In this document: piece by piece, positions 1 to 64,000 of the stretch | Numbering within the stretch: the stretch's first letter is position 1 | Layout: the number at the start of each line of letters is the position of its first letter | DNA from: Prosthecobacter fusiformis | GTDB lineage: Bacteria; Verrucomicrobiota; Verrucomicrobiia; Verrucomicrobiales; Verrucomicrobiaceae | Length of the DNA: 64,000 bases | Direction: 5' to 3' | NCBI RefSeq assembly: GCF_004364345.1 | Contig: NZ_SOCA01000004.1 | Span: 62,001 to 126,000 of the forward strand | The notes under the pieces: generated by a model | What the model was told of the DNA's origin: nothing | Databases searched by the model: none | Seen by the model: only the letters and a program-made list of their open reading frames with translations | Program-made: the position numbers and the translations under genes

Positions 1-732
1 GCCAGCAAGTTCAATGAAACGGTGGCCCTGACTGGCCTCATTATGACCAAGCTGGATGGTGATGCCCGTGGGGGTTCCCTGCTTTCCATGCGCCAGGTCA
101 CTGGCTGCCCTGTTAAGTTCATCGGTGTGGGTGAAAAGGTGGACCAGCTTGAGGTCTTCCACCCTGACCGGATGGCCCAGCGGATTCTCGGCATGGGTGA
201 CGTCGTCAGCCTAGTGGAAAAAGCCGCGCAGGAGATCGATGAAAAAGAAGCCATGGGCATGATGCGCCGCATGGAGGAGAACAAGTTCGACTTCACTGAC
301 TTCCTCGGCCAGCTTCGTTTCATGAAAAAGCTGGGGCCGCTGGAGGGCCTGCTGGGTATGATTCCTGGCATGAACAAGCTCAAAGGCATGCCGGGTGTGG
401 ATGACAATCGCATGAAGCATGTGGAAGCGATCATCCTTTCCATGACGCCGAAGGAGCGGTCCAAGCCGGACATCATCAACGGCAGCCGACGCAAGCGTAT
501 CTCCAAAGGTTGTGGCCGTCCTGTGGTGGAGATCAACCAGCTTCTCAAGCAGTTCGAAATGATGCGTAGCCTCATGAAGAACAAAGGTGCGATGGCGCAG
601 ATGGCCGGCGGTCTCTTTGGCGGTGGTGGAGGCATGGGGGGCGGTATGCCGCAGATGCCCAAAGGCATGTTCCCTGGTGGAAAAATGCCGAAAATGGGCA
701 AGTCGAAAAAAGGTTTCCGTCTCGGCGGCTAG
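1..732 (+). CDS. ffh: Signal recognition particle protein Ffh, C-terminal part (5' truncated by window)
   Basis: This is the signal recognition particle GTPase, which binds 4.5S RNA and nascent signal peptides and delivers ribosomes to the membrane. The reading frame is open from base 1, so the first part of the gene lies outside the window; 243 residues are visible. They start in the G domain with the TKLDGDARGG guanine-binding motif. The methionine-rich M domain follows, with the RNA-binding helix carrying SRRKRISKGCGRPV near residue 155 (Cys stands where Ser is more usual) and the NQLLKQF motif. The C-terminal tail is rich in Gly and Met, as is common in Ffh. Identity is clear. Confidence 0.96.
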   Translation, partial: ASKFNETVALTGLIMTKLDGDARGGSLLSMRQVTGCPVKFIGVGEKVDQLEVFHPDRMAQRILGMGDVVSLVEKAAQEIDEKEAMGMMRRMEENKFDFTDFLGQLRFMKKLGPLEGLLGMIPGMNKLKGMPGVDDNRMKHVEAIILSMTPKERSKPDIINGSRRKRISKGCGRPVVEINQLLKQFEMMRSLMKNKGAMAQMAGGLFGGGGGMGGGMPQMPKGMFPGGKMPKMGKSKKGFRLGG

Positions 733-883
733 TCTATTTTAAAGCGCATCTTTTGCGACGCGCTAAGATTGGAATTATGGCTTAACAAAAAGGATAATAA
801 TGAATTGAGTGTGTCAAAGTGAGCCGTGGCCCCTGGAGTACCTCGTTTTTGAAAAAGAAGTTCAGAAAAAGACGAAATTCCTC

Positions 884-914
884 TTGCACGGATTAGATTC
901 TCAGCCATTATAAC
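884..914 (+). promoter_or_regulatory. Possible promoter of the tRNA-Glu gene
   Basis: TTGCAC at 884-889 and TATAAC at 909-914 resemble -35 and -10 hexamers and lie about 20 bases before the tRNA. The spacer is 19 bases, longer than the ideal 17, so this is tentative. Confidence 0.35.
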
Positions 915-934
915 GGCCCGCTCAAACTGAGCAT

Positions 935-1009
935 GACCCCTTCGTCTAGCGGTTAGGACACATCCCTTTCACGGATGCGACACGAGTTCGATTCTCGTAG
1001 GGGTCGCCA
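935..1009 (+). tRNA. tRNA-Glu (anticodon UUC), CCA encoded
   Basis: The sequence folds into a full cloverleaf. The 7-bp acceptor stem is GACCCCT (935-941) with AGGGGTC (999-1005). There is a D arm, an anticodon stem CATCC/GGATG around loop CTTTCAC with anticodon TTC at 968-970, and a T arm ACGAG/CTCGT with loop TTCGATT. The discriminator is G1006 and CCA is encoded at 1007-1009. No integrase or direct repeat suggests that it serves as an attachment site here. Confidence 0.96.
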
Positions 1010-1010
1010 A

Positions 1011-1034
1011 CTTCCCAGGCTATAAGCCGGGAAG
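1011..1034 (+). terminator. Hairpin directly after tRNA-Glu
   Basis: CTTCCC (1011-1016) pairs with GGGAAG (1029-1034), and inside it GGCT pairs with AGCC around loop ATA, with one bulged A. It begins one base after the encoded CCA. There is no T tract, so it may be a processing or weak termination hairpin. Confidence 0.4.
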
Positions 1035-1192
1035 CAAGGCAAGAAGGCTATCCAAGCACTTCACACTGCCAATGCTCATCCCCGAAAATACACTCTGGGA
1101 TACTCTACTCATCACCTGCACGGAGCATGTTTTTCCCTGACCTGATCTGGAGCAGGCAAGAAAGTCTATGAGGATGCGTATTCCCGGCCTTC

Positions 1193-3061
1193 ATGATATC
1201 TATACTCCCCCGAGCCCGGCCCTTCACCTATCAGGGCATTCTGGCGGCGCTCTTATTCCTGGCTGGGGATCTCCAGGCTGCACGGACTTGGCATGTGGAT
1301 GCTAACGGGGGAGATGATGAGCGGGATGGGCTTTCCTTTGCCACTGCCTTTCGGAGTATCCAGCACGCTGCGGACTTGGTGGGGCCAGGGGATGAGGTGA
1401 TTCTTCATCCGGGTGTTTATGCTGCGCCGGTGACCCTTCGTCGGCATGGGAAAGAGGATGCTCCAGTCACCTTCCGGGCGGACAAGGTCGCTAAAAATCG
1501 TGTCGTGTTGACGGGTGCGAATACGGACTTACTGAGCAATCCGGGTGGATGGACCTTGGAAGATGAAAGCCTGCGGCTATACTCCAGGAGTTATACAGGC
1601 AAAGAAGCGGGACGGGTACTCTATGATGGTGCGGATCTGTATCCGTATTCTACCCTGGATGGCTTAAAGGCCTATACCACGGAGGCGGGGCCTGGGCCGC
1701 GTCACGGATACTTTCACGATGTGGCTGCGGGCAGGCTATACCTGCGCCTTCATGCTTCCGGCAGGTATGGATCCTCGGACCCGTCTGCACATCGGATCGC
1801 TGTCGGGAAGCGGGATGGATTTGGCATGATGCTGCCCGGAAAAGGTCCCGGATACGTCATCATTGAGGGTATAACTTTCGAGACACCGGGGGACTCTGCC
1901 ATTTATACTGAAGTCAGTTGTATCACCGTGCGTGATTGCTGGTTTTTTGGCTCGCCGTATGGCGTGCGTGGCACCAATAAAGGCAGGGCACAGGAGGCTG
2001 CGGCGGGTCCTTATGATACTGCTTCTGAAGTGCTGATCGAGCATTGCGAATACACAGAAATATCCTCCTTTGACGATGTGAGCGATTTGCTCAGAGCACG
2101 CCAAGCTGTGAAAGCAGACGAACAGGCGGAATGGTCGGATATCTGGCACCGCAAAACGACAGGAAAACATGGGTTGCCTGCGGATAAGAAGAACTATGAA
2201 AACGGTATCGCCGTGCGCATGGGGCGCGGTTGGCGTGTCTCTCACAATGACATCCACGACTGTTTTGAGGGGCTGGCTAATGATGGCATGGATCTGAGTG
2301 TGGATACCTGGATCCATGACAATGTCTTTGCGCGGATCTGTGACAATGCCATTGAGACGGAAAATCACGCCCGTGATGTGCGCATCTTTAACAATGTGTT
2401 TCTGGATGTGCTGGAGCCTGTGTCCTGGCAGCCGCTGGGAGGGCCGCCCTGGCCGGGGCCGGTGTGGTTTTACCAAAACGTGGTGGCGAACACTCCCGAA
2501 ATGGCGGCTCTATGGGGAAATCCACCTCATGAAACCAGGGGCATTTTCAAAATGGGCATCTCACTGAAGAACTGGCACGATGGTAAAAGCGTGGGCGTTT
2601 CCAAGACCGATCTGGCGGTGCCGGAGCCGGGATTGCTCTTTTTTAACAACACCCTTTTCTTTCCTGGGGGGCGGCTGTTCAGTCTTCTCGGCAGCCGAGA
2701 TGTACCGGTGGCCAATGTCATTTTTGCCAATAACCGCATCGCCACTGATTTCGTGGCTTCCCGTCAGCCAGAGTCGGATCTAAAGCCGGGGCACTTTAAA
2801 TTTTTTAACAATACGGTCTTGGATTGCCGAGGCGCTCAAGAAGTGGCCGGGAAAGGCGGGGAAGTTGTGTCGGATTTGGATGCGATGGGTTGGGTTGATC
2901 CCATGGCTCAAAACTTCCATCGCAAGCCGGGTGCGGCCCGGGCCACTGATGGAATCAAAATGCCAGGACAGGATTTCGTGCTGCCGGATTCTGGTGCGCT
3001 GATGCCTGGCGAGGGATGGTATCCGCCGAAGGTCGGTCCTCGGGTTGATACACAGCCGTGA
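1193..3061 (+). CDS. Secreted right-handed beta-helix repeat protein
   Basis: A 622-residue protein with an N-terminal hydrophobic export signal (about residues 12-29, ending near LQAAR). It continues with TWHVDANGGDDERDG and FRSIQHAADLVGPGDEV, the opening typical of DUF1565/parallel beta-helix proteins. The body has many short strands with periodic Asn and Gly ladders (for example VSHNDIHDCFEGL, IFNNVFLDV, FFNNTLFF), as in polysaccharide lyases and other pectin-lyase-fold proteins. It probably acts on or binds a carbohydrate outside the cytoplasm, but no catalytic set can be assigned. It is convergent with the sigma factor gene, only seven bases away. Confidence 0.8.
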   Translation: MISILPRARPFTYQGILAALLFLAGDLQAARTWHVDANGGDDERDGLSFATAFRSIQHAADLVGPGDEVILHPGVYAAPVTLRRHGKEDAPVTFRADKVAKNRVVLTGANTDLLSNPGGWTLEDESLRLYSRSYTGKEAGRVLYDGADLYPYSTLDGLKAYTTEAGPGPRHGYFHDVAAGRLYLRLHASGRYGSSDPSAHRIAVGKRDGFGMMLPGKGPGYVIIEGITFETPGDSAIYTEVSCITVRDCWFFGSPYGVRGTNKGRAQEAAAGPYDTASEVLIEHCEYTEISSFDDVSDLLRARQAVKADEQAEWSDIWHRKTTGKHGLPADKKNYENGIAVRMGRGWRVSHNDIHDCFEGLANDGMDLSVDTWIHDNVFARICDNAIETENHARDVRIFNNVFLDVLEPVSWQPLGGPPWPGPVWFYQNVVANTPEMAALWGNPPHETRGIFKMGISLKNWHDGKSVGVSKTDLAVPEPGLLFFNNTLFFPGGRLFSLLGSRDVPVANVIFANNRIATDFVASRQPESDLKPGHFKFFNNTVLDCRGAQEVAGKGGEVVSDLDAMGWVDPMAQNFHRKPGAARATDGIKMPGQDFVLPDSGALMPGEGWYPPKVGPRVDTQP

Positions 3062-3068
3062 TCCTGCC

Positions 3069-3761
3069 TCAGGCCACATCTTCGCCCAGATAAGCCGCGA
3101 GGTGCTTTCGCAGTTCTGTCCGGGCGCGGAAAAGGAGACTCTTGACCGCAGGCAGTGACATTTTCAGGATCTCGCAAATCTCCTCATACGGCAGTTCTTC
3201 ATGGCGGCGGAGCACCACGGCCAGACGCTGCTTTTCTGGCAGCGAGGCGATGGCTTTGTCCAGTGCGGATTCCAGTTCGTCCTGTTGGGTCAATTGATCG
3301 GCCGCAGGCGCTGTGTGGTCTGTAAATTGGAGTGGGGCGTGGTCATCATCCTCATGCTCCAGAGGCACCTCTTTGCGCCGGGAACGGCGGCGGGTTTCGT
3401 TGAAGACGAGGTTGCGCAGGATGGTGAAAAGCCAGGTGGTGAATTTGGCCGTCGGTTCATAGCGCGGCGCACTTTTCCACACTCTCAAGAACACCTGCTG
3501 AGCAATGTCGTGCGCATCATCCACATTTCCAAGCATGCGGCAGGCAGTGCCGATGACCATATTTTGGTGCAATTCCACCAGGCGCTCAAAGGCATGCACA
3601 TCGCCTTCCTTTACACGCAGCATCAACCGCACATTTTCCGTGTCATCGGAAAATGTCACATCGTCCGCTCCATCAGAGATGGGCGGGGTGGGGGTGGCGG
3701 GCCATTCCGGATCCGGCATGACAAGGGTGGGCAACAGGCTCACGACGCTATAGGCGGTCAT
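3069..3761 (-). CDS. RNA polymerase sigma factor, ECF (sigma-70 family)
   Basis: An alternative sigma factor of about 230 residues. Region 2 is seen in FERLVELHQNMVIGTACRML, DAHDIAQQVF and FTTWLFTILRNLVFNETRRR. Region 4 is LPEKQRLAVVLRRHEELPYEE followed by the helix-turn-helix MSLPAVKSLLFRAR. A Pro/Asp-rich stretch of about 50 residues precedes region 2. The frame stays open upstream to 4241, but that part overlaps the divergent deacetylase gene and looks like chance sequence, so I start at the ATG encoding MTAYSVV; MPDPEW or MLRVKEG are alternatives. No anti-sigma gene lies beside it, so its signal is unknown. Confidence 0.88.
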   Translation of the reverse strand: MTAYSVVSLLPTLVMPDPEWPATPTPPISDGADDVTFSDDTENVRLMLRVKEGDVHAFERLVELHQNMVIGTACRMLGNVDDAHDIAQQVFLRVWKSAPRYEPTAKFTTWLFTILRNLVFNETRRRSRRKEVPLEHEDDDHAPLQFTDHTAPAADQLTQQDELESALDKAIASLPEKQRLAVVLRRHEELPYEEICEILKMSLPAVKSLLFRARTELRKHLAAYLGEDVA

Positions 3762-3809
3762 CGTGGCTATCAACCGCGCTCCTTGGCATTGGTTGCAGAT
3801 TTGTCGCAA

Positions 3810-4703
3810 ATGACTGTGATTGCATCTCTCGTGACTTTGCGCTTTAAGGAGCCAGTGACCTTCCGCCATCCAAAACACGACGTTTTTATTCCTGATCAGA
3901 TTGACCCTTGGACGGCGCTGCGCCGGGTGACCCACCTGGGCATTGTCTCCCACCAGGATGATCTGGAGATCGCCGCTTACCAGGGAATCACAGAGTGCTT
4001 TCACAGTGCCAACCAGTGGTTTGGCGGGGTGGTGGTGACGGACGGCTCCGGCAGTCCGCGCAAAGGGCCCTATGCGGACTATACAGATGATGAAATGCAG
4101 AAAGTGCGGCTGGTGGAGCAACGCAAGGCGGCTTTCGTGGGTGAATACAGCTTCATGGCCCAGCTCGGGTATCCCAGTGAGGACTTGAAGCAGAAGTCTT
4201 ATGGACCGGTTCTTGAAGACCTGCGGTTCATTCTGGAGCACGCGCAGCCGCAGGTGCTATATGTGCACAATCCCTGTGACCGGCACGATACCCACGTGGC
4301 CACCTTCCTGCGCTGCCTGGAGGCCATGCGCTCCCTGCCTGTGGAGATGAGGCCTAAAAAGGTCTATGGCTGCGAGGTCTGGCGCAAGCTGGACTGGCTG
4401 CTCCATGACGACAAGGCCATGCTCTGGGTAGATAAATACCCGCATTTGCTGCGGCCACTACTGGGTGTCTTTGACAGCCAAATCAGCGGCGGCAAGCGGT
4501 ATGATTTGGCTGAAGAAGGCCTGCGCCATGCGAACGCGACTTATTTCGACTCCCATACGACGGACAAGACCAGTCTGCTGACTTATGCGATGGACCTGAC
4601 CCCCTTGGTGGAGGATGACCAGATTGATGTGGAGGAATACACCCTGGGCTATGTGCGCCGCCTGGAGGCCGATGTGGCCCAGAGGTTGAAAAAATTCATC
4701 TGA
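3810..4703 (+). CDS. PIG-L/LmbE family deacetylase
   Basis: A 297-residue protein of the LmbE/PIG-L family, zinc enzymes that remove N-acetyl groups from GlcNAc-containing or related substrates. The metal-binding motif is H48-Q-D-D-L-E (usually HPDDE), and the second zinc ligand region is RHDTH at residues 158-162. The C-terminal third contains a Tyr/Asp-rich segment (FDSHTTDKTS) common in sugar-processing members. The frame is open back to 3201, but that part is antisense to the sigma gene and is not credible. The start at 3810 leaves about 48 bases between the two divergent genes. The substrate cannot be told from sequence. Confidence 0.85.
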   Translation: MTVIASLVTLRFKEPVTFRHPKHDVFIPDQIDPWTALRRVTHLGIVSHQDDLEIAAYQGITECFHSANQWFGGVVVTDGSGSPRKGPYADYTDDEMQKVRLVEQRKAAFVGEYSFMAQLGYPSEDLKQKSYGPVLEDLRFILEHAQPQVLYVHNPCDRHDTHVATFLRCLEAMRSLPVEMRPKKVYGCEVWRKLDWLLHDDKAMLWVDKYPHLLRPLLGVFDSQISGGKRYDLAEEGLRHANATYFDSHTTDKTSLLTYAMDLTPLVEDDQIDVEEYTLGYVRRLEADVAQRLKKFI

Positions 4704-4814
4704 AACCCGGTTTTACGCGGTCTTTTCAGCTCATCCAGAAGAATGGCATTGACGCAAAAGCCGCGTCCCAGCTAAATACATAATTCAGTAATATTTGTCG
4801 TTTCCCCTTTCATC

Positions 4815-5900
4815 ATGAGCGAATCCGAAAACACGCCCACCCCGCCACCCCCAAGCACCCCGAAGACCGCTGCGGTGCCTCTGAAGAAGGAAACCGTGCG
4901 CATCACCCTGCGTGCGCGTCCCGGTGCCGGTGCTACCCAGCCGCGTGAATCCACCTCTCCGGTGGCCCCTGTCCCTGCTCCGTCTGCCATGCCGCCGCCG
5001 GATATGACCCCGAAGCGGTCCACAGCGCCGATCCAGCTTCCTTCCGCTCCGCTGCCGCCACCCGCGCCGAAGTCTGCCACAGCTCCCGTGAAGCTGCCTC
5101 CGGCTCCGATGGCTGTTTCCCGCAAGACGACTTCCGCCATTCCTGTTTTGGCTGCCCCGGTGCCTAGCGCACCGCCTTCCGCCTTGCCTGTGCCACCACC
5201 AGCCCGTCCTCTGGGTGCGCCTCCTGCGGCAACAGTTCCGATGGCGGCTCCTCGCCCGCCAACGATGCCGGGTGCGCCCGTGCCGCCTCCTGCTCCACGT
5301 CCCGTTGCTCCACAGGCACCGGGTGTGCCGCCGATGGCGGGTGCTGCTCCGAGGGCGCCAGTCGCCCCCGGCGCTCCCATCGCGCCAGGTGTGCCAAAAG
5401 CACCTCCTGTAGCTGGCGCTCCACGTATGGAGACAGGTGCCACGACGGCTCCCCTGAGCAAATCTGCCCCGATGCCAATGCGTCCCGCAGTGAGCGCTCC
5501 ACGTGCTCCTGGCGGGGCAGGCGCTGGCACCGCACCGATGGCTGCTGGTACAGGATCTTTGCCAAAGGCAACGGTCAAGCTGCAGCAGACACAGCCGATG
5601 TCCCGGCCTAGCATTTCGGCTCCGCCGAGTGCCTCGGTCAAACGGACTGCCGCCTCAGACTCCCAGCAATTTTACGAAGATAAGGATCCTGAAGAAGGCC
5701 TGATGCCACTTTCCGTGGTCTGCCTCATTTTCTCGGCTGTGCTTCTGTTCGTACAGATGTTCGGCAGTGACCGTGTTTCCTCCAGCGCGGATTCCCCCAT
5801 CATGGTGCCACCTTCTGTCCCGGCTGGCTGGGAAGTGAAGAATCCTGATGGATCTTTTGGCAACAACTTTGGCAGCCAGCTTCCAGTCCTGCCGCAGTAA
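4815..5900 (+). CDS. Pro/Ala-rich low-complexity protein with C-terminal membrane segment
   Basis: A 361-residue protein of unknown function. Residues from about 8 to 270 are almost entirely Pro, Ala, Val, Gly and Met, with recurring basic-PAP units such as APVAPGAP and VPPPARP. This is the look of an extended, disordered linker. Near residue 300 there is one hydrophobic segment (LSVVCLIFSAVLLFVQMF), followed by a short Pro-rich tail ending QLPVLPQ. The likely topology is a tail-proximal single-pass membrane protein with a long flexible cytoplasmic arm. The biased base composition opens a long Gly-rich frame on the other strand, which I treat as a shadow. Confidence 0.7.
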   Translation: MSESENTPTPPPPSTPKTAAVPLKKETVRITLRARPGAGATQPRESTSPVAPVPAPSAMPPPDMTPKRSTAPIQLPSAPLPPPAPKSATAPVKLPPAPMAVSRKTTSAIPVLAAPVPSAPPSALPVPPPARPLGAPPAATVPMAAPRPPTMPGAPVPPPAPRPVAPQAPGVPPMAGAAPRAPVAPGAPIAPGVPKAPPVAGAPRMETGATTAPLSKSAPMPMRPAVSAPRAPGGAGAGTAPMAAGTGSLPKATVKLQQTQPMSRPSISAPPSASVKRTAASDSQQFYEDKDPEEGLMPLSVVCLIFSAVLLFVQMFGSDRVSSSADSPIMVPPSVPAGWEVKNPDGSFGNNFGSQLPVLPQ

Positions 5901-5946
5901 TCCGGCTGACCTTAGTACTTTTTGATTCGTTCCTTCTCTTCTTTTT

Positions 5947-6033
5947 ATGATTCTTGCCTGGGTTGTATTCCTTCTTTCCGTCGCCGTGCTTGCACTGAAC
6001 TTCATCGCCAAAAGTGGCGGCGCTGGTCTATAA
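5947..6033 (+). CDS. Possible 28-residue single-pass membrane peptide
   Basis: ATG at 5947 opens a 28-codon frame ending TAA-TAA at 6031. The product begins MILAWVVFLLSVAVLALN and continues FIAKSGGAGL: one clean transmembrane helix with a short basic and Gly-rich end. It follows the membrane-anchored Pro/Ala-rich protein by 46 bases and precedes the sugar kinase. No ribosome binding site is seen, but its neighbours lack one too. The match to a membrane-peptide pattern supports it; the short length argues for caution. Confidence 0.35.
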   Translation: MILAWVVFLLSVAVLALNFIAKSGGAGL

Positions 6034-6090
6034 TAAGTGCGGATCGTCCAAGGGTTTCGTGTGACCTCACTCTCCGCTTCCGTGTCTTCC

Positions 6091-6999
6091 ATGGAGGTGG
6101 TAGGAATCGGGGCCGCCACCCTGGATGATCTTTGGCTTGTTCCTGAGTTCAGCGCCCAGGAATGTGTCTCGCAGGCAGTTCAGCATATTCAAATGGGTGG
6201 TGGTCCTGTGGCCACCGCCCTTTGTGTTTTAGGGTGTCTTGGCAGGTCCACAGGGTTGATTGACTGTGTGGGAGATGATGCCTCGGGTCATGCGATTGTG
6301 GAGGGCTTGCTCTCCAATGGTGTTTCTGCGGAAGGATTGCACACCATCCCTGGAGCCCGCTCTGCTTCTGCCGTCATTTTGGTCCGACAGCAGGACGGGG
6401 CGCGGCAGATCCATTATCTTCCTTCCACTGCGGGGGATCTAAAACTGGATTCGGCGCACTTGCAGCTTATTCAAAAAGCGCGACTCCTGCATATCAATGG
6501 CCGCCATGAGGACGCGGCGCGGGAAGCCATCCAAGCAGCGAAGGCTAAGGGCGTGCTTGTTTCTTTCGACGGTGGTGCGGGGCGTTATCGGGATTCCATC
6601 CGGGATCTGGTTTTGCAGAGTGAGGTGCGAATCCTCTCGAGGGAATTTGCCAGCCGTTTTTGTGGCTGTGATGACCTGGATCATCTGTTTAAAGAGTTGC
6701 TCACTCCCCCCGCACAGGTCCTGGTCATCACGGATGGCATTGACGGCAGCCATGTCGCACTGCCGGGTGGTCATCGATTTCATCAGCCAGCGTATTCCGC
6801 TGCAACTTTGGTGGATACCACCGGCTGTGGGGACGTTTATCACGGCGCTTTTTTGCATGGCTGGCTGGAAGGCTGGTCTGCTGAGCAGTGCGCAGATTTC
6901 GCCAGCCGGATAGCTGCCCAAAATGCCGAGGGACTGGGCGGACGCTGGGTCTGCCCGTCCCTTTTGGATCATGCAAGGCAGGGCTTAGCGGATCGGTGA
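6091..6999 (+). CDS. PfkB-family carbohydrate kinase
   Basis: A 302-residue ribokinase/PfkB-type kinase that would phosphorylate a sugar or nucleoside with ATP. The N-terminus MEVVGIGAATLDD is the usual first strand. The Gly-rich substrate motif is MGGGPVATALCVLGCLG, and the second PfkB signature with the catalytic base Asp is DTTGCGDVYHGAFLHG. GDDASGHAIVEGL is also typical. A GTG at 6037 in the same frame would add 18 residues, but the kinase fold starts cleanly at the ATG at 6091. The 3' end overlaps the convergent NIPSNAP gene by 15 bases. The specific sugar cannot be assigned. Confidence 0.9.
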   Translation: MEVVGIGAATLDDLWLVPEFSAQECVSQAVQHIQMGGGPVATALCVLGCLGRSTGLIDCVGDDASGHAIVEGLLSNGVSAEGLHTIPGARSASAVILVRQQDGARQIHYLPSTAGDLKLDSAHLQLIQKARLLHINGRHEDAAREAIQAAKAKGVLVSFDGGAGRYRDSIRDLVLQSEVRILSREFASRFCGCDDLDHLFKELLTPPAQVLVITDGIDGSHVALPGGHRFHQPAYSAATLVDTTGCGDVYHGAFLHGWLEGWSAEQCADFASRIAAQNAEGLGGRWVCPSLLDHARQGLADR

Positions 7000-7767
7000 A
7001 AAGTCAGTCGCGCGCATGTACACACTCTTCACTCCATCGGGCTGAGGAATGGTCAGAGAACCGTCTTTTTCACTCTCACCTTTGGCGGCGATCCAGACGG
7101 GGTCTGCCCGGAAAGCGGTGAAGGAGGCCAGACCGGCTTCAGGACTGGCGTGTGACAGGATGTAGATCAGCTTGATGCCCGCATCTTTTTGCTCTGGGGC
7201 TGGGGTCCAGTAGGCGACATGGCTCATTCCATGTTTGCTGAAGAGTTTCATCGTGTGATTTTTGAAGCGTGAATGCAGCGCGTCCAGTTTCCCTGGATGG
7301 GTGGTGTAAGTGCGCAGTTCAAAGACACGCTCTCCATCACCGACGCCAGTTTTCACGGGGGGAGAATAATCGGTGGTGCTGAGAAAAAGAGACTCAGGTG
7401 GCTTGGCCAGGATCTTGCCGTTTTCCTCGCTGGCCTTGCGGGCGGCCTGCCACTCAGGGTCTTTGCCAAAGGCGGCAAAGGCTTCTTTAGCTCCTTCGAT
7501 GCTTTTGTGTTTCAAGATGTAAATGAGTGTGGTGTCTGCACCGTCCTCTTTGTTAATCGGCACCCAGTAGCCGATGTTGGTGATGCCGTGTTTTTCAAAC
7601 AGGCGGCAAGTGTGATCACGGAACCGCGCCAGCAGGGTGTCCAGCTTACCTTCATTGGCCGTGTAAACCCGCAATTCATAGACTTCAGCGGGAGCCGTTT
7701 CTGCCGCCGTGGCTGTGCAAGCTAGCAGGATGGAACTGACAATGGGAAGGATGTGGCGGCGCGTCAT
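6985..7767 (-). CDS. Exported protein with two NIPSNAP domains
   Basis: A 260-residue protein with a signal peptide (MTRRHILPIVSSILLACTAT, cleavage near AAAE). It carries two tandem NIPSNAP (dimeric alpha/beta barrel) domains, beginning at YELRVYTANEGKLDTLLARF and again at FELRTYTTHPGKLDALHSRF. Each has the paired HGITNIGYW or HGMSHVAYW motif and the closing ILKHKS or ILSHASPEA element. Such doubled, exported NIPSNAP proteins are frequent in Planctomycetes and Verrucomicrobia; their biochemical role is unknown. The frame opens ten codons earlier, but the start at 7767 gives a proper signal peptide. Confidence 0.85.
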   Translation of the reverse strand: MTRRHILPIVSSILLACTATAAETAPAEVYELRVYTANEGKLDTLLARFRDHTCRLFEKHGITNIGYWVPINKEDGADTTLIYILKHKSIEGAKEAFAAFGKDPEWQAARKASEENGKILAKPPESLFLSTTDYSPPVKTGVGDGERVFELRTYTTHPGKLDALHSRFKNHTMKLFSKHGMSHVAYWTPAPEQKDAGIKLIYILSHASPEAGLASFTAFRADPVWIAAKGESEKDGSLTIPQPDGVKSVYMRATDFSPIR

Positions 7768-7903
7768 GGTGGGAATGGAGGTAAAATAGTATGTCATTCC
7801 TAACGGAAGGGATGGGCATTTAATGACAAGTTTTTATTCCTTGGGGAAGTTCATGATTTCCTCTCTTGCCATTTTCCATTGTGCTCCGTACTCTCCGCGC
7901 GTC

Positions 7904-8215
7904 ATGCACGAAAATAAACCACCGGTGGATTGGGACAGACTTGAGGCCAAGCCTGAATTTCGCGCGCTCCTTGGACGCAAGGCTCGCTTCATCATCAAAG
8001 CCACGATCTTCTTCATGGCCTATTACTTGGCCCTGCCCATCCTGGTGGGTTACGCGCCGGAGTTAATGAAGACAAAGGTTTTTGGCGAGGTGAATATCGC
8101 CTACCTCTTTGCTCTCTCGCAGTTCTTCATGGCCTGGATCATGGCCTTTGTCTATGTGCGCGTCGCCTCGCGCTGGGATCGTGAAGCTGCGGCAGTGATT
8201 GCCGATGTGAAGTAA
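7904..8215 (+). CDS. DUF485 membrane protein
   Basis: A 103-residue inner-membrane protein of the DUF485 family. Two membrane helices are visible (FIIKATIFFMAYYLALPILV and IAYLFALSQFFMAWIMAFVY), followed by the YVRVASRWD signature. DUF485 genes normally sit directly before an acetate or other monocarboxylate Na+ symporter, as here, where actP starts 37 bases downstream. It is thought to assist the transporter. The frame is open from 7823, but the ATG at 7904 begins the family domain. Confidence 0.9.
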   Translation: MHENKPPVDWDRLEAKPEFRALLGRKARFIIKATIFFMAYYLALPILVGYAPELMKTKVFGEVNIAYLFALSQFFMAWIMAFVYVRVASRWDREAAAVIADVK

Positions 8216-8252
8216 AGCCGCCTTTCTCTTTTATCCCTCTCCTCTTTCCTTC

Positions 8253-9827
8253 ATGACCATCTCACTTATCATGTTCATCGGCTTCGTGGCTCTCACGTTG
8301 CTGATCACTTTTTGGGCCGCTAAGCGCAACACCGGTGCCAGCGCCTACTTTGCGGCAGGCCGCAGCATCACTGGCTGGCAAAACGGCCTCGCCGTGGCTG
8401 GCGATTATATGAGTGCCGCCTCCTTCCTGGGGATTTCCGGGATGATCTGTTTCTACGGATACGATGGCTTTATGTATTCCGTCGGCTTCCTGGTGGCTTA
8501 CATCACGGTACTGCTCATCGTGGCAGAGCCACTGCGTAATGCGGGCAAGTATACGATGGCTGACTTGCTGGCTTATCGCCTTTCGCCTCGCCCTGTGCGC
8601 GCCATGGCCTCCCTGAGTACGCTCACCGTTTCCACCTTTTACATGATCGCGCAGATGGTCGGTGCGGGGGTGATCATTGAGCGTCTTATCGGGCTCCCAT
8701 TCGCTCCTGCCGTCATTGGCGTGGGGGTGCTAATGCTGGTTTATGTGGTCTTTGGCGGCATGCTTGCCACCACGTGGGTGCAGATCATCAAAGCGCTGCT
8801 GCTCATGGCAGGTGCCATCCTGCTGAGCTATCTTGTACTTCAGTATCACGACTTCAGTCTGGCAGGCTTCTTCGATGCGGTGTCCAAGGCTGATTACGCT
8901 GGCACGGCGGAGCCGAAGAACCTTCTGGAACCCGGTCTTAAATTTGGCGTTGCTGTTGCTGGTCCATGGGGGCCGCTGGATCTGGTCTCCCTGGGTCTTG
9001 GTCTGGTACTTGGCACGGCCGGTCTGCCACATATCCTGGTGCGTTTTTACACCGTGCCGGATGCGAAGACAGCACGCTCCAGCGTTGTCTGGGCCATGGC
9101 CATCATCGGTGTGTTTTACATCATGACGACTTTCTTCGGCTTTGGTGCAGCCACCATCCTGAAAAAAGCCCTCATCGTCACCGAAACTGGTGCTAACAAT
9201 CCTAACATGGTGGCTCCTATCCTGGCCCAGGTGCTGGGAGGTGAGCTGTTCTTTGCCTTCATCAGCGCGGTCGCCTTTGCCACGATTTTGGCAGTCGTTG
9301 CTGGCCTGACCATGAGCGCATCCGCTTCATTCGCGCATGATTTCTACTCGAACGTCATCCATCACGGCAAAGAAAACCGCCCTGGTGCCGAGGTCAAAGT
9401 CGCCCGCATCACGGCCTTTGTGGTAGGAGCGGTCAGCATCGCCATCGCCATCTTCTTGGGACCCGGAGTGAATGCCGCTTTCCTTGTCGGGCTGGCCTTC
9501 GCTGTGGCCGCCAGCGCCAACCTGCCAGTGATCATTTTCAGTGTGTTTTGGAAGCGCTTCAACACCACTGGAGCTGTCGCCGGGCTGGTCACGGGATTGG
9601 TCTCCGCCATTGCCCTCATCCTGCTCAGCCCGAACGGCGTTTTTGGCAAAGCGGGTGCAGTTTTCCCTCTGGAGAACCCAGGCATTGTCAGTATCCCACT
9701 GGGTTTCCTGGCTGCCTATCTGGGCACTATTCTGACTCCGCGTGATCTGGAAGCTGAAGCCAAGTTCTCTGAACTGACTGTCCGCGCTCACACAGGTCTA
9801 GGCGCTGAAAAAGCCAGTAAGCATTGA
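8253..9827 (+). CDS. actP: Cation/acetate symporter ActP (sodium:solute symporter family)
   Basis: A 524-residue SSS-family permease with about 13 membrane helices, expected to import acetate or a similar short monocarboxylate with Na+. Family motifs include FAAGRSITGWQNGLAVAGDY, MSAASFLGISG, the AGKYTMADLLAYRL loop and GLPHILVRFYTVPDAKTARSS, the most ActP-specific segment. The usual DUF485 partner lies immediately upstream, and a strong hairpin terminator follows. E. coli ActP is 549 residues, so this is full length. Acetate is the likely substrate from family and context, not proven. Confidence 0.92.
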   Translation: MTISLIMFIGFVALTLLITFWAAKRNTGASAYFAAGRSITGWQNGLAVAGDYMSAASFLGISGMICFYGYDGFMYSVGFLVAYITVLLIVAEPLRNAGKYTMADLLAYRLSPRPVRAMASLSTLTVSTFYMIAQMVGAGVIIERLIGLPFAPAVIGVGVLMLVYVVFGGMLATTWVQIIKALLLMAGAILLSYLVLQYHDFSLAGFFDAVSKADYAGTAEPKNLLEPGLKFGVAVAGPWGPLDLVSLGLGLVLGTAGLPHILVRFYTVPDAKTARSSVVWAMAIIGVFYIMTTFFGFGAATILKKALIVTETGANNPNMVAPILAQVLGGELFFAFISAVAFATILAVVAGLTMSASASFAHDFYSNVIHHGKENRPGAEVKVARITAFVVGAVSIAIAIFLGPGVNAAFLVGLAFAVAASANLPVIIFSVFWKRFNTTGAVAGLVTGLVSAIALILLSPNGVFGKAGAVFPLENPGIVSIPLGFLAAYLGTILTPRDLEAEAKFSELTVRAHTGLGAEKASKH

Positions 9828-9847
9828 TCTCGCCTGCGTGAAGAATC

Positions 9848-9886
9848 AAACCGCATGTTCTGTGAATTCAGAGCATGCGGTTTTTT
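9848..9886 (+). terminator. Rho-independent terminator of the DUF485-actP unit
   Basis: AAACCGCATG and CATGCGGTTT arms surround an inner CTG/CAG pair and an AT-rich loop, and six T follow at 9881-9886. It begins 20 bases after actP. Confidence 0.85.
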
Positions 9887-9960
9887 GTGCCTCCAAGTGA
9901 AGCTGGATACCCGGTTTTTTAAGCGGGGGATAAGCAGGAGCTGGACCTGCCTGCCGACTT

Positions 9961-12636
9961 TCACTGCTGATCCAGCCCGCGTTTGATCTTGTAAGTTAGG
10001 AATAAAGCGTGAGATGGCGTGACCACCAGAGGCGGTGCACTGAGGATGGTGCGAATGCGTTCGATCTCGCCAAATGCGACGGCTTGTGCGGCTGGCAGGT
10101 AGCTGCTGCTGTTGACGATTTTAAGCAGGCGGTCCAGATACTCGCTCTGGAGGTTCTGCCTCATCGTATTGGGACCCGCCGCAGGATCTCCTGTAAAGAT
10201 GGCCGTTGTGAGAGTGCTCATCACCTGGGGAAGCAGGACTTCATTGCCGTAAAGGGCGCTGTCCAGGATGCGGCGCTGAGTATCGGTATGGGTGAAATGG
10301 TCTAACAAAGACTTCTGTAATTGGGCGATGCGTTCATGCAGCTTCGGTGCCTCGTCCTCATGGCGGAAGTCAAAGCCGCGCCGCTGCTGCTGGAGGTGGG
10401 AGATGAGATCCGGTGGCAGGCTCCACGCATCTGGACTGAATGCGTATTGGCCAATGGCGGCAAGTGCGGCCTCCTGCCGGACTTTGGGTGCTGGCACATA
10501 GGGGGTGGTCCCAGGCGCCTGGCCGACAAAGGCGCGCTCCACATAAACCCCGCCGATGTAACGGGACATCGCGACAAGAGCATTGGCGGACTCGCTGGTC
10601 AGGGTGATGTAGGCCTGGGTGAGGCTGTGCCAGCTTTCATCCTGGCGCGGCTCTTTGGTGAGAAGCTCCGCCAAGCGGGCTTTGACAAGTTCGCAACGCT
10701 GGCTGCCATAGGCGACGGGGTCCGCGCTCATGTCGTAGATCATCGCGCGTGGGTCGATGCCGCTGCCGACGCTGCGCATGTCATCCGCGTCATTGCCAAA
10801 AGCCAGCTCAGGCTGATGCGAGCGGGCGGCGATTTTCTTCAGCCGTTTCACATCCGCTTCGGGATCCTCCAGCGCCTCACTGTAGCCATACTCGATGGCC
10901 CAGTGGTCATAGGGACCGGGTTTGGTGATGTAATACTCGCCCTGCTTCACGCCCAGCGGGGCGATGTTGGCGGGCATGTAATCCATGACTGAGCCGGTGA
11001 GCCCTGTCTTTGAGGTGACCTCTTTCTGATGGATGGTGACGGCATCGTAAAGATGGCTGGCGCGGAAATTATGATTGAGTCCCAGGGTATGGCCCACCTC
11101 ATGCAGGACGAGCTTGATCAGGGCCTCGCGTGTCAGGTCCTTCATCTCCGCATCCGTGCCGCTGCGGAGACGCAGGGCAGCATTGCCAAAGAGGAGGCCC
11201 TGCTGGGCAAATTTGCTGTCCAGGCACAGATGCGGATCCCGGCTGCTGGCGGTGGTTGTTTCATCTTCGGCCGAGGCCAGGCCCAGCTCCGTGAAGAGGC
11301 GCTGGCTGCGCAGGCGGTTGGTCAGGAAACTGAATTCCAGCATGATGTCCGCCCCCAGGATCTGGCCGGTGCGGGGATTCACAAAACTGGGTCCGTAACC
11401 GCCAAAGGGCGGATTCGGTGAAGACGTCCAGCGCAGCACATTGTAGTTGATGTCACCCGCGTCCCAGGTCGCATTGTCCGACTGCTGCTTCACCACGATG
11501 GCGTCTTTAAATCCAGCCGTCTCAAAGGCCTGGTTCCAACGCAGCGTGGCCTCGCGGATCACATCACGGAGCTCCACCGGCGTGGTGTTTTCGATCCAGA
11601 AAACTATGGGCTGCACCGGCTCACTTAGCTTTGTGCCCGGCTTCTGTTTTACCAGATGCCAGCGGTGGATGACATCACGGAAAGGAGTAGACCCTGTGCT
11701 CGTCATGTCCGTCACCTGGGTGCTGAAATAGCCCACACGCGGATCATCAAACCGTGGTTTGAAGTCATTCACGGGCACGCGGATCAGGTTATGCTGCACC
11801 CGGATGCTGACATAACGCGGATCCGTGATTTCATCAGCCTTCACCTTGTCGTCATTGGACCAGGAGGGGGCGGCGTTTTCATAGACGTATTCCACGAGCA
11901 CGGCGGTATTGTCAGGGTAGCCATTGATCTTTTGCATCTTCGTCTTCGTCTCGGACAGCTTGCCCAGAACTGCCTTGTTACCCTCGCTGCCGATGGGCTT
12001 GATCATGAGCAGGCTTTCCCGCAGAAAGAGGTTGGTGGCCGAAATCAGGTAACCATTGGCATCATCCGCGACGATGGATTCGCTGGCCATCACTGCGTGG
12101 GAGGTATTGGCCTTGGCGGCACGGGAAAGCGGATTCTGCGGATCAAAATAAAACGCCGTGTTTTCCGCGATGAACTCGATCCGCTCAAAGGTGCGGGCGA
12201 TGCGGAAGATCCGTTCATCGCCATACTGCCCGCGGTTGTGCCCGGCCTGGACGACACCGTCCATGGTCTGGTTAAAGTAAATGAACTCAGGTCCCAACTG
12301 GTCCTTTTTCACATACAGATGCAGTGTGCCCTTGTCCCGGTCGAGGTAGAATTCGAACAGCCCCGTGATGTGCTGATGCCCCCGGGTGACCTCTGCCAGG
12401 GTCTTCCGTTTCGCGGTGACGGTGGGTTTGGTTCCTGTTTTTTCCTCCTTCTTTTCCGCCACGGGGGCCTTGGCTGGCTCAGGCTTCACCTCCGGCTTTT
12501 CTGGCGGCGCAGGCGGCGGTCCAGGGATGGGGCCCGGTGCTGGTTTGGGTTCCGGGGAAGGGGCCGGTTTGGGGGCTGGCTCCGCAGCGTTGAGGAAAGT
12601 CGCAAAACAGACGAGGCAGGTCAGAAGCAGGCGCAT
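9961..12636 (-). CDS. Exported zinc-dependent metalloprotease (DUF5117/DUF5118, metzincin type)
   Basis: An 891-residue exported protease. A signal peptide (MRLLLTCLVCFATFLNA) is followed by about 45 residues of Pro/Lys/Ala-rich linker, then an N-terminal domain with the DUF5118/5117 pattern (GLFEFYLDRDKGTLHLYV, NQTMDGVVQAGHNRGQYG). The zinc site is H512-E-V-G-H516-TLGLNH522-N, a metzincin HExxHxxGxxH motif, with the likely Met-turn at SVMDYMP. Such proteins are common in Bacteroidetes and the PVC group and presumably digest external protein. The gene lies 62 bases downstream of trpF and may be cotranscribed with it. Confidence 0.9.
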   Translation of the reverse strand: MRLLLTCLVCFATFLNAAEPAPKPAPSPEPKPAPGPIPGPPPAPPEKPEVKPEPAKAPVAEKKEEKTGTKPTVTAKRKTLAEVTRGHQHITGLFEFYLDRDKGTLHLYVKKDQLGPEFIYFNQTMDGVVQAGHNRGQYGDERIFRIARTFERIEFIAENTAFYFDPQNPLSRAAKANTSHAVMASESIVADDANGYLISATNLFLRESLLMIKPIGSEGNKAVLGKLSETKTKMQKINGYPDNTAVLVEYVYENAAPSWSNDDKVKADEITDPRYVSIRVQHNLIRVPVNDFKPRFDDPRVGYFSTQVTDMTSTGSTPFRDVIHRWHLVKQKPGTKLSEPVQPIVFWIENTTPVELRDVIREATLRWNQAFETAGFKDAIVVKQQSDNATWDAGDINYNVLRWTSSPNPPFGGYGPSFVNPRTGQILGADIMLEFSFLTNRLRSQRLFTELGLASAEDETTTASSRDPHLCLDSKFAQQGLLFGNAALRLRSGTDAEMKDLTREALIKLVLHEVGHTLGLNHNFRASHLYDAVTIHQKEVTSKTGLTGSVMDYMPANIAPLGVKQGEYYITKPGPYDHWAIEYGYSEALEDPEADVKRLKKIAARSHQPELAFGNDADDMRSVGSGIDPRAMIYDMSADPVAYGSQRCELVKARLAELLTKEPRQDESWHSLTQAYITLTSESANALVAMSRYIGGVYVERAFVGQAPGTTPYVPAPKVRQEAALAAIGQYAFSPDAWSLPPDLISHLQQQRRGFDFRHEDEAPKLHERIAQLQKSLLDHFTHTDTQRRILDSALYGNEVLLPQVMSTLTTAIFTGDPAAGPNTMRQNLQSEYLDRLLKIVNSSSYLPAAQAVAFGEIERIRTILSAPPLVVTPSHALFLTYKIKRGLDQQ

Positions 12637-12698
12637 GGTGACATGGAACGCGCCAGCTTCAGCATCCCTTGGATATGTCTTGCAAAATGTCGTTTGGA

Positions 12699-13349
12699 TT
12701 AAGCCAGCCGCGCTTGCTCAATGAATTCTTGAACCATCGTCAGGTCTTTGATGCCGGGGGCGGATTCGACACCGCTGGCGACGTCCACTCCGGCAGGGTG
12801 GGTTTGCAGGATGGCTTCGCGGATATTGGCAGGGGTGAGACCGCCGGAGAGGATGATTTTCTTTTCTGGAAACTGCTCCTGGGCGATGACCGCCAGCTCC
12901 CAGGGGAATGTTTCTCCCGTTCCTCCGTAGAGACCTGGATTGAAGGCATCCAGCAGAATGGTATCGCAAGGAAAGCTGCCGATTTGCTCCAGCGATTCGC
13001 GGTCACGCACTTGAAGGGCTTTGATCACGTGAGCTCCCGCGTCCAGCAGTTGCCCCACTTCAGTCGGGGACTCGTCTCCATGAAGTTGGAGAATGTGCAC
13101 CAAAGATTCCTGGATGAGCAGATCTAGCAACGGACGATCAGGATTCACCAGAACGGCGACCAGGGTGGTTTCCGCCCGGAGTTCCGGCAGCCAGAGCGAG
13201 GCTTTTTCCACGGGCAGATAGCGCTTGGATTTGGGCCAGAAATTGATGCCCAAGGCATCTGCCCCCAGGGAGATGATGTCGCGTGCCTGCTGCTCCTGGG
13301 TGATGCCACAGATTTTGATAGCGGGGTGAGTGGCAGTGTCTGGAAACAT
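12699..13349 (-). CDS. trpF: Phosphoribosylanthranilate isomerase TrpF
   Basis: A 216-residue TIM-barrel enzyme of tryptophan synthesis that converts phosphoribosylanthranilate to the enol-amino ribulose phosphate. Signature motifs are KICGIT with the catalytic Cys near residue 14, LGADALGINFWPKSKRY, LHGDES, the catalytic Asp in ILLDAF, ILSGGLTPANI and GVDVASGVES at the phosphate site. Length and order fit the family. It stands apart from other trp genes, and the next gene downstream encodes a protease. Confidence 0.95.
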   Translation of the reverse strand: MFPDTATHPAIKICGITQEQQARDIISLGADALGINFWPKSKRYLPVEKASLWLPELRAETTLVAVLVNPDRPLLDLLIQESLVHILQLHGDESPTEVGQLLDAGAHVIKALQVRDRESLEQIGSFPCDTILLDAFNPGLYGGTGETFPWELAVIAQEQFPEKKIILSGGLTPANIREAILQTHPAGVDVASGVESAPGIKDLTMVQEFIEQARLA

Positions 13350-13457
13350 GGGCGGAAAGTGCAGATGTGGCTTTAAGGCGTCAGGAATGGGATGCGATAA
13401 AGTGGGAGAGTGAGTAAAAACTTTCCTCTTTGAGAAGCAAGTTTAACGATTCTTAAG

Positions 13458-13486
13458 TTTACAATTTCCCCCAAGAGGCATAAAAC
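13458..13486 (+). promoter_or_regulatory. Sigma-70-like promoter before the exbB-like operon
   Basis: TTTACA (13458-13463, five of six to consensus), a 17-base spacer, and TAAAAC (13481-13486, four of six). It would place the transcript start about 60 bases before the exbB-like ATG. Confidence 0.5.
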
Positions 13487-13553
13487 ATGCTGAGTATGAG
13501 ATTCCTGTGCAATTTGCGCGAATCTCGTGTCAGCCTGGGCACAACGCAACGAC

Positions 13554-14249
13554 ATGACTGAACTGATTTCTAAAGGAGGACCTCTGGTATGGCTACTCAT
13601 GGCTTGCATGGGTTTTTCCATCGCCATTTTTCTTGAACGGCTCGCCTATTACCATCGAGTGAGCATGAATATCGGGGAGTTCCTGGCCGGGCTCGCCGCT
13701 CTGATCCGTAAGCGGAACTACGCTGAAGCTTTGCAGGAGGCGCTGGCTACGCGGGTGCCTGCCGGACGAGTTATTCATGCGGCTTTGCTTCGCCATCACG
13801 CTCCGCGTGAACAGCTCAAGGAAATCGTGCAGGAAGCGGGCCAGATGGAGGTCCCGCGGCTAGAACGTTACCTCGGCATCCTCAATGCCATTGCTCATGT
13901 CGGTCCTCTGGTTGGCCTACTGGGGACGGTCATCGGTCTGCTGGACAGTTTTACCAATCTCTCTTCCGCCAACGGCATTACCACACCTGCGGAGGTAGCA
14001 CGGGGTGTTTATCAAAGCCTCATTACCTCGGCGCTCGGCCTTGTGGTGGCCATTCCCGCTTATCTTTGTTATGCCTTCCTGAGCGCCCGGTCCCGCTCGA
14101 TCATGCACGACCTGGAGCGTGCAGGTGTGGAGATCGTTAACCTTATCGAGGACGCTAAAGCTACCGATAACATCGTGGAATTCCGGCAAGCCAGTGTGGA
14201 GGAGAATCATCCTCAAGTGAAAGGACGCTCGCGCGGGCAGCGTGGTTGA
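13554..14249 (+). CDS. ExbB/TolQ/MotA-family channel protein with Glu-to-Gln change in the proton path
   Basis: A 231-residue protein of the ExbB/TolQ family, which with ExbD forms the inner-membrane motor that energises TonB. Three membrane segments are visible: about residues 10-27, HVGPLVGLLGTVIGLLDSF, and SLITSALGLVVAIPAYLCYA. The Gly-rich GLLGTVIG motif and ALGLVVAIPA are conserved. At the position of the conserved membrane Glu (E176 of E. coli ExbB, in a motif like GIAEAL) this protein reads GVYQSL, with Q154 (codon CAA at 14013-14015). An in-frame GTG at 13527 is a possible earlier start. It heads a four-gene unit. Confidence 0.85.
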   Translation: MTELISKGGPLVWLLMACMGFSIAIFLERLAYYHRVSMNIGEFLAGLAALIRKRNYAEALQEALATRVPAGRVIHAALLRHHAPREQLKEIVQEAGQMEVPRLERYLGILNAIAHVGPLVGLLGTVIGLLDSFTNLSSANGITTPAEVARGVYQSLITSALGLVVAIPAYLCYAFLSARSRSIMHDLERAGVEIVNLIEDAKATDNIVEFRQASVEENHPQVKGRSRGQRG

Positions 14250-14282
14250 GTTAGAATCCTGCGGCACCCCCACCTGCCAACG

Positions 14283-14699
14283 ATGAAGCTCGAAAGCCAT
14301 CTGCCGAGGCAAAGTCCCTGGCTCTACATCACGCCGCTGCTGAATGCTATTCTGCTGCTGCTGGTGTATTTTCTGTTTAGCAGCGGTTTTGTCATCCAAT
14401 CCGGCATCACGGTAGAAAAACCCCGTTCATCCAGTCGGCTCACTGGTTTTGACCGTGCTCATATCATCACCCTCGCCCCAGGGAATGAAGTGCCCATGTA
14501 TTACGATGGCCGAAGGGTGAATTTCGATGAACTGACCCGACTTTTGGTGGAAGGGCGTGCGGGGGAAAGACGCGTCATCATTCACCATGACCGCCAGGCT
14601 CCCAGTGGACGCGTGGTGGAAGTCATCAATCTGGCCCAGGAGCTAGGCTATGAGGCTGCGCTTTCCACCACTCCATCGCCTGCGCCCCTGGCCCCATGA
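14283..14699 (+). CDS. ExbD/TolR-family protein with Asp-to-Asn change in the membrane helix
   Basis: A 138-residue ExbD-like protein: a short cytoplasmic end, one membrane helix (about residues 13-38), then a periplasmic domain of about 100 residues ending in a Pro/Ala tail. The helix reads ITPLLNAILLLLVYFLFSS and aligns with the ExbD/TolR pattern LTPLIDVVFLLLIFF. The otherwise conserved proton-carrying Asp is therefore N21 (codon AAT at 14343-14345). The periplasmic part has the expected layout (VPMYYDGRRVNFDEL, RVIIHHDRQAPSGRVVEVIN). The gene overlaps the next one by four bases, implying coupled translation. Confidence 0.82.
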   Translation: MKLESHLPRQSPWLYITPLLNAILLLLVYFLFSSGFVIQSGITVEKPRSSSRLTGFDRAHIITLAPGNEVPMYYDGRRVNFDELTRLLVEGRAGERRVIIHHDRQAPSGRVVEVINLAQELGYEAALSTTPSPAPLAP

Positions 14700-15427
14700 A
14701 GAAGGAACGCCTGCTCACCTTCGACTGGCACACGCATGACAGCAGCATCCTGCGCATGGGTTTTGCACTCCTGGTCACGCTCGGGGCTATCGTGAGCTTG
14801 TTTATCGTCTTTCGGGTGGTCACTCCAGAGTCACGGCAGGTGGATGTGCGTCCGCAACGCGTAATGCTGCTGAATCCAAGTGTGCCTGCGGAGCGTGCCC
14901 TGATCCATCTGGCCATGGACCGCAGCTTTGGCCTGCTGCCTTCGGAGTCTTCAGTCACCGGACCTCTGCAGGTGCTGAAGATGCCCGCCTTTACGCCTAG
15001 CTATGCCCGGCATGAACTGAGGCTGAAGCCGCTGCCCTCCGGTCTTGCGGCTAGCACGCATACGCGGCCTTTTGCCCTGGATATGGATGTTCTGCCGCCA
15101 TTGCCGGATCCCGTGACGACGCCCCGCGCAGCCCCCGCGCCATCCGTTTTACAAGCTGTGGTCCAGGGACCGGTGGCTGCCCGCGCACCCAAGATGCGGG
15201 CCATTAAAAACGTGCCGCTGGCAGATATGAACAGGCCGCGTTTTCAGGTGGCCGTCGGCAGCTTGGGGCAGGTGCTGCTGGCTTTGCCGCTGAATGCTTC
15301 CGAAGATGCTGCGATCAATCAAAAGCTGCATGCCGCCGTCACCCAGCTCCATTTCACACCGGCGGAAAGCGAGATCGAATGGGGGCAGGTGTCATTCGAG
15401 TGGGTAAACGGGGAGGCGGCTCCATGA
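14696..15427 (+). CDS. TonB-like single-pass membrane protein
   Basis: A 243-residue protein with a cytoplasmic end, one membrane helix near residues 19-42 (ILRMGFALLVTLGAIVSLFI), and a periplasmic region rich in Pro and Ala. The C-terminal domain (FQVAVGSLGQVLLALPLNAS, FTPAESEIEWGQVSFEW) could be a TonB-type end. Gene order after exbB and exbD and its topology suggest that it is the energy-transducing partner, but similarity to TonB is weak. The membrane helix lacks the His found in E. coli TonB. Start and stop overlap both neighbours (ATGA junctions). Confidence 0.6.
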   Translation: MKKERLLTFDWHTHDSSILRMGFALLVTLGAIVSLFIVFRVVTPESRQVDVRPQRVMLLNPSVPAERALIHLAMDRSFGLLPSESSVTGPLQVLKMPAFTPSYARHELRLKPLPSGLAASTHTRPFALDMDVLPPLPDPVTTPRAAPAPSVLQAVVQGPVAARAPKMRAIKNVPLADMNRPRFQVAVGSLGQVLLALPLNASEDAAINQKLHAAVTQLHFTPAESEIEWGQVSFEWVNGEAAP

Positions 15428-15666
15428 TCGGCATTGGTCTGGCGCAACTCATCATGCTGGTCATGCTCATCGGCGTGAGTTCTGTGTGCAGCCTTTGGTT
15501 TTATACTTTCTGGCGCGAGCGCAGAAGGGAGGTTAAGCGCCGCCGCATCGCTATCCTCTGCCGCATCTGCGGGTGTACGTACGCCATTCCTCATAAATCC
15601 CCGCACATTACGGTCTGCCCCTCCTGTGGGAGCAAGAACGAGCGCGGGGGGCTGCCACCTATTTGA
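15424..15666 (+). CDS. Small membrane protein with a C-terminal zinc ribbon
   Basis: An 80-residue protein starting at an ATG that overlaps the stop of the TonB-like gene (ATGA). One membrane helix (about residues 4-28, LAQLIMLVMLIGVSSVCSLW) is followed by a very basic stretch (RERRREVKRRR) and a zinc-ribbon pattern with two CxxC pairs, CRICG and CPSCG, separated by 15 residues. The basic stretch predicts that the ribbon is cytoplasmic. Function is unknown; tight coupling ties it to the ExbB/D unit. Confidence 0.65.
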   Translation: MIGIGLAQLIMLVMLIGVSSVCSLWFYTFWRERRREVKRRRIAILCRICGCTYAIPHKSPHITVCPSCGSKNERGGLPPI

Positions 15667-15748
15667 CCTGGAATTTGAGTTCCCAGGCAGTCTGACTAAA
15701 TCTGATCTTGCGGGAAGGGCAGGGGGGCGCATACTCCGCCCCTCCCTA

Positions 15749-16798
15749 ATGTCTCAAAAAGTCAAAGTTGCTGTCCTTGGCGCGAGCGGTTATTCCGGCA
15801 TTGAATTGCTGCGGTTGCTGCTGCGTCATCCTCACGCCACACTGGTGGCGGTAACCTCGCGAACCCTTGCTGGCAAGGCCCTGTCGGATGAGTTCCCCCG
15901 CTTTCGTCAAGTGGGTGTATCCGACACGCTGACTTTTACGGCTCCGGATGTGGCCTCCTTGAAACAGAGCGGTGCGGAAATCGCCTTTCTGGCTCTGCCC
16001 CATGGCGTGTCAGTGGAATATGCTAAGCCTCTGCTGGAAGCTGGAATCAAAGTCATCGACCTCAGTGCCGACTTCCGGCTGCGCAGTGCAGAAGTGTACA
16101 AGGAATTTTACGCTCATGAGCATCCGGCTCCTGAACTGCTGGATGAAGCTGTTTATGCCCTGCCGGAAATCCGTGCGGAGGAGATTAAAAAGGCCCGTCT
16201 TATTGCCTGCCCAGGCTGTTATCCCACCAGCATCCTGCTGCCTTTGATCCCCCTATTAAAGGCGGGTCTCCTGGCAGAAGATCCCCTGGCTGTTTCCAGC
16301 ATGAGTGGTGCCAGTGGTGCCGGCCGAAACGCCAGCATCCCGCTGCTTTTTTGTGAAGTGCAAAACAGTCTGCGCAGCTACAGCGTGCCCCAGCACCGGC
16401 ATCTGAGTGAGGTGGGCCAGGAGCTCAGCCTCGCTGCCGGGATGCCCGTGAAGCTTTCCTTCGTCCCGCATCTGGTGCCTGTGTATGCAGGCATTTGCAC
16501 CACGACCTTCGCCACACCCAAGGAAGGCGTGACGGTGGAGCAGGTGGAGGCTGTTTTGAAAGAAGCCTATGCGGACCAGCCGTTCATCCGTTTGCTGGGG
16601 AAAAACCAGTCTCCGGATACTAAACACGTGATGGGAACGAACTTTGTGGACATTGGCTGGGCGCTGGATGCACGCGCAGGCCGTCTGATTTTGATGAGTG
16701 CCGAAGATAACATCGGCAAAGGTGCCTCCAGCCAGGCAATCCAGAACATGAACCTTGTGTGCGGCTTTGATCCTGCTGCCGGACTGATGAGCGTATGA
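15749..16798 (+). CDS. argC: N-acetyl-gamma-glutamyl-phosphate reductase ArgC
   Basis: A 349-residue NADPH-dependent enzyme that reduces N-acetylglutamyl phosphate to the semialdehyde, the third step of arginine synthesis. The Rossmann motif VLGASGYSGIELLRLLLRHP is at the N-terminus. LALPHGVSVEYA and IDLSADFRL follow, then the catalytic Cys in IACPGCYPTSILLPL and the His region around QHRHLSEVGQE. The frame is open from 15626, but the family start is the ATG at 15749. The 3' end overlaps argJ by four bases. Confidence 0.96.
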   Translation: MSQKVKVAVLGASGYSGIELLRLLLRHPHATLVAVTSRTLAGKALSDEFPRFRQVGVSDTLTFTAPDVASLKQSGAEIAFLALPHGVSVEYAKPLLEAGIKVIDLSADFRLRSAEVYKEFYAHEHPAPELLDEAVYALPEIRAEEIKKARLIACPGCYPTSILLPLIPLLKAGLLAEDPLAVSSMSGASGAGRNASIPLLFCEVQNSLRSYSVPQHRHLSEVGQELSLAAGMPVKLSFVPHLVPVYAGICTTTFATPKEGVTVEQVEAVLKEAYADQPFIRLLGKNQSPDTKHVMGTNFVDIGWALDARAGRLILMSAEDNIGKGASSQAIQNMNLVCGFDPAAGLMSV

Positions 16799-18084
16799 AC
16801 GACGATTTTTTTGATCCTCTCCGCGAAGGGCGGGTGCCTTTCACCACTGTTGACGGTGGAGTCACCGCTGCGCGCGGATTCCGTGCCGGGGCCATTTCCT
16901 GCGGCATCAAAAATCCTGAGGCCACCCGGCTGGACCTCATGCTCATCACTTCCGATGTGCCGACCGTCACCGACGCGGTTTTCACCACTAATAAAGTGCG
17001 TGCGGCCTGCGTTCGTGTCTCCCAACAGCACATCAAGGACAGTGACGTCCGCGCCATCATCGCCAACAGCGGCAATGCCAATGCGTGCACGGGGCCGCAG
17101 GGCATCCAGGACGCCAAGGCCATGTGCAAGGCCACCGCTGAAGCGCTGGGCATCCGCATGCGCCAGGTACAGGTTTGTTCCACCGGCATCATCGGCATGA
17201 ACATGCCTATCCAGCGGATCACCCCGCGTGTGAAGGAGCTGGCTGAAAAACTCACTCCCACCGGTTCGGATGACGCCTCACGCGCCATCATGACCAGTGA
17301 CACCAAGCCGAAGACCTATTCCATTGAGGTGCCCTGCGGCACCGGCAGCTTCCGCGTGGGCGGCATTGCCAAAGGTGCTGGCATGATCTGCCCTAACATG
17401 GCCACCATGCTTTGCTTCATCACAACGGATGCGAAGATCTCGGCAGATGAACTCAAGCGGGCTATGCGCAGTGCGGTGGATCAGTCGTTTAACTGCATCA
17501 CCATCGACGGTGATACCAGCACCAATGACACCGTCATCGTGATGAGCAACGGGCAGGCTGATGCACCTCCGATCAAGAAAGGCAGTGAAGAGGCCAAAAT
17601 CTTCCGCTGTGCCCTGCACAAGGTCATGCTGGAACTGGCCAAGATGATCGTCGCCGATGGTGAGCGCGTCACCAAGTTTGTAGAGATCCGCGTGCGCAAT
17701 GCCCGCACTCATGCCGATGCGAAAAAGGCCGCTGAAGCTGTAGCCAAGTCCATGCTGGTCAAATGCTCCTGGCATGGCAGCGATCCAAACTGGGGCCGCG
17801 TGATCCACGCTGTGGGTTATTCTGGGGCACGCCTCAGGGAGGAACTGATTGATATTTACTTCGGTGGCCTCATTGCCTGCAAGGGGGGGCTGACTTCCAA
17901 CACTCCAGTGACGGAACTTGAAAAAGTGGTCCGTGAACCGCGCTTTTCTGTTACTATTGATCTCAATCAAGGCAGCGCCAACCACATCGTCTATACCAGC
18001 GATTTGTCCGAGGAATACGTGGATTTCAACAGCAGCGAATACTCTGCGGCCATCCATGCGAAACGGCAGAAGGGGCTCGCTTAG
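16795..18084 (+). CDS. argJ: Bifunctional glutamate N-acetyltransferase / ornithine acetyltransferase ArgJ
   Basis: A 429-residue ArgJ, which moves acetyl from N-acetylornithine to glutamate and so recycles the acetyl group in arginine synthesis; some members also use acetyl-CoA. The self-cleavage site that yields the alpha and beta chains is in KGAGMICPNMATMLCF (Thr of MATML as new N-terminal nucleophile). TTNKVRAACVRVSQ, NSGNANACTG and SWHGSDPNWGRV are conserved. It is translationally coupled to argC. No other arg genes are in the window. Whether it is bifunctional cannot be told from sequence. Confidence 0.95.
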   Translation: MNDDFFDPLREGRVPFTTVDGGVTAARGFRAGAISCGIKNPEATRLDLMLITSDVPTVTDAVFTTNKVRAACVRVSQQHIKDSDVRAIIANSGNANACTGPQGIQDAKAMCKATAEALGIRMRQVQVCSTGIIGMNMPIQRITPRVKELAEKLTPTGSDDASRAIMTSDTKPKTYSIEVPCGTGSFRVGGIAKGAGMICPNMATMLCFITTDAKISADELKRAMRSAVDQSFNCITIDGDTSTNDTVIVMSNGQADAPPIKKGSEEAKIFRCALHKVMLELAKMIVADGERVTKFVEIRVRNARTHADAKKAAEAVAKSMLVKCSWHGSDPNWGRVIHAVGYSGARLREELIDIYFGGLIACKGGLTSNTPVTELEKVVREPRFSVTIDLNQGSANHIVYTSDLSEEYVDFNSSEYSAAIHAKRQKGLA

Positions 18085-18110
18085 CAAGATAGAAGCTACA
18101 AAATCGCTTT

Positions 18111-18136
18111 AGTTCTGCCCGTATGAGGGCAGAACT
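18111..18136. terminator. Hairpin between convergent argJ and the DUF1501 gene
   Basis: A perfect 10-bp stem, AGTTCTGCCC with GGGCAGAACT, closes a six-base loop. It lies between two convergent genes and could end transcription from both sides, though neither strand has a clear T run. Confidence 0.5.
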
Positions 18137-18193
18137 AGGCGGGTTAAGGATGAAAGTTCCGTCGCTAACGGTGACGGAGTTCACTCACCGATC

Positions 18194-19495
18194 TTAGCCA
18201 AACAGTGCGGTGATCGGCTGTCCTTTGTCGGCAATGGTGAAGGGCCTCTTGGTTGGCGAATACAGGACCTGGTCCAAAGGCAGGCCGAGCGCATAACCGA
18301 TGGTCGCATTGAGGTCTGGCGGGGAAACTTTGTTCTCGGTCACCTCAATGCCCTTGTCCGTCTTGCCATAGATCTGTCCACCCTGGACGCCGCCGCCCCA
18401 GATGGCGGAGCTGAAGGCTTTCGGATAATGGTCGCGACCAGAGTTCTGGTTGATTTCAGGCGTGCGGCCGAATTCGCTGGTGATGACCACCATGGTATCC
18501 TGCAACAGGCCGCGGCGTTCCAGATCACCCAGCAGTGCTCCGAGGGCCTTGTCCAGCTCGCTGATCTTTTCAGGCAGGCGGGCATAGATGTCATTGTGCA
18601 TGTCCCAGCCACCATTAGTGACCTCAATGAAACGCACTCCATGCTCGATCAGGCGGCGGGCCAAGAGGCAGCCTTGGGCGAAGCTGCCGGTACCGTATTC
18701 TGCCTGCAACTCTTCAGGTTCCTGGGACAGATCGAAAGCGGTGAGGTCAGCGCTTTTCATGACCTTGACGGCATCCTTGTAAACATCGCTGTAGGCACGC
18801 ACGGCGCTGTGGCCATAAGTTTCTTCGAAGCCAGCATTGAGCTTGGCGGAAAGATTGAGGCGGTAGTCGAGATCGTTTTCCCCCAGCGTAGCCAGGCGCT
18901 TGCTGTGCTGCAAGCCGGTGCTAGGATTGCTGAGCAGAAGCGGCTGGAAGGAAGCTTCAAAAAAACCACCGCCAGGATGCTTACTGTCATTGGAAATGAC
19001 CACCGTGCCGGGCAGGTCTGGATTGCCCTTGCCCTGGAATTTTTGTAACCATGCACCCATCGTCGGATGGCGGGTGGCCCCGCGCATGGTGTAGCCCGTG
19101 TGCTGGTAATAGTTCCCTTGCTCATGTGCCCCCTGGGTGCTGGAGAGACTGTTGATGACCACGCCGTGGTGCATGAACTTCGCCACGGTGGGCAGACCTT
19201 CACCCAGTTGCACTCCGTCCGCACTGGTAGGGATGCACTTCGTATCACCCATGGTATCTGCACCGGGGCTGACGCCGAAGGTGTCCAGATGGGTCATGCC
19301 GCCGGCCATGTAGAGATAGATAACATTGCGCGCGGTGGGCACCTGACGCGCTTTGGAACTGCCCTCAAAGGCCACGGCCATTGCCTGGCCGTGCATGAGT
19401 GGCTGCATGACGGAGACACCAAGGCAGGTCTTGGCGATGTTCATGACAAAGTCACGACGGGTGGGCTCTTCAGCGCGGAGGAAAGAAGGATTCAT
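18194..19495 (-). CDS. DUF1501 domain protein (twin-Arg-like leader)
   Basis: A 433-residue DUF1501 protein, a family of the alkaline phosphatase/sulfatase-like fold that is greatly expanded in Planctomycetes and Verrucomicrobia. The N-terminus has TRRDFVMNIAKTCLGVS, resembling a twin-arginine signal. Conserved blocks include YLYMAGGMTHLDTFG, MGAWLQKFQGKGNPDLPG, VTNGGWDMH and VITSEFGRTPEINQNSGRDH. Such genes nearly always pair with a DUF1549/DUF1553 gene, here 45 bases upstream in the same direction, so the two form one unit. The biochemical function is not established. Confidence 0.92.
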   Translation of the reverse strand: MNPSFLRAEEPTRRDFVMNIAKTCLGVSVMQPLMHGQAMAVAFEGSSKARQVPTARNVIYLYMAGGMTHLDTFGVSPGADTMGDTKCIPTSADGVQLGEGLPTVAKFMHHGVVINSLSSTQGAHEQGNYYQHTGYTMRGATRHPTMGAWLQKFQGKGNPDLPGTVVISNDSKHPGGGFFEASFQPLLLSNPSTGLQHSKRLATLGENDLDYRLNLSAKLNAGFEETYGHSAVRAYSDVYKDAVKVMKSADLTAFDLSQEPEELQAEYGTGSFAQGCLLARRLIEHGVRFIEVTNGGWDMHNDIYARLPEKISELDKALGALLGDLERRGLLQDTMVVITSEFGRTPEINQNSGRDHYPKAFSSAIWGGGVQGGQIYGKTDKGIEVTENKVSPPDLNATIGYALGLPLDQVLYSPTKRPFTIADKGQPITALFG

Positions 19496-19540
19496 GGCAG
19501 GCTGGAATGAAGGGTGGCGTGGTGAAAGACCGTGCAGGGA

Positions 19541-21706
19541 TTATTGGATGAAGAGGAATTGTGATCCGGTGATGAGGGCGTGCGTCACATCCTCCACGGC
19601 TATGTCACCCCGCTCCTGGATAACCTGGGAAAGCACGGCACGTTCATTGTTGGTCGGGCGACGACTCAACAGAGCCTCGTATAAGAGGGCCACTTTTTCA
19701 TCAGCACTGCCAGCATCTTTCAGTTGCTGGCTGAGCAGCGAGACCGGGCTGGTCAGGCTTTTGATGACGGGGCCATTTAGCAGAGTCAGTGCCTGCGGGA
19801 CGGAGGCGTCCTCACTTGCGTTATCGATCACCTCGCGGTCAGACTGGCCAAAGGTGCGCAGGAAGTGGCCGGGCCGGGCAGGGGAGGGTAGCTCGGAAGC
19901 GCGGGACACCATGGTCCTGTCCCCTTCGTTGCGGCTCAGCGCCTTGCGCTCCTCCTTAGTCAGTGTGGCCATGACCTCGCGGCTCATCTTGGGCCGCTTT
20001 TTTGCTTCTTTGTTGGCTTCCTTGTTCGGGCTGTAGCCTCGGATGAGGTCTTCAGCGCGCTCTTCACCGATGAGGTTTTCCAGCAAGTTATTGCTGGATT
20101 CTCGGCGCAGCTTATTGGCTGCATTGGCCAGGGCTTTGGCATCCGCTGGATTGGCCACGCCGTCTTTTTGTTCGGCCATCTTGGCGCGCATCTCATCCAG
20201 CTTGCGGTCGTTTTCTTTCCGTTCTTCCATTCCCGCTTTGGCTGCTGCCACGATGCCTTCAGGGCCTTTTTCTTTCATCGTGGTGATGAACATGTTTAGA
20301 TCGTTCAGATACTGGTGCAGGCGCTGGTTTTCTTCGTCCACTTCGCCATCCACATTGCCTTTGGTGAGCGTGATCATGGAGTCCCAGACCTGTTCGGCAC
20401 TCATGCGGCGCAGGGAAGGGCCGGTGAAGTGATTGATCTCTCCCAGGGCCACTTCCTGCGTGCTGGCCATGCGCTGGTAGGTGTCGGTATTGTAAAGCAC
20501 GCGCAGGAAGGATTTGAGCGAGTATTTTTTCTCGATCATCAACTGCGCCAGGTAATCCATCAGCGCTGGATTGCTGGGGACTGTGGAGTCGGTGATTTCG
20601 TCCAGAGGTTCGATCACACCCGTGCCGAACACGTGTTTCCACATGCGGTTGGCGATGACTGTGGTGAAACGTGGATTTTCCGGATCGGTCATCCAGTCGG
20701 CAAAGGCCTGTACCGTGGTCTGACCTTCTTTCGGCGTGGCCTCATGACCAAACATGGCGTTAGGCTGGATAGTATCTCCGGGCTTGGCGTCTGTATAAGC
20801 GTAGTCGGCTGGCAGCTTGGGCAGCTTACCTTCTTGCCAGGAGACGGCGGTGTAGCGGAGCGGTTTCATCACGTCTCCCAGAGCTTTTCTTACCTGGTTC
20901 ATTTCCTCGCTGGTGGCTTTGCCTTTCTCGGCAGCTTCTGCGCGAATTTTTGCCATCTCTTCAGGATGATCCTTCATGTATTGGCGGCGGTCTTTGGCCT
21001 TCATGCTGGTGATGAATTCCGGCAGATTCTTGTTTTGAGGGGGACGCCTTGGCAGCTTGATGTCGGTGATGCCGCTGCCACGTGTGTCCATACCATAAGT
21101 GAAGGCAGCCATGCCGTAATAGTCCTTCTGGCTCCACTTATCGAAGGGGTGGTTATGGCACTGGGCACACACGATGCTGGTGCCCAAAAAGACCTGAACG
21201 GTGTAGGCCAGGTGATCCAGCTTGTTCTCATCCCGCTGGTAAAAGCCAATGCTGCCGCTGTCCCATGCACCGCCTTCGGTGGTGAGGAGCTTTTTCACAA
21301 ACTGGTCATAGGGCGTATTGGCCTTCAGCTCTTTCTTCAGCCATTCCTCATAGGCCTCAGCCGTGATCCTGCCTTTCGTATTGTCCGTCAGGCGTAATAC
21401 ATCGGCCCAAAAGTTGAACATGTGGCTGGTATAACCATCACTGCCCAACAGCTTATCGATCAGTTTAGCACGCTTCTGCGGATCCCCTGATTGAATGAAT
21501 TCACGCGATTCTTCCACGGTCGGGATGCGGCCTGCGATGTCGAGATACAGACGCCGGACGATCACCTCATCCGGTGCGGCGGCATTGGGCTGAAGATTGT
21601 GCTTTTGCCAGTCCGCAGCGAGCAGACTGTCAATCTTGGCGGCCTCGGGCAAAGCAGCGCCGTGGGTGACGGTGGCGACCAGCAGGAGAAGGGCGAATGT
21701 TTTCAT
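19541..21706 (-). CDS. DUF1549/DUF1553 domain protein (planctomycete-type cytochrome-associated)
   Basis: A 721-residue exported protein. The signal peptide MKTFALLLLVATVTHGAA is followed by the DUF1549 domain (RRLYLDIAGRIPTVEESREF, KLIDKLLGSDGYTSHMFNFW). A haem-type motif C180-A-Q-C-H184 follows in CAQCHNHPFDKW, and then the DUF1553 domain (NPRFTTVIANRMWKHVFGTG, IEPLDEITDSTVPSNP, YSLKSFLRVLYNTDTYQR). The central 150 residues are Lys/Glu-rich and probably helical. The frame opens earlier at 21865, but this start gives a clean signal peptide. It is cotranscribed with the DUF1501 gene; a role in polymer degradation with electron transfer has been suggested for such pairs. Confidence 0.92.
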   Translation of the reverse strand: MKTFALLLLVATVTHGAALPEAAKIDSLLAADWQKHNLQPNAAAPDEVIVRRLYLDIAGRIPTVEESREFIQSGDPQKRAKLIDKLLGSDGYTSHMFNFWADVLRLTDNTKGRITAEAYEEWLKKELKANTPYDQFVKKLLTTEGGAWDSGSIGFYQRDENKLDHLAYTVQVFLGTSIVCAQCHNHPFDKWSQKDYYGMAAFTYGMDTRGSGITDIKLPRRPPQNKNLPEFITSMKAKDRRQYMKDHPEEMAKIRAEAAEKGKATSEEMNQVRKALGDVMKPLRYTAVSWQEGKLPKLPADYAYTDAKPGDTIQPNAMFGHEATPKEGQTTVQAFADWMTDPENPRFTTVIANRMWKHVFGTGVIEPLDEITDSTVPSNPALMDYLAQLMIEKKYSLKSFLRVLYNTDTYQRMASTQEVALGEINHFTGPSLRRMSAEQVWDSMITLTKGNVDGEVDEENQRLHQYLNDLNMFITTMKEKGPEGIVAAAKAGMEERKENDRKLDEMRAKMAEQKDGVANPADAKALANAANKLRRESSNNLLENLIGEERAEDLIRGYSPNKEANKEAKKRPKMSREVMATLTKEERKALSRNEGDRTMVSRASELPSPARPGHFLRTFGQSDREVIDNASEDASVPQALTLLNGPVIKSLTSPVSLLSQQLKDAGSADEKVALLYEALLSRRPTNNERAVLSQVIQERGDIAVEDVTHALITGSQFLFIQ

Positions 21707-21765
21707 AGCGTGAAGGCAGGCTTCGGTCTGACGGCGCTGAAACGTGAAGATTCGGTGTTTCTTCA

Positions 21766-21885
21766 TTTTATACCTAAAAAAAGTCAAAAAGGCTGCCTGA
21801 CTTATTATCAGCGCAGCCGTTTTTAAGAGGTATAAAATCCCTCCATACTTTACGCTCCCCGCCACCCCGAAGCTCTTTTATACCT
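21766..21885. repeat. Three copies of a 10-base motif, TTTTATACCT, in alternating orientation
   Basis: TTTTATACCT occurs at 21766-21775 and 21876-21885, and its exact complement AGGTATAAAA at 21828-21837. The three copies flank the terminator hairpin of the giant gene and lie just upstream of the DUF1549/1553 gene. They could be binding sites for a regulator or arms of alternative hairpins. Confidence 0.5.
21774..21818 (-). terminator. Rho-independent terminator of the giant surface protein gene
   Basis: Read on the minus strand, GGCTGC (complement of 21813-21818) pairs with GCAGCC (complement of 21791-21796) around a 16-base AT-rich loop. TTTTTGAC and a further run of T follow. It lies about 100 bases past the stop of the 2339-residue protein. 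Confidence 0.65.
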
Positions 21886-21921
21886 GGGAGCGATGGGCGG
21901 AGGGGAGGGACTCCATCGGCC

Positions 21922-24900
21922 TCAAGGGAGCTTGAACAGCACTTCTCCGCTGACGGTCTCAACTCCCCCAGGTGTGGCGGGGATCACGAAGTTCCCGTCG
22001 CCGATGAGCTGGACATCGTTTCCTGCGGGTTGCCTGAGCACACCGCTGATGATCGCCACACGCTTCACGCCCGCATCCATGAGCTCGAAGCTGCCGGTGA
22101 AGGTGCCGTTTGTCGTGTTGAGTGTCGTTTTCCATTTCGTCAGGTTGTTAATGCCTGGGACTACGAAGACGTTGCGGGAGCTGAGCGTCATGGTGGTGGG
22201 CAAGCTCGCATGGGAGGTGCTGCCTGTCGCGCTGTGAAGCACCACGAAGGTGTCGCCCGTCAGGCCCAGGAGACTTGTCAGCGGCAGGGTGGCCGTGGGT
22301 TTCACCCAGGGATCCAGCGTCAAGCCTATGGTTAAGGGGACGAAGCCAAGCGGGTAGCTTTTGTCCGTCGGCCACGGGGCCTTGGCCCAGACGAGCGAGG
22401 GTTCCGTCACCAAGAAGCGCTGGCTGTTGAGCGAGTTTGGCTGCATCTCAAAGGTGCCGCTCAAGAAGGTCTCCACCCGCGCAGGTTTGTAAGGCTGCAC
22501 CCAGAGCCGGTAGCTGGGCGTCTCTTCCTGACTCGGGAGGACGGAGGTGGTGAAGGCGGTGCCATCTCCCAGCTTGCCAACGAGGGCGATAGCCCCCCGA
22601 GTGCTGACCGTAGCCCGTGCCCAGCCTGCCCCGCGTGGCACCCCAACAACCAGTGGCTGTGCGGGCTCCAGCACGCCTGTGTAGGCACCGCTGAAGTTCA
22701 CCTTCGCGCCGCTGGGCAGCAGCAGCAGACGCTGGCCATCCGGGAAGGTGGCAAGAGGCTGGCTGTTTTTTGTCAGGGTACCCGTCAGCTCGCCCTTCAA
22801 CGTGAGGGTGAAGCTCACTGCATAGGTTGCGCCTTGGCTGAGCACCGTCGCTGCGCCCGTCGAGCGCTCGGTGAGGAAGTTTGTTATCAGCGCACCTGAG
22901 AGCCGCAGGGTGGAGGTTTCCCCCGCTAGGGCCATCGTGCCTGAAAAGGTCTTGCCGGACGAGGCCACCGTCAGGCTGAGTTTGCCTGAGGGGAGGTTTC
23001 CTCCATCTGCCAGAAGCGCCTCATAGCCAGCCGCAAAGCCCTCCACCACGAGCGTGCCTTGGCGGTAGATCAGGGTGTAATTGGCCGCCAGCCCGCTCTT
23101 GGCGGTGATGGGATACGTGCCGCCGACGCTGGTCACCTTGGCGCTCGTCGAGAGCGTGGGCACTTTGGTCAGCACGGCTGAGGTATCGCTCCCCACAAAG
23201 CCCTCATACACTAGGTCTAGCAGGGGATTGATTTCTCCTGAGAGCTTTCGTTTGTCCTGCGGCACCACGTAGAGTGGGGCTTGGGTGATGACGAGCGTGC
23301 CTTTTTTAGTCACTCCACCGGCAACCGCCACCACGGCATAACGCCCGGCGGCCGTGGGGGGTGTCGTGCGAAAGACGCCTCCTACTTGATAGGTCACGGT
23401 CACGGGGCTTGTGGTGCCTACGGACCCGATGGCCTTCGGCGTGCCATTGTAGCGCTGGCTCAGCCCGGTAAGAGTGAGCACCGTGGGATTTGCCTTCACC
23501 GTGATCACGCGCGTCACGATTTTTGCGGCCGCGTAGTTCCCACCGCCCACCTGCGTCGCCCGGACGGTCACCTGACCCACACCTGTCGGTGTTAAGATCG
23601 ACCCCGCGAGTGTCGCAGGTCCTAAGAGCTGCAGGAGCACGGGTAAGCCTGAGCTTGCCTCGGCGGTCAGCGTCAGGGGCCCCTGCCCGAGATAATGCGT
23701 GGCCGGGGCGTTGAAGACGATTGTTTGCGCCAGTGACCGGCTCAAGGTGCCAAACCCGCTCACTGCAAAGGTTAATGGATTGAGGTCAGGGTTATTGCTG
23801 GCAATGCTCAATGTGGCTGTGCGCAGGCCTGGCAGGCTGGGATCAAAAGTGATCGCAAAAGTCGTGGACTGCCCCACAGCGATGGAGCTGGAGGGTAGAG
23901 CCGTCACTTTAAAATCCGCCGCATCACCGCCCAGGATCTGCACGGCGGGGGTGCCGGTCAGAACGAAGGCGGCGGTGCCATTGTTTTGGATGGTGAAGGT
24001 GCGCGTCACCTGAGCATTGAGGAGGCTGACGGAGCCAAAGGCTGTGAGATCCTCCAAGGAAGGGGAAGTCTCTCCATTGTCGATGATGATGCCATTGCCG
24101 ATGACTAGGACAGTGGGGGTCCAGTAGGTGAAAAGGCTGTTCGCGATATTGCTGCCGCTCGGGGTGGTGACAATCACACTCACGGTGCCTGCGGCCCGGG
24201 CCGGGGTGGTGGCGGTGATCTGGGTGGGGCTGTTCACGATGAAGCTGGCACTGATGCCATTAAAAGTGACTGATGTGGCGCCAGTGAAGTTGGTGCCAGT
24301 GAGGGTCACCTGGGTGCCGCCTACCGTTGTGCCGGTGGCGGGGGTGACGAGGGTGATGGTCACCTCCTGGGCCTCGGTGGCAAGAATGGCCAGCGTGGTC
24401 ACCCCTGTGTTTGTCGCAGTCGCCACGCCTGTCAGGGTGGTCGCGGCATTGATCGCTGCCTGGGCATTGGCCAAGGCGAGCTGAAGGGCCGCCCATTCTT
24501 CAGGCGTAAAGTTTGCTTCCTGATAGGTCGCTGCCACCGCCGCCAGGTTGGCCAGCGCCGCCGCCACGGCCGCAGCAAGCGTTTCTGCACTCGTCGGCAC
24601 CGCGTCCAGCGCCGCCAGAGCCGCGCTTGTCGCAGCCGCCACACCTGCCGGATTGGTCGCGGCAATGATCGCTGCCTGGGCATTGGCCAGGGCGAGCTGG
24701 AGCGCCTCCCATTCTTCAGAGGTGAAGTTTGATTCCTGATAGGTCGCTGCCAGGGCCGCCAAGTTGGCCAGCGCGGTGGCTTTAACCACCGCCAGCGTTT
24801 CGGCAATCGCCGCCAGCGCCGTGTTCGTGGCCGTGGCCACGTCTGTCAGATTGGTCGCGGCAAGGATCGCTGCCTGGGCATTGGCCAGGGCGAGCTGCAG

Positions 24901-27900
24901 GGCTGCCCATTCCGCAGGGGTAAAGTTTGCTTCCTGATAGGTCGCTGCCACCGCCGCCAAGCTGGCCAGCGCCGCCTCCTGGGCCGCTGCCAGGGTTTCG
25001 GCATTCGTCTGCACCACATCTAGCGCCGTCAGCGCTGCGCTCGTCGCCAGCGCCACACTTGCCGCATTGGTCGCGGCAAGGATCGCTGCCTGGGCATTGG
25101 CCAGGGCGAGTTGCAGGGCTTCCCATTCCTCAGACGTGAAGTTTGATTCCTGATAGGTCGCTGCCAGTGCCGCCAGGTTGGCCAGCGCCGCCGCCTTGAC
25201 CGCCGCCAGCGTTTCTTCGGCAATCGTCGGCACCGCATTCATCGCCGCCAGCGCCGCGCTCGTCGCCAGTGCCACACCTGCCGGATCGGTCGCGGCATTG
25301 ATCGCTGCCTGGCCAGTCGTTTGGGCGAGGATCAGGGCCGTCCAGCTCTCAACAGTGTAGTTTGCCTCCAGATAGGTCGCCAGTGCCGTCGTCAGGTTTT
25401 CCTGCGCTAGTGTCTGAGTCGTGACCAGCGTCTCGGAAAACGTCGGCACTGTGTCCATGGCCGTCAGAGCCTCATCCCTCGCCGTCGTTACGCTGGCCGC
25501 ATCAGTGGCTGCGTTGACCGCTGCGCTACCAGTCGCCCTGGCGGCGATCAGCGCCAGCAAGTTTTCGGAGGTGTAGTTGTTGGCTCCAAGGTAGGTTGTA
25601 AACGCCGTTGTCAGGTCGTTGAGCGCCGCCGCCCTGACCGTAGCAAGGGTCTCGTTGATAACCGGTACCGCATCCAATGCTTCCAGCGCCTCGTTGGTCG
25701 CCGCTGCCACACCTGCCAGATCCGTCGCGGCATTGATCGCTGCTTGGCCATTTGCAATGGCGGTTTGCAACGCCATCCAGTTCTCAGAAGTGTAGCTCGC
25801 CTCCAGATAGGTCTCTACCACTAGCTCAAAGTCGTTCAGTGCTGCTGCCTTGACCACTGCCAGCGTTCCGGTAATCGTGGGCACCGCAGCCATCGCCGCC
25901 AGCGCTGTGGTTGCCGCCGTCGCTACGCCTGCCGAATCAATGGCCTGATTGATCTCTAAACTACCTGTCGCCCTCGCGGTGATCAGCGCTAGCAAGTTTT
26001 CGGCGGTGTAGTCGTTGTCTTCCAGATGGGTCACAAACGCCGTTGTCAGGGCGTTTAGCGCCGTCGCCCTGGCCAGCTCCATGTCCCCGTTGATGACCGG
26101 CACCGCGTCCATCGTGGCCAGCGCTGTATTGATCGCCGTTGCCAAGTCTGCCAGATTCGTCGCGGCATTGATCGCTGCCTGGCCATTCGCAATGGCGGTT
26201 TGAAGAGTCGTCCAGTTCTCGGTGGTGTAGTTCCCCACCACATAGGTCGCTACCACTGCGTCTAAGTCGTTCAGCGCGGCCACCTTGGCCCCGGCCAGCG
26301 TCACAGTAAGGGTGGGGACCGCAGCCATGGCCTCCAGCGCGGTGGTTGCCGCCGTCGCCACGCCTGCTGGATCAGTGGCCGCGTTGATCGCTGCACTGCC
26401 TGCCGTCCTGGCGGCGATTAGCGCCGTCCAGCTTTCGAAGGTGTAATAGTTGGCTTCCAGATAGGTCGCCAGCGCCGTTGACAGGGCGCTCAGCGCCGCT
26501 GCCCTGGCCGTTGCCATGCTCTCGGTGAAGGTCGGCACCGCGTCCAACGTGGCCAGCGCTAGGTTTGTCGCCGTCACCACGCCTGCCAAATTCGTTGCCT
26601 CATTGATCGCGGTTTGGCCATTCTCATTGGCGGCTTGAACAACCGTCCAGTTCTCGGATGTGTAGTTGGCTTGCAGATAGGTCACTACCACCAGCGCAAA
26701 GTCGCCCAGCGCTGCCGTCTTGGCCGCAGCCAGCGTCCCGGCCACCGTGGGTACCGCAGTCATCGCCGCCAGTGCCGCGCTCCTCGCCGTCGCCACGCCT
26801 GCCAGATTGGCGGCTGCCTGGATCGCCGTGTCACCGTTCGTCTTGGCGGTTGTCAGTGTCGTCCAGTTCTCGGGAGTGTAGTTTACTTCCGGATAGGCCG
26901 CCAGCGCCGTCGTCAGGTCAGTTTTCGCCGCCACTTTGGCCTCCGCCAGTGTATCGGGCACTGTGGGCACCGCGTCCATTGCCGCCAGAGCTGCGGCCTT
27001 TGCTGCAGCCACGCCAGCAGGATCAGTCGCCGCGTTGATCGCGGTGTCGCCATCCGTCTTGGCATCGAGCAGGGCCGTCCAGTTCTCGGAGGTGTAGGGG
27101 TTCGCTAACAGATAGGCCTGCCGCGTCGCCGTTAGTTCGTTCCTCGCCGCCGTCTTGACCGCCGGCAGGGTCTCGGCCAGCCCGAGGTCCACACCGAGGT
27201 GGGTGGTGCCGCCCAAAACCACAAATTCCGTAGAATCGACATAACCGCCGACGTCACCGGACTCGCTATTGCTGTCCAGCGTATCATCTTCACCCTGATT
27301 GGGGTCGGTGACGCGGTAATCGGTGGTGAAGTTAGTCAGATCCCAGCGGACGAATAATGTGCCCGGCTGCACCCCTTCAAATAAATAGTTCCCGCCGACA
27401 TCGGTGACGGTGGTAGCCACTACAATGGGGTCTGGAAATCCGACGGGGGGAGCTCCTGTGACTGCTGAAACCGTCGTGGCTAAGGCGATGGTGCCTGCAG
27501 CTTTGCCTGCCATTGCCCGGCCGCTGATGTTGGTCGTCACACCAAAGGTGATCGCCGCGCCGCCGAGGATGTTTCCCCTCATGTGAGTGCCTGCCCCCAG
27601 AGAAACAGCCCCTTCCACGATCCAATAAACATTCGCGCTTTTAGCATTGTTGGCCAAAATCACATTCCCTGTTGCCGCCGTCGTGCCAAACGCGCCGACG
27701 ATTTGGATGATGAAGACAGCCTCAGCATCACCTTCGGCATCAAGAGTGACTGAAGAGGCCAAAGTCGCCGCCGCGCCGATTTTATAAACACCGGGCTTTA
27801 AGGTCTTTCCGCCCAGCTCAAAGGCAGCGGCAGATAAGAGCTCATCCGGTGTTCGATTTTTGCCATCATTGTAAGCGGTCTCAAAATCGGCCAGAGCCGT

Positions 27901-28941
27901 CATGACCGCTGCATGACCCGTGGCGTAAACGGTTCCTGTCGAAGTGATCCCTGCGGCGATGGCACCCGTGCCCGACCCCACATTGCCAGTCACATTGGCT
28001 GATCCAGAAATGGCCGCACCTGCCAGGGCTCCGAAATTAGCTGCCGTTCCAAGTTCAAGGGTCTTTTTTTCCAACACAAGCTGCATCAGGGAAACTGGAA
28101 TGTTAGAGAACCCGGCGGTTTCAGACGGATCTTGAATGCCATTGACGTTCGAATCGAACCAGACCCGGTCGCCCACGACCGAAGGATCCACCGGTACGTT
28201 AATTGCAGTGGCCATGGCGATGGTGCCGGCAGTCGCGCCGGCCAGAAGACGCCCGTTGACGGTGGTGGTCGCACCAAAGGTGACCGCAGCATTTCCGAGG
28301 ATATTTCCCTCCATTTTGATACTGGCCCCCATGGAAACGGCCCCTTCCACGATCCAAAAAATATTCGCGCTTTGCGCATCGTTCGCCAAAATCACATTCC
28401 CCACGGATGCTGTTGCACTGAATGCTGCTCCGATTTGGATGATGAAAACAGCGTCAGGGTCTCCTTGGGCATCCAGAGTAACCGGGGAGCCCAAAGTCGC
28501 CGCCGCGCCGATTTTATGGACACCGGGCGTTAAAGTCTTTCCGCCCAGCTCAAAAGCTGCTGCTGACAATATAGAATCAGGCGCTCGATTTTTAGCCTCA
28601 GCGTAAGCCGTGGCCACATCGGTCAAAGCTGTTGTGACAACCGCATCACCAGTGGGGTAAATGGTTCCTGTCGAGGTGATCGCCGGGGCGATGGCACCCG
28701 ATCCTGACCCCACATTTCCTTTGACCTGACCTGTCCCCGAGATCGCCGCACCTGCCAGAGCTCCGAAATTCTTAGCTGTTCCCAGATTGACAGGCACCGC
28801 ATTGGCCGCCCACAACGTTCCGCCAGGGAGCGCCACAGTCATTGCCAAGATGATGCATCGGAACAAGTGGCGCATTTTAGCGCACACTTGCGAACCGAAT
28901 GTTTGAATCGAATGACCATCTCGTATTTTGGAAGCTTCCAT
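21922..28941 (-). CDS. Giant exported surface protein: two ice-binding-like domains, split SdrD_B-like domain, 13 repeats, Ig-like domains
   Basis: A 2339-residue exported protein. The leader ends near residue 46; an alternative start at 28875 gives MRHLFRCIILAMTVALPGG. Domains in order: DUF3494 ice-binding-like (about 52-247); the first half of an SdrD_B-like domain (257-288, GDRVWFDSNVNGIQDPSE); a second DUF3494 domain (about 293-492); the second half of the SdrD_B-like domain (505-589, VTDVGGNYLFEGVQPG); thirteen FIVAR-like repeats of 72 residues (591-1526); an IPT/TIG domain (1527-1607); a choice-of-anchor-D-like domain (about 1608-1735); MBG-like Ig domains (about 1815-1965); and a C-terminal beta-rich region. 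No LPXTG, PEP-CTERM or autotransporter barrel is seen. It probably mediates adhesion or matrix binding; ice binding is only one role of DUF3494. Confidence 0.88.
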   Translation of the reverse strand: MEASKIRDGHSIQTFGSQVCAKMRHLFRCIILAMTVALPGGTLWAANAVPVNLGTAKNFGALAGAAISGTGQVKGNVGSGSGAIAPAITSTGTIYPTGDAVVTTALTDVATAYAEAKNRAPDSILSAAAFELGGKTLTPGVHKIGAAATLGSPVTLDAQGDPDAVFIIQIGAAFSATASVGNVILANDAQSANIFWIVEGAVSMGASIKMEGNILGNAAVTFGATTTVNGRLLAGATAGTIAMATAINVPVDPSVVGDRVWFDSNVNGIQDPSETAGFSNIPVSLMQLVLEKKTLELGTAANFGALAGAAISGSANVTGNVGSGTGAIAAGITSTGTVYATGHAAVMTALADFETAYNDGKNRTPDELLSAAAFELGGKTLKPGVYKIGAAATLASSVTLDAEGDAEAVFIIQIVGAFGTTAATGNVILANNAKSANVYWIVEGAVSLGAGTHMRGNILGGAAITFGVTTNISGRAMAGKAAGTIALATTVSAVTGAPPVGFPDPIVVATTVTDVGGNYLFEGVQPGTLFVRWDLTNFTTDYRVTDPNQGEDDTLDSNSESGDVGGYVDSTEFVVLGGTTHLGVDLGLAETLPAVKTAARNELTATRQAYLLANPYTSENWTALLDAKTDGDTAINAATDPAGVAAAKAAALAAMDAVPTVPDTLAEAKVAAKTDLTTALAAYPEVNYTPENWTTLTTAKTNGDTAIQAAANLAGVATARSAALAAMTAVPTVAGTLAAAKTAALGDFALVVVTYLQANYTSENWTVVQAANENGQTAINEATNLAGVVTATNLALATLDAVPTFTESMATARAAALSALSTALATYLEANYYTFESWTALIAARTAGSAAINAATDPAGVATAATTALEAMAAVPTLTVTLAGAKVAALNDLDAVVATYVVGNYTTENWTTLQTAIANGQAAINAATNLADLATAINTALATMDAVPVINGDMELARATALNALTTAFVTHLEDNDYTAENLLALITARATGSLEINQAIDSAGVATAATTALAAMAAVPTITGTLAVVKAAALNDFELVVETYLEASYTSENWMALQTAIANGQAAINAATDLAGVAAATNEALEALDAVPVINETLATVRAAALNDLTTAFTTYLGANNYTSENLLALIAARATGSAAVNAATDAASVTTARDEALTAMDTVPTFSETLVTTQTLAQENLTTALATYLEANYTVESWTALILAQTTGQAAINAATDPAGVALATSAALAAMNAVPTIAEETLAAVKAAALANLAALAATYQESNFTSEEWEALQLALANAQAAILAATNAASVALATSAALTALDVVQTNAETLAAAQEAALASLAAVAATYQEANFTPAEWAALQLALANAQAAILAATNLTDVATATNTALAAIAETLAVVKATALANLAALAATYQESNFTSEEWEALQLALANAQAAIIAATNPAGVAAATSAALAALDAVPTSAETLAAAVAAALANLAAVAATYQEANFTPEEWAALQLALANAQAAINAATTLTGVATATNTGVTTLAILATEAQEVTITLVTPATGTTVGGTQVTLTGTNFTGATSVTFNGISASFIVNSPTQITATTPARAAGTVSVIVTTPSGSNIANSLFTYWTPTVLVIGNGIIIDNGETSPSLEDLTAFGSVSLLNAQVTRTFTIQNNGTAAFVLTGTPAVQILGGDAADFKVTALPSSSIAVGQSTTFAITFDPSLPGLRTATLSIASNNPDLNPLTFAVSGFGTLSRSLAQTIVFNAPATHYLGQGPLTLTAEASSGLPVLLQLLGPATLAGSILTPTGVGQVTVRATQVGGGNYAAAKIVTRVITVKANPTVLTLTGLSQRYNGTPKAIGSVGTTSPVTVTYQVGGVFRTTPPTAAGRYAVVAVAGGVTKKGTLVITQAPLYVVPQDKRKLSGEINPLLDLVYEGFVGSDTSAVLTKVPTLSTSAKVTSVGGTYPITAKSGLAANYTLIYRQGTLVVEGFAAGYEALLADGGNLPSGKLSLTVASSGKTFSGTMALAGETSTLRLSGALITNFLTERSTGAATVLSQGATYAVSFTLTLKGELTGTLTKNSQPLATFPDGQRLLLLPSGAKVNFSGAYTGVLEPAQPLVVGVPRGAGWARATVSTRGAIALVGKLGDGTAFTTSVLPSQEETPSYRLWVQPYKPARVETFLSGTFEMQPNSLNSQRFLVTEPSLVWAKAPWPTDKSYPLGFVPLTIGLTLDPWVKPTATLPLTSLLGLTGDTFVVLHSATGSTSHASLPTTMTLSSRNVFVVPGINNLTKWKTTLNTTNGTFTGSFELMDAGVKRVAIISGVLRQPAGNDVQLIGDGNFVIPATPGGVETVSGEVLFKLP
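24364..27171 (-). repeat. Thirteen tandem 216-bp coding repeats (72 residues each)
   Basis: Each unit encodes a pattern TLAxAKxAALxxL, then ATYxEANYTxENWTAL, GQAAINAATDxAGV and ALAAMDAVPT, which looks like a three-helix FIVAR-type module. Units 10-13 (24364 to about 25230) are nearly identical to one another, with shared DNA strings recurring 216 bases apart, while units 1-9 are more diverged. Unit 11 is six residues shorter, giving a 198-base step. Confidence 0.85.
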
Positions 28942-29055
28942 AATGTAATCTATTATCGAAATTTTATATATTTATGGCTGTATTGAAATAATAATTTATT
29001 TATTCTTTTTATGGTATTAGGTCAGATATTACTTTTATATAAGTATAACTTATAT
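28942..29055. other. A/T-rich intergenic stretch with a 19-base palindrome
   Basis: This stretch between the giant gene and the downstream structured segment is strongly A/T-rich, unlike its surroundings. It ends in ATATAAGT (29037-29044), spacer ATA, ACTTATAT (29048-29055), a near-perfect operator-like palindrome. Promoter elements for the minus-strand giant gene are expected here; TAAAAT-like -10 candidates are present but ambiguous. Confidence 0.4.
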
Positions 29056-29202
29056 GCCCTTGTCTAGGGACTCCCGCGTGACGAGGGTGGTCTGCGGTGC
29101 GCAGATTCGCCTAGCTAAGAGCGATGGATTTGATCCACGGAAAACAATCAATCTGATTTCTACCGACCCCTATCCCACGCAGCGTGGGAATAATGGTTTT
29201 TT
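29056..29202 (+). ncRNA. Candidate structured RNA ending in a terminator-like hairpin
   Basis: Four short hairpins occur in about 135 bases: CCCT/AGGG (29057-29069), CTGCG/CGCAG (29092-29104), TGGAT/ATCCA (29125-29137) and TCCCACGC/GCGTGGGA (29173-29189). The last is followed by TTTTTT at about 29197-29202. CAGATT (29102-29107) can also pair with AATCTG (29150-29155). The segment is richer in G+C than both flanks and begins about seven bases after a TATAAC sequence. No known riboswitch or RNA family is recognised. It could be a small RNA or an attenuating leader for the plus-strand genes downstream. Confidence 0.35.
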
Positions 29203-29326
29203 ATTGTGTTCTCTTCAGTTGGTAACTCCCTTTTTGTTTCCCGACTGAAGGAAGTTAAAAATATGCCGCTTACAAAGTAAATACTATGCATTTACGTGGT
29301 GAGCATGATATAACCTTGGCGAAATT

Positions 29327-29437
29327 ATGAAAAACTCTCCATCGCCGTCTAAAACCACTTTCTTTGTGGCTGCGGGATTGCTCCTAGTTCTTATCTTTTT
29401 ATTGTTGATCGCAGGTCTTCTGCCAGCGCCTCTTTAA
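29327..29437 (+). CDS. Probable 36-residue single-pass membrane peptide
   Basis: The ATG at 29327 opens a 36-codon frame. The product starts MKNSPSPSKTTFF, then has one membrane helix (VAAGLLLVLIFLLLIAGLL) and ends PAPL. The positively charged Ser/Pro-rich end followed by a helix is a credible N-in membrane peptide. A 19-base inverted repeat, GTAAAT/ATTTAC at 29277-29295, precedes it. It lies 81 bases upstream of the sulfatase gene on the same strand. Function is unknown. Confidence 0.45.
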   Translation: MKNSPSPSKTTFFVAAGLLLVLIFLLLIAGLLPAPL

Positions 29438-29518
29438 AGACTGATCGCTCACTCAGTCCGCAGCCAATCTCGAAAAATCCCGGAAGATGGTGAATGAGGC
29501 CACCGTTCCACAGCGCGC

Positions 29519-30967
29519 ATGAAACTGACGCGCCTCCTTCCCGCCCTGCTGGGCCTGTTCACTTTGAGCCTCTCCGCCGCTGAAAAGCCGGACGTGCTCT
29601 TCATCGCCGTCGATGATCTCAATGACTGGGTAGGCCATTTGAAGGGCCATCCCCAGGCCAGGACACCGAACATTGACCGCCTGGTCGCCCGTGGCACCAC
29701 CTTCACCAATGCCCACTGCGCAGCGCCTGCTTGCAATCCTTCCCGTGCGGCCCTGATGAGCGGCTTGCGTCCCTGGCAGACCGGCATCTACACAAATGAC
29801 GATCCTGCAGGAGGCGTGATGAAGGACACCCTCACCCTCAACCGCCACTTCCTGGCCCAAGGCTACAACACCCAGGGGGGTGGCAAGATCTATCACGGCG
29901 GTCCCAGCGAAGGCCGCGAGGATACCTGGACAAAATGGATGGGTCTGTTTGACGGGACTAAAAACCATGAGGGCAACATGAACGGCCTCAACAACGGCCA
30001 TTTCGACTGGGGTCCGCTGGACTCAAAGACGGAGGAGATGGGCGACTATAAACTCACCGACTGGGCCATCAACGAACTCAAAACCGCTCCCACAGACAAA
30101 CCCCTTTTTCTGGCCGTCGGTTATGTGAAACCACACCTTCCATGGTATGTCCCGAAGGAGTACTTTGACCGTTTCCCCCTGGACAGCATCCAGCTTCCGC
30201 TGGTCAAAGAAGATGACATTGATGACCTCCCGAAAGCAGGCCTGAACATGGCCAAACCCGCTGGCGACCACGCTGCTGTGATCAAGGCGAACCAGTGGAA
30301 GCAGGCCGTGCAGGCTTACCTCGCCACCATCTCCTTTCTGGATGACCAGGTGGGCCGTCTGCTGGACGGACTGGACGCCAGCCCGCGCAAGGACAAGACC
30401 ATCATCGTCTGGTGGACCGACCATGGCTGGGCCCTGGGTGAAAAACAGCATTGGCGTAAGTTTGCCCTTTGGGAGGAAACCACCCGCACCTCCTGCGCCA
30501 TCGTCGTTCCTGGCATGACCCAGCCGGGCAGCGTTTGTGCAGCCCCGGTGGACTATTTGAACATCTATCCCACCCTGTGTGAAGTGACCGGTCTTCCCCT
30601 GCCTGAGCATGTGAAAGGTGCCAGCCTCGTCCCCTTGCTCAAGGACCCGAAAGCCGCCTGGGACCACGTCGCCATCTGCAGCCATGGCCGGGGTAACCAT
30701 GCCGTCCGCGATGCGCAGTGGCGCTACATCCGTTATGCCGATGGCAGCGAGGAGCTCTACGACCATACCAAGGACCCAAATGAATGGACCAACCTGGCCG
30801 GTGAAGTGGGCATGAGCGACATCAAGACCAAGCTCGCCACCTCACTTCCCGCTGCTGATTCCGAAGTCCCCGCAGTCGCTAAGAAAAAAGAAGGCAAAAA
30901 AGGCAAAGGGGACGGAAAGAACAAAGGTAAAAAGAAGAAGGCTGACAAGAAAAAGACCGAGGAATAA
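29519..30967 (+). CDS. Exported sulfatase (type I, Cys-type) with Lys-rich tail
   Basis: A 482-residue sulfatase of the iduronate-2-sulfatase-like group. A signal peptide (MKLTRLLPALLGLFTLSLSA) is followed by the metal-binding VDDLNDW. The active-site signature is C72-N-P-S-R (Cys to be converted to formylglycine), matching CxPSR, and WWTDHGWALGEKQHWRK carries the second metal and substrate residues. It should hydrolyse sulfate esters on an exported or external glycan. The last 28 residues are almost all Lys, Gly and Glu, an unusual basic tail. No maturation enzyme gene is in the window. It converges on kdpE. Confidence 0.93.
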   Translation: MKLTRLLPALLGLFTLSLSAAEKPDVLFIAVDDLNDWVGHLKGHPQARTPNIDRLVARGTTFTNAHCAAPACNPSRAALMSGLRPWQTGIYTNDDPAGGVMKDTLTLNRHFLAQGYNTQGGGKIYHGGPSEGREDTWTKWMGLFDGTKNHEGNMNGLNNGHFDWGPLDSKTEEMGDYKLTDWAINELKTAPTDKPLFLAVGYVKPHLPWYVPKEYFDRFPLDSIQLPLVKEDDIDDLPKAGLNMAKPAGDHAAVIKANQWKQAVQAYLATISFLDDQVGRLLDGLDASPRKDKTIIVWWTDHGWALGEKQHWRKFALWEETTRTSCAIVVPGMTQPGSVCAAPVDYLNIYPTLCEVTGLPLPEHVKGASLVPLLKDPKAAWDHVAICSHGRGNHAVRDAQWRYIRYADGSEELYDHTKDPNEWTNLAGEVGMSDIKTKLATSLPAADSEVPAVAKKKEGKKGKGDGKNKGKKKKADKKKTEE

Positions 30968-30980
30968 TCCGCCGCCTTTT

Positions 30981-31646
30981 TCATCCTTCCGCACTCAGCA
31001 GCCGGTAGCCGATTCCAGGTTCGTTCCGGATCTCCACCTCGCTGCCGATCTTGCTCCGCAGATGATTCACATGCACGCGCAGTGACGCCGTCTGGTCCGC
31101 ATTCAGGCCGGGCCAGACGGTTTTTATGAGCGCCTGCTGGGTGATGATTTTTCCCGGATGACGGGCCATCGCCTTCATCAGCGCATACTCTGTCGGCGTC
31201 AGTTTGATCTCCACCCCCTTCAACGTCACGGCATGGTCCGCAAAGCTCACATGCAAAGGCCCGAGCGTGACATCCGCCACTTCCACGCTGCGCTGCCTGC
31301 GTGTGATGGCCGTGAGCCGGGCCATCAGCTCCGCCGTGCCAAAAGGCTTCGTGACGTAATCATCCGCTCCGTTTTCCAGCGCCGCCACCTTTACGCTCTC
31401 CTGATCTCGGACACTCAAAATCAGCACAGGTACATCGCTCCATTCGCGCAGCCGTTTCAGCACCTCCAACCCGTCCATGTCCGGCAGGCCCAGGTCCAGC
31501 AGCACCGCATCCGGTTTATGAAAAGCCGCCTCCTGCAGCCCCTGCTGCCCGGCCTCCGCCTCACGGACCGTGTGGCCGCGTGATTCCAGCGCCAGGCGCA
31601 GCAGCCGGCGGATCTGGACTTCATCATCAATGATCAGGCAGGTCAT
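30981..31646 (-). CDS. kdpE: KdpE response regulator
   Basis: A 221-residue OmpR-type regulator with receiver domain (LIIDDEVQIRRLL; phosphoacceptor D51 in AVLLDLGLPDMDG; conserved Lys in VTKPFG) and winged-helix DNA-binding domain (LTPTEYALMKAMARHPGKI, TASLRVHVNHLRSKIG). It is the partner of KdpD and would activate the kdp operon under K+ limitation. It is the last gene of the run, and its start overlaps the end of kdpD by 20 bases. Confidence 0.95.
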   Translation of the reverse strand: MTCLIIDDEVQIRRLLRLALESRGHTVREAEAGQQGLQEAAFHKPDAVLLDLGLPDMDGLEVLKRLREWSDVPVLILSVRDQESVKVAALENGADDYVTKPFGTAELMARLTAITRRQRSVEVADVTLGPLHVSFADHAVTLKGVEIKLTPTEYALMKAMARHPGKIITQQALIKTVWPGLNADQTASLRVHVNHLRSKIGSEVEIRNEPGIGYRLLSAEG

Positions 31647-34278
31647 GAGGGGAATGATCTACTTCAATCACCACCTCCGCGCCACCTTCAGGATGATTGT
31701 GTGCGTTTATCCTGCCGCCCTGAGCTTGCACAAATCCCCGCGCAATCGCCAGCCCCAGCCCGGTTCCCCCGGCCGGAGTGCCCGGTGCCCGGTAAAATTT
31801 CTCAAACACCCGCAGCGCACTCTCTCCTGGAAATCCCGTCCCATGATCACGCACAGCTAGGCGTAAACACCCCTGCTCAATGCCCGCACGGATCTCAATC
31901 GCCGTCCCTTCCGGCGTGTACGCAGCAGCATTGTGCAGAATGTTTGCCAGTGCCTGGGCCATCAGGGCCGCATCCATCTTCACCGGCGGCATATCATCCT
32001 GCACACGCAGCCTCAGCGGATGCCCGTTCAGCGCCGGTCCCGCTGCGGCGCGTGCCGACTGGATGACATCGCGGATGTCACACCAGTCCAGGCTCGGCTG
32101 CATCACCGCAGATTCGATCCGGGTCATTTGCAGCAGATGATCCACCACTCGCTGCAGCCGCTCCGTCGCCGTCGCGATTTCACCCGCATAGGGGGAGCTG
32201 GCACCCGCTTCCTCGCGCAGGCCTTCCAGGGAGGCCTGGATCACCGCCAGCGGCGTCTTCAATTCATGCGAGACACTGTCCAGCAGCGTCTGCCTCAGTT
32301 TCTCCGATTGCTCCAGCACTTCCGCACGGCTCGCTGCCTGGATGAAATGTTCCTTCTCCAGCACCAGCGCCAGTTGCAGAGCAAAGGCCTCCACGGTCTG
32401 CCTCATGGTGAAATCCATCTTCACTTCTCGCCCCAGCCTGATGCCCATCACGCCCATGGTGGACGTCGCCGTTTGCAGCGGAAACCAGGTGGCGTCAGAT
32501 TCCGGCAGCGTATCCGTAAAACGTCCCGCGGCCTGCTTGTGATCAAAGCTCCATCCCACCACGCCCCACTCTTTTTTGTTAGGCTGAAAGTTGCTCGCCT
32601 CATGCGCCCCCGTGCTCAGCGTATGGTCCCCCTGTCTTAAAACCAGCGACACCCCGGCCTGCAGCAGATCCGTGATGATGCGTACCGCCTCCTGCAATCC
32701 CTTGCCGGATTCCGCAGTCAGAGCCGCACTTTGCGTCACGCTCAATAGCGCCGCCGTCTGCCGCTGACGTCGCCGTTCCGCCTCCTCGCGTTGCCGCAGC
32801 CTGGTTGTCAGATGCCCCATGCTGAAGGCCACCAGGAAGAACATGCCAAACATCAGCATGTCCTCCGGCTCATCAATGTGCAGCGTGAACTGCGGCGGAA
32901 TGAAAAAGTAGTTCCACACCAGCGCACTCACCGTCGCCATCGCCAGCACCGGCCCGCGGCTGAAACGCATGCCCGCCCCCATCACTCCCAGCAGCAGCAC
33001 CAGCGCCGCAAACGTATACCCCGTCACCGGCAGCAGCGCCCAGCACAGGCTCGTCAGGATAAAAGTCAGCGCCAATGCCCAGCTGTAGCCTTCCACTTGG
33101 GAGGCTGAAACAGCCGCCGGAGTCACCACGCGGATCTTGCCTTCACGCCCCATCACCGGGCGCACCACACACACATCGATGTCCCCGCTTTCTGCAATGA
33201 TCCTGTCCGCCAGCGAGCTCCCCCACCCACGCCTGTCCGGTTTCCCCACCACGATCTGAGAGACATTCCTTTCCCTCGCCAGTTGCAGCAGGGCCTCTGC
33301 CACGTCGTCCCCGGTCAGGGACACCACCTCCGCGCCCAACCGGCGTGCCAGTCCCAGTGCACGTGTCAGCACTTCTTGTTCGGCAGCCGTCAGCGCGGCG
33401 GATTTCTCCACCCAGGCCACGATCCATGGCCCGTCCAGCCTGGCTGCCGCCCGTCGGGTCCAGCGGATCAGGCTTTCCGCGTACGGGCTCGGGCCCACGC
33501 CCACCAGCAGCCGGGCATTCGTTTTCCACGCGCTCGTCACCCGCCGTACCCGCCGGATGTCATCCAGGTCCCGGTCCACACGTTCAGCCGTGAAACGCAG
33601 TGCCAGTTCACGCAGTGCCGTCAGCGTGCCCTCCTTGAAAAAATTGGAAACCGCATGCTCCGCCCTCTCCCCCAGATAAACCTTCCCCTCCGCCATCCTC
33701 TGCAGCAGCTTTTCCGCGCTCAGGTCGATGAGCTGGATCTCATGCGCCCGGTCCAGCAGGGAATCCGGCACCTTCTCCTGGATGGTCACCCCGCTGATCT
33801 GCTGCACGATGTCCACCTGGCTCTCGATGTGCTGCACATTCAGCGTCGTATACACATCCAGGCCCGCATCCATCAGCTCCAGCACATCCTGGTAGCGCTT
33901 CGCATGGCGGGAGCCCGGCGCATTCGTATGCGCCAGCTCATCCACCAGCACCAGTTGCGGCCTCCGGCGAAGTACTTCGTCCAGATCGAATTCTTCCAGG
34001 GAAAACCCTCGGTGGTCTAACCGCTTGCGTGGCAAAACAGGCAGGTCCTCCAGCAACGCCGCCGTTTCGTGCCGTCCATGCGTTTCCACCACGCCTGCCA
34101 GCACGTTCACCCCCTCCTTCGCCCGCTGCCTCCCCGCTTGCAGCATTGCATACGTCTTTCCCACCCCCGGGCACATGCCCAGGAAGATATGCAGGCGGCC
34201 TGGTTGACCCTGGGACTGCTGCCTTTGCATCTGCGCCAGCAGTGCATCAGGGTTCGGGCGTTCATCTTCCGGCTTCAT
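31627..34278 (-). CDS. kdpD: KdpD osmosensitive K+ channel sensor histidine kinase
   Basis: An 883-residue membrane sensor kinase. It has the N-terminal KdpD domain with Walker A-like GMCPGVGKTYAML and VDELAHTNAPGSRH. A USP-like domain (about residues 250-370, VGKPDRRGWGSS) comes next, then four membrane helices near residues 400-500. A GAF-like region leads to the kinase core with H671 in SVSHELKTPLAVIQ and the ATP-binding motifs NILHNAAAYTPEG, DHGTGFP and GTGLGLAI. All parts of full-length KdpD are present. It senses K+ limitation and turgor and phosphorylates KdpE. Confidence 0.95.
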   Translation of the reverse strand: MKPEDERPNPDALLAQMQRQQSQGQPGRLHIFLGMCPGVGKTYAMLQAGRQRAKEGVNVLAGVVETHGRHETAALLEDLPVLPRKRLDHRGFSLEEFDLDEVLRRRPQLVLVDELAHTNAPGSRHAKRYQDVLELMDAGLDVYTTLNVQHIESQVDIVQQISGVTIQEKVPDSLLDRAHEIQLIDLSAEKLLQRMAEGKVYLGERAEHAVSNFFKEGTLTALRELALRFTAERVDRDLDDIRRVRRVTSAWKTNARLLVGVGPSPYAESLIRWTRRAAARLDGPWIVAWVEKSAALTAAEQEVLTRALGLARRLGAEVVSLTGDDVAEALLQLARERNVSQIVVGKPDRRGWGSSLADRIIAESGDIDVCVVRPVMGREGKIRVVTPAAVSASQVEGYSWALALTFILTSLCWALLPVTGYTFAALVLLLGVMGAGMRFSRGPVLAMATVSALVWNYFFIPPQFTLHIDEPEDMLMFGMFFLVAFSMGHLTTRLRQREEAERRRQRQTAALLSVTQSAALTAESGKGLQEAVRIITDLLQAGVSLVLRQGDHTLSTGAHEASNFQPNKKEWGVVGWSFDHKQAAGRFTDTLPESDATWFPLQTATSTMGVMGIRLGREVKMDFTMRQTVEAFALQLALVLEKEHFIQAASRAEVLEQSEKLRQTLLDSVSHELKTPLAVIQASLEGLREEAGASSPYAGEIATATERLQRVVDHLLQMTRIESAVMQPSLDWCDIRDVIQSARAAAGPALNGHPLRLRVQDDMPPVKMDAALMAQALANILHNAAAYTPEGTAIEIRAGIEQGCLRLAVRDHGTGFPGESALRVFEKFYRAPGTPAGGTGLGLAIARGFVQAQGGRINAHNHPEGGAEVVIEVDHSPHDLPDH

Positions 34279-34296
34279 GATGTATCTTGAGACGAA

Positions 34297-34881
34297 TTAG
34301 TTGGCCGCGTCGAGTGCCAGATTCAGCAGGACCACATTCACTCCGGCCTCTCCCAGCACCCCAAGGCCACGCTGCGCCGTGGATGCTTGGATCTTCGCCC
34401 GCACCGCTTCCAGGCTCAAACCGCGGGCTTTGGCCACTCGCGCCGCTTGCATCTCTGCATTCTCCTGGCTGATGTGCGGATCCAGTCCGGATCCAGAAGC
34501 CGTGACCGCATCCGCAGGCACCTGCACCGTTTCTGCCAGCCCGTTTTGTCCTCGATACGCCGCGACACGCTCCTGGATCTGATCGTGCAGCTTCTGGGAG
34601 GTCGGGCCCAGGTTGCTGCCGCCGGAGCTGGCCGCATCATAACCGCTCCCTGCCGCACTCGGTCGCGGGTGAAAGTAACGTTCACCCGTGAAGTTTTGTC
34701 CCAGTAGTTTCGAGCCACGCACCTGGCCGTCCTTGTCCAGGATCAGGCTGCCATGAGCTTCATCGTTAAAAGCTGCTTGGGCGATGACGGTGACCACCAG
34801 CGGATAGATGCCGCATGTCACACCCGCCAACACGAGTGTCGAAAAAAGGGCGGGACGGATTTCTTTGAGTAGTGTTTTCAT
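34297..34881 (-). CDS. kdpC: K+-transporting ATPase subunit KdpC
   Basis: A 194-residue KdpC with one N-terminal membrane helix (about 10-32, STLVLAGVTCGIYPLVVTVI) and an external domain. Family blocks are GSKLLGQNFTGERYFHPRPSA, YDAASSGGSNLGPTSQ, VPADAVTASGSGLDPHIS and ARGLSLEAVRA. The end, NVVLLNLALDAAN, is typical. It stabilises the KdpFABC complex. It lies between kdpB and kdpD in the usual order. Confidence 0.95.
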   Translation of the reverse strand: MKTLLKEIRPALFSTLVLAGVTCGIYPLVVTVIAQAAFNDEAHGSLILDKDGQVRGSKLLGQNFTGERYFHPRPSAAGSGYDAASSGGSNLGPTSQKLHDQIQERVAAYRGQNGLAETVQVPADAVTASGSGLDPHISQENAEMQAARVAKARGLSLEAVRAKIQASTAQRGLGVLGEAGVNVVLLNLALDAAN

Positions 34882-34895
34882 CGAGGTATCAGAGT

Positions 34896-36914
34896 TTAAA
34901 GGTTGATCAGCACATCAATTGCCTTGATGCCAATGAAGGGGACGATGAGGCCGCCCAGGCCGTAAATGAGCAGGTTCCGGCGCAGCACTGCCACCGCCCC
35001 CAGGGCCCGGTAGGGGACGCCCTTCAGGGCTAGGGGGATGAGTGCCACGATGATCAGGGCATTAAAAATCACCGCGCTCAGGATGGCGCTCTGCGGGCTC
35101 ACCAGTCCCATGATGTTCAGCGGTGCCACCGCCGGGAAAGTGGCCATGATCATTGCCGGGATGATGGCAAAGTACTTGGCCACATCATTGGAGATGCTGA
35201 AGGTTGTCAGGCTCCCGCGTGTCATCAGCAGTTGTTTGCCGATCTCCACGATCTCGATCAGCTTCGTGGGGTTGCTGTCCAGGTCCACCATGTTGCCCGC
35301 TTCACGCGCTGCCTGGGTGCCTGTATTCATCGCCACGCCGACATCCGCCTGCGCCAGGGCAGGGGCATCGTTGGTGCCGTCGCCCGTCATGGCCACCAGG
35401 TGCCCGGCTGCCTGCTCCTCGCGGATGCGCATCAGTTTGTCCTCAGGAGTCGCCTGCGCCATGAAGTCATCCACGCCAGCTTCCGCTGCGATGGCGGCCG
35501 CCGTCATCGGATTGTCTCCGGTGATCATCACCGTGCGGATGCCCATCTTTCGCAGTTGGGCAAAGCGTTCCTTGATCCCGCCTTTCACCACATCCTTCAG
35601 CTCCACCACACCCAGCACGCTCGGTCCTTCAGCCACCACCAGGGGCGTGCGTCCGGCACGCGCCGCAGCCTCCACCGCCTTCGCCACTTCAGCCGGATAA
35701 ACGCCGCCCAGCCCCATCACATAGCTTCTCATTGAGTCCGCCGCACCTTTGCGGATGCTGCGTCCATCCAGGTCCACGCCGCTCATCCGCGTCTGCGCTG
35801 TGAAGGGGACAAAGACCGCATGCGGTTCCGCCAGCTCACGTCCCCGGATGTTAAATTTCTCCTTGGCCAGCACCACGATGCTGCGGCCCTCCGGCGTCTC
35901 ATCCGCCAATGAAGCCAGTTGTGCCGCATCCGCCAGCACCTGTTCAGTAATCCCCGGTGCCGGGCGAAAATCGGAGGCCATGCGGTTGCCGATGGTGATC
36001 GTGCCTGTCTTGTCCAGCAGCAGTACATCAATGTCACCCGCTGCCTCCACTGCACGTCCGCTGGTGGCCATCACATTGCGGCGGATCAGGCGGTCGATCC
36101 CGCTGATGCCGATGGCGCTCAACAGCCCGCCGATGGTCGTCGGGATCAGGCACACCAGCAGGGCGATCAGCACTGGCACGGAAAAGTTTGTCCCTGCATA
36201 GATGCCAAAGGGCATCAGCGTCAGACATACCAGCAGAAAGATCAGCGTCATCGCCGACAGCAGGATCGTCAGCGCGATTTCATTCGGTGTCTTCTGCCTC
36301 TTCGCCCCTTCCACCATCGAGATCATGCGATCAATGAACGTGTTGCCTTTCTCGGAGGTGATGCGGATGACGATGCGGTCGCTGATCACCCTGGTTCCGC
36401 CCGTGACAGCACTGCGGTCACCGCCGCTCTCGCGGATCACCGGAGCCGATTCCCCCGTGATCGCCGCCTCGTCCACACTGGCGATGCCCTCGATCACCTC
36501 CCCGTCCGCCGGGATCACGTCTCCCGTTTCACAGACCACTAGGTCTCCCTTTTCCAGGGAGGTCGCCGGGACCAGGTTTTCCTGCTGGCCGTTCAGCCGG
36601 CGTGCCATCGTGTCTTTGCGTGCCCGGCGGAGGCTGTCCGCCTGCGCTTTGCCCCGGCCTTCCGCCACGGCTTCAGCAAAGTTGGCAAACAGCACGGTGA
36701 TCCAAAGCCACACGCTGAGCTGGATAATGAATCCACGGTCAGCGGCCGCAGTAAAAATGCTCGCCGTCGTCAGCACGGCTCCGGTCATCGTCACGAACAT
36801 GACAGGGTTCTTCACCATCAGGCGCGGGTCCAGTTTTTTGAAGGACTCGCCCATGGCAGGGATGACAATCGAAAGGTCAAAGAGGGAACTGGGTTTGTGA
36901 GACATAAACGTCAA
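34896..36914 (-). CDS. kdpB: K+-transporting P-type ATPase subunit KdpB
   Basis: A 672-residue P-type ATPase catalytic subunit. The phosphorylated Asp is D301 in [12 protein letters not shown]. The A-domain motif is [10 protein letters not shown], and the hinge and metal motifs are [18 protein letters not shown] and [21 protein letters not shown]. Membrane helices and the [20 protein letters not shown] segment fit KdpB. It drives ATP-dependent K+ transport through KdpA. Confidence 0.96.
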
Positions 36915-36924
36915 AGATAAAGGG

Positions 36925-38637
36925 TTAAAACAGACGGCCCTGAACCATCAGGAAGTGCTCCACCACCGGGCCGAGGGCCAGGGCCGGAAGGAAGTTCAAA
37001 GCACCCACCAGCAGCACCGTGCCGATAAGCAGCAGTGTGAAAGTTGCCCCATGGGCAGGAAAGGTACCCGCACTGGGAGCTGCCGCCTGTTTCTGCACCA
37101 GGGACCCTGCCATCGCCATGATGGGCACGATCATGAGAAACCGGCCGATGAGCATTGCCACGCCTAACGTTGTATTGTACCACGGCGTATTAGCCGTCAG
37201 CCCGGCAAAGGCGCTGCCGTTGTTGGCGGTCGCGGAGCTGTAGGCATACAGCATTTCACTGAAGCCATGCGGACCTGCATTGTTCAGGCCTGCCACGCCC
37301 CATGCGCTCACGCTTGCCCAGGCGGTGAAGCCCAGGATGCTCAGCGTCAGCACCAGCAGCGTCAGCATGGCCAGCTTCACTTCTTTGGCCTGGATCTTTT
37401 TCCCCAGGTATTCAGGCGTTCGGCCCACCATCAGTCCGGCGATGAAAACCGCCAGTACCACAAAAACCAACATCCCGTACAAGCCCGCCCCCACGCCGCC
37501 GATGACCACCTCCCCCAGCTCCATCATGAACAGAGGCACAAACCCGCCGATGGCTGTGAAAGAGTCATGCATTGAGTTTACTGCACCGCAAGAAGCCGCC
37601 GTGGTGATGGTGGCAAACAGGGCCGAATTGAAAATGCCAAAGCGCACCTCCTTGCCCTCCATGTTGCCATCCGCGACTGCCACACCCAGTTGCTGATGGA
37701 TCGGATTACCGCCCGCCTCTGCATAGGCACAAACCATCACCCCTCCGGTAAAAAGGATCATCATTGCCGCCCATACGGCCCAGCCATGGGCCTGGTTCTT
37801 CACCATGCGTCCCAGGTAATAGGTAAGCCCGCTGCCGATGGCGAAGATCGAAAGCATCTGGACGAAGTTCGAAAGCGGTGTCGGGTTTTCAAAGGGGTGT
37901 GCAGCGTTCGCATTCGCAAACCCGCCGCCGTTGGTGCCCAGCATCTTGATCGCCACCTGGGACGCCATCGGTCCCTGTGCAATCATTTGTTCGGCACCTT
38001 CAGCCGTCAGGGCCTTTGTGTAGCTGTCAAAGTTTTGAATCGTCCCCTGTGAGACCAGAAACAGGGCAAACACGGCGCAAAGCGGCAGCAGCAGGTAATA
38101 AGTCACCCGCACCAGATCCGTCCAAAAATTCCCCAGTGTCGTCGCCGAGCTTCGGGCGATGCCCCTCACCAGGGCCGCAGCGATGCCGATGCCCGTGGCC
38201 GCAGAGACGAAGTTGTGGAACGTCAGCCCCACCATCTGGGAAAAGTAGGACAGCGTGGCCTCACCGCCATAGCTCTGCCAGTTCGTGTTCGTCGTGAAAC
38301 TCACCGCTGTATTGAAGGCCAGATGCGGAGTCAGGCCGGGCAGCCCCTGCGGATTCCATGGCAGCAGATGCTGGCACCTTAGAATCGCATAGGTCAAGAT
38401 TGTGCCCACAAGGCTGAAGACCAGCATCGCAAAAGTATATTGCTTCCAGTTTTGCTCCCGCTGCGGATCCGTGCCCATCACTTGGTAAGTCAGCTTTTCC
38501 AGAGGCTTCAACACGGGGTCAAGCCAGGTGCGGCCATTGGCATCCAGCACCTGCATGAGATAAAGTCCCATCGGTTTGGTAATGAGCGTGAGAAGCCCCA
38601 GAAACAGGGCGAATTGTAGCCAGTCGTTCGTTTGCAT
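36925..38637 (-). CDS. kdpA: K+-transporting ATPase subunit KdpA
   Basis: A 570-residue channel-like subunit with about ten membrane helices. The selectivity-filter loops are visible in [49 protein letters not shown] and [11 protein letters not shown]. Length matches the family. It forms the high-affinity K+ pathway of KdpFABC. It starts 11 bases downstream of kdpF. Confidence 0.96.
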
Positions 38638-38648
38638 GATCGTGAGAG

Positions 38649-38732
38649 TTAGAATTTTTCAGGGCGCAGCATCGCCACCAGAAGGTAGGCGAGCAGGGCC
38701 AGGGCGATGACACCGGTGATGAGGGGTTCCAT
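38649..38732 (-). CDS. kdpF: KdpF, small stabilising subunit
   Basis: A 27-residue membrane peptide, [20 protein letters not shown] followed by MLRPEKF. The single helix and the closing LRPEKF are the hallmarks of KdpF. It ends 11 bases before kdpA and is on the same strand. It stabilises the KdpFABC complex in the membrane. Confidence 0.9.
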
Positions 38733-38747
38733 GGTGAAGGGCAGGGG

Positions 38748-38831
38748 TTAGAGGGTTTCAATGCCGTGAGCGTAAAGGACGCAGAGGGCCAGGAATGCGG
38801 CAGGCAGGCCGAGGTAGAGGAGATCAGTCAT
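38748..38831 (-). CDS. Second small kdp-associated membrane peptide
   Basis: A 27-codon frame just upstream of kdpF, same strand, 15 bases apart: MTDLLYLGLPAAFLALCVLY followed by AHGIETL. It is a single hydrophobic helix with a short polar end. From memory, peptides of similar shape occur directly before kdpF in several other phyla. Position at the head of the operon and the membrane-peptide pattern support it; function is unknown. Confidence 0.6.
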   Translation of the reverse strand: MTDLLYLGLPAAFLALCVLYAHGIETL

Positions 38832-38885
38832 AACAGGAGAGCTTGCGGCTCGGCTGTAGCATCCCTCCAATTCCCTTCTTGCGTA

Positions 38886-38923
38886 GTTAAGGGCAGGCAA
38901 AAGGGCGTTAAGAAGTTGTTAAC
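38886..38923 (-). promoter_or_regulatory. Candidate KdpE-binding direct repeats upstream of the kdp operon
   Basis: GTTAAG at 38886-38891 and 38907-38912 and GTTAAC at 38918-38923 (plus-strand reading) start 21 and 11 bases apart, that is two and one helical turns. They lie 55-92 bases upstream of the first small kdp ORF. This spacing is what an OmpR-family dimer array prefers. The motif itself is not a known KdpE consensus. Confidence 0.4.
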
Positions 38924-39061
38924 ACGCCTTTCTCCCAAGCACGTGGGTTTGATTTAAATGGCAGAATGCACAGATTCAGTCTTAACGGATTTCTCACGAG
39001 AATGCTCTTTCCTCATACAGCGCTGGAGGATAGGATCTAAACAAGTTGCCCCCTTTTTCAA

Positions 39062-41833
39062 ATGCTGGATTTCCCGCGCTTTTTGCTCTCGTCTTGCTTA
39101 TGCATCCTCTGCAGTCTGGCGGCACTTCCTCTTCAAGCTCAGCTCTTTCGCGGGAGAAACACCAGCTTGAGCCTCCCCAAAAACACTCCGCCTGAGGTGG
39201 AGGCTGCGCCCAACTACGCGACCGAGCCGCTATCCACAGGGACACTCACTTTTAATCAGCCAATCTATAGCACCTACCCCGAAGGGGAGACGAGTTACTT
39301 CTATGTCGTGGAACGCGGGGGAAAAATATACAAGGTCTTGAGTTCAAATGACGGCTTTCCATCGAAGGTGCTTTTCATGGATCTTGCGCCTCATCTAAGC
39401 ACCAATAACCGGCCTCTGGACACAGATAATGAAAACGGTGTGCTCAGCATGGCCTTCCATCCAGACTACCATCAGAACGGGTACTTTTACCTCTATTACA
39501 GCATTCGTTCGGCCAATCAGCTCCATCAACGCTTGGCCCGTTTCAAAGCCAGTGGCTCTGGCAGCTATCGTTCCTCCAGTTCGGCCAATGCCAATACCGA
39601 ATACCCCATGCTCACCATTTATGACCGGGCGGGAAATCACAATGGAGGGGACCTTGCTTTCGGGACCGATGGTTATCTGTACTTCTCGTTAGGTGACGAA
39701 GGCGGCTCCAATGACCAGTATAACAATGCCCGTTTCATCAATAAGGGTTTTTGGGGGCAATTGCTGCGTCTTGATGTCAACCTCTCCTTGTCAAATTTTC
39801 TGCCCAATGTTTACCCACAGTCCAGTTCCACCAATTTCAAAACGGCTATCCACTTTGGCACCTACCGTGTTCCTGCGGACAATCCGTTCATTGGCCGCAC
39901 CACCTGGCATGGTCGCACTTTGATGACCAATCCCTTCCAACCTAACTACAGCCCCGTGCGCACGGAAATTTACGCCACCGGTTTCCGGAATCCTTTCCGC
40001 TTCAGCATGGATACTGCAGGTGGCCGTCTCTTTTTGGCCGATGTGGGCCAAAATCTCCGTGAAGAAGTGAATATCATCGTCAAAGGCGGTGACTATGGCT
40101 GGAGCTGGAGGGAAGGGGACATCTCGTTCGCCAACTCACCTGCGTTTCCGGATAACTCCTCTGGCAATACCAATCAGGAGCCTGCCTCATCTGCCTTCTC
40201 TCCCATTGCCCCTGTTATCACGTATCCCCATTCTTCCAGTGGCAGCCCGCCGGTTTACGGATCCTCCATCACCGGAGGTATGGTTTATCGCGGCACTTTG
40301 CTCAGTGAGCTCCAAGGCACTTACTTCCTTGCCGATTATAACAGCGGCCTCATTGCTTCTTACAAGGAGACCACACCCGGCACGTGGGTAGCCACGCGGC
40401 TCACCACCAAGCCTGGCATCGTCCATTTCGGGAGGAATCCGGCCACTGGCGAGCCCGTCTTGTGCAACCTCAATGATGGCCTGCTTTATAAGCTGGTCCG
40501 AGGGCCTCCGATCTCACCACCTGCTTTGCTTTCAGGCACCGGGGCATTCCTCCTCACCTCTTCATTATTTCCGCAAACAGGTCTGGTGCCGTACGAGCCC
40601 AATGCCAGTTTTTGGAGTGATTACGCCGTCAAGCGCCGCTGGTTTTGCATCCCGGAGACCGCCCCCACCATCACCTATAGCGCCACCGGAAACTGGACCT
40701 TTCCTACCGGCACTGTGTGGATCAAGCACTTCGATCTTGATCGTGTTCGTGGCAACCCTCTCACCCGCCGGAAGATCGAGACCCGGTTCCTTGTCAAGAC
40801 CGCCACTGGCATCTATGGCATCAGCTATCGCTGGCGCTCGGATCAGAGCGATGCCGACCTCGTCCCGGCTGCGGGCGCAAGTGTTGCGATTGCCAACACT
40901 TCGCCGGCGCAGATCTGGCGCTTTCCCAGCCGCAGCGAGTGCCTCCAATGCCATACCTCCGCCGCAGGGTATGCCCTGGGTTTCAATACCGCCCAGCTCA
41001 ATTGCGAATACGTTTATAGCAGCAATTACAAGGACAATCAGATCGTCGCCCTCAAGCGCGGCGGCTACCTCCCCGGCTTTACCGATGTCACCACCTCACA
41101 CCTCCCGGCGCTCACCTCCGTCTCCAATGCGGATGCCTCCCTGGAATGGCGCGTCCGTTCTTATCTGGCCGTCAATTGTGGCCAATGCCACCAGCCCGGT
41201 GGCGGCGCCCTGGGCAATTGGGATGCACGCTACAGCACCCCCACCTCCCTGACCCAGCTCATCAACGGCACCTTGGTGAATCCTGGTGATGATCCGGACA
41301 ACCGCGTCATTGTCCCAGGTGATCCGGGCCATTCCATGCTGCTCACACGCCTCCAGGGCAGCCTGAGCCGCATGCCTCCCATTGCCACTCATGAGCGGGA
41401 CCTGGAGGCCGAGCAGGTCATTTCAGACTGGATCAACCAGCTCCCATTGGAGCAGACCCTCGCTCAATGGCAGGAACTGCACTTCGGCTCGTCTTCGGCA
41501 CCGCAGGCGCAGCCCCTGGTGGATGCAGATGGCGATGGCGTCACCAACGAAGTCGAATACCAGACCGGTACCGATCCCCACGATCCCGCCAGCCGCTGGG
41601 CTTACCAGTCCACCGTCACCGGCAACCTCACGACTTTTGAATACACCCAGCCCGCCAATCGTGCTGCCCTCATCCAGATGAGCCGTGACCTGGTGAATTG
41701 GAAGCCCCTGAGCGTCCCTGGTCACCCGTCTTCCATCCAGCTTACCTATCCCTCCGCTCCCACCCTCAAAACTTTCACGGTCCCCATCACCAGTCCAGAC
41801 CGCTTTTTCCGTTTCCATTTTCAGAAGCAGTGA
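39062..41833 (+). CDS. PQQ-type sugar dehydrogenase fused to diheme cytochrome-like domain and Ca-binding repeat
   Basis: A 923-residue exported protein. After the signal peptide (LSSCLCILCSLAALPLQAQ) comes a glucose/sorbosone dehydrogenase beta-propeller (about 55-480), with ENGVLSMAFHPDYHQNGYFY, GNHNGGDLAFGTDGYLYFSLGD, ATGFRNPFRFSMD and DVGQNLREEVNII. The second part (about 490-800) carries two haem c motifs, C627-LQ-CH in SECLQCHTS and C706-GQ-CH in NCGQCHQPGGG. A thrombospondin-3-like DADGDGVTNEVEYQTGTDP follows, with a C-terminal beta domain. It probably oxidises an aldose outside the cytoplasm and passes electrons to its own haems. Confidence 0.88.
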   Translation: MLDFPRFLLSSCLCILCSLAALPLQAQLFRGRNTSLSLPKNTPPEVEAAPNYATEPLSTGTLTFNQPIYSTYPEGETSYFYVVERGGKIYKVLSSNDGFPSKVLFMDLAPHLSTNNRPLDTDNENGVLSMAFHPDYHQNGYFYLYYSIRSANQLHQRLARFKASGSGSYRSSSSANANTEYPMLTIYDRAGNHNGGDLAFGTDGYLYFSLGDEGGSNDQYNNARFINKGFWGQLLRLDVNLSLSNFLPNVYPQSSSTNFKTAIHFGTYRVPADNPFIGRTTWHGRTLMTNPFQPNYSPVRTEIYATGFRNPFRFSMDTAGGRLFLADVGQNLREEVNIIVKGGDYGWSWREGDISFANSPAFPDNSSGNTNQEPASSAFSPIAPVITYPHSSSGSPPVYGSSITGGMVYRGTLLSELQGTYFLADYNSGLIASYKETTPGTWVATRLTTKPGIVHFGRNPATGEPVLCNLNDGLLYKLVRGPPISPPALLSGTGAFLLTSSLFPQTGLVPYEPNASFWSDYAVKRRWFCIPETAPTITYSATGNWTFPTGTVWIKHFDLDRVRGNPLTRRKIETRFLVKTATGIYGISYRWRSDQSDADLVPAAGASVAIANTSPAQIWRFPSRSECLQCHTSAAGYALGFNTAQLNCEYVYSSNYKDNQIVALKRGGYLPGFTDVTTSHLPALTSVSNADASLEWRVRSYLAVNCGQCHQPGGGALGNWDARYSTPTSLTQLINGTLVNPGDDPDNRVIVPGDPGHSMLLTRLQGSLSRMPPIATHERDLEAEQVISDWINQLPLEQTLAQWQELHFGSSSAPQAQPLVDADGDGVTNEVEYQTGTDPHDPASRWAYQSTVTGNLTTFEYTQPANRAALIQMSRDLVNWKPLSVPGHPSSIQLTYPSAPTLKTFTVPITSPDRFFRFHFQKQ

Positions 41834-42020
41834 GCGGATACATTCCCCTCCGTATCCGGATGCGCAAGGCCCTGGTCTGCCCTCAAACGGTATGTCAAAG
41901 GGCCAGCTATGTAAAAATGGAAAAAAAGTAATGTCCTCTGTCCTTTTCTTTCCGGCCCGTTCGTCATGCCTATGAACAGACGATCTAAAGTCCATCTTTT
42001 ACCCTGAAACTTTTCACTCT

Positions 42021-42428
42021 ATGAGCCTCAACCCGATTCCCAATCCTGAATACATGGTCCTCTTCCGCACCAACGGCTGGGAGGACAATCTTTCCCCTGA
42101 AGAAATGCAGAAGATCATGGGCCAGACCATCGCTTGGTTTGAGCGCCTGCATGAGCAGGGAAAGATGAAGGCTGCCCAGCCGCTCTTTCCTGAGGGGAAG
42201 ACCATCTCTGGAAAAAGCGGCCGTCATGTCGCCGACGGCCCCTTTGCCGAATCCAAGGAAAGCATCGCCGGTTATCTCATGCTCACTGTGGATACCTTTG
42301 AGGAGGCCGTCTCCATCGCCCAGCAGTGGCCTATGCTGGAGTGCGGCTGCACGGCGGAGGTCCGCCCGGTAGCTCCTGAGTGTCCGAGCTTTAAACGTAT
42401 TCAGGAGGAAAAAATGGCTGCTGCCTAA
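42021..42428 (+). CDS. YCII-related (DGPF domain) protein
   Basis: A 135-residue protein of the YCII/DGPF family (dimeric alpha-beta barrel). It shows the eponymous DGPF motif in HVADGPFAESKESIAGY and the start YMVLFRTNGW. Proteins of this family are the typical neighbours of ECF42 sigma factors, and one follows here after 13 bases. The molecular role is unknown. It is the first of nine co-directional genes ending at the terminator near 48,000. Confidence 0.9.
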   Translation: MSLNPIPNPEYMVLFRTNGWEDNLSPEEMQKIMGQTIAWFERLHEQGKMKAAQPLFPEGKTISGKSGRHVADGPFAESKESIAGYLMLTVDTFEEAVSIAQQWPMLECGCTAEVRPVAPECPSFKRIQEEKMAAA

Positions 42429-42441
42429 CTGGAACCGTGTC

Positions 42442-43737
42442 ATGCAAACTCCTTCACCCAATGCCGAACACGGCGTCAGCCAGCTGGCCGATCACCTTTT
42501 CCGTCATGAGGCGGCAAAGCTGGTCTCCATCCTGACCGGCATCTTTGGCATCCACCGCCTCCAGATGGCCGAGGATGTGGTGCAGGAGTCCCTGGCCCGC
42601 GCCTTGCAGACCTGGCCCTTTTACGGCGTTCCCGCCAATCCTGCCGCCTGGCTCATGCAGACGGCCCGCAACCTTGCGCTGGACCTCATCCGCCGGGAGA
42701 CCAGCTTTCAGCAGAAGCAGCCAAAGATCGTCGAATTCATCGAGCAACGTCTGTCCGATACCGCCACCGGCAGCCAGCCCATGTTTGATGAGGAGATCAA
42801 AGACGACCGCCTCCGCCTCATGTTCGCCTGCTGCCATCCCCAGCTCCCGCAGGAGGCCCAGACCGCGCTCGCCTTGAAGGTTCTCTGCGGGTTCAGCCCT
42901 CAGGAAATCGCCAGCGCCTTCCTCACTTCCGAGGTCGCCGTGGCCAAGCGTCTCACCCGTGCCCGCCAAAAGCTTCAGGAGGAGCAGGTCGCCTTTGAGA
43001 TCCCCTCCGGCGTGGAGCTGCCCACCCGTCTGGATAGTGTGCTGCAGATCCTCTATCTGCTTTTTAATGAAGGTTACAAAGCCTCTCATGGCGATAGCCT
43101 CATCCGCGAAGATCTTTGCAATGAGGCCATTCGTCTTACCACCCTCTTGGCAGGTCATCCTGCAGGCAGCCAGCCCCGTACCCATGCCCTGCTGGCCCTC
43201 ATGTTTCTCAATGCCGCCCGTCTTTCCGCCCGCCTTGATGACGCCGGAAACATCCGCCGCCTGGAGGAGCAGGACCGCAGCCAATGGAACGCTTCCATGA
43301 TCCAGCGCGGCATCCTGCACCTGGGCCTCTCCGCTCAGGGAGATCAGGCCAGCGAATACCACCTCCAGGCCGGCATCTCCGCCTGCCATTCCCTCGCCCC
43401 GGATGCCGCCTCCACGGACTGGCCTCAGATCCTCCGTCTTTACGATCATCTCCTGCAGATGAACAGCTCGCCGGTCATCGCCCTGAACCGTGCCGTGGCC
43501 CTCGCTAAGGTTGAAGGTCCCGCCAAAGGCCTGGCCGCCGTTGAGGCCATTCTGGACCGCCAGCCGCTCGATTCCTATCACCTTTTCCATGCTGTCATGG
43601 GTGAGCTTGAAGCCCAGCGCCAGCATTATCAGTCCGCCGCCTCCCATCTCCGCATGGCCCTCCAGTTTACCGAGATGGCGTCCGAGCGCAGCTTGCTGAG
43701 CAAACGCCTCCATGAGGTCGAGCAGCAGCCGGACTGA
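42442..43737 (+). CDS. RNA polymerase sigma factor, ECF42 type with long C-terminal extension
   Basis: A 431-residue sigma factor. Region 2 (about 15-90, EAAKLVSILTGIFG, AEDVVQESLARALQTWP, AAWLMQTARNLALDLIRR) and region 4 (about 125-185, LALKVLCGFSPQEIASAFL, AVAKRLTRARQK) are followed by about 240 residues with a TPR-like helical pattern. These include LYLLFNEGYKASHGD, ALLALMFLNAARLSAR and VIALNRAVALAKVEGPAKGL. This extension marks the ECF42 group, where it replaces an anti-sigma factor as control element. The adjacent DGPF gene is the usual target. Confidence 0.92.
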   Translation: MQTPSPNAEHGVSQLADHLFRHEAAKLVSILTGIFGIHRLQMAEDVVQESLARALQTWPFYGVPANPAAWLMQTARNLALDLIRRETSFQQKQPKIVEFIEQRLSDTATGSQPMFDEEIKDDRLRLMFACCHPQLPQEAQTALALKVLCGFSPQEIASAFLTSEVAVAKRLTRARQKLQEEQVAFEIPSGVELPTRLDSVLQILYLLFNEGYKASHGDSLIREDLCNEAIRLTTLLAGHPAGSQPRTHALLALMFLNAARLSARLDDAGNIRRLEEQDRSQWNASMIQRGILHLGLSAQGDQASEYHLQAGISACHSLAPDAASTDWPQILRLYDHLLQMNSSPVIALNRAVALAKVEGPAKGLAAVEAILDRQPLDSYHLFHAVMGELEAQRQHYQSAASHLRMALQFTEMASERSLLSKRLHEVEQQPD

Positions 43738-43789
43738 CACCTCTTTTCGCATCCCGAATCACCTAACAAACAACATCAAAATAGACACC

Positions 43790-44329
43790 ATGTTCACCAA
43801 GATCCTCATCTTCCTTGCCGTTATCCTGGCCGTTCTTGCCGTCGTCATCCAGATGAGGCCCGATGATTTCAGCATCACCCGTTCAGCCACCATGGCCGCT
43901 CCGCCCCAGGTGGTCTTTGATCAGGTAAACGACCTCCACAAATGGGAAGGCTGGTCCCCCTGGGCCAAGCTGGATCCCGATTGCAAAGAGACCTTTGAAG
44001 GCCCGCCTGCAGGTACCGGCGCCATCTTTAAATGGTCCGGCAACAACGAAGTGGGTGAAGGCATCCAGACCATCGTCGAAAGCCGCCCTGCCGAACTGGT
44101 GCGCATGAAGCTGGAATTCATCCGCCCCTTTGCCGGCACCAATGATGTGGATTTCACCTTCAAGCCCGAAGGCACCGGCACCCTGGTCACCTGGAGCATG
44201 AGCGGCAAAAATAACTTCATGAGCAAGGCCGTCGGCCTCGTCATGGACTGCGATAAAATGTGCGGTGATTTTTTTGTCCAGGGCCTGGCCAGTCTCAAAG
44301 CCATTGTCGAATCCCCCGCCAAATCCTAA
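43790..44329 (+). CDS. SRPBCC family protein with N-terminal membrane anchor
   Basis: A 179-residue protein with one N-terminal hydrophobic helix (ILIFLAVILAVLAVVIQM) and an SRPBCC (polyketide cyclase/START-like) domain. The domain has RSATMAAPPQVVFDQVNDLHKW, the WSPWAKLDP loop, AGTGAIFKWSGNNEVGEG and TWSMSGKNNFMSKAVGL. These bind hydrophobic ligands; the ligand is unknown. The frame is open from 43712, but the ATG at 43790 gives the complete protein. It lies 52 bases after the sigma gene. Confidence 0.87.
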   Translation: MFTKILIFLAVILAVLAVVIQMRPDDFSITRSATMAAPPQVVFDQVNDLHKWEGWSPWAKLDPDCKETFEGPPAGTGAIFKWSGNNEVGEGIQTIVESRPAELVRMKLEFIRPFAGTNDVDFTFKPEGTGTLVTWSMSGKNNFMSKAVGLVMDCDKMCGDFFVQGLASLKAIVESPAKS

Positions 44330-44365
44330 CGGGCAGTTCCTTCCAAACTCCACTCTCCGCCCACC

Positions 44366-45160
44366 ATGAAATCAGCACCGATGTCAGAACAGATCAAGGG
44401 TCATCCCGTCGTCTCGCCCTCGGAATGGCTTGCCGCACGTCAGGCCCTGCTCCGTGAGGAAAAGGAATACATGCGCCTGGGGGACAAGCTCAGCGCCCTG
44501 CGCCGGGAGCTGCCCTGGGTGAAGGTGGAAAAGGACTACCGCTTCCAGGGACCTGAAGGTGAGGTTTCGCTGGCTGACCTGTTTGATGGTCGCAGCCAGC
44601 TTTTTGTGCAGCACTTCATGTTCGGCCCGGACTGGGAGGAGGGTTGCGTTGGCTGCTCTTTCACTGCCGATCATGTGGATTGCGCACGCGTCCATTTCCA
44701 GCAGCGTGATCTTTCTTTTGTCGCCATTGCACGCGCCCCTTTGGAAAAACTCACCGCCTATCAGCAGCGCATGGGCTGGACCTTCCGCTGGGTGTCCTCC
44801 TCCGGCAGCGACTTCAATTATGACTTCGGTGTCTCCTTCACTCCTGAGCAGATCGCCAGTGGCCACATCTTTTATAATTACGCCATGGAAGAGGCCGAGA
44901 TCGAAGACCTCCCTGGCATCAGCGTCTTCCATAAAGATGATCAGGGAAACATCTTCCACACCTATTCCGGTTATGGCCGGGGCATGGAGGTCCTGGACGG
45001 AGTTTACATGTTCCTGGACCTCGCCCCCAAAGGCCGCGATGAGGCCCATCTCGACAACCCCACCTCCTGGTGGCGTCGTCACGACCGTTATGAAACCGAC
45101 GGCAGGTCAGCTCCTGGTCTGCCAGTGCCCGCTGAAAAATCATCCTGCTGCTGCGCCTGA
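44366..45160 (+). CDS. DUF899 thioredoxin-like family protein
   Basis: A 264-residue DUF899 protein with a thioredoxin-like fold. Motifs are HPVVSPSEWLAARQALL, EEKEYMRLGDKLSALRRELP and LADLFDGRSQLFVQHFMFG. The CxxC pair is in EEGCVGCSFTADHVD, with FHKDDQGNIFHTYSGYGRG near the end. It ends in a Cys-rich SSCCCA tail. A redox role is likely but unproven. A second ATG five codons in is an alternative start. It is part of the ECF42 run. Confidence 0.9.
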   Translation: MKSAPMSEQIKGHPVVSPSEWLAARQALLREEKEYMRLGDKLSALRRELPWVKVEKDYRFQGPEGEVSLADLFDGRSQLFVQHFMFGPDWEEGCVGCSFTADHVDCARVHFQQRDLSFVAIARAPLEKLTAYQQRMGWTFRWVSSSGSDFNYDFGVSFTPEQIASGHIFYNYAMEEAEIEDLPGISVFHKDDQGNIFHTYSGYGRGMEVLDGVYMFLDLAPKGRDEAHLDNPTSWWRRHDRYETDGRSAPGLPVPAEKSSCCCA

Positions 45161-45208
45161 TCTCATTTTCTTCATCCTCAGTCAAATATCCAAAAACATC
45201 CCATCCAT

Positions 45209-45640
45209 ATGAATTCCACCACCGTTCAGCCCTACCTCTTTTTCAGCGGCCGCTGTGAAGAAGCTCTCGAATTTTACACCACTGCCATCGGCGCCAAGGT
45301 GGAAATGATCATGCGCTTCAACGAAAGCCCGGAACCCACGCCCCCGGAGATGCTTGCCCCCGGTTTTGAAAACAAGGTCATGCATGCCTCCTTCCTCGTT
45401 GGCTCAAGTCAGATCATGGCCTCCGATGGCTGTGGCGAGGCAGATGCCTTCGGCGGTTTTTCCCTCTCCCTGAATCTCGCCAACGAAACCGAGGCCGCCA
45501 GCAACTTCGCTGCGCTGTCTGAAGGTGGCGAAGTCACCATGCCCCTCGGCAAAACCTTCTGGTCTCCGTGCTTTGGCATGCTCAAGGACAAGTTCGGCAT
45601 CGGCTGGATGATCAATGTCGCCCCCACCCCGACCGAATGA
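45209..45640 (+). CDS. VOC family protein (PhnB-like)
   Basis: A 143-residue vicinal-oxygen-chelate protein close to PhnB/DUF1338-like glyoxalase-fold members. It has VQPYLFFSGRCEEALEFYTTAIGAKVEMIMRF, VMHASFLVGSSQIMASDG and the closing FWSPCFGMLKDKFGIGWMIN. Its enzymatic activity and substrate are unknown. Spacing of 48 and 18 bases to its neighbours suggests cotranscription in the ECF42 run. Confidence 0.9.
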   Translation: MNSTTVQPYLFFSGRCEEALEFYTTAIGAKVEMIMRFNESPEPTPPEMLAPGFENKVMHASFLVGSSQIMASDGCGEADAFGGFSLSLNLANETEAASNFAALSEGGEVTMPLGKTFWSPCFGMLKDKFGIGWMINVAPTPTE

Positions 45641-45658
45641 CCGGCCCCTTCTCATCGC

Positions 45659-46615
45659 ATGAATGCCTCTTCTTCATCCGCCCCTGCTGGCGCCATCGTC
45701 AGCACACGCCACTTTAACGTCGGTCGGGACCGGCTCTTTGAGGCCTTCAGCGATCCAGCCCAGCTCATCCAGTGGTGGGGCCCGAAAGGCTTCACCAACA
45801 CCTTCCATAAGTTCGATCTCCGCCCCGGCGGGGACTGGCTCTTCACCATGCATGGACCCGATGGCAAGGACTATGACACCGTCAAAAAATTCACCGAGGT
45901 CATCCCCTGCCAGCGCATCGTTTTCCAACACCTGGAGTCCGTTCACCGCTTTGACATGACCCTCATTTTTGAGGCCGAGCCCAATGGCTCCCGGTTCACC
46001 TGGCACATGCTGTTTGAATCCCCCGCCGAGGCGGAAAAACTCAGGTCTTTCATCACCGCCGCCAACGAGGAAAACTTCGACCGGTTGGAGGCCCATCTCT
46101 CCAGCCATGTTTCAGCCGATGAATGGTCCATGACCCGCAGCTTCGAGGCTTCCCCTGCGGACTTGTTCCAGGCCTGGACTGATGCGGCCACCTTCTCCCA
46201 GTGGTGGGGCCCCCACGCCTTCACCAATGCCGTCTGCATCACGGATCCCCGTCCCGGTGGCGAATACCGCGTCACCATGCGCAGTCCTGACGGCACCGAT
46301 TATCCCCTGCACGGACGATACCTGGAAATCCAGTCTCCAGACCTTTGGGTCATGACCATGGACTGCACGGATCACCCGCCCGCATGGCATGACGTCGTCA
46401 AGCCTGAGCGCACTCCGGAGGAGACCAACCCCGCTGGTGTAATGCGCCTCAGCGTCAGCCTCATCGAGGGCGATGGACACACCCGCATGGACCTGCGCAT
46501 CCGCTTCGTCTCACCCGCCATTCGCGATGCCTTTGTCCGCATGGGCATCCAGGACGGCTGGGGTGAAAGCCTGGATAGCCTCGCTGCTTTGCTTGCGGCA
46601 AAAGAGTCCAAATAA
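45659..46615 (+). CDS. Tandem AHSA1/SRPBCC domain protein
   Basis: A 318-residue protein made of two AHSA1-type SRPBCC domains. Domain one (about 12-150) has RLFEAFSDPAQLIQWWGPKG and FDLRPGGDWLFTMHGPDG. Domain two (about 155-312) has DLFQAWTDAATFSQWWGPHA and TDPRPGGEYRVTMRSPDG. The two share the WWGP and RPGG motifs, so the gene arose by duplication and fusion; most relatives are single-domain. Ligand and role are unknown. It belongs to the ECF42 run. Confidence 0.9.
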   Translation: MNASSSSAPAGAIVSTRHFNVGRDRLFEAFSDPAQLIQWWGPKGFTNTFHKFDLRPGGDWLFTMHGPDGKDYDTVKKFTEVIPCQRIVFQHLESVHRFDMTLIFEAEPNGSRFTWHMLFESPAEAEKLRSFITAANEENFDRLEAHLSSHVSADEWSMTRSFEASPADLFQAWTDAATFSQWWGPHAFTNAVCITDPRPGGEYRVTMRSPDGTDYPLHGRYLEIQSPDLWVMTMDCTDHPPAWHDVVKPERTPEETNPAGVMRLSVSLIEGDGHTRMDLRIRFVSPAIRDAFVRMGIQDGWGESLDSLAALLAAKESK

Positions 46616-46719
46616 AAAAGATGACCCTCTCTGTCCTCTCAGGCTTCGTCCATTCGTCATCTCATTGAACAGCCACTACAAGGCTCCCCAACGAATCCTT
46701 CTCACAGCGTCCTCCTGCC

Positions 46720-47133
46720 ATGACCAACAAAATGATCTTCGTGAATCTGCCCGTGAAGGACCTGCCTCGGTCCATGGCTTTTTTCAAGCAGCTCGGTTAC
46801 ACCTTCAATCCTCAGTTTTGTGATGAAACCGCTGCCTGCCTCGTCATCAGCGACACTATCTTCGCGATGCTGCTCACTCATGATAAATTCCAGGGTTTCA
46901 TGCCAAAGGGCAAAAGCCTCGTGGATGCCTCTCAGGCCACGGAAGTGCTCATCGCCCTCTCCTGCGAAAGCCGGGAGGAGGTGGATTCCCTCATCGCCAG
47001 CGCCGTCGCCGCAGGCGGCAGCACCTACAACGAACCCCAGGACCACGGGTTCATGTACGCCCACGGTTATCAGGACCTCGACGGCCACATTTGGGAAGTC
47101 ATGTGGATGGACCCCGCGGCTCTTCAAGGTTAA
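46720..47133 (+). CDS. VOC family protein (glyoxalase-like)
   Basis: A 137-residue glyoxalase/bleomycin-resistance-fold protein. Motifs are MIFVNLPVKDLPRSMAFFKQLGYTF, FAMLLTHDKFQGFMP and the C-terminal DLDGHIWEVMWMDP. The metal-site pattern is incomplete, as in many 'extradiol dioxygenase' annotations. It is preceded by a 104-base gap, the largest within the ECF42 run. Confidence 0.88.
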   Translation: MTNKMIFVNLPVKDLPRSMAFFKQLGYTFNPQFCDETAACLVISDTIFAMLLTHDKFQGFMPKGKSLVDASQATEVLIALSCESREEVDSLIASAVAAGGSTYNEPQDHGFMYAHGYQDLDGHIWEVMWMDPAALQG

Positions 47134-47169
47134 ACCATCCACTGAAACAAATCTCCCGCTCCCATCCCT

Positions 47170-47556
47170 ATGAAAATCGCATCCCTCATCGCCGGAGGCC
47201 TCCTCGGTCTCCTCTTCATCATGTCAGGTGTCGTTGTACTCCTGAATCTCGTCGAAGCTCCCCCACCACCGGAAGGCAGCGCTGCTGCCTCCTTCATGGC
47301 CGCCTTTGCCCCCACGGGCTACCTCACTTTTGTTAAAGTGCTGGAGGTCATCGGCGGTCTGCTGGTCCTCATCCCCCGCACCCGCAATCTCGGCCTCCTG
47401 GTGCTCGGACCCATCATTGTCAATATCCTCGCTTTTCACACCTTCGTTACCCAAGGCGAAGGCCTGCTGAATCCCATGATCATCGGCATCTGCCTCCTCG
47501 CCCTCTTCCTACTCTGGGTTGAGCGCAAAGCTTGGGCTGCCCTCCTTCATCGTTAA
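47170..47556 (+). CDS. DoxX-like small membrane protein
   Basis: A 128-residue protein with four predicted membrane helices (first LIAGGLLGLLFIMSGVVVLL, last IIGICLLALFLLWV) and the LTFVKVLEVIGGLLVLIP segment seen in DoxX/DoxD-like proteins. Its function is unknown; relatives often sit among stress-response genes. It ends with the basic WVERKAWAALLHR. Cotranscription in the ECF42 run is likely. Confidence 0.82.
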   Translation: MKIASLIAGGLLGLLFIMSGVVVLLNLVEAPPPPEGSAAASFMAAFAPTGYLTFVKVLEVIGGLLVLIPRTRNLGLLVLGPIIVNILAFHTFVTQGEGLLNPMIIGICLLALFLLWVERKAWAALLHR

Positions 47557-47588
47557 TCTCCCACACCCAAACCTAACCACCTAACATT

Positions 47589-47957
47589 ATGTCACACTAC
47601 GTAGATGGATTCGTCATCCCCGTCCCTACCGACAAGATTCCTGAATACCAAGCCATCGCTGAAAAAGCCTGCGTGATTTGGAAAGAACATGGTGCCCTCG
47701 ACTACCGCGAATGCGTTGCCGAGGACACCGATGCCAAAGACATGGTTTCCTTTCCCACCCTCGCAGGTGCCAAAGAAGGAGAGACCGTTGTCTTCGCTTA
47801 CATCGTCTATGAATCCCGAGCCCATCGCGATGAGGTCAATGCCAAAGTCATGGCCGATCCCCGCATGATGGAGTTCTGCCCTGACCACGGCGGCCAGCCC
47901 CCATTCGACTGCAAGCGCATGGCCTACGGCGGTTTTAAAACCATCGTTAGCGATTAA
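47589..47957 (+). CDS. DUF1428 family protein
   Basis: A 122-residue protein of the DUF1428 (YbaA-like) family with an alpha-beta barrel fold. Motifs are YVDGFVIPVPTDKIPEYQ, ACVIWKEHGALDYRECVAED, VVFAYIVYESRAHRDEVNAKVM and the closing CKRMAYGGFKTIV. Function is unknown. It is the last gene before the strong terminator. Confidence 0.92.
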   Translation: MSHYVDGFVIPVPTDKIPEYQAIAEKACVIWKEHGALDYRECVAEDTDAKDMVSFPTLAGAKEGETVVFAYIVYESRAHRDEVNAKVMADPRMMEFCPDHGGQPPFDCKRMAYGGFKTIVSD

Positions 47958-47984
47958 ACCTCCCCCCTCCTCACAATCCCATCG

Positions 47985-48012
47985 ACGGCCCGGACACTCT
48001 CCGGGCCGTTTT
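47985..48012 (+). terminator. Rho-independent terminator of the ECF42 gene run
   Basis: ACGGCCCGGA (47985-47994) pairs with TCCGGGCCGT (48000-48009) around loop CACTC; TTT follows. The 10-bp G+C-rich stem is strong, and it begins 28 bases after the DUF1428 gene. Confidence 0.85.
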
Positions 48013-48124
48013 GTTAGTGTGCAAGCTTCACTCAGGCCTAACAAAGATTAAAATAATACTGACTTTTTTTTGGGAAAAGTTAATCCTGGGTTGCCTGTGC
48101 CGCTCATCTCCCTAGGCTCTCTGG

Positions 48125-49396
48125 ATGAACCCCGCCCCCATGGAAATCCTCGCCACGGTGCTGTTCGCGCTGGCCATCCTGCACACCTTTGCAGTGAAGC
48201 GTTTTGCGCACTGGGCGCACAAATACCCCAGTGGTTCCATTCAGGAGAATCTGCTGCACTTTCTGGCGGAAACTGAAGTCGTTTTCGGCCTCTGGGCTGC
48301 CGCCCTTTTCGCCGGGATTATTGCCCTAACTGGATCCGTCCATGATGCCGTCGTTTACATTGAAAGCCTCAATTATACCGAGCCGAAATTCGTCCTCGTT
48401 GTGATGGTCGTGGCCGCGACCCGGCCCGTTGTGAAACTGGCCGAAGGTCTCATCAGCGGCATCGCCCGACTCCTTCCCTGGGGGGAGGCCATGTCATTCT
48501 ACGTCGCTGCCCTCTTTGTCGGGCCCTTGCTCGGCTCCTTCATTACAGAGCCTGCAGCCATGACCCTCCTTGCGCTCGTTTTAAAGCGCCGTTACTTTGA
48601 CCAGGGCATCAGCCGCCGCCTCGCCTATGCCACGCTGGGCCTGCTTTTTGTCAATGTCTCCATCGGCGGCACCCTCACCCATTTCGCCGCACCGCCCGTT
48701 CTTATGGTCGCTGCCAAATGGCAGTGGGATACTGTCTTCATGCTCACCCATTTCGGCTGGCGCGCTGTCCTCAGTTGCTTCTTCTCCACCGCCATCATTT
48801 TCTTCATTTTCCGACGGGAGCTGATGGCTCTTCCGGCCGTGCCCAACCGCAGCGGTGCCGTTCCTGTCTGGCTCACCGTCCTTCATATGCTCTTCCTCGC
48901 TGCCGTCGTCGGTTTCGCCCATCATCCCGATGTCTTTTTTGGGATATTTATGCTCTTCCTGGGACTCGTCTCCGCCACCCGTGAATTCCAGGACCAGTTG
49001 AAGCTCAAGGAGGGGCTCCTCGTTGGTTTCTTCCTCGCCGGTCTTGTCACCCTTGGCTCCTTGCAGGCTTACTGGCTGAAACCCCTCATTAGCAGCCTCA
49101 GCGGCCATGCTCTCTTTTTCGGGGCCACCGGTCTCACCGCCTTGACGGACAATGCCGCGCTTACTTATCTGGGCTCTCTTGTTGAAGGCATCAGCCCGGA
49201 ACTGCAGTATGCCCTCGTCGCCGGGGCTGTCACCGGCGGCGGCCTAACCGTCATCGCCAATGCGCCTAATCCCGCCGGTGTCGGCATCCTTCAGACGGCC
49301 AAGGCCTTTGGGGATGAAGGCATCAGCCCCCTCGGACTGCTCACGGGGGCCCTCCTTCCTACATTCATCGGCATCATCTTTTTCTGGCTGGTGTGA
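48125..49396 (+). CDS. Putative Na+/H+ antiporter (PF07399-type)
   Basis: A 423-residue membrane protein with about 11-12 helices. Motifs are FLAETEVVFGLWAAALFAGI, FITEPAAMTLLALVLKRRYF, the Gly/Thr-rich NVSIGGTLTHFAAPPVLMVA, TGLTALTDNAALTYLGSL and GLTVIANAPNPAG. These mark the putative Na+/H+ antiporter family, distantly related to ion-transporter superfamily members. Ion specificity is not shown. ATG at 48140 is an alternative start. It is monocistronic by spacing. Confidence 0.85.
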   Translation: MNPAPMEILATVLFALAILHTFAVKRFAHWAHKYPSGSIQENLLHFLAETEVVFGLWAAALFAGIIALTGSVHDAVVYIESLNYTEPKFVLVVMVVAATRPVVKLAEGLISGIARLLPWGEAMSFYVAALFVGPLLGSFITEPAAMTLLALVLKRRYFDQGISRRLAYATLGLLFVNVSIGGTLTHFAAPPVLMVAAKWQWDTVFMLTHFGWRAVLSCFFSTAIIFFIFRRELMALPAVPNRSGAVPVWLTVLHMLFLAAVVGFAHHPDVFFGIFMLFLGLVSATREFQDQLKLKEGLLVGFFLAGLVTLGSLQAYWLKPLISSLSGHALFFGATGLTALTDNAALTYLGSLVEGISPELQYALVAGAVTGGGLTVIANAPNPAGVGILQTAKAFGDEGISPLGLLTGALLPTFIGIIFFWLV

Positions 49397-49487
49397 TCAA
49401 CATGCTGTTTCCGCAGTCCGGTGACGATTTGCTCTTTCATCAGCTTTTGATTTGCGCATCCGCGCTCCATCTGGCCCATTGGATCGC

Positions 49488-50558
49488 ATGACTGAAGTCA
49501 CTGCCATCAGCAAATTTGCCTGCCCCGGATGCGGAGGCGAGGCTGTCTGGACCCCGGCCAAAAAATCCCTGGTCTGCCCTTACTGCGGTACCGTCTCTCC
49601 GGCAGAGCTCAAGGCCGATGGCACCCTCATTGAGGAAAACGACCTCGTCTCCGCCCTGCGCTCCATTCCGGATGACCAGCGCGGCTGGGAGGCCCAGCGG
49701 AAAACCGTCCGTTGCCAAAGCTGCCAGGCCATTTCCGTCTTCGATCAAAAACGCGTCGCTCAGCGCTGTGACTTCTGTGGCTCCTCCGCGCTGCTTGATG
49801 TCAATGACATGCAGGCTCCCATCCGGCCCGGCAGCTTGCTGCCTTTTAAGATTGCCGAAGGCACCGTCCGCGAAGACATCCGCCGCTGGTATGGCAGCCA
49901 CTTTTGGGCTCGTAGCAATCTCAGTGATAAAGCGCTGACTGATACCCTTCACGGTCTTTATCTCCCTTACTGGACCTTTGATGCCCACGCCGAATGTCCA
50001 TGGCAGGCCGAGGCCGGATACCATTATTACACTCGGGACAGCCAGGGCCGCCAGCAGCAGCACACTCGCTGGGAGCACGCCAGTGGTCACGTCAGCGAGG
50101 ACTTCGACGACGTCCTCGTGCCCGCATCCAAAGGCGTCCACGCCGCCCTCCTCAGCGCTCTTGAGCCATTCCCCACCACCACCGAGCTCGTCCCCTACGA
50201 TGCCGGTTACCTCTCTGGATGGGTCGTGGAGCAATACCAGATTGACCTCATCCAGTCCGCCCAACATTCCCGTCAGCGAATGGATGGCCTCCTCCGCCAG
50301 ACCTGCTCATCCCAGGTTCCCGGGGATACTCAGCGGAATCTCCAGATTGCCCCTGAATACAGCGCCCAGACTTTCAAGCACATCCTGCTTCCCATCTGGC
50401 TGCTCACCTATACCTACGGCACCAAAAACTATCAGGTCGCCGTCAACGGTGTCACTGGCAAGATCACTGGCGAATATCCTCTGAGCTGGGTCAAGATCAC
50501 CATCGCCGTCATCCTCGGCCTTATTCTCCTGTTCATCTTCATCAGCTATTCCAACTGA
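49488..50558 (+). CDS. Zinc-ribbon membrane protein
   Basis: A 356-residue protein with four CxxC half-sites at its N-terminus (CPGCGGE, CPYCGT, CQSCQA, CDFCGS), giving two TFIIB-like zinc ribbons. A large soluble domain with LPYWTFDAHAECPWQAEAGY and VPASKGVHAALL follows. Near the end come FKHILLPIWLLTYTYGTKNY and a C-terminal helix ITIAVILGLILLFIFI. It resembles conserved 'zinc ribbon domain' membrane proteins of unknown function. The ATG at 49488 begins the ribbon cleanly; an earlier in-frame start exists at 49452. Confidence 0.8.
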   Translation: MTEVTAISKFACPGCGGEAVWTPAKKSLVCPYCGTVSPAELKADGTLIEENDLVSALRSIPDDQRGWEAQRKTVRCQSCQAISVFDQKRVAQRCDFCGSSALLDVNDMQAPIRPGSLLPFKIAEGTVREDIRRWYGSHFWARSNLSDKALTDTLHGLYLPYWTFDAHAECPWQAEAGYHYYTRDSQGRQQQHTRWEHASGHVSEDFDDVLVPASKGVHAALLSALEPFPTTTELVPYDAGYLSGWVVEQYQIDLIQSAQHSRQRMDGLLRQTCSSQVPGDTQRNLQIAPEYSAQTFKHILLPIWLLTYTYGTKNYQVAVNGVTGKITGEYPLSWVKITIAVILGLILLFIFISYSN

Positions 50559-50589
50559 CGGCCTTTGCAGGTTGTATCTCCGACCTGAC

Positions 50590-51762
50590 TCAAGCCATCG
50601 TTACCACCACTTCCGGGTCCCACTGCGCCCGCAGATGGTGCACCGCTGCGATGATTTCCCCTCCAGCTTTTTCTACCTCACTATTTGTTGTTAGGCGGGA
50701 TAATGAAAAACGTACCGTGCTGCCTGCATGCCTTGCATCATACCCCATCGCCTCCAGCACGTGGGAGGGATGCAGCGATGCGCTGTGGCATGCCGACCCT
50801 CCCGAGCATGCGATACCTTTTTGATCCAGCCGTATGATCAGCCCCGCCGCATCCACGCCTGGAAAATAGACGGAGGATGTATTAGGCAGCCGCAGGACCT
50901 CCCGGCCATGGATGACAATTTCAGGCAAAGCTTCCTGTAGCATCTGCTCCAGGTGATCCCTCAGCCGTGCCATGCTTGTCTGACTTTCTGGTGACTGCAC
51001 GTGTTGTTGTGCCAGTTCCGCCGCCTTGCCCATAGCCACGATTCCCGGCACATTCTCTGTTCCGCTGCGCCGCTCATATTCTTGTCCCCCGCCGATGATC
51101 AGCGGATGGAATGGTGCATGGCGATTCACAAACAATATGCCGATGCCCTTCGGCCCATGCATTTTGTGTCCGCTCATGCTCAGGTAGTCCATCCCTACCT
51201 TGCGCACATCCACGGGCAGTTTTCCACCCATCTGCACGGCATCCGCATGCACCAGCGCCCCGGCTGCATGAGCCATGGATACCACCTCAGCCATCGGCTG
51301 CACCACCCCCGTTTCATTGTTGGCCCACAGTAGGGAGACCAGCGCCGTCTTCCCTGGTTCCAGGGCACTTTCTAGCGCCTCCAGATTCACTAGCCCATTG
51401 GGAAAAACGGGGATGATTTTCACACGCCCCCCTTGTGCTTTCCATCGCTCTGCACAGGCCTGTGTCGCTGCATGTTCTACTGCACTGATGATCAACAGGG
51501 GATGCTCACGCCCCGTTTGATAGGCTGAAAGGTGCACACTGCTGATGCTCTCCGTTGCGCCGCTGGTGAAGACGATTTCCTGCGGCTCCGCTCCGATCAA
51601 TACTGCCACCTGCTGCCGTGCCGCATCCACCGCCCGCCTTGCCCGCCGTCCTGCCGCATGGGCAGCCGATGGGTTTCCATAATGCTGAGTCAGAAACGGC
51701 AGCATCGCCTCAATCACCGCCGGATCCGGCTGGGTCGTAGCATTTGCGTCGAGGTCAATCAT
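50590..51762 (-). CDS. Cysteine desulfurase (IscS/NifS family)
   Basis: A 390-residue pyridoxal-phosphate enzyme that takes sulfur from cysteine for Fe-S clusters or other sulfur carriers. It starts MIDLDANATTQPDP. Other motifs are TSGATESISSVHL, SAVEHAATQ, LLWANNETGVVQPM and HADAVQMGG. The PLP Lys is in MSGHKMHGPKG, and the persulfide Cys loop is GIACSGGSACHSASLHPSHV. Both key residues are present. The gene lies 30 bases after recO. The ORF can begin five codons earlier. Confidence 0.93.
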   Translation of the reverse strand: MIDLDANATTQPDPAVIEAMLPFLTQHYGNPSAAHAAGRRARRAVDAARQQVAVLIGAEPQEIVFTSGATESISSVHLSAYQTGREHPLLIISAVEHAATQACAERWKAQGGRVKIIPVFPNGLVNLEALESALEPGKTALVSLLWANNETGVVQPMAEVVSMAHAAGALVHADAVQMGGKLPVDVRKVGMDYLSMSGHKMHGPKGIGILFVNRHAPFHPLIIGGGQEYERRSGTENVPGIVAMGKAAELAQQHVQSPESQTSMARLRDHLEQMLQEALPEIVIHGREVLRLPNTSSVYFPGVDAAGLIIRLDQKGIACSGGSACHSASLHPSHVLEAMGYDARHAGSTVRFSLSRLTTNSEVEKAGGEIIAAVHHLRAQWDPEVVVTMA

Positions 51763-51792
51763 GGCATGAGGATACACAGATACGCTTGAGAC

Positions 51793-52350
51793 TTACCCAG
51801 GACGCTGCTCGATCCAAGTCAGCAATTGCCTCCGCTGTACGGGCAGCCGTTTGTGGAAGCTCTCCTCAATGGCATGCGCCGCTTGGCTCCCCGCCGCGCC
51901 ACCTTGGCCCACCAGCCCCAGATCCTCCGCCAGCCGCAGTTCAAAACGCTCCATAAAGGCCCGGCTGGGATCCTTCTCATTCAGGTAGTCCAGTGCTTTG
52001 ATCAGCAACTCATGGATCGCGGGCAGCGGTGCATGCGGCTCTACAACCAAGGAGATCAGCTTCACCAGATAAGTCGCCGCTAGCACCCGTCCATAGCTGC
52101 TCCGCAGGCCCAGTCTCGGGTTCTGCCAGTGTGCCTCCACCAGCGTATGTAGGTCACTCTTGCGCGCATGAGTATAACTGATGTCTGCCGAGACGAACAA
52201 ATCCAGCAGCCCTGCAAACACCGATTTCGGCCGCAGTGCACCTTTCGCGATCGTCCGGAAAAGACCCTGCTCCGCACTGCACCACTGGACGATCAGCGTC
52301 GTCTCCGAGTAGCGCATGCGCCCGATCAGGATGGCCTCCGTCTTCTCCAT
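51793..52350 (-). CDS. recO: DNA repair protein RecO
   Basis: A 185-residue RecO, which loads RecA with RecR and RecF. The N-terminal OB fold is seen in TEAILIGRMRYSETTLIVQWCSAEQGL and TIAKGALRPKSVFAGLLDLF. The helical domain follows with LRSSYGRVLAATYLVKLISL and FELRLAEDLGL. It is shorter than E. coli RecO (242 residues) and lacks a recognisable zinc finger, which varies in this family. Confidence 0.85.
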   Translation of the reverse strand: MEKTEAILIGRMRYSETTLIVQWCSAEQGLFRTIAKGALRPKSVFAGLLDLFVSADISYTHARKSDLHTLVEAHWQNPRLGLRSSYGRVLAATYLVKLISLVVEPHAPLPAIHELLIKALDYLNEKDPSRAFMERFELRLAEDLGLVGQGGAAGSQAAHAIEESFHKRLPVQRRQLLTWIEQRPG

Positions 52351-52426
52351 CGCGTTATCTCCCACTCAAAACTGCGCCACGCAAGTCCCCCTCTCCTCAT
52401 CTTTGACCTGTTTGAGTCCCTTACAA

Positions 52427-52518
52427 AAGCCCAAAGGGCTTACGGAACTAGCCCAGGGTTGGCACAACCCTGGGATCAGGAAGCAGCATCATCATCGGCC
52501 CGCAACCCCAACGGGGTT
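52427..52518. repeat. Triple-hairpin intergenic repeat, probably dispersed
   Basis: Three palindromes lie in a row: AAGCCC-AAA-GGGCTT (52427-52441), CCCAGGGTT-GGCAC-AACCCTGGG (52452-52474) and AACCCC-AAC-GGGGTT (52504-52518). The last two resemble, from memory, short intergenic repeats found many times in Verrucomicrobia and Planctomycetes genomes. The element fills the gap between the M3 peptidase and recO genes. Confidence 0.55.
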
Positions 52519-52547
52519 CCGTCCTGGATTTTGGATTGATCGAATGC

Positions 52548-54662
52548 TCACGTCAGCGCCGCACGGATCAGCAGCGCCATCGGGTCCGGGTCACGGCCCA
52601 TGAAATCACGGAACAGCTTCGCGGGATCCTCGGAGTTGCCTTTGCTCAGAACCTTGTCACGGAATTCACGGCCCACTTTCGGGTTCAGTACACCTTCATT
52701 CTGGAAGCGGGTAAAAGCATCCGCATCCAGCACCTCCGCCCATTTGTAGCTGTAATAACCCGCTGCATAACCGACCGGGCTGCTGAACAGGTGGCCGAAC
52801 CGCCGTGCCATGGATGGCGTCTCCGTCTTCAGTGGCATCAGATACGGTTTCAAAAGCTGGCGCGAGAGCTGGTCCAGGTCCGCTCCCTCCTCAGTCGCAT
52901 GATGCATGTGCAGTTCCAGGTCCAGCTTGCCAAAGGATAGCTGGCGCATGATGTCGCTCGCACTGCGGTAGTTCTTCGCAGCCAGCACTTTTTTCAGCAG
53001 CCGCGCCGGGATCGGTTCACCCGTCTCGTGATGGCGCGCAAAAAGATCCAGGCTCTCCCGCTCCCAGCAGAAGTTTTCCATGATCTGCGAAGGCAGCTCC
53101 ACGAAGTCCCAGTAAACATTCACCCCGTTCAGGGAAGGGATCTCCACATTGCCTAACAATTGATGCAGCAAGTGGCCAAATTCATGGAACACCGTGCATA
53201 CCTCGTCATGCGTCAGCAGCGCAGGCTTGCCGTCCACAGGTGGGGTCATATTTCCGCAGATTAGGCCCAGATGCAGCCTCCGGTCACGGTCACCGCTCGG
53301 CGGCACGCCGCCCTTCAAGTAGTTCATCCACGCACCCCCGCGCTTCGAATCACGCGGATGCCAGTCGGCAAAGAAGGAGCCGATGTGCACTCCCTTTTCA
53401 TTGCGCACTTCATAAAACTTCACATCCGGATGCCAGACCTCCACAGGCCCCAGCTCACCCGGCTGCGTACTTGCCGGACCAGTTTCACCCGCAGGATAGT
53501 GCACCACATCCCGGCCCACAATGCGCAGGTCAAAAACCATCTCCGCCAGCCTGAACATCCCGCCCAGCACACGGTCCAGCGGGAAGTAGGGGCGCAATTC
53601 CTCCTCATCAAAATCATACTCTGCCTTGCGCTGCTTTTCCGCCCAGAAACCGACCTCCCAAGGCTGCAAAAGATCCGCAGCCTGCCCCACGGCATCCGCC
53701 CGGTACTCTTGCAACTGGATCGTCTCACGGTCGAATCCGCCCTTCACCTTTGCGTGCAGGTTCTCGATGAAATTCAGTGCGCCCTGGCCGCTCTTGGCCA
53801 TGCGTTGTTGCAGCACATGATCCGCAAAATTGCTCTTGCCCATCAACTGCGCCTTTTCATGCCGCAGCCGCAGGATTTTCCAGATGAGCTCCGTGTTGTC
53901 GTGGTCACCACCACGCCCGATGCTTGCAGATCCTTCCCACACCGCTTTGCGCAGGGATTCATCTTCCGCATACTCCATCACCGGGATCATGGAGGGAGCC
54001 TTCAGTGTGATGCGGTAATACGGCTCCTCAGGCGTGCCCAGCCCCTTCGCCACTGCCTCTGCCCGTGCCGCCTCAATAGCGGAGGCTGGCATCCCTTTCA
54101 ATCGCTCCACATCGGAGATGATCAGCTCCCACTTGTTGGTGGAATCCAGCACATTCTCCGAATACTTCTGCGTAGCCTGAGAAAGCTCAGATTCCAGCTC
54201 CTCCAGACGCGTCTTTTTCTCCGGCGGCAGGTTGGCACCGGCCTGGATAAAACTTTCCATCGTCTCCTTCAGCGCTCGTTTGCGTATTGGCGGCAGGTCT
54301 CTGGCCTCCTCCGTCTTGCTATAAGTTTCCAGCAGATCCCACAGATGTTCATTGAGCGGGATTTTGGCAAAGAATGAACTCACCAGAGGCAGCATCGCAT
54401 TGTGCGCCTCACGCAGGGCAGGGGAATTGCACAGCGCATCCAGATGTTGCACCAAGCCCCATGCCTCATTGAGTGCGCGGGTGGACTCATCCAGCGCCAG
54501 CACCACTGTGTCGAAGCTCATCTTACCCCGGTCCTGATCCACCAGGCGGTTGATGTTTCCCTCCGCCCCATCCAGAGCGGTTTGGATGTCTGCCTGAATG
54601 CTTGCTGTATCCAGAGTGGACCAGCGGATGTGAAAGTCCTGGGTGAGAAACGGTTGGGCCAT
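52548..54662 (-). CDS. M3 family oligopeptidase (oligopeptidase A-like)
   Basis: A 704-residue cytoplasmic zinc peptidase that degrades short peptides. The active site is H493-E-F-G-H in VFHEFGHLLHQLLG. Other blocks are ELIWKILRLRHEKAQLMG, QRMAKSGQGALNF, SFFADWHPRDSKRGGAWM, the substrate loop SPVGYAAGYYSYKWAEVLDADAF, and the ending FMGRDPDPMALL. Length and order fit oligopeptidase A (PrlC, 680 residues in E. coli). It is upstream of recO on the same strand. Confidence 0.94.
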   Translation of the reverse strand: MAQPFLTQDFHIRWSTLDTASIQADIQTALDGAEGNINRLVDQDRGKMSFDTVVLALDESTRALNEAWGLVQHLDALCNSPALREAHNAMLPLVSSFFAKIPLNEHLWDLLETYSKTEEARDLPPIRKRALKETMESFIQAGANLPPEKKTRLEELESELSQATQKYSENVLDSTNKWELIISDVERLKGMPASAIEAARAEAVAKGLGTPEEPYYRITLKAPSMIPVMEYAEDESLRKAVWEGSASIGRGGDHDNTELIWKILRLRHEKAQLMGKSNFADHVLQQRMAKSGQGALNFIENLHAKVKGGFDRETIQLQEYRADAVGQAADLLQPWEVGFWAEKQRKAEYDFDEEELRPYFPLDRVLGGMFRLAEMVFDLRIVGRDVVHYPAGETGPASTQPGELGPVEVWHPDVKFYEVRNEKGVHIGSFFADWHPRDSKRGGAWMNYLKGGVPPSGDRDRRLHLGLICGNMTPPVDGKPALLTHDEVCTVFHEFGHLLHQLLGNVEIPSLNGVNVYWDFVELPSQIMENFCWERESLDLFARHHETGEPIPARLLKKVLAAKNYRSASDIMRQLSFGKLDLELHMHHATEEGADLDQLSRQLLKPYLMPLKTETPSMARRFGHLFSSPVGYAAGYYSYKWAEVLDADAFTRFQNEGVLNPKVGREFRDKVLSKGNSEDPAKLFRDFMGRDPDPMALLIRAALT

Positions 54663-54798
54663 ATGGGGGTGTTGGCGAAAGAACGGGCGAGTATCGGCAA
54701 AGGTGCCTTCCTGGCAAGAGCGAAGGCATGAGAAAGAATATTGTTAAGCGTAGGTAAATCCGCAGGCCTACGCCGCATTCACGTGTTGTATTCGTGGT

Positions 54799-55734
54799 AT
54801 GAAACGAATTTGGTTCCTTTCGTCCCTCTTGATTCCCAGCTTATTGGCCCAAAATGCCCAGCCCGAAGTCACCATTCGAGAAGAAGGAGGAAAACGCGTC
54901 ATCTCCTCCAACGGCATCCCCAATCATCCTACCGGAGATTTCCCCAATGAAGGCAATCCCAATGCCATCGCCCCACAAAAATACGAATTTCGTATGACCC
55001 TCCGGCCCAAAGTTGGCCCTCAACCCACTCCCTCACAACGTGCTTTTTTCGGCGTGGCGGTGAACGGAGTGCCTTTTGAACCAGGGACAGCCGAATTCTG
55101 GCAGCGCGATCCCCGCTCCGGCTGGGTGGCTGAAGCCAAGAGTGGCCAGATCAATCTCGGTCTGGATGGCAATGAGGCCCATGTGCAGCCCAATGGCGCC
55201 TATCATTATCATGGTCTTCCCACTGGTCTCATCGCTCAGCTTGGCGGTGTGGAATCCGGGAAAATGCTCCTCCTCGGTTGGGCTGCCGATGGTTTCCCGA
55301 TCTATGCCAGCCGCAGTCATCAGGATCCACAGGATGCTACCAGCCCAGTCGTTTCGATGCGCACCAGCTACCGTCTGAAAACTGGCACTCGTCCGGGTGG
55401 CAATCGTGGCCCTGGTGGCGAATACGACGGTTATTATACCGAGGACTACGAATACGTCCCTGGGCTTGGCGACCTGGATGAATGCCACGGCCGTTTTGGT
55501 GTCACCCCCGAATACCCAGAAGGAATCTATCACTACTGCATCACCGATGAATTTCCCTATATGGGGCGGTTATGGAAAGGCGAGCCGGATCCTAGTTTTG
55601 AGAAGCAAGGCGGCGGTCCTCCAGGTGGCGGTCGTGGGCGTCGGGGTGGCCCTGGTTTCGGGCCTCCTCCCGGTGGCGGTCCCCCAGGCATGGGTCCTCC
55701 GGGTGGCCGCCGCCCTCCCGGTCCCGGCTTTTGA
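54799..55734 (+). CDS. Exported YHYH-domain protein with Gly/Pro/Arg-rich tail
   Basis: A 311-residue exported protein: signal peptide (MKRIWFLSSLLIPSLLAQ), then a YHYH domain with the eponymous motif in GAYHYHGLPTGLI. Further blocks are GWAADGFPIYA, GEYDGYYTEDYEYVPGLGDLDECHGRFG and IYHYCITDEFPYMGR. The last 45 residues are Gly, Pro and Arg repeats (PPGGGRGRRGGPG). YHYH proteins are common in aquatic and soil bacteria; function is unknown. The gene converges with selO, 12 bases apart. Confidence 0.88.
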   Translation: MKRIWFLSSLLIPSLLAQNAQPEVTIREEGGKRVISSNGIPNHPTGDFPNEGNPNAIAPQKYEFRMTLRPKVGPQPTPSQRAFFGVAVNGVPFEPGTAEFWQRDPRSGWVAEAKSGQINLGLDGNEAHVQPNGAYHYHGLPTGLIAQLGGVESGKMLLLGWAADGFPIYASRSHQDPQDATSPVVSMRTSYRLKTGTRPGGNRGPGGEYDGYYTEDYEYVPGLGDLDECHGRFGVTPEYPEGIYHYCITDEFPYMGRLWKGEPDPSFEKQGGGPPGGGRGRRGGPGFGPPPGGGPPGMGPPGGRRPPGPGF

Positions 55735-55745
55735 CCTAGGTCTGT

Positions 55746-57212
55746 CTAAGTCCCGCAAAACGTCTGGTATCCGTCCGCGCCTGCGTCTAGAGGGGCACTG
55801 TATTCAGGTGCATCCACGCTATAATCATAGGGCTTCTTCAGGATGCTTAAAAGCCGCTCCATCACGGATAAGTCATCTCTTTCTACTGCCGCAGCCAGTG
55901 CCTCTTCCACCTTGTGATTGCGCGGAATAAAGGCCGGATTGTGAGCCTGCATTAAAGTCACGACTTCACTCATGGACTGCGGCTGACGTGCCAGCCGCGC
56001 CCGCCATTCTCCGTGCCAGATTTGAAAAGGTGCATCCATCGGCAGGGGGGTGTCCGCTGACAGACTTCGGAATGTCAGGGTATAGTCTGCCTTGGCATCC
56101 TTCATCCAGTTCAGCAGTCTTTGTATCAAGGCCCGGTCTCCGTCCTCCTGGGTATGCAAACCGAGCTTTTTTCGCCTCCCATCTAACCAATATTGCTCAT
56201 AAATTCTGCCAAAGCTTTCGATGGCCTCATTCGCAAGCTCCACGGACTTCTCTTCATCAGCATGAAGCAGTGGCAGCAGCGCTTCTGCAAAACGAGCCAG
56301 ATTCCATTTGGCGATCGAAGGCTGATTACCATATGCATAGCGTCCTTGCCGATCGATGGAACTGAATACCGTCGCCGGATCATAAACATCCATGAAGGCG
56401 CAGGGACCATAGTCGATGGTCTCGCCGGAGAGCGCCATGTTGTCCGTATTCATCACCCCATGAATGAAGCCAACCTGTAGCCACTTCGCGATGAGCGCCG
56501 CCTGCCGGTCTATCGCCGCTTTGAGGAATGCCAGATACGGTTCAGCACTCCCGACCACCTCTGGATAGTGACGGGCGATGGTATAGTCTGTCAGGGCCTT
56601 CACGGCAGCCGTATCCCCATGGGCCGCTGCCCACTCAAAGGTCCCCACTCGGATATGGCTTGCGGCCACGCGGGTGAGCACCGCCCCAGGCAGTGGTTGA
56701 GGCCTATAGACCGCCTCTCCAGTGGTGGTGACCGCCAGGCTCCGCGTCGTCGGTATGCCCAGCCCATGCATCGCCTCACTGATGATGTATTCCCGCAGCA
56801 TCGGCCCCAGGGCTGCGCGCCCATCACCCCGGCGTGAAAACGGTGTTATGCCAGATCCCTTGAGCTGGATGTCATACCGTTCTCCAACGGACGTTAGCTG
56901 CTCGCCCAGCAAGATCGCACGCCCGTCTCCCAGCGTAGTGAAGTGGCCGAATTGATGTCCTGCATAGGCCTGGGCTAAGGGTTCAGCTCCACCCGGAATA
57001 CGGTTGCCCGCAAAGATCTCCGCTCCCTCCTGCGTGTCCAGCGCCGATCCATTCAGTTCCAGTTCCCGCGCCAGTTCATGGTTGAAGACCTTGAGTGCGG
57101 GTCTCTTCACTGGCACCGGGCTGGCGCTTACGTGAAGAAGCCCCGGCAGCCGGGAATAAGTGTTTTGCAGATGCCAGCCAGCATCGTTCTTTGAGGATTG
57201 GGGATCGGGCAT
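55746..57212 (-). CDS. selO: SelO family protein adenylyltransferase (YdiU)
   Basis: A 488-residue SelO pseudokinase, which transfers AMP to Ser, Thr or Tyr of target proteins. Motifs are FAGNRIPGGAEPLAQAYAGHQFGHF, DGRAILLGEQL, YDIQLKGSGITPFSRRGDGRA, REYIISEAMHGLGIPTTRSL and the catalytic loop VGFIHGVMNTDNMALSGETIDYGPCAFMD. Length is like E. coli YdiU (478). The ORF can start six codons earlier; MPDPQSS is preferred. Confidence 0.94.
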   Translation of the reverse strand: MPDPQSSKNDAGWHLQNTYSRLPGLLHVSASPVPVKRPALKVFNHELARELELNGSALDTQEGAEIFAGNRIPGGAEPLAQAYAGHQFGHFTTLGDGRAILLGEQLTSVGERYDIQLKGSGITPFSRRGDGRAALGPMLREYIISEAMHGLGIPTTRSLAVTTTGEAVYRPQPLPGAVLTRVAASHIRVGTFEWAAAHGDTAAVKALTDYTIARHYPEVVGSAEPYLAFLKAAIDRQAALIAKWLQVGFIHGVMNTDNMALSGETIDYGPCAFMDVYDPATVFSSIDRQGRYAYGNQPSIAKWNLARFAEALLPLLHADEEKSVELANEAIESFGRIYEQYWLDGRRKKLGLHTQEDGDRALIQRLLNWMKDAKADYTLTFRSLSADTPLPMDAPFQIWHGEWRARLARQPQSMSEVVTLMQAHNPAFIPRNHKVEEALAAAVERDDLSVMERLLSILKKPYDYSVDAPEYSAPLDAGADGYQTFCGT

Positions 57213-57275
57213 GGAAATGGGTAGCCTCAAAGGCTGCGCCTTCTGCTGCTGAATAGCCTTGGGCAGCTTTCGTGG

Positions 57276-57812
57276 TCAATGTAGATTTTGCGGGACTTTG
57301 ACCAGCTTGTTCGGTTCGAAACCCTGTGCCTCCAGCCGTTTGAGGATGCCTTGATAGGTCGCCTCATCCAAGATCGGTTTACGGCTGAGCACCCAGGCGA
57401 GCTTGCGGTTAGGATAACCAATAACGCTCCATTGATAGTCCGGGTCCAGGTCGGTGATCAGGTACTTGGCCCGCAGTGGCCAGATAAACTGCACCCGCCA
57501 CTCCGCATTGGTTTCCTTGTTATGCACCCAGGCCGTACCTTTCCACTGCTCCAGCGGAGCCTCCAGCGTCTTGCGCCGGAATAGGAATATGTTGTCCATC
57601 TTCCCATCAGGCCTCATGGCATATCGATCCAGCGTGCCCACTTTGCCTTTTTCGAGCGAGTAGGGAATATGGGCAAAGACATACCAGTCCCCCATGTAAC
57701 GTTTAAGATCTACATGAGAGACGGTTTTTACGGGTGGCTGTTTCATGGCGGTAGAGCATGAGGTAAGAACTGCCAAACAGGTGATCAGCGGCAGGCAGAA
57801 AGGGAGATTCAT
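57276..57812 (-). CDS. Lipocalin-family lipoprotein (Blc-like)
   Basis: A 178-residue outer-membrane-type lipoprotein. The lipobox is LTSC (acylated Cys near residue 19) after a hydrophobic leader. The mature part has VDLKRYMGDWYVFAHIPYSLEKG with the lipocalin GxW motif, KGTAWVHNKETNAEWRVQFIWPLRAKY, and YSVIGYPNRKLAWVLSRKPILD-like blocks of bacterial lipocalin. It probably binds lipids or other hydrophobic compounds during envelope stress. Confidence 0.9.
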   Translation of the reverse strand: MNLPFCLPLITCLAVLTSCSTAMKQPPVKTVSHVDLKRYMGDWYVFAHIPYSLEKGKVGTLDRYAMRPDGKMDNIFLFRRKTLEAPLEQWKGTAWVHNKETNAEWRVQFIWPLRAKYLITDLDPDYQWSVIGYPNRKLAWVLSRKPILDEATYQGILKRLEAQGFEPNKLVKVPQNLH

Positions 57813-57828
57813 CTCATGAACTACGGAT

Positions 57829-57851
57829 CACGGCTCCCAAATGGAGCCGTG
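57829..57851. terminator. Hairpin between clpB and the lipocalin gene
   Basis: A 9-bp perfect stem, CACGGCTCC with GGAGCCGTG, closes loop CAAAT in the 63-base gap after clpB. No T run follows on the minus strand, so it may attenuate rather than fully stop transcription. Confidence 0.5.
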
Positions 57852-57875
57852 AAAGTGGCACCCGACCGATGAAAA

Positions 57876-60467
<2,592 letters not shown>

Positions 60468-60718
60468 GGTGTGAAAGCAGGGTTGTTTGCCTTTTCCTTT
60501 GCTTACACTGTGCCATGAAGTCGCAATGAAGCGTTAGTCCTTATTTGGCAAGGCTTCGGCCTGCATTGTAATTTACAAAAAACAAAAACCAATTTGCTAA
60601 GCTGTCTCGATTGCCCGACACAAATGTGTCAAAATGACGCTGATTGATTGGCGTTTGTTGGCCGTCGTGTACGTTACTACGCTCATCCTAACCCGTTAAA
60701 AAAACGGACGGATAAAGA
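60468..60718. other. Intergenic region upstream of clpB
   Basis: These 251 bases separate clpB from the gene upstream on the same strand, so they should hold the clpB promoter. A 14-base palindrome, GACACA-AA-TGTGTC, lies at 60617-60630. No open frame, tRNA or convincing heat-shock promoter is seen. Confidence 0.4.
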
Positions 60719-62479
60719 TCATGACAGACGACTCAGGCAAGTGCGTAGTCCATCTCCAAGAGAAAGTCCAGTAGGCCAGTAAACCTCCTGAAGATACCGT
60801 TTCTGATTTAGAATATGCGTATCACGCATGTCTTTGTGTGTCCGGAGTTCCTCGATTTTAGTGACCACCGCCTCCGTATTTTCTGCAACTATACAGGCAT
60901 TAAAATCGTGAATCCGGAGATAAGTAGGGACTTCGCGTTCAGGGGCTTTCAAAAAGATAACAGGCACTTCCATTTCAAACGACTCGAGAGCTGCTGTAGA
61001 ATTGTAGTTCAACAGAACAGATGTCTTCCTCAGCAACTGGATCAAATTCGATTCTGGATCCATGAGGCGTAGGTTGGCAGGAGGACAAAGCGCCCGTATA
61101 TAGCGTTTACGAAGTGCCAGTTCTGTTTCATCAAAGGCAACAAATCCTAAATCAGCCTGTTTTTTTCCGCGTAAAGGGTGAAACTTGATAATGAAGTCGT
61201 GTTCGGGCAGTTTTTTGGCGGCCTCTACCACAATGTGGTAATAACGATAGCTGAAATTGGGGGCTGTGACAGAGGTGGTCCCTACATAATAGCTGTCGGC
61301 ATATACAGCGAGTGGCCGAAGGGCTGGCTGCTGAGGGACTGGTAGACGCGCTTGCCTATGCGATCTGATATTTAGCAATGTTTCTTGAGGTATTCCGCGT
61401 TTGAGGGAAACTAAAGTTGTGCGGCCACTGTCACTGAGTACAAAGTCGGGCTTAAAGGAAAAACGCGGGTTGGGCAACTGATCGTAAACATATGCGATGA
61501 CTGGAATTTTCAGTTCTTGAGCGGCCAGACTCCACATACGCTCTGGAGTGCCTACTTGAGTATCGCACAGCAAAATGCGCGGACGATGTTGTTGAAGATA
61601 TTTTAACGCTTCATTGTAAACCCAGGCATAGCGTGGATAAACTTTATGCACAGCTTGAGTTCCGAGTGCATTTAAAATATTCCTGAAACCATAGGTTTGT
61701 ATTAGGACCTTTTCAGGCAGGAATTTTTGTTGCCAGTTTTTCCACCAATGAAGAAAAAGTTGTTGGTTGCTGCGAATCTTTTTAACATCTTTTCTACTTC
61801 CCAGTTCAGGTAAAGGGGCAAAAGGCAGTCCGCTAATGGATGAGTCCTCGGAAAGCAGTCGGACGAGACGTTCGCTAGTGCAAAGGATGCTCTCATTGAG
61901 AGATGTTTTTGCTGTTGCGACAGCGTGCCTGAGCTGGGGTGTTTTAACCTTGAAAAATTGGGTGAATTTCCGGCAACCCTTTTTTAGCAGTCTATGCAAA
62001 TCAAGAGATCTTGATTCGGGGTAAATAAAGCTGATAGGCAGGGATTGTGTACTTGCTGCTTCCTGCCATGCTGCGAAATGGATGCCACTGCCTGCGGTGA
62101 CTATTATACGTTCAAATGCTGATGACTCAAGGGTATTGAGCGCAGTCTGAAGGCTGATCAAATAGGCAATGACCAGCCGTCGCGCATCTGTCGTCAGGCA
62201 GGCAGTTCGAAAACTCCGGTGGGTTGGAATCCCTTCTTGCGAGAGTTCAGCACTTAGAAATTCATCGAGTATATCGTCTGCTTTGCGATCAATGTCTGTG
62301 GCTTGCTCTTTTGAAATGACGTCAGTGTAGTCTAACCATTTTTTAATATTGGGATAGAGATGGCGATTCAGGTGTGTGTCAATTTCAAGGACCGTAGTTG
62401 ATGAGGCTTCACAAGACCGCAGGTGTTTGCTCACTGATTTGCCTGCAAGTGTTCCAGATACTAAAAGAGTCCTTGTCAT
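60719..62479 (-). CDS. GT-B-like protein, probably surface glycan biosynthesis
   Basis: A 586-residue protein not firmly recognised. The C-terminal half resembles capsule polysaccharide or CDP-glycerol glycerophosphotransferase-like GT-B enzymes: RPRILLCDTQVGTPERMWSLAAQEL, IPVIAYVYDQLPNP, the phosphate-type HDFIIKFHPLRGKK, and the nucleotide-side SNLIQLLRKTSVLLNYNSTAALE followed by EVPVIFLKAP. The N-terminal half is helical and unrelated to anything I recognise. The base composition is more A/T-rich than the neighbours. It lies 77 bases downstream of the mutase-like gene, suggesting one unit. Confidence 0.6.
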   Translation of the reverse strand: MTRTLLVSGTLAGKSVSKHLRSCEASSTTVLEIDTHLNRHLYPNIKKWLDYTDVISKEQATDIDRKADDILDEFLSAELSQEGIPTHRSFRTACLTTDARRLVIAYLISLQTALNTLESSAFERIIVTAGSGIHFAAWQEAASTQSLPISFIYPESRSLDLHRLLKKGCRKFTQFFKVKTPQLRHAVATAKTSLNESILCTSERLVRLLSEDSSISGLPFAPLPELGSRKDVKKIRSNQQLFLHWWKNWQQKFLPEKVLIQTYGFRNILNALGTQAVHKVYPRYAWVYNEALKYLQQHRPRILLCDTQVGTPERMWSLAAQELKIPVIAYVYDQLPNPRFSFKPDFVLSDSGRTTLVSLKRGIPQETLLNIRSHRQARLPVPQQPALRPLAVYADSYYVGTTSVTAPNFSYRYYHIVVEAAKKLPEHDFIIKFHPLRGKKQADLGFVAFDETELALRKRYIRALCPPANLRLMDPESNLIQLLRKTSVLLNYNSTAALESFEMEVPVIFLKAPEREVPTYLRIHDFNACIVAENTEAVVTKIEELRTHKDMRDTHILNQKRYLQEVYWPTGLSLGDGLRTCLSRLS

Positions 62480-62556
62480 GCAGAAGAGCCGGTGTTGCGG
62501 AGTGTCGTGATTCCATGGTGGAGGAAATGTCTCGCACGCATGGTTTGCAGGCTTGA

Positions 62557-64000
62557 TTAAAGCGGTATTTTAATATCGCTTAGTTGTGTAGTGGCGATCT
62601 CTGAGCGGATTTTGGCACTTATGGGTTTGCCTGCGGCGTCTACTATGGCGATACCTCCATCAATGATATCAGTGTTCCACGAGGTTGCATGGCGAAATTC
62701 CTCCCGGCATTCCCACAAGTATGGAGCTGCTAGGAAACCTGCAGCAAAAATCCGATAAAGTCCCTGCTGAGTGTAAGGTTCTGGAATGGCCTTCTCGATG
62801 GCTGCTATCATCACACGTACTTCTTCCAGAAGGTGGGTAGTGCGGTCGGTTAAATCACGGTTCTGACCCATGTGTGGCACCTTGCCTCTAGCACGAAGGA
62901 GACGATAATCCGTAAGGGCCGCACGAGTAATCTGGAGGCTTTCATTGATCACGTCAGGATCCGCTAGATGAGAGGCTTCGGAGTAACTGACCACATGAAT
63001 CATCGGGGGACTGGAGGTGTCCTCAGGCTCAATGTCATCCATGAGGGCGGACACGGCGGCAAGCTGGGCCTTGGCCTTTTGCAGGTCCGGGGAGAAATAA
63101 TCCAATCCCGCGCGAGGTTGTAGGATGACGCGGAAGGTATCGTCTTCCAATTCACGAACCAGTGTGAGCATGGACCGGGCCTTGGCAAGGTCTTGTATTC
63201 CCCATGTATATTTCGGGGTATTGAGCATGTTCTGGAGAATGAAGTATCGTACGCCCAGTCGTTTGGCTGTCTTAGCGGCGAGATAAGCGGAAAGTACATA
63301 CGTGACATCGTCGCCTCCTCTGAAAGCGAAGTGATGAGGAATGTTTGGCTCAAACGGCTTATTGGTCGGGGCAATGACGCGCAGGGTTTCCAGGTGCTCT
63401 CCTAAATTATGGTAAACAGTATGAGGACCACGACCGTCCATTTGACTGAACCACCAAAATGACATGGCGTGCCAGGCAATGTTTAAGGAACGCTCATGGA
63501 TCGTTGCGAGCTTTGGAATATTCGTGGTTCCCGCATAGGTGCGTACTAGCATGGGGGAGGCGGCTTCCCGAATACGCCGGTATTCAGCTTCGGAGTTAAC
63601 AGGAACCCCTCCTCCATTGGGAGCGTCTTCCCAGTTTTCGCCAAAACGCTCCTGAGTTAGTTGTGATGTCCCAATCGATACCGTATCCAGAAGACCAGCT
63701 TTAGAAAGCTGGCCGAGCCAAATGATGAACTGCTCGATGGCCTCCATCCGATTCGGGCAGTAGGGGCCGACATGGACGCGCAACAGAGGTGATTGGCGGC
63801 GGGCCAGCATATGATCGAGACGATTCACCACATGGTCTGTACTGGTGCCATATCCTGGGTATCCTGAGCGGTCTTCAGCTTTTATTTTTAAATACGCACC
63901 GTCGGCGATGAGCTCATGCCCAAAGTTGAGTCGGAGGTTATCATAGGCTGAGTTTTTGGCGAGGGAAGCGGGAATACGGTGCTGGGGAACCCCCATTTTT
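62557..64000 (-). CDS. TIM-barrel protein resembling glutamate mutase epsilon subunit (runs to window edge)
   Basis: At least 479 residues on the minus strand; the frame has an ATG at 63996, four bases from the window edge, and may begin further upstream. The order of blocks matches the methylaspartate (glutamate) mutase E chain: AIEQFIIWLGQLSKAGLLDTVSI, TQERFGENW, VPVNSEAEYRRIREAASP, TYAGTTNIPKLATIHE and YVLSAYLAAKTAKRLGVRYF. Residue identity is low, so a B12-dependent mutase is only an inference; another TIM-barrel enzyme is possible. No B12-binding partner subunit is visible in the window. Confidence 0.5.
   Translation of the reverse strand, partial: KMGVPQHRIPASLAKNSAYDNLRLNFGHELIADGAYLKIKAEDRSGYPGYGTSTDHVVNRLDHMLARRQSPLLRVHVGPYCPNRMEAIEQFIIWLGQLSKAGLLDTVSIGTSQLTQERFGENWEDAPNGGGVPVNSEAEYRRIREAASPMLVRTYAGTTNIPKLATIHERSLNIAWHAMSFWWFSQMDGRGPHTVYHNLGEHLETLRVIAPTNKPFEPNIPHHFAFRGGDDVTYVLSAYLAAKTAKRLGVRYFILQNMLNTPKYTWGIQDLAKARSMLTLVRELEDDTFRVILQPRAGLDYFSPDLQKAKAQLAAVSALMDDIEPEDTSSPPMIHVVSYSEASHLADPDVINESLQITRAALTDYRLLRARGKVPHMGQNRDLTDRTTHLLEEVRVMIAAIEKAIPEPYTQQGLYRIFAAGFLAAPYLWECREEFRHATSWNTDIIDGGIAIVDAAGKPISAKIRSEIATTQLSDIKIPL

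Follow-up and report, generated by a model that had tools for sequence, protein, structure and literature searches.

The window, a stretch of 64,000 nucleotides from Prosthecobacter fusiformis, encodes on its reverse strand a multidomain protein of 2339 residues (21922-28941, ATG start) in which a complete DUF3494 domain is lodged in one loop of an SdrD_B domain. This DUF3494-in-SdrD_B layout is real; other bacterial adhesins already provide examples of similar insertions into loops. As for function, the protein is read here, with a probability of roughly 0.6, as a secreted fibrillar adhesin-like protein having a two-headed tip and a stalk of variable length.

Domain organization and predicted fold

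Pfam analysis of the whole 2339-residue protein returns two stretches each of Ice_binding (PF11999) and SdrD_B (PF17210), with no anchor domain among the matches. All features lie on the reverse strand. The N-terminal region (28804-28941) carries a signal-peptide-like hydrophobic stretch (LFRCIILAMTVALPGGTLWA), recognized by reading of the sequences. It is followed by the first DUF3494 domain (d1, 28207-28794, residues ~50-245), the N half of SdrD_B (28078-28179, residues ~255-288), the second, nested DUF3494 domain (d2, 27466-28065, residues ~293-492), and the C half of SdrD_B (27172-27429, residues ~505-590). Scored as separate pieces, d1 (28200-28815) and d2 (27465-28077) reach 131.7 and 127 bits, well past the Ice_binding cut-off of 28.7 bits. 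The N half (28077-28191, profile 3-32) and the C half (27166-27471, profile 38-91) reach 33.1 and 38.2 bits, each exceeding by itself the curated SdrD_B cut-off of 29.7 bits. A genome-wide profile search divides the domain in the same way (profile 3-33 and 38-90), with ~210 residues interposed between profile positions 33 and 38. Alignment with un-nested SdrD_B domains, the whole ones being drawn from viral contigs, places the insertion in a single loop, after the VSLM(Q) strand and before VVATTVTD. Chance or an assembly artefact is rejected, since the halves pass the cut-off singly and separate assemblies share the layout.

The preliminary description had proposed a split SdrD_B domain flanking a complete second DUF3494 domain at 27175-28176. 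The separate scores of halves and insert bear this out, and the coordinates are correct within a few bases (the SdrD_B region, residues ~255-590, spans 28179-27172). It had also placed the first DUF3494 domain upstream as a homologue of the inserted one, in agreement with the 69% identity between d1 and d2 and with the clade they share. EF-hand-like calcium loops are a feature of SdrD B repeats, and the N half contains a candidate for one (DSNVNGIQDPSE, 28120-28155, residues 263-274); the sequence pattern is conserved in 12 of the 13 family members, window included, L068 being the exception.

Behind the split domain come 13 matches to a ~72-residue repeat (24367-27096, residues ~616-1525, found by repeat search), then the Pfam matches to a TIG domain (24124-24360, residues 1528-1606), a HYDIN-like Ig domain that is weak and under its curated cut-off (23770-24048, residues 1632-1724), and an MBG_2 domain (23050-23271, residues 1891-1964). 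DUF1542 is the only Pfam match past its cut-off in the repeat stretch. The repeats, which may resemble FIVAR repeats, probably form a stalk that would be helical. Twelve other proteins hold 0-6 such matches; fragments are counted among the twelve, five of which run off their contigs. In L103, Big_3_5 domains stand in place of the repeats.

The relatives' N-termini, when compared by sequence, are similar to the N-terminal region of the window protein. In L099, L101, and L102 a long N-terminal region precedes the hydrophobic signal stretch, as in the window (28804-28941), and a DDDSI-like motif recurs there in several relatives; this long region might be an extended signal peptide. Neighbouring genes at 18194-21865 and 29519-30967 encode a DUF1501 protein, a DUF1549/DUF1553 protein, and a sulfatase. 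The P. fusiformis genome holds three Ice_binding matches, two of them d1 and d2, and 62 SdrD_B matches (E <= 0.01), two of them the halves described here. It also has a 7896-residue frame (G000:C2:307792-326997), most of whose 43 SdrD_B matches lie in tandem. SdrD_B-like repeats with longer loops near the position equivalent to the d2 insertion are observed in L223, from a viral contig.

Two structural models were computed. The first (AlphaFold, 541 residues, 12 close sequences, no un-nested SdrD_B rows), the only one to include d1, is poor (pLDDT 49.7), its C half being unfolded at ~23-33; Foldseek still detected DUF3494 in it. The second covers 347 residues and derives from an alignment (A13) of 11 nested proteins and six un-nested SdrD_B rows, which was picked by eye after inspection and is thereby biased toward the expected packing. 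Other mixed alignments (A6, A7, A10, A11, and A12) were discarded for misplaced un-nested SdrD_B rows or half-rows. Overall confidence of the second model is modest (mean pLDDT 61.4, pTM 0.47). By ten-residue blocks, the N half (model residues 11-40) reaches pLDDT 85, 73, and 88, and the C half (261-347) reaches 66-86. The blocks of d2 span 30-76, with 31-45 over its first ~50 residues, 42-76 over model residues 101-240, and 30-41 just ahead of the C half.

VIA-align superposes this second model on SdrD (8vdk) with a Z of 16.9 at 1.9 Å over 115 residues (model 6..347, chain 324..438). Since the C half can supply no more than ~88 residues, at least ~27 of the 115 aligned residues come from elsewhere, in practice from the N half. 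Model residues 48..254 match DUF3494 structures, whose fold is an irregular β-solenoid with a long helix, with Z up to 20.8, parts of d2 being at low pLDDT. The prediction thus brings the SdrD_B halves together in a single SdrD B-type sandwich and gives d2 a DUF3494 fold of its own. The structure prediction proposed in the preliminary description has accordingly been run, and the outcome that would have spoken against nesting, two flanking halves that fail to form one sandwich, did not occur. Given that the alignment was hand-picked and contained un-nested rows, the packing supports the nest but is not independent proof; it is partly owed to those rows, because the model built without them left the C half unfolded.

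Relatives and history of the nested layout

The search for the same nesting in other proteins, also suggested in the preliminary description, finds the layout, whole or partial, in 13 further proteins, L068 (genome G366) and L097-L108. Most belong to genomes of Verrucomicrobiota or the "PVC group"; three are from gammaproteobacterial MAGs. Both SdrD_B halves and the insert are visible in 11 of the 14 proteins, window included. L102 leaves its contig within the C half, and L105 and L106 leave theirs inside d2. The N half of L100 falls under the local profile threshold (E 0.085, scored as its duplicate L118) yet is present in the alignment, and the local matches of L101 overlap (profile 3-46 and 41-113). 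L108 (G628:C22) has a stop within the matched stretch and adjoins another DUF3494 frame; it may be a copy in decay, or the assembly may be at fault.

Twelve of the 15 loci from one homologue search have the nest layout, and three do not. Full-length matches occur in at least 3 of 387 genomes of the phylum. Within the order, at least 7 of 288 genomes match at E <= 1e-40, at least six of them full-length. Both counts include the P. fusiformis genome and are lower bounds, the best few candidates per genome having been scored. L100 is encoded in genome G449, and in the family of that genome three of 43 genomes match, one of the matches being ended by its contig.

Among the loci examined, many of which end ~1.5 kb from the match, neither a nest without a preceding d1 nor a DUF3494 frame with an intact SdrD_B was found. 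The preliminary description had taken the layout for a duplication of DUF3494 into a loop of its neighbour. Nesting and homology agree with this, whereas an event private to one protein does not stand: the layout is inherited and present in other families and orders of the phylum and in the three gammaproteobacterial MAGs. Copying may have gone either way, from d1 into the loop or from d2 out of it, as the loci examined contain no un-nested ancestor.

A phage origin of the nest finds no support: on viral contigs, 46 stretches fit a pattern and none was confirmed. DUF3494 domains by themselves are encoded at 63 loci (L122-L184) of IMG/VR contigs, many of which exceed 40 kb, with a maximum of 218 kb; these loci are either phage-borne or bacterial contamination.

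L100, L103, and L106 sit in MAGs labelled Gammaproteobacteria, that of L100 (G449) being labelled Wenzhouxiangella. The C-termini of L100 and L103 bear an LFxDRFE-type tail, and five other members a RFYRAF tail. Counted as DNA pattern sites anywhere in the genome, not confined to protein ends, the LFxDRFE type occurs 19, 38, and 25 times in G449, G450, and G451, once in G452, never in G453, seven times in the window's genome, and nine times in G456, with 0-3 sites for reversed-pattern controls. Since this tail pattern is common in G449-G451, it argues for a real transfer of L100 and L103 over mis-binning. The argument covers these two proteins, the end of L106 lying outside its contig.

In a phylogenetic tree, the 25 d1 and d2 rows group together as a single clade (100/99), which a branch of 0.94 sets apart from 10 further DUF3494 rows of the phylum, the nearest outside row being the Chlorobiota row L109; d1 and d2 are mutual closest kin. 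The window d1 clusters with the d1 of L097 and L098, and the window d2 with the d2 of L097, L098, and L068. L099 d1 and d2 are sisters (100/94, and 97/92 in a second tree). At the DNA level they share 90% identity, with third positions 87% alike at identical residues, vs 75% and 55% in the window protein; in L102, d1 and d2 share 86% and an identical run of 53 bases. Judged from these comparisons, the d1/d2 duplication looks old, and a recent homogenisation in L099 is likely. The two trees require 5 or 6 d1/d2 label changes, and the starred branches force at least 3. A single duplication without later exchange is disfavoured by the label changes and the L099 sisters, although a clean d1/d2 split withstands an AU test (p 0.105). 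All four segments, d1, N half, d2, and C half, look to be under purifying selection in the four pairs tested (NG86 dN/dS 0.12-0.38).

Function and ligand of the two-headed protein

The domain order, known from sequence, would fit a fibrillar adhesin, with a stalk of repeats and adhesive domains at its tip. In such a protein, d1 would be the N-terminal head, and the SdrD_B domain just behind it the first stalk module, bearing the second head d2 in one of its loops. Both heads would be near each other at the tip of a stalk whose repeat number differs between species. A pulling force would run through the SdrD_B sandwich and past d2, because d2 is tethered via a loop, an expectation from topology alone. 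Secretion, surface display, head proximity, and force bypass are features that we infer. The lack of an anchor domain among the Pfam matches counts against this reading; the C-terminal part of the protein carries no domain assignment. A more elaborate scheme makes this a mobile, cross-phylum, two-headed tip, with an ice-binding-type head copied into a loop of its own stalk domain and force-shielded there, the outer and nested heads overwriting each other by gene conversion. It is offered tentatively and is more doubtful than the adhesin reading itself.

The ligand of the heads bears on two competing explanations. The best PDB sequence match for both d1 and d2 is IBPv (5uyt), a two-domain antifreeze protein in which an Ala/Gly row of domain B matters for antifreeze activity, by mutation (PMC5673226, in the parts covered). 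At positions aligned by hand to this row, of which the first of five is probably one residue out of register, Ala or Gly fills 58 of 60 cells in d1 and 50 of 55 ungapped cells in d2. In 78 other DUF3494 rows, Thr and Ser predominate at the same positions, and Ala does so at the last one; one second-row column of this comparison consists entirely of gaps. TxT motifs average 2.6 per domain in 25 nested-family domains vs 7.0 in 68 viral-contig DUF3494 domains, and Thr content is 11.9% vs 16.5%. The likeness of the small-residue row to that of IBPv makes ice or another ordered surface a possible ligand. An ice role is weakened, however, because TxT motifs and Thr are scarcer than in other DUF3494 domains, and a non-ice ligand seems about as likely.

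These data would suit a secreted two-domain ice-binding (antifreeze) protein, whose nesting just fixes the spacing of the domains and whose remaining length does not serve attachment. The kinship with IBPv and the small residues along the ice-site row favour it, but up to 13 repeats, a TIG, and an MBG_2 domain are unexpected in a plain antifreeze protein, and the reduced TxT motifs and Thr also weigh against it, so that it is considered improbable. Heads that bind a non-ice target (a polysaccharide, a mineral, or another cell), with DUF3494 as a generic adhesive β-solenoid, are a stronger candidate, at somewhat under even odds; this explanation overlaps the adhesin reading, which leaves the ligand free. 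It draws on the Thr-poor composition of the nested family and on its mostly Ala residues where the 78 other rows show mostly Thr, Ser, or Ala. On the other hand, most of the solved DUF3494 chains among the matches bear the name of an ice-binding or antifreeze protein, and IBPv domain B functions with an Ala/Gly row (same source, likewise in part).

The split SdrD_B could also be a non-functional relic of a recombination accident, as the stop in L108 (G628) might suggest. This is very improbable, given that the split recurs across other families and orders, that dN/dS is 0.12-0.38 on both halves in four pairs, that the EF-hand-like loop is preserved in 12 of 13 members, and that the halves are predicted to pack. 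The adhesin reading is retained here as the main one.

Comparison with known systems and implications

IBPv likewise carries two homologous DUF3494 domains per chain and a small-residue row at the ice site. Its domains, in contrast, are consecutive (residues 23-229 and 230-445), and no nesting is described in the parts of PMC5673226 covered. The B-type domains of SdrD and UafA (8vdk, 10ps, 4jdz, and 3irp) share the fold of the outer domain, but their aligned stretch is contiguous (8vdk 324..438, 115 residues). CnaA- and CnaB-like folds accept domain insertions in their loops, usually isopeptide or adhesion domains, according to the covered parts of a survey of isopeptide domains (PMC12617251). 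The pilins RrgA and Spy0125 resemble the present protein in having a large domain within a β-sandwich loop of a surface adhesin; the inserts named for them, however, belong to the CnaB, vWFA, and thioester types rather than to DUF3494 (PMC12617251, same parts). Folds of the RrgA/Spy0125 type, moreover, carry isopeptide bonds. MpIBP of Marinomonas primoryensis is an RTX adhesin with a different ice-binding fold, and we know of no nesting in it. It is similar in its extreme length, of which a single region binds ice (PMC5014055, in the parts covered).

In Arctic metagenomes, DUF3494 occurs as single, double, and triple domains, and also together with DUF4842, a PEP C-terminal domain, DUF11, and others; neither "SdrD" nor "nested" appears in the main text of that study (PMC9957290). 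Within the open-licence PMC literature, nothing was found that treats DUF3494 together with SdrD, though wider print may differ. There, in the parts covered, ice-binding protein and SdrD_B co-occur only incidentally (a different protein, a reference title), and no report of ice binding in Prosthecobacter was found. DUF3494 and adhesins do co-occur in that literature.

Because CnaA/CnaB-like stalk folds are already known with domain insertions, the nest is a variant of a known insertion type. For annotation, a domain listing that reads "Ice_binding, SdrD_B, Ice_binding, SdrD_B" may conceal one split domain. The natural pairs of similar heads, one in-line and one nested, would allow a direct measurement of force shielding and two-headed binding. 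With this family, DUF3494 joins the domains found inserted into the loops of adhesin stalks, here in Gram-negative bacteria.
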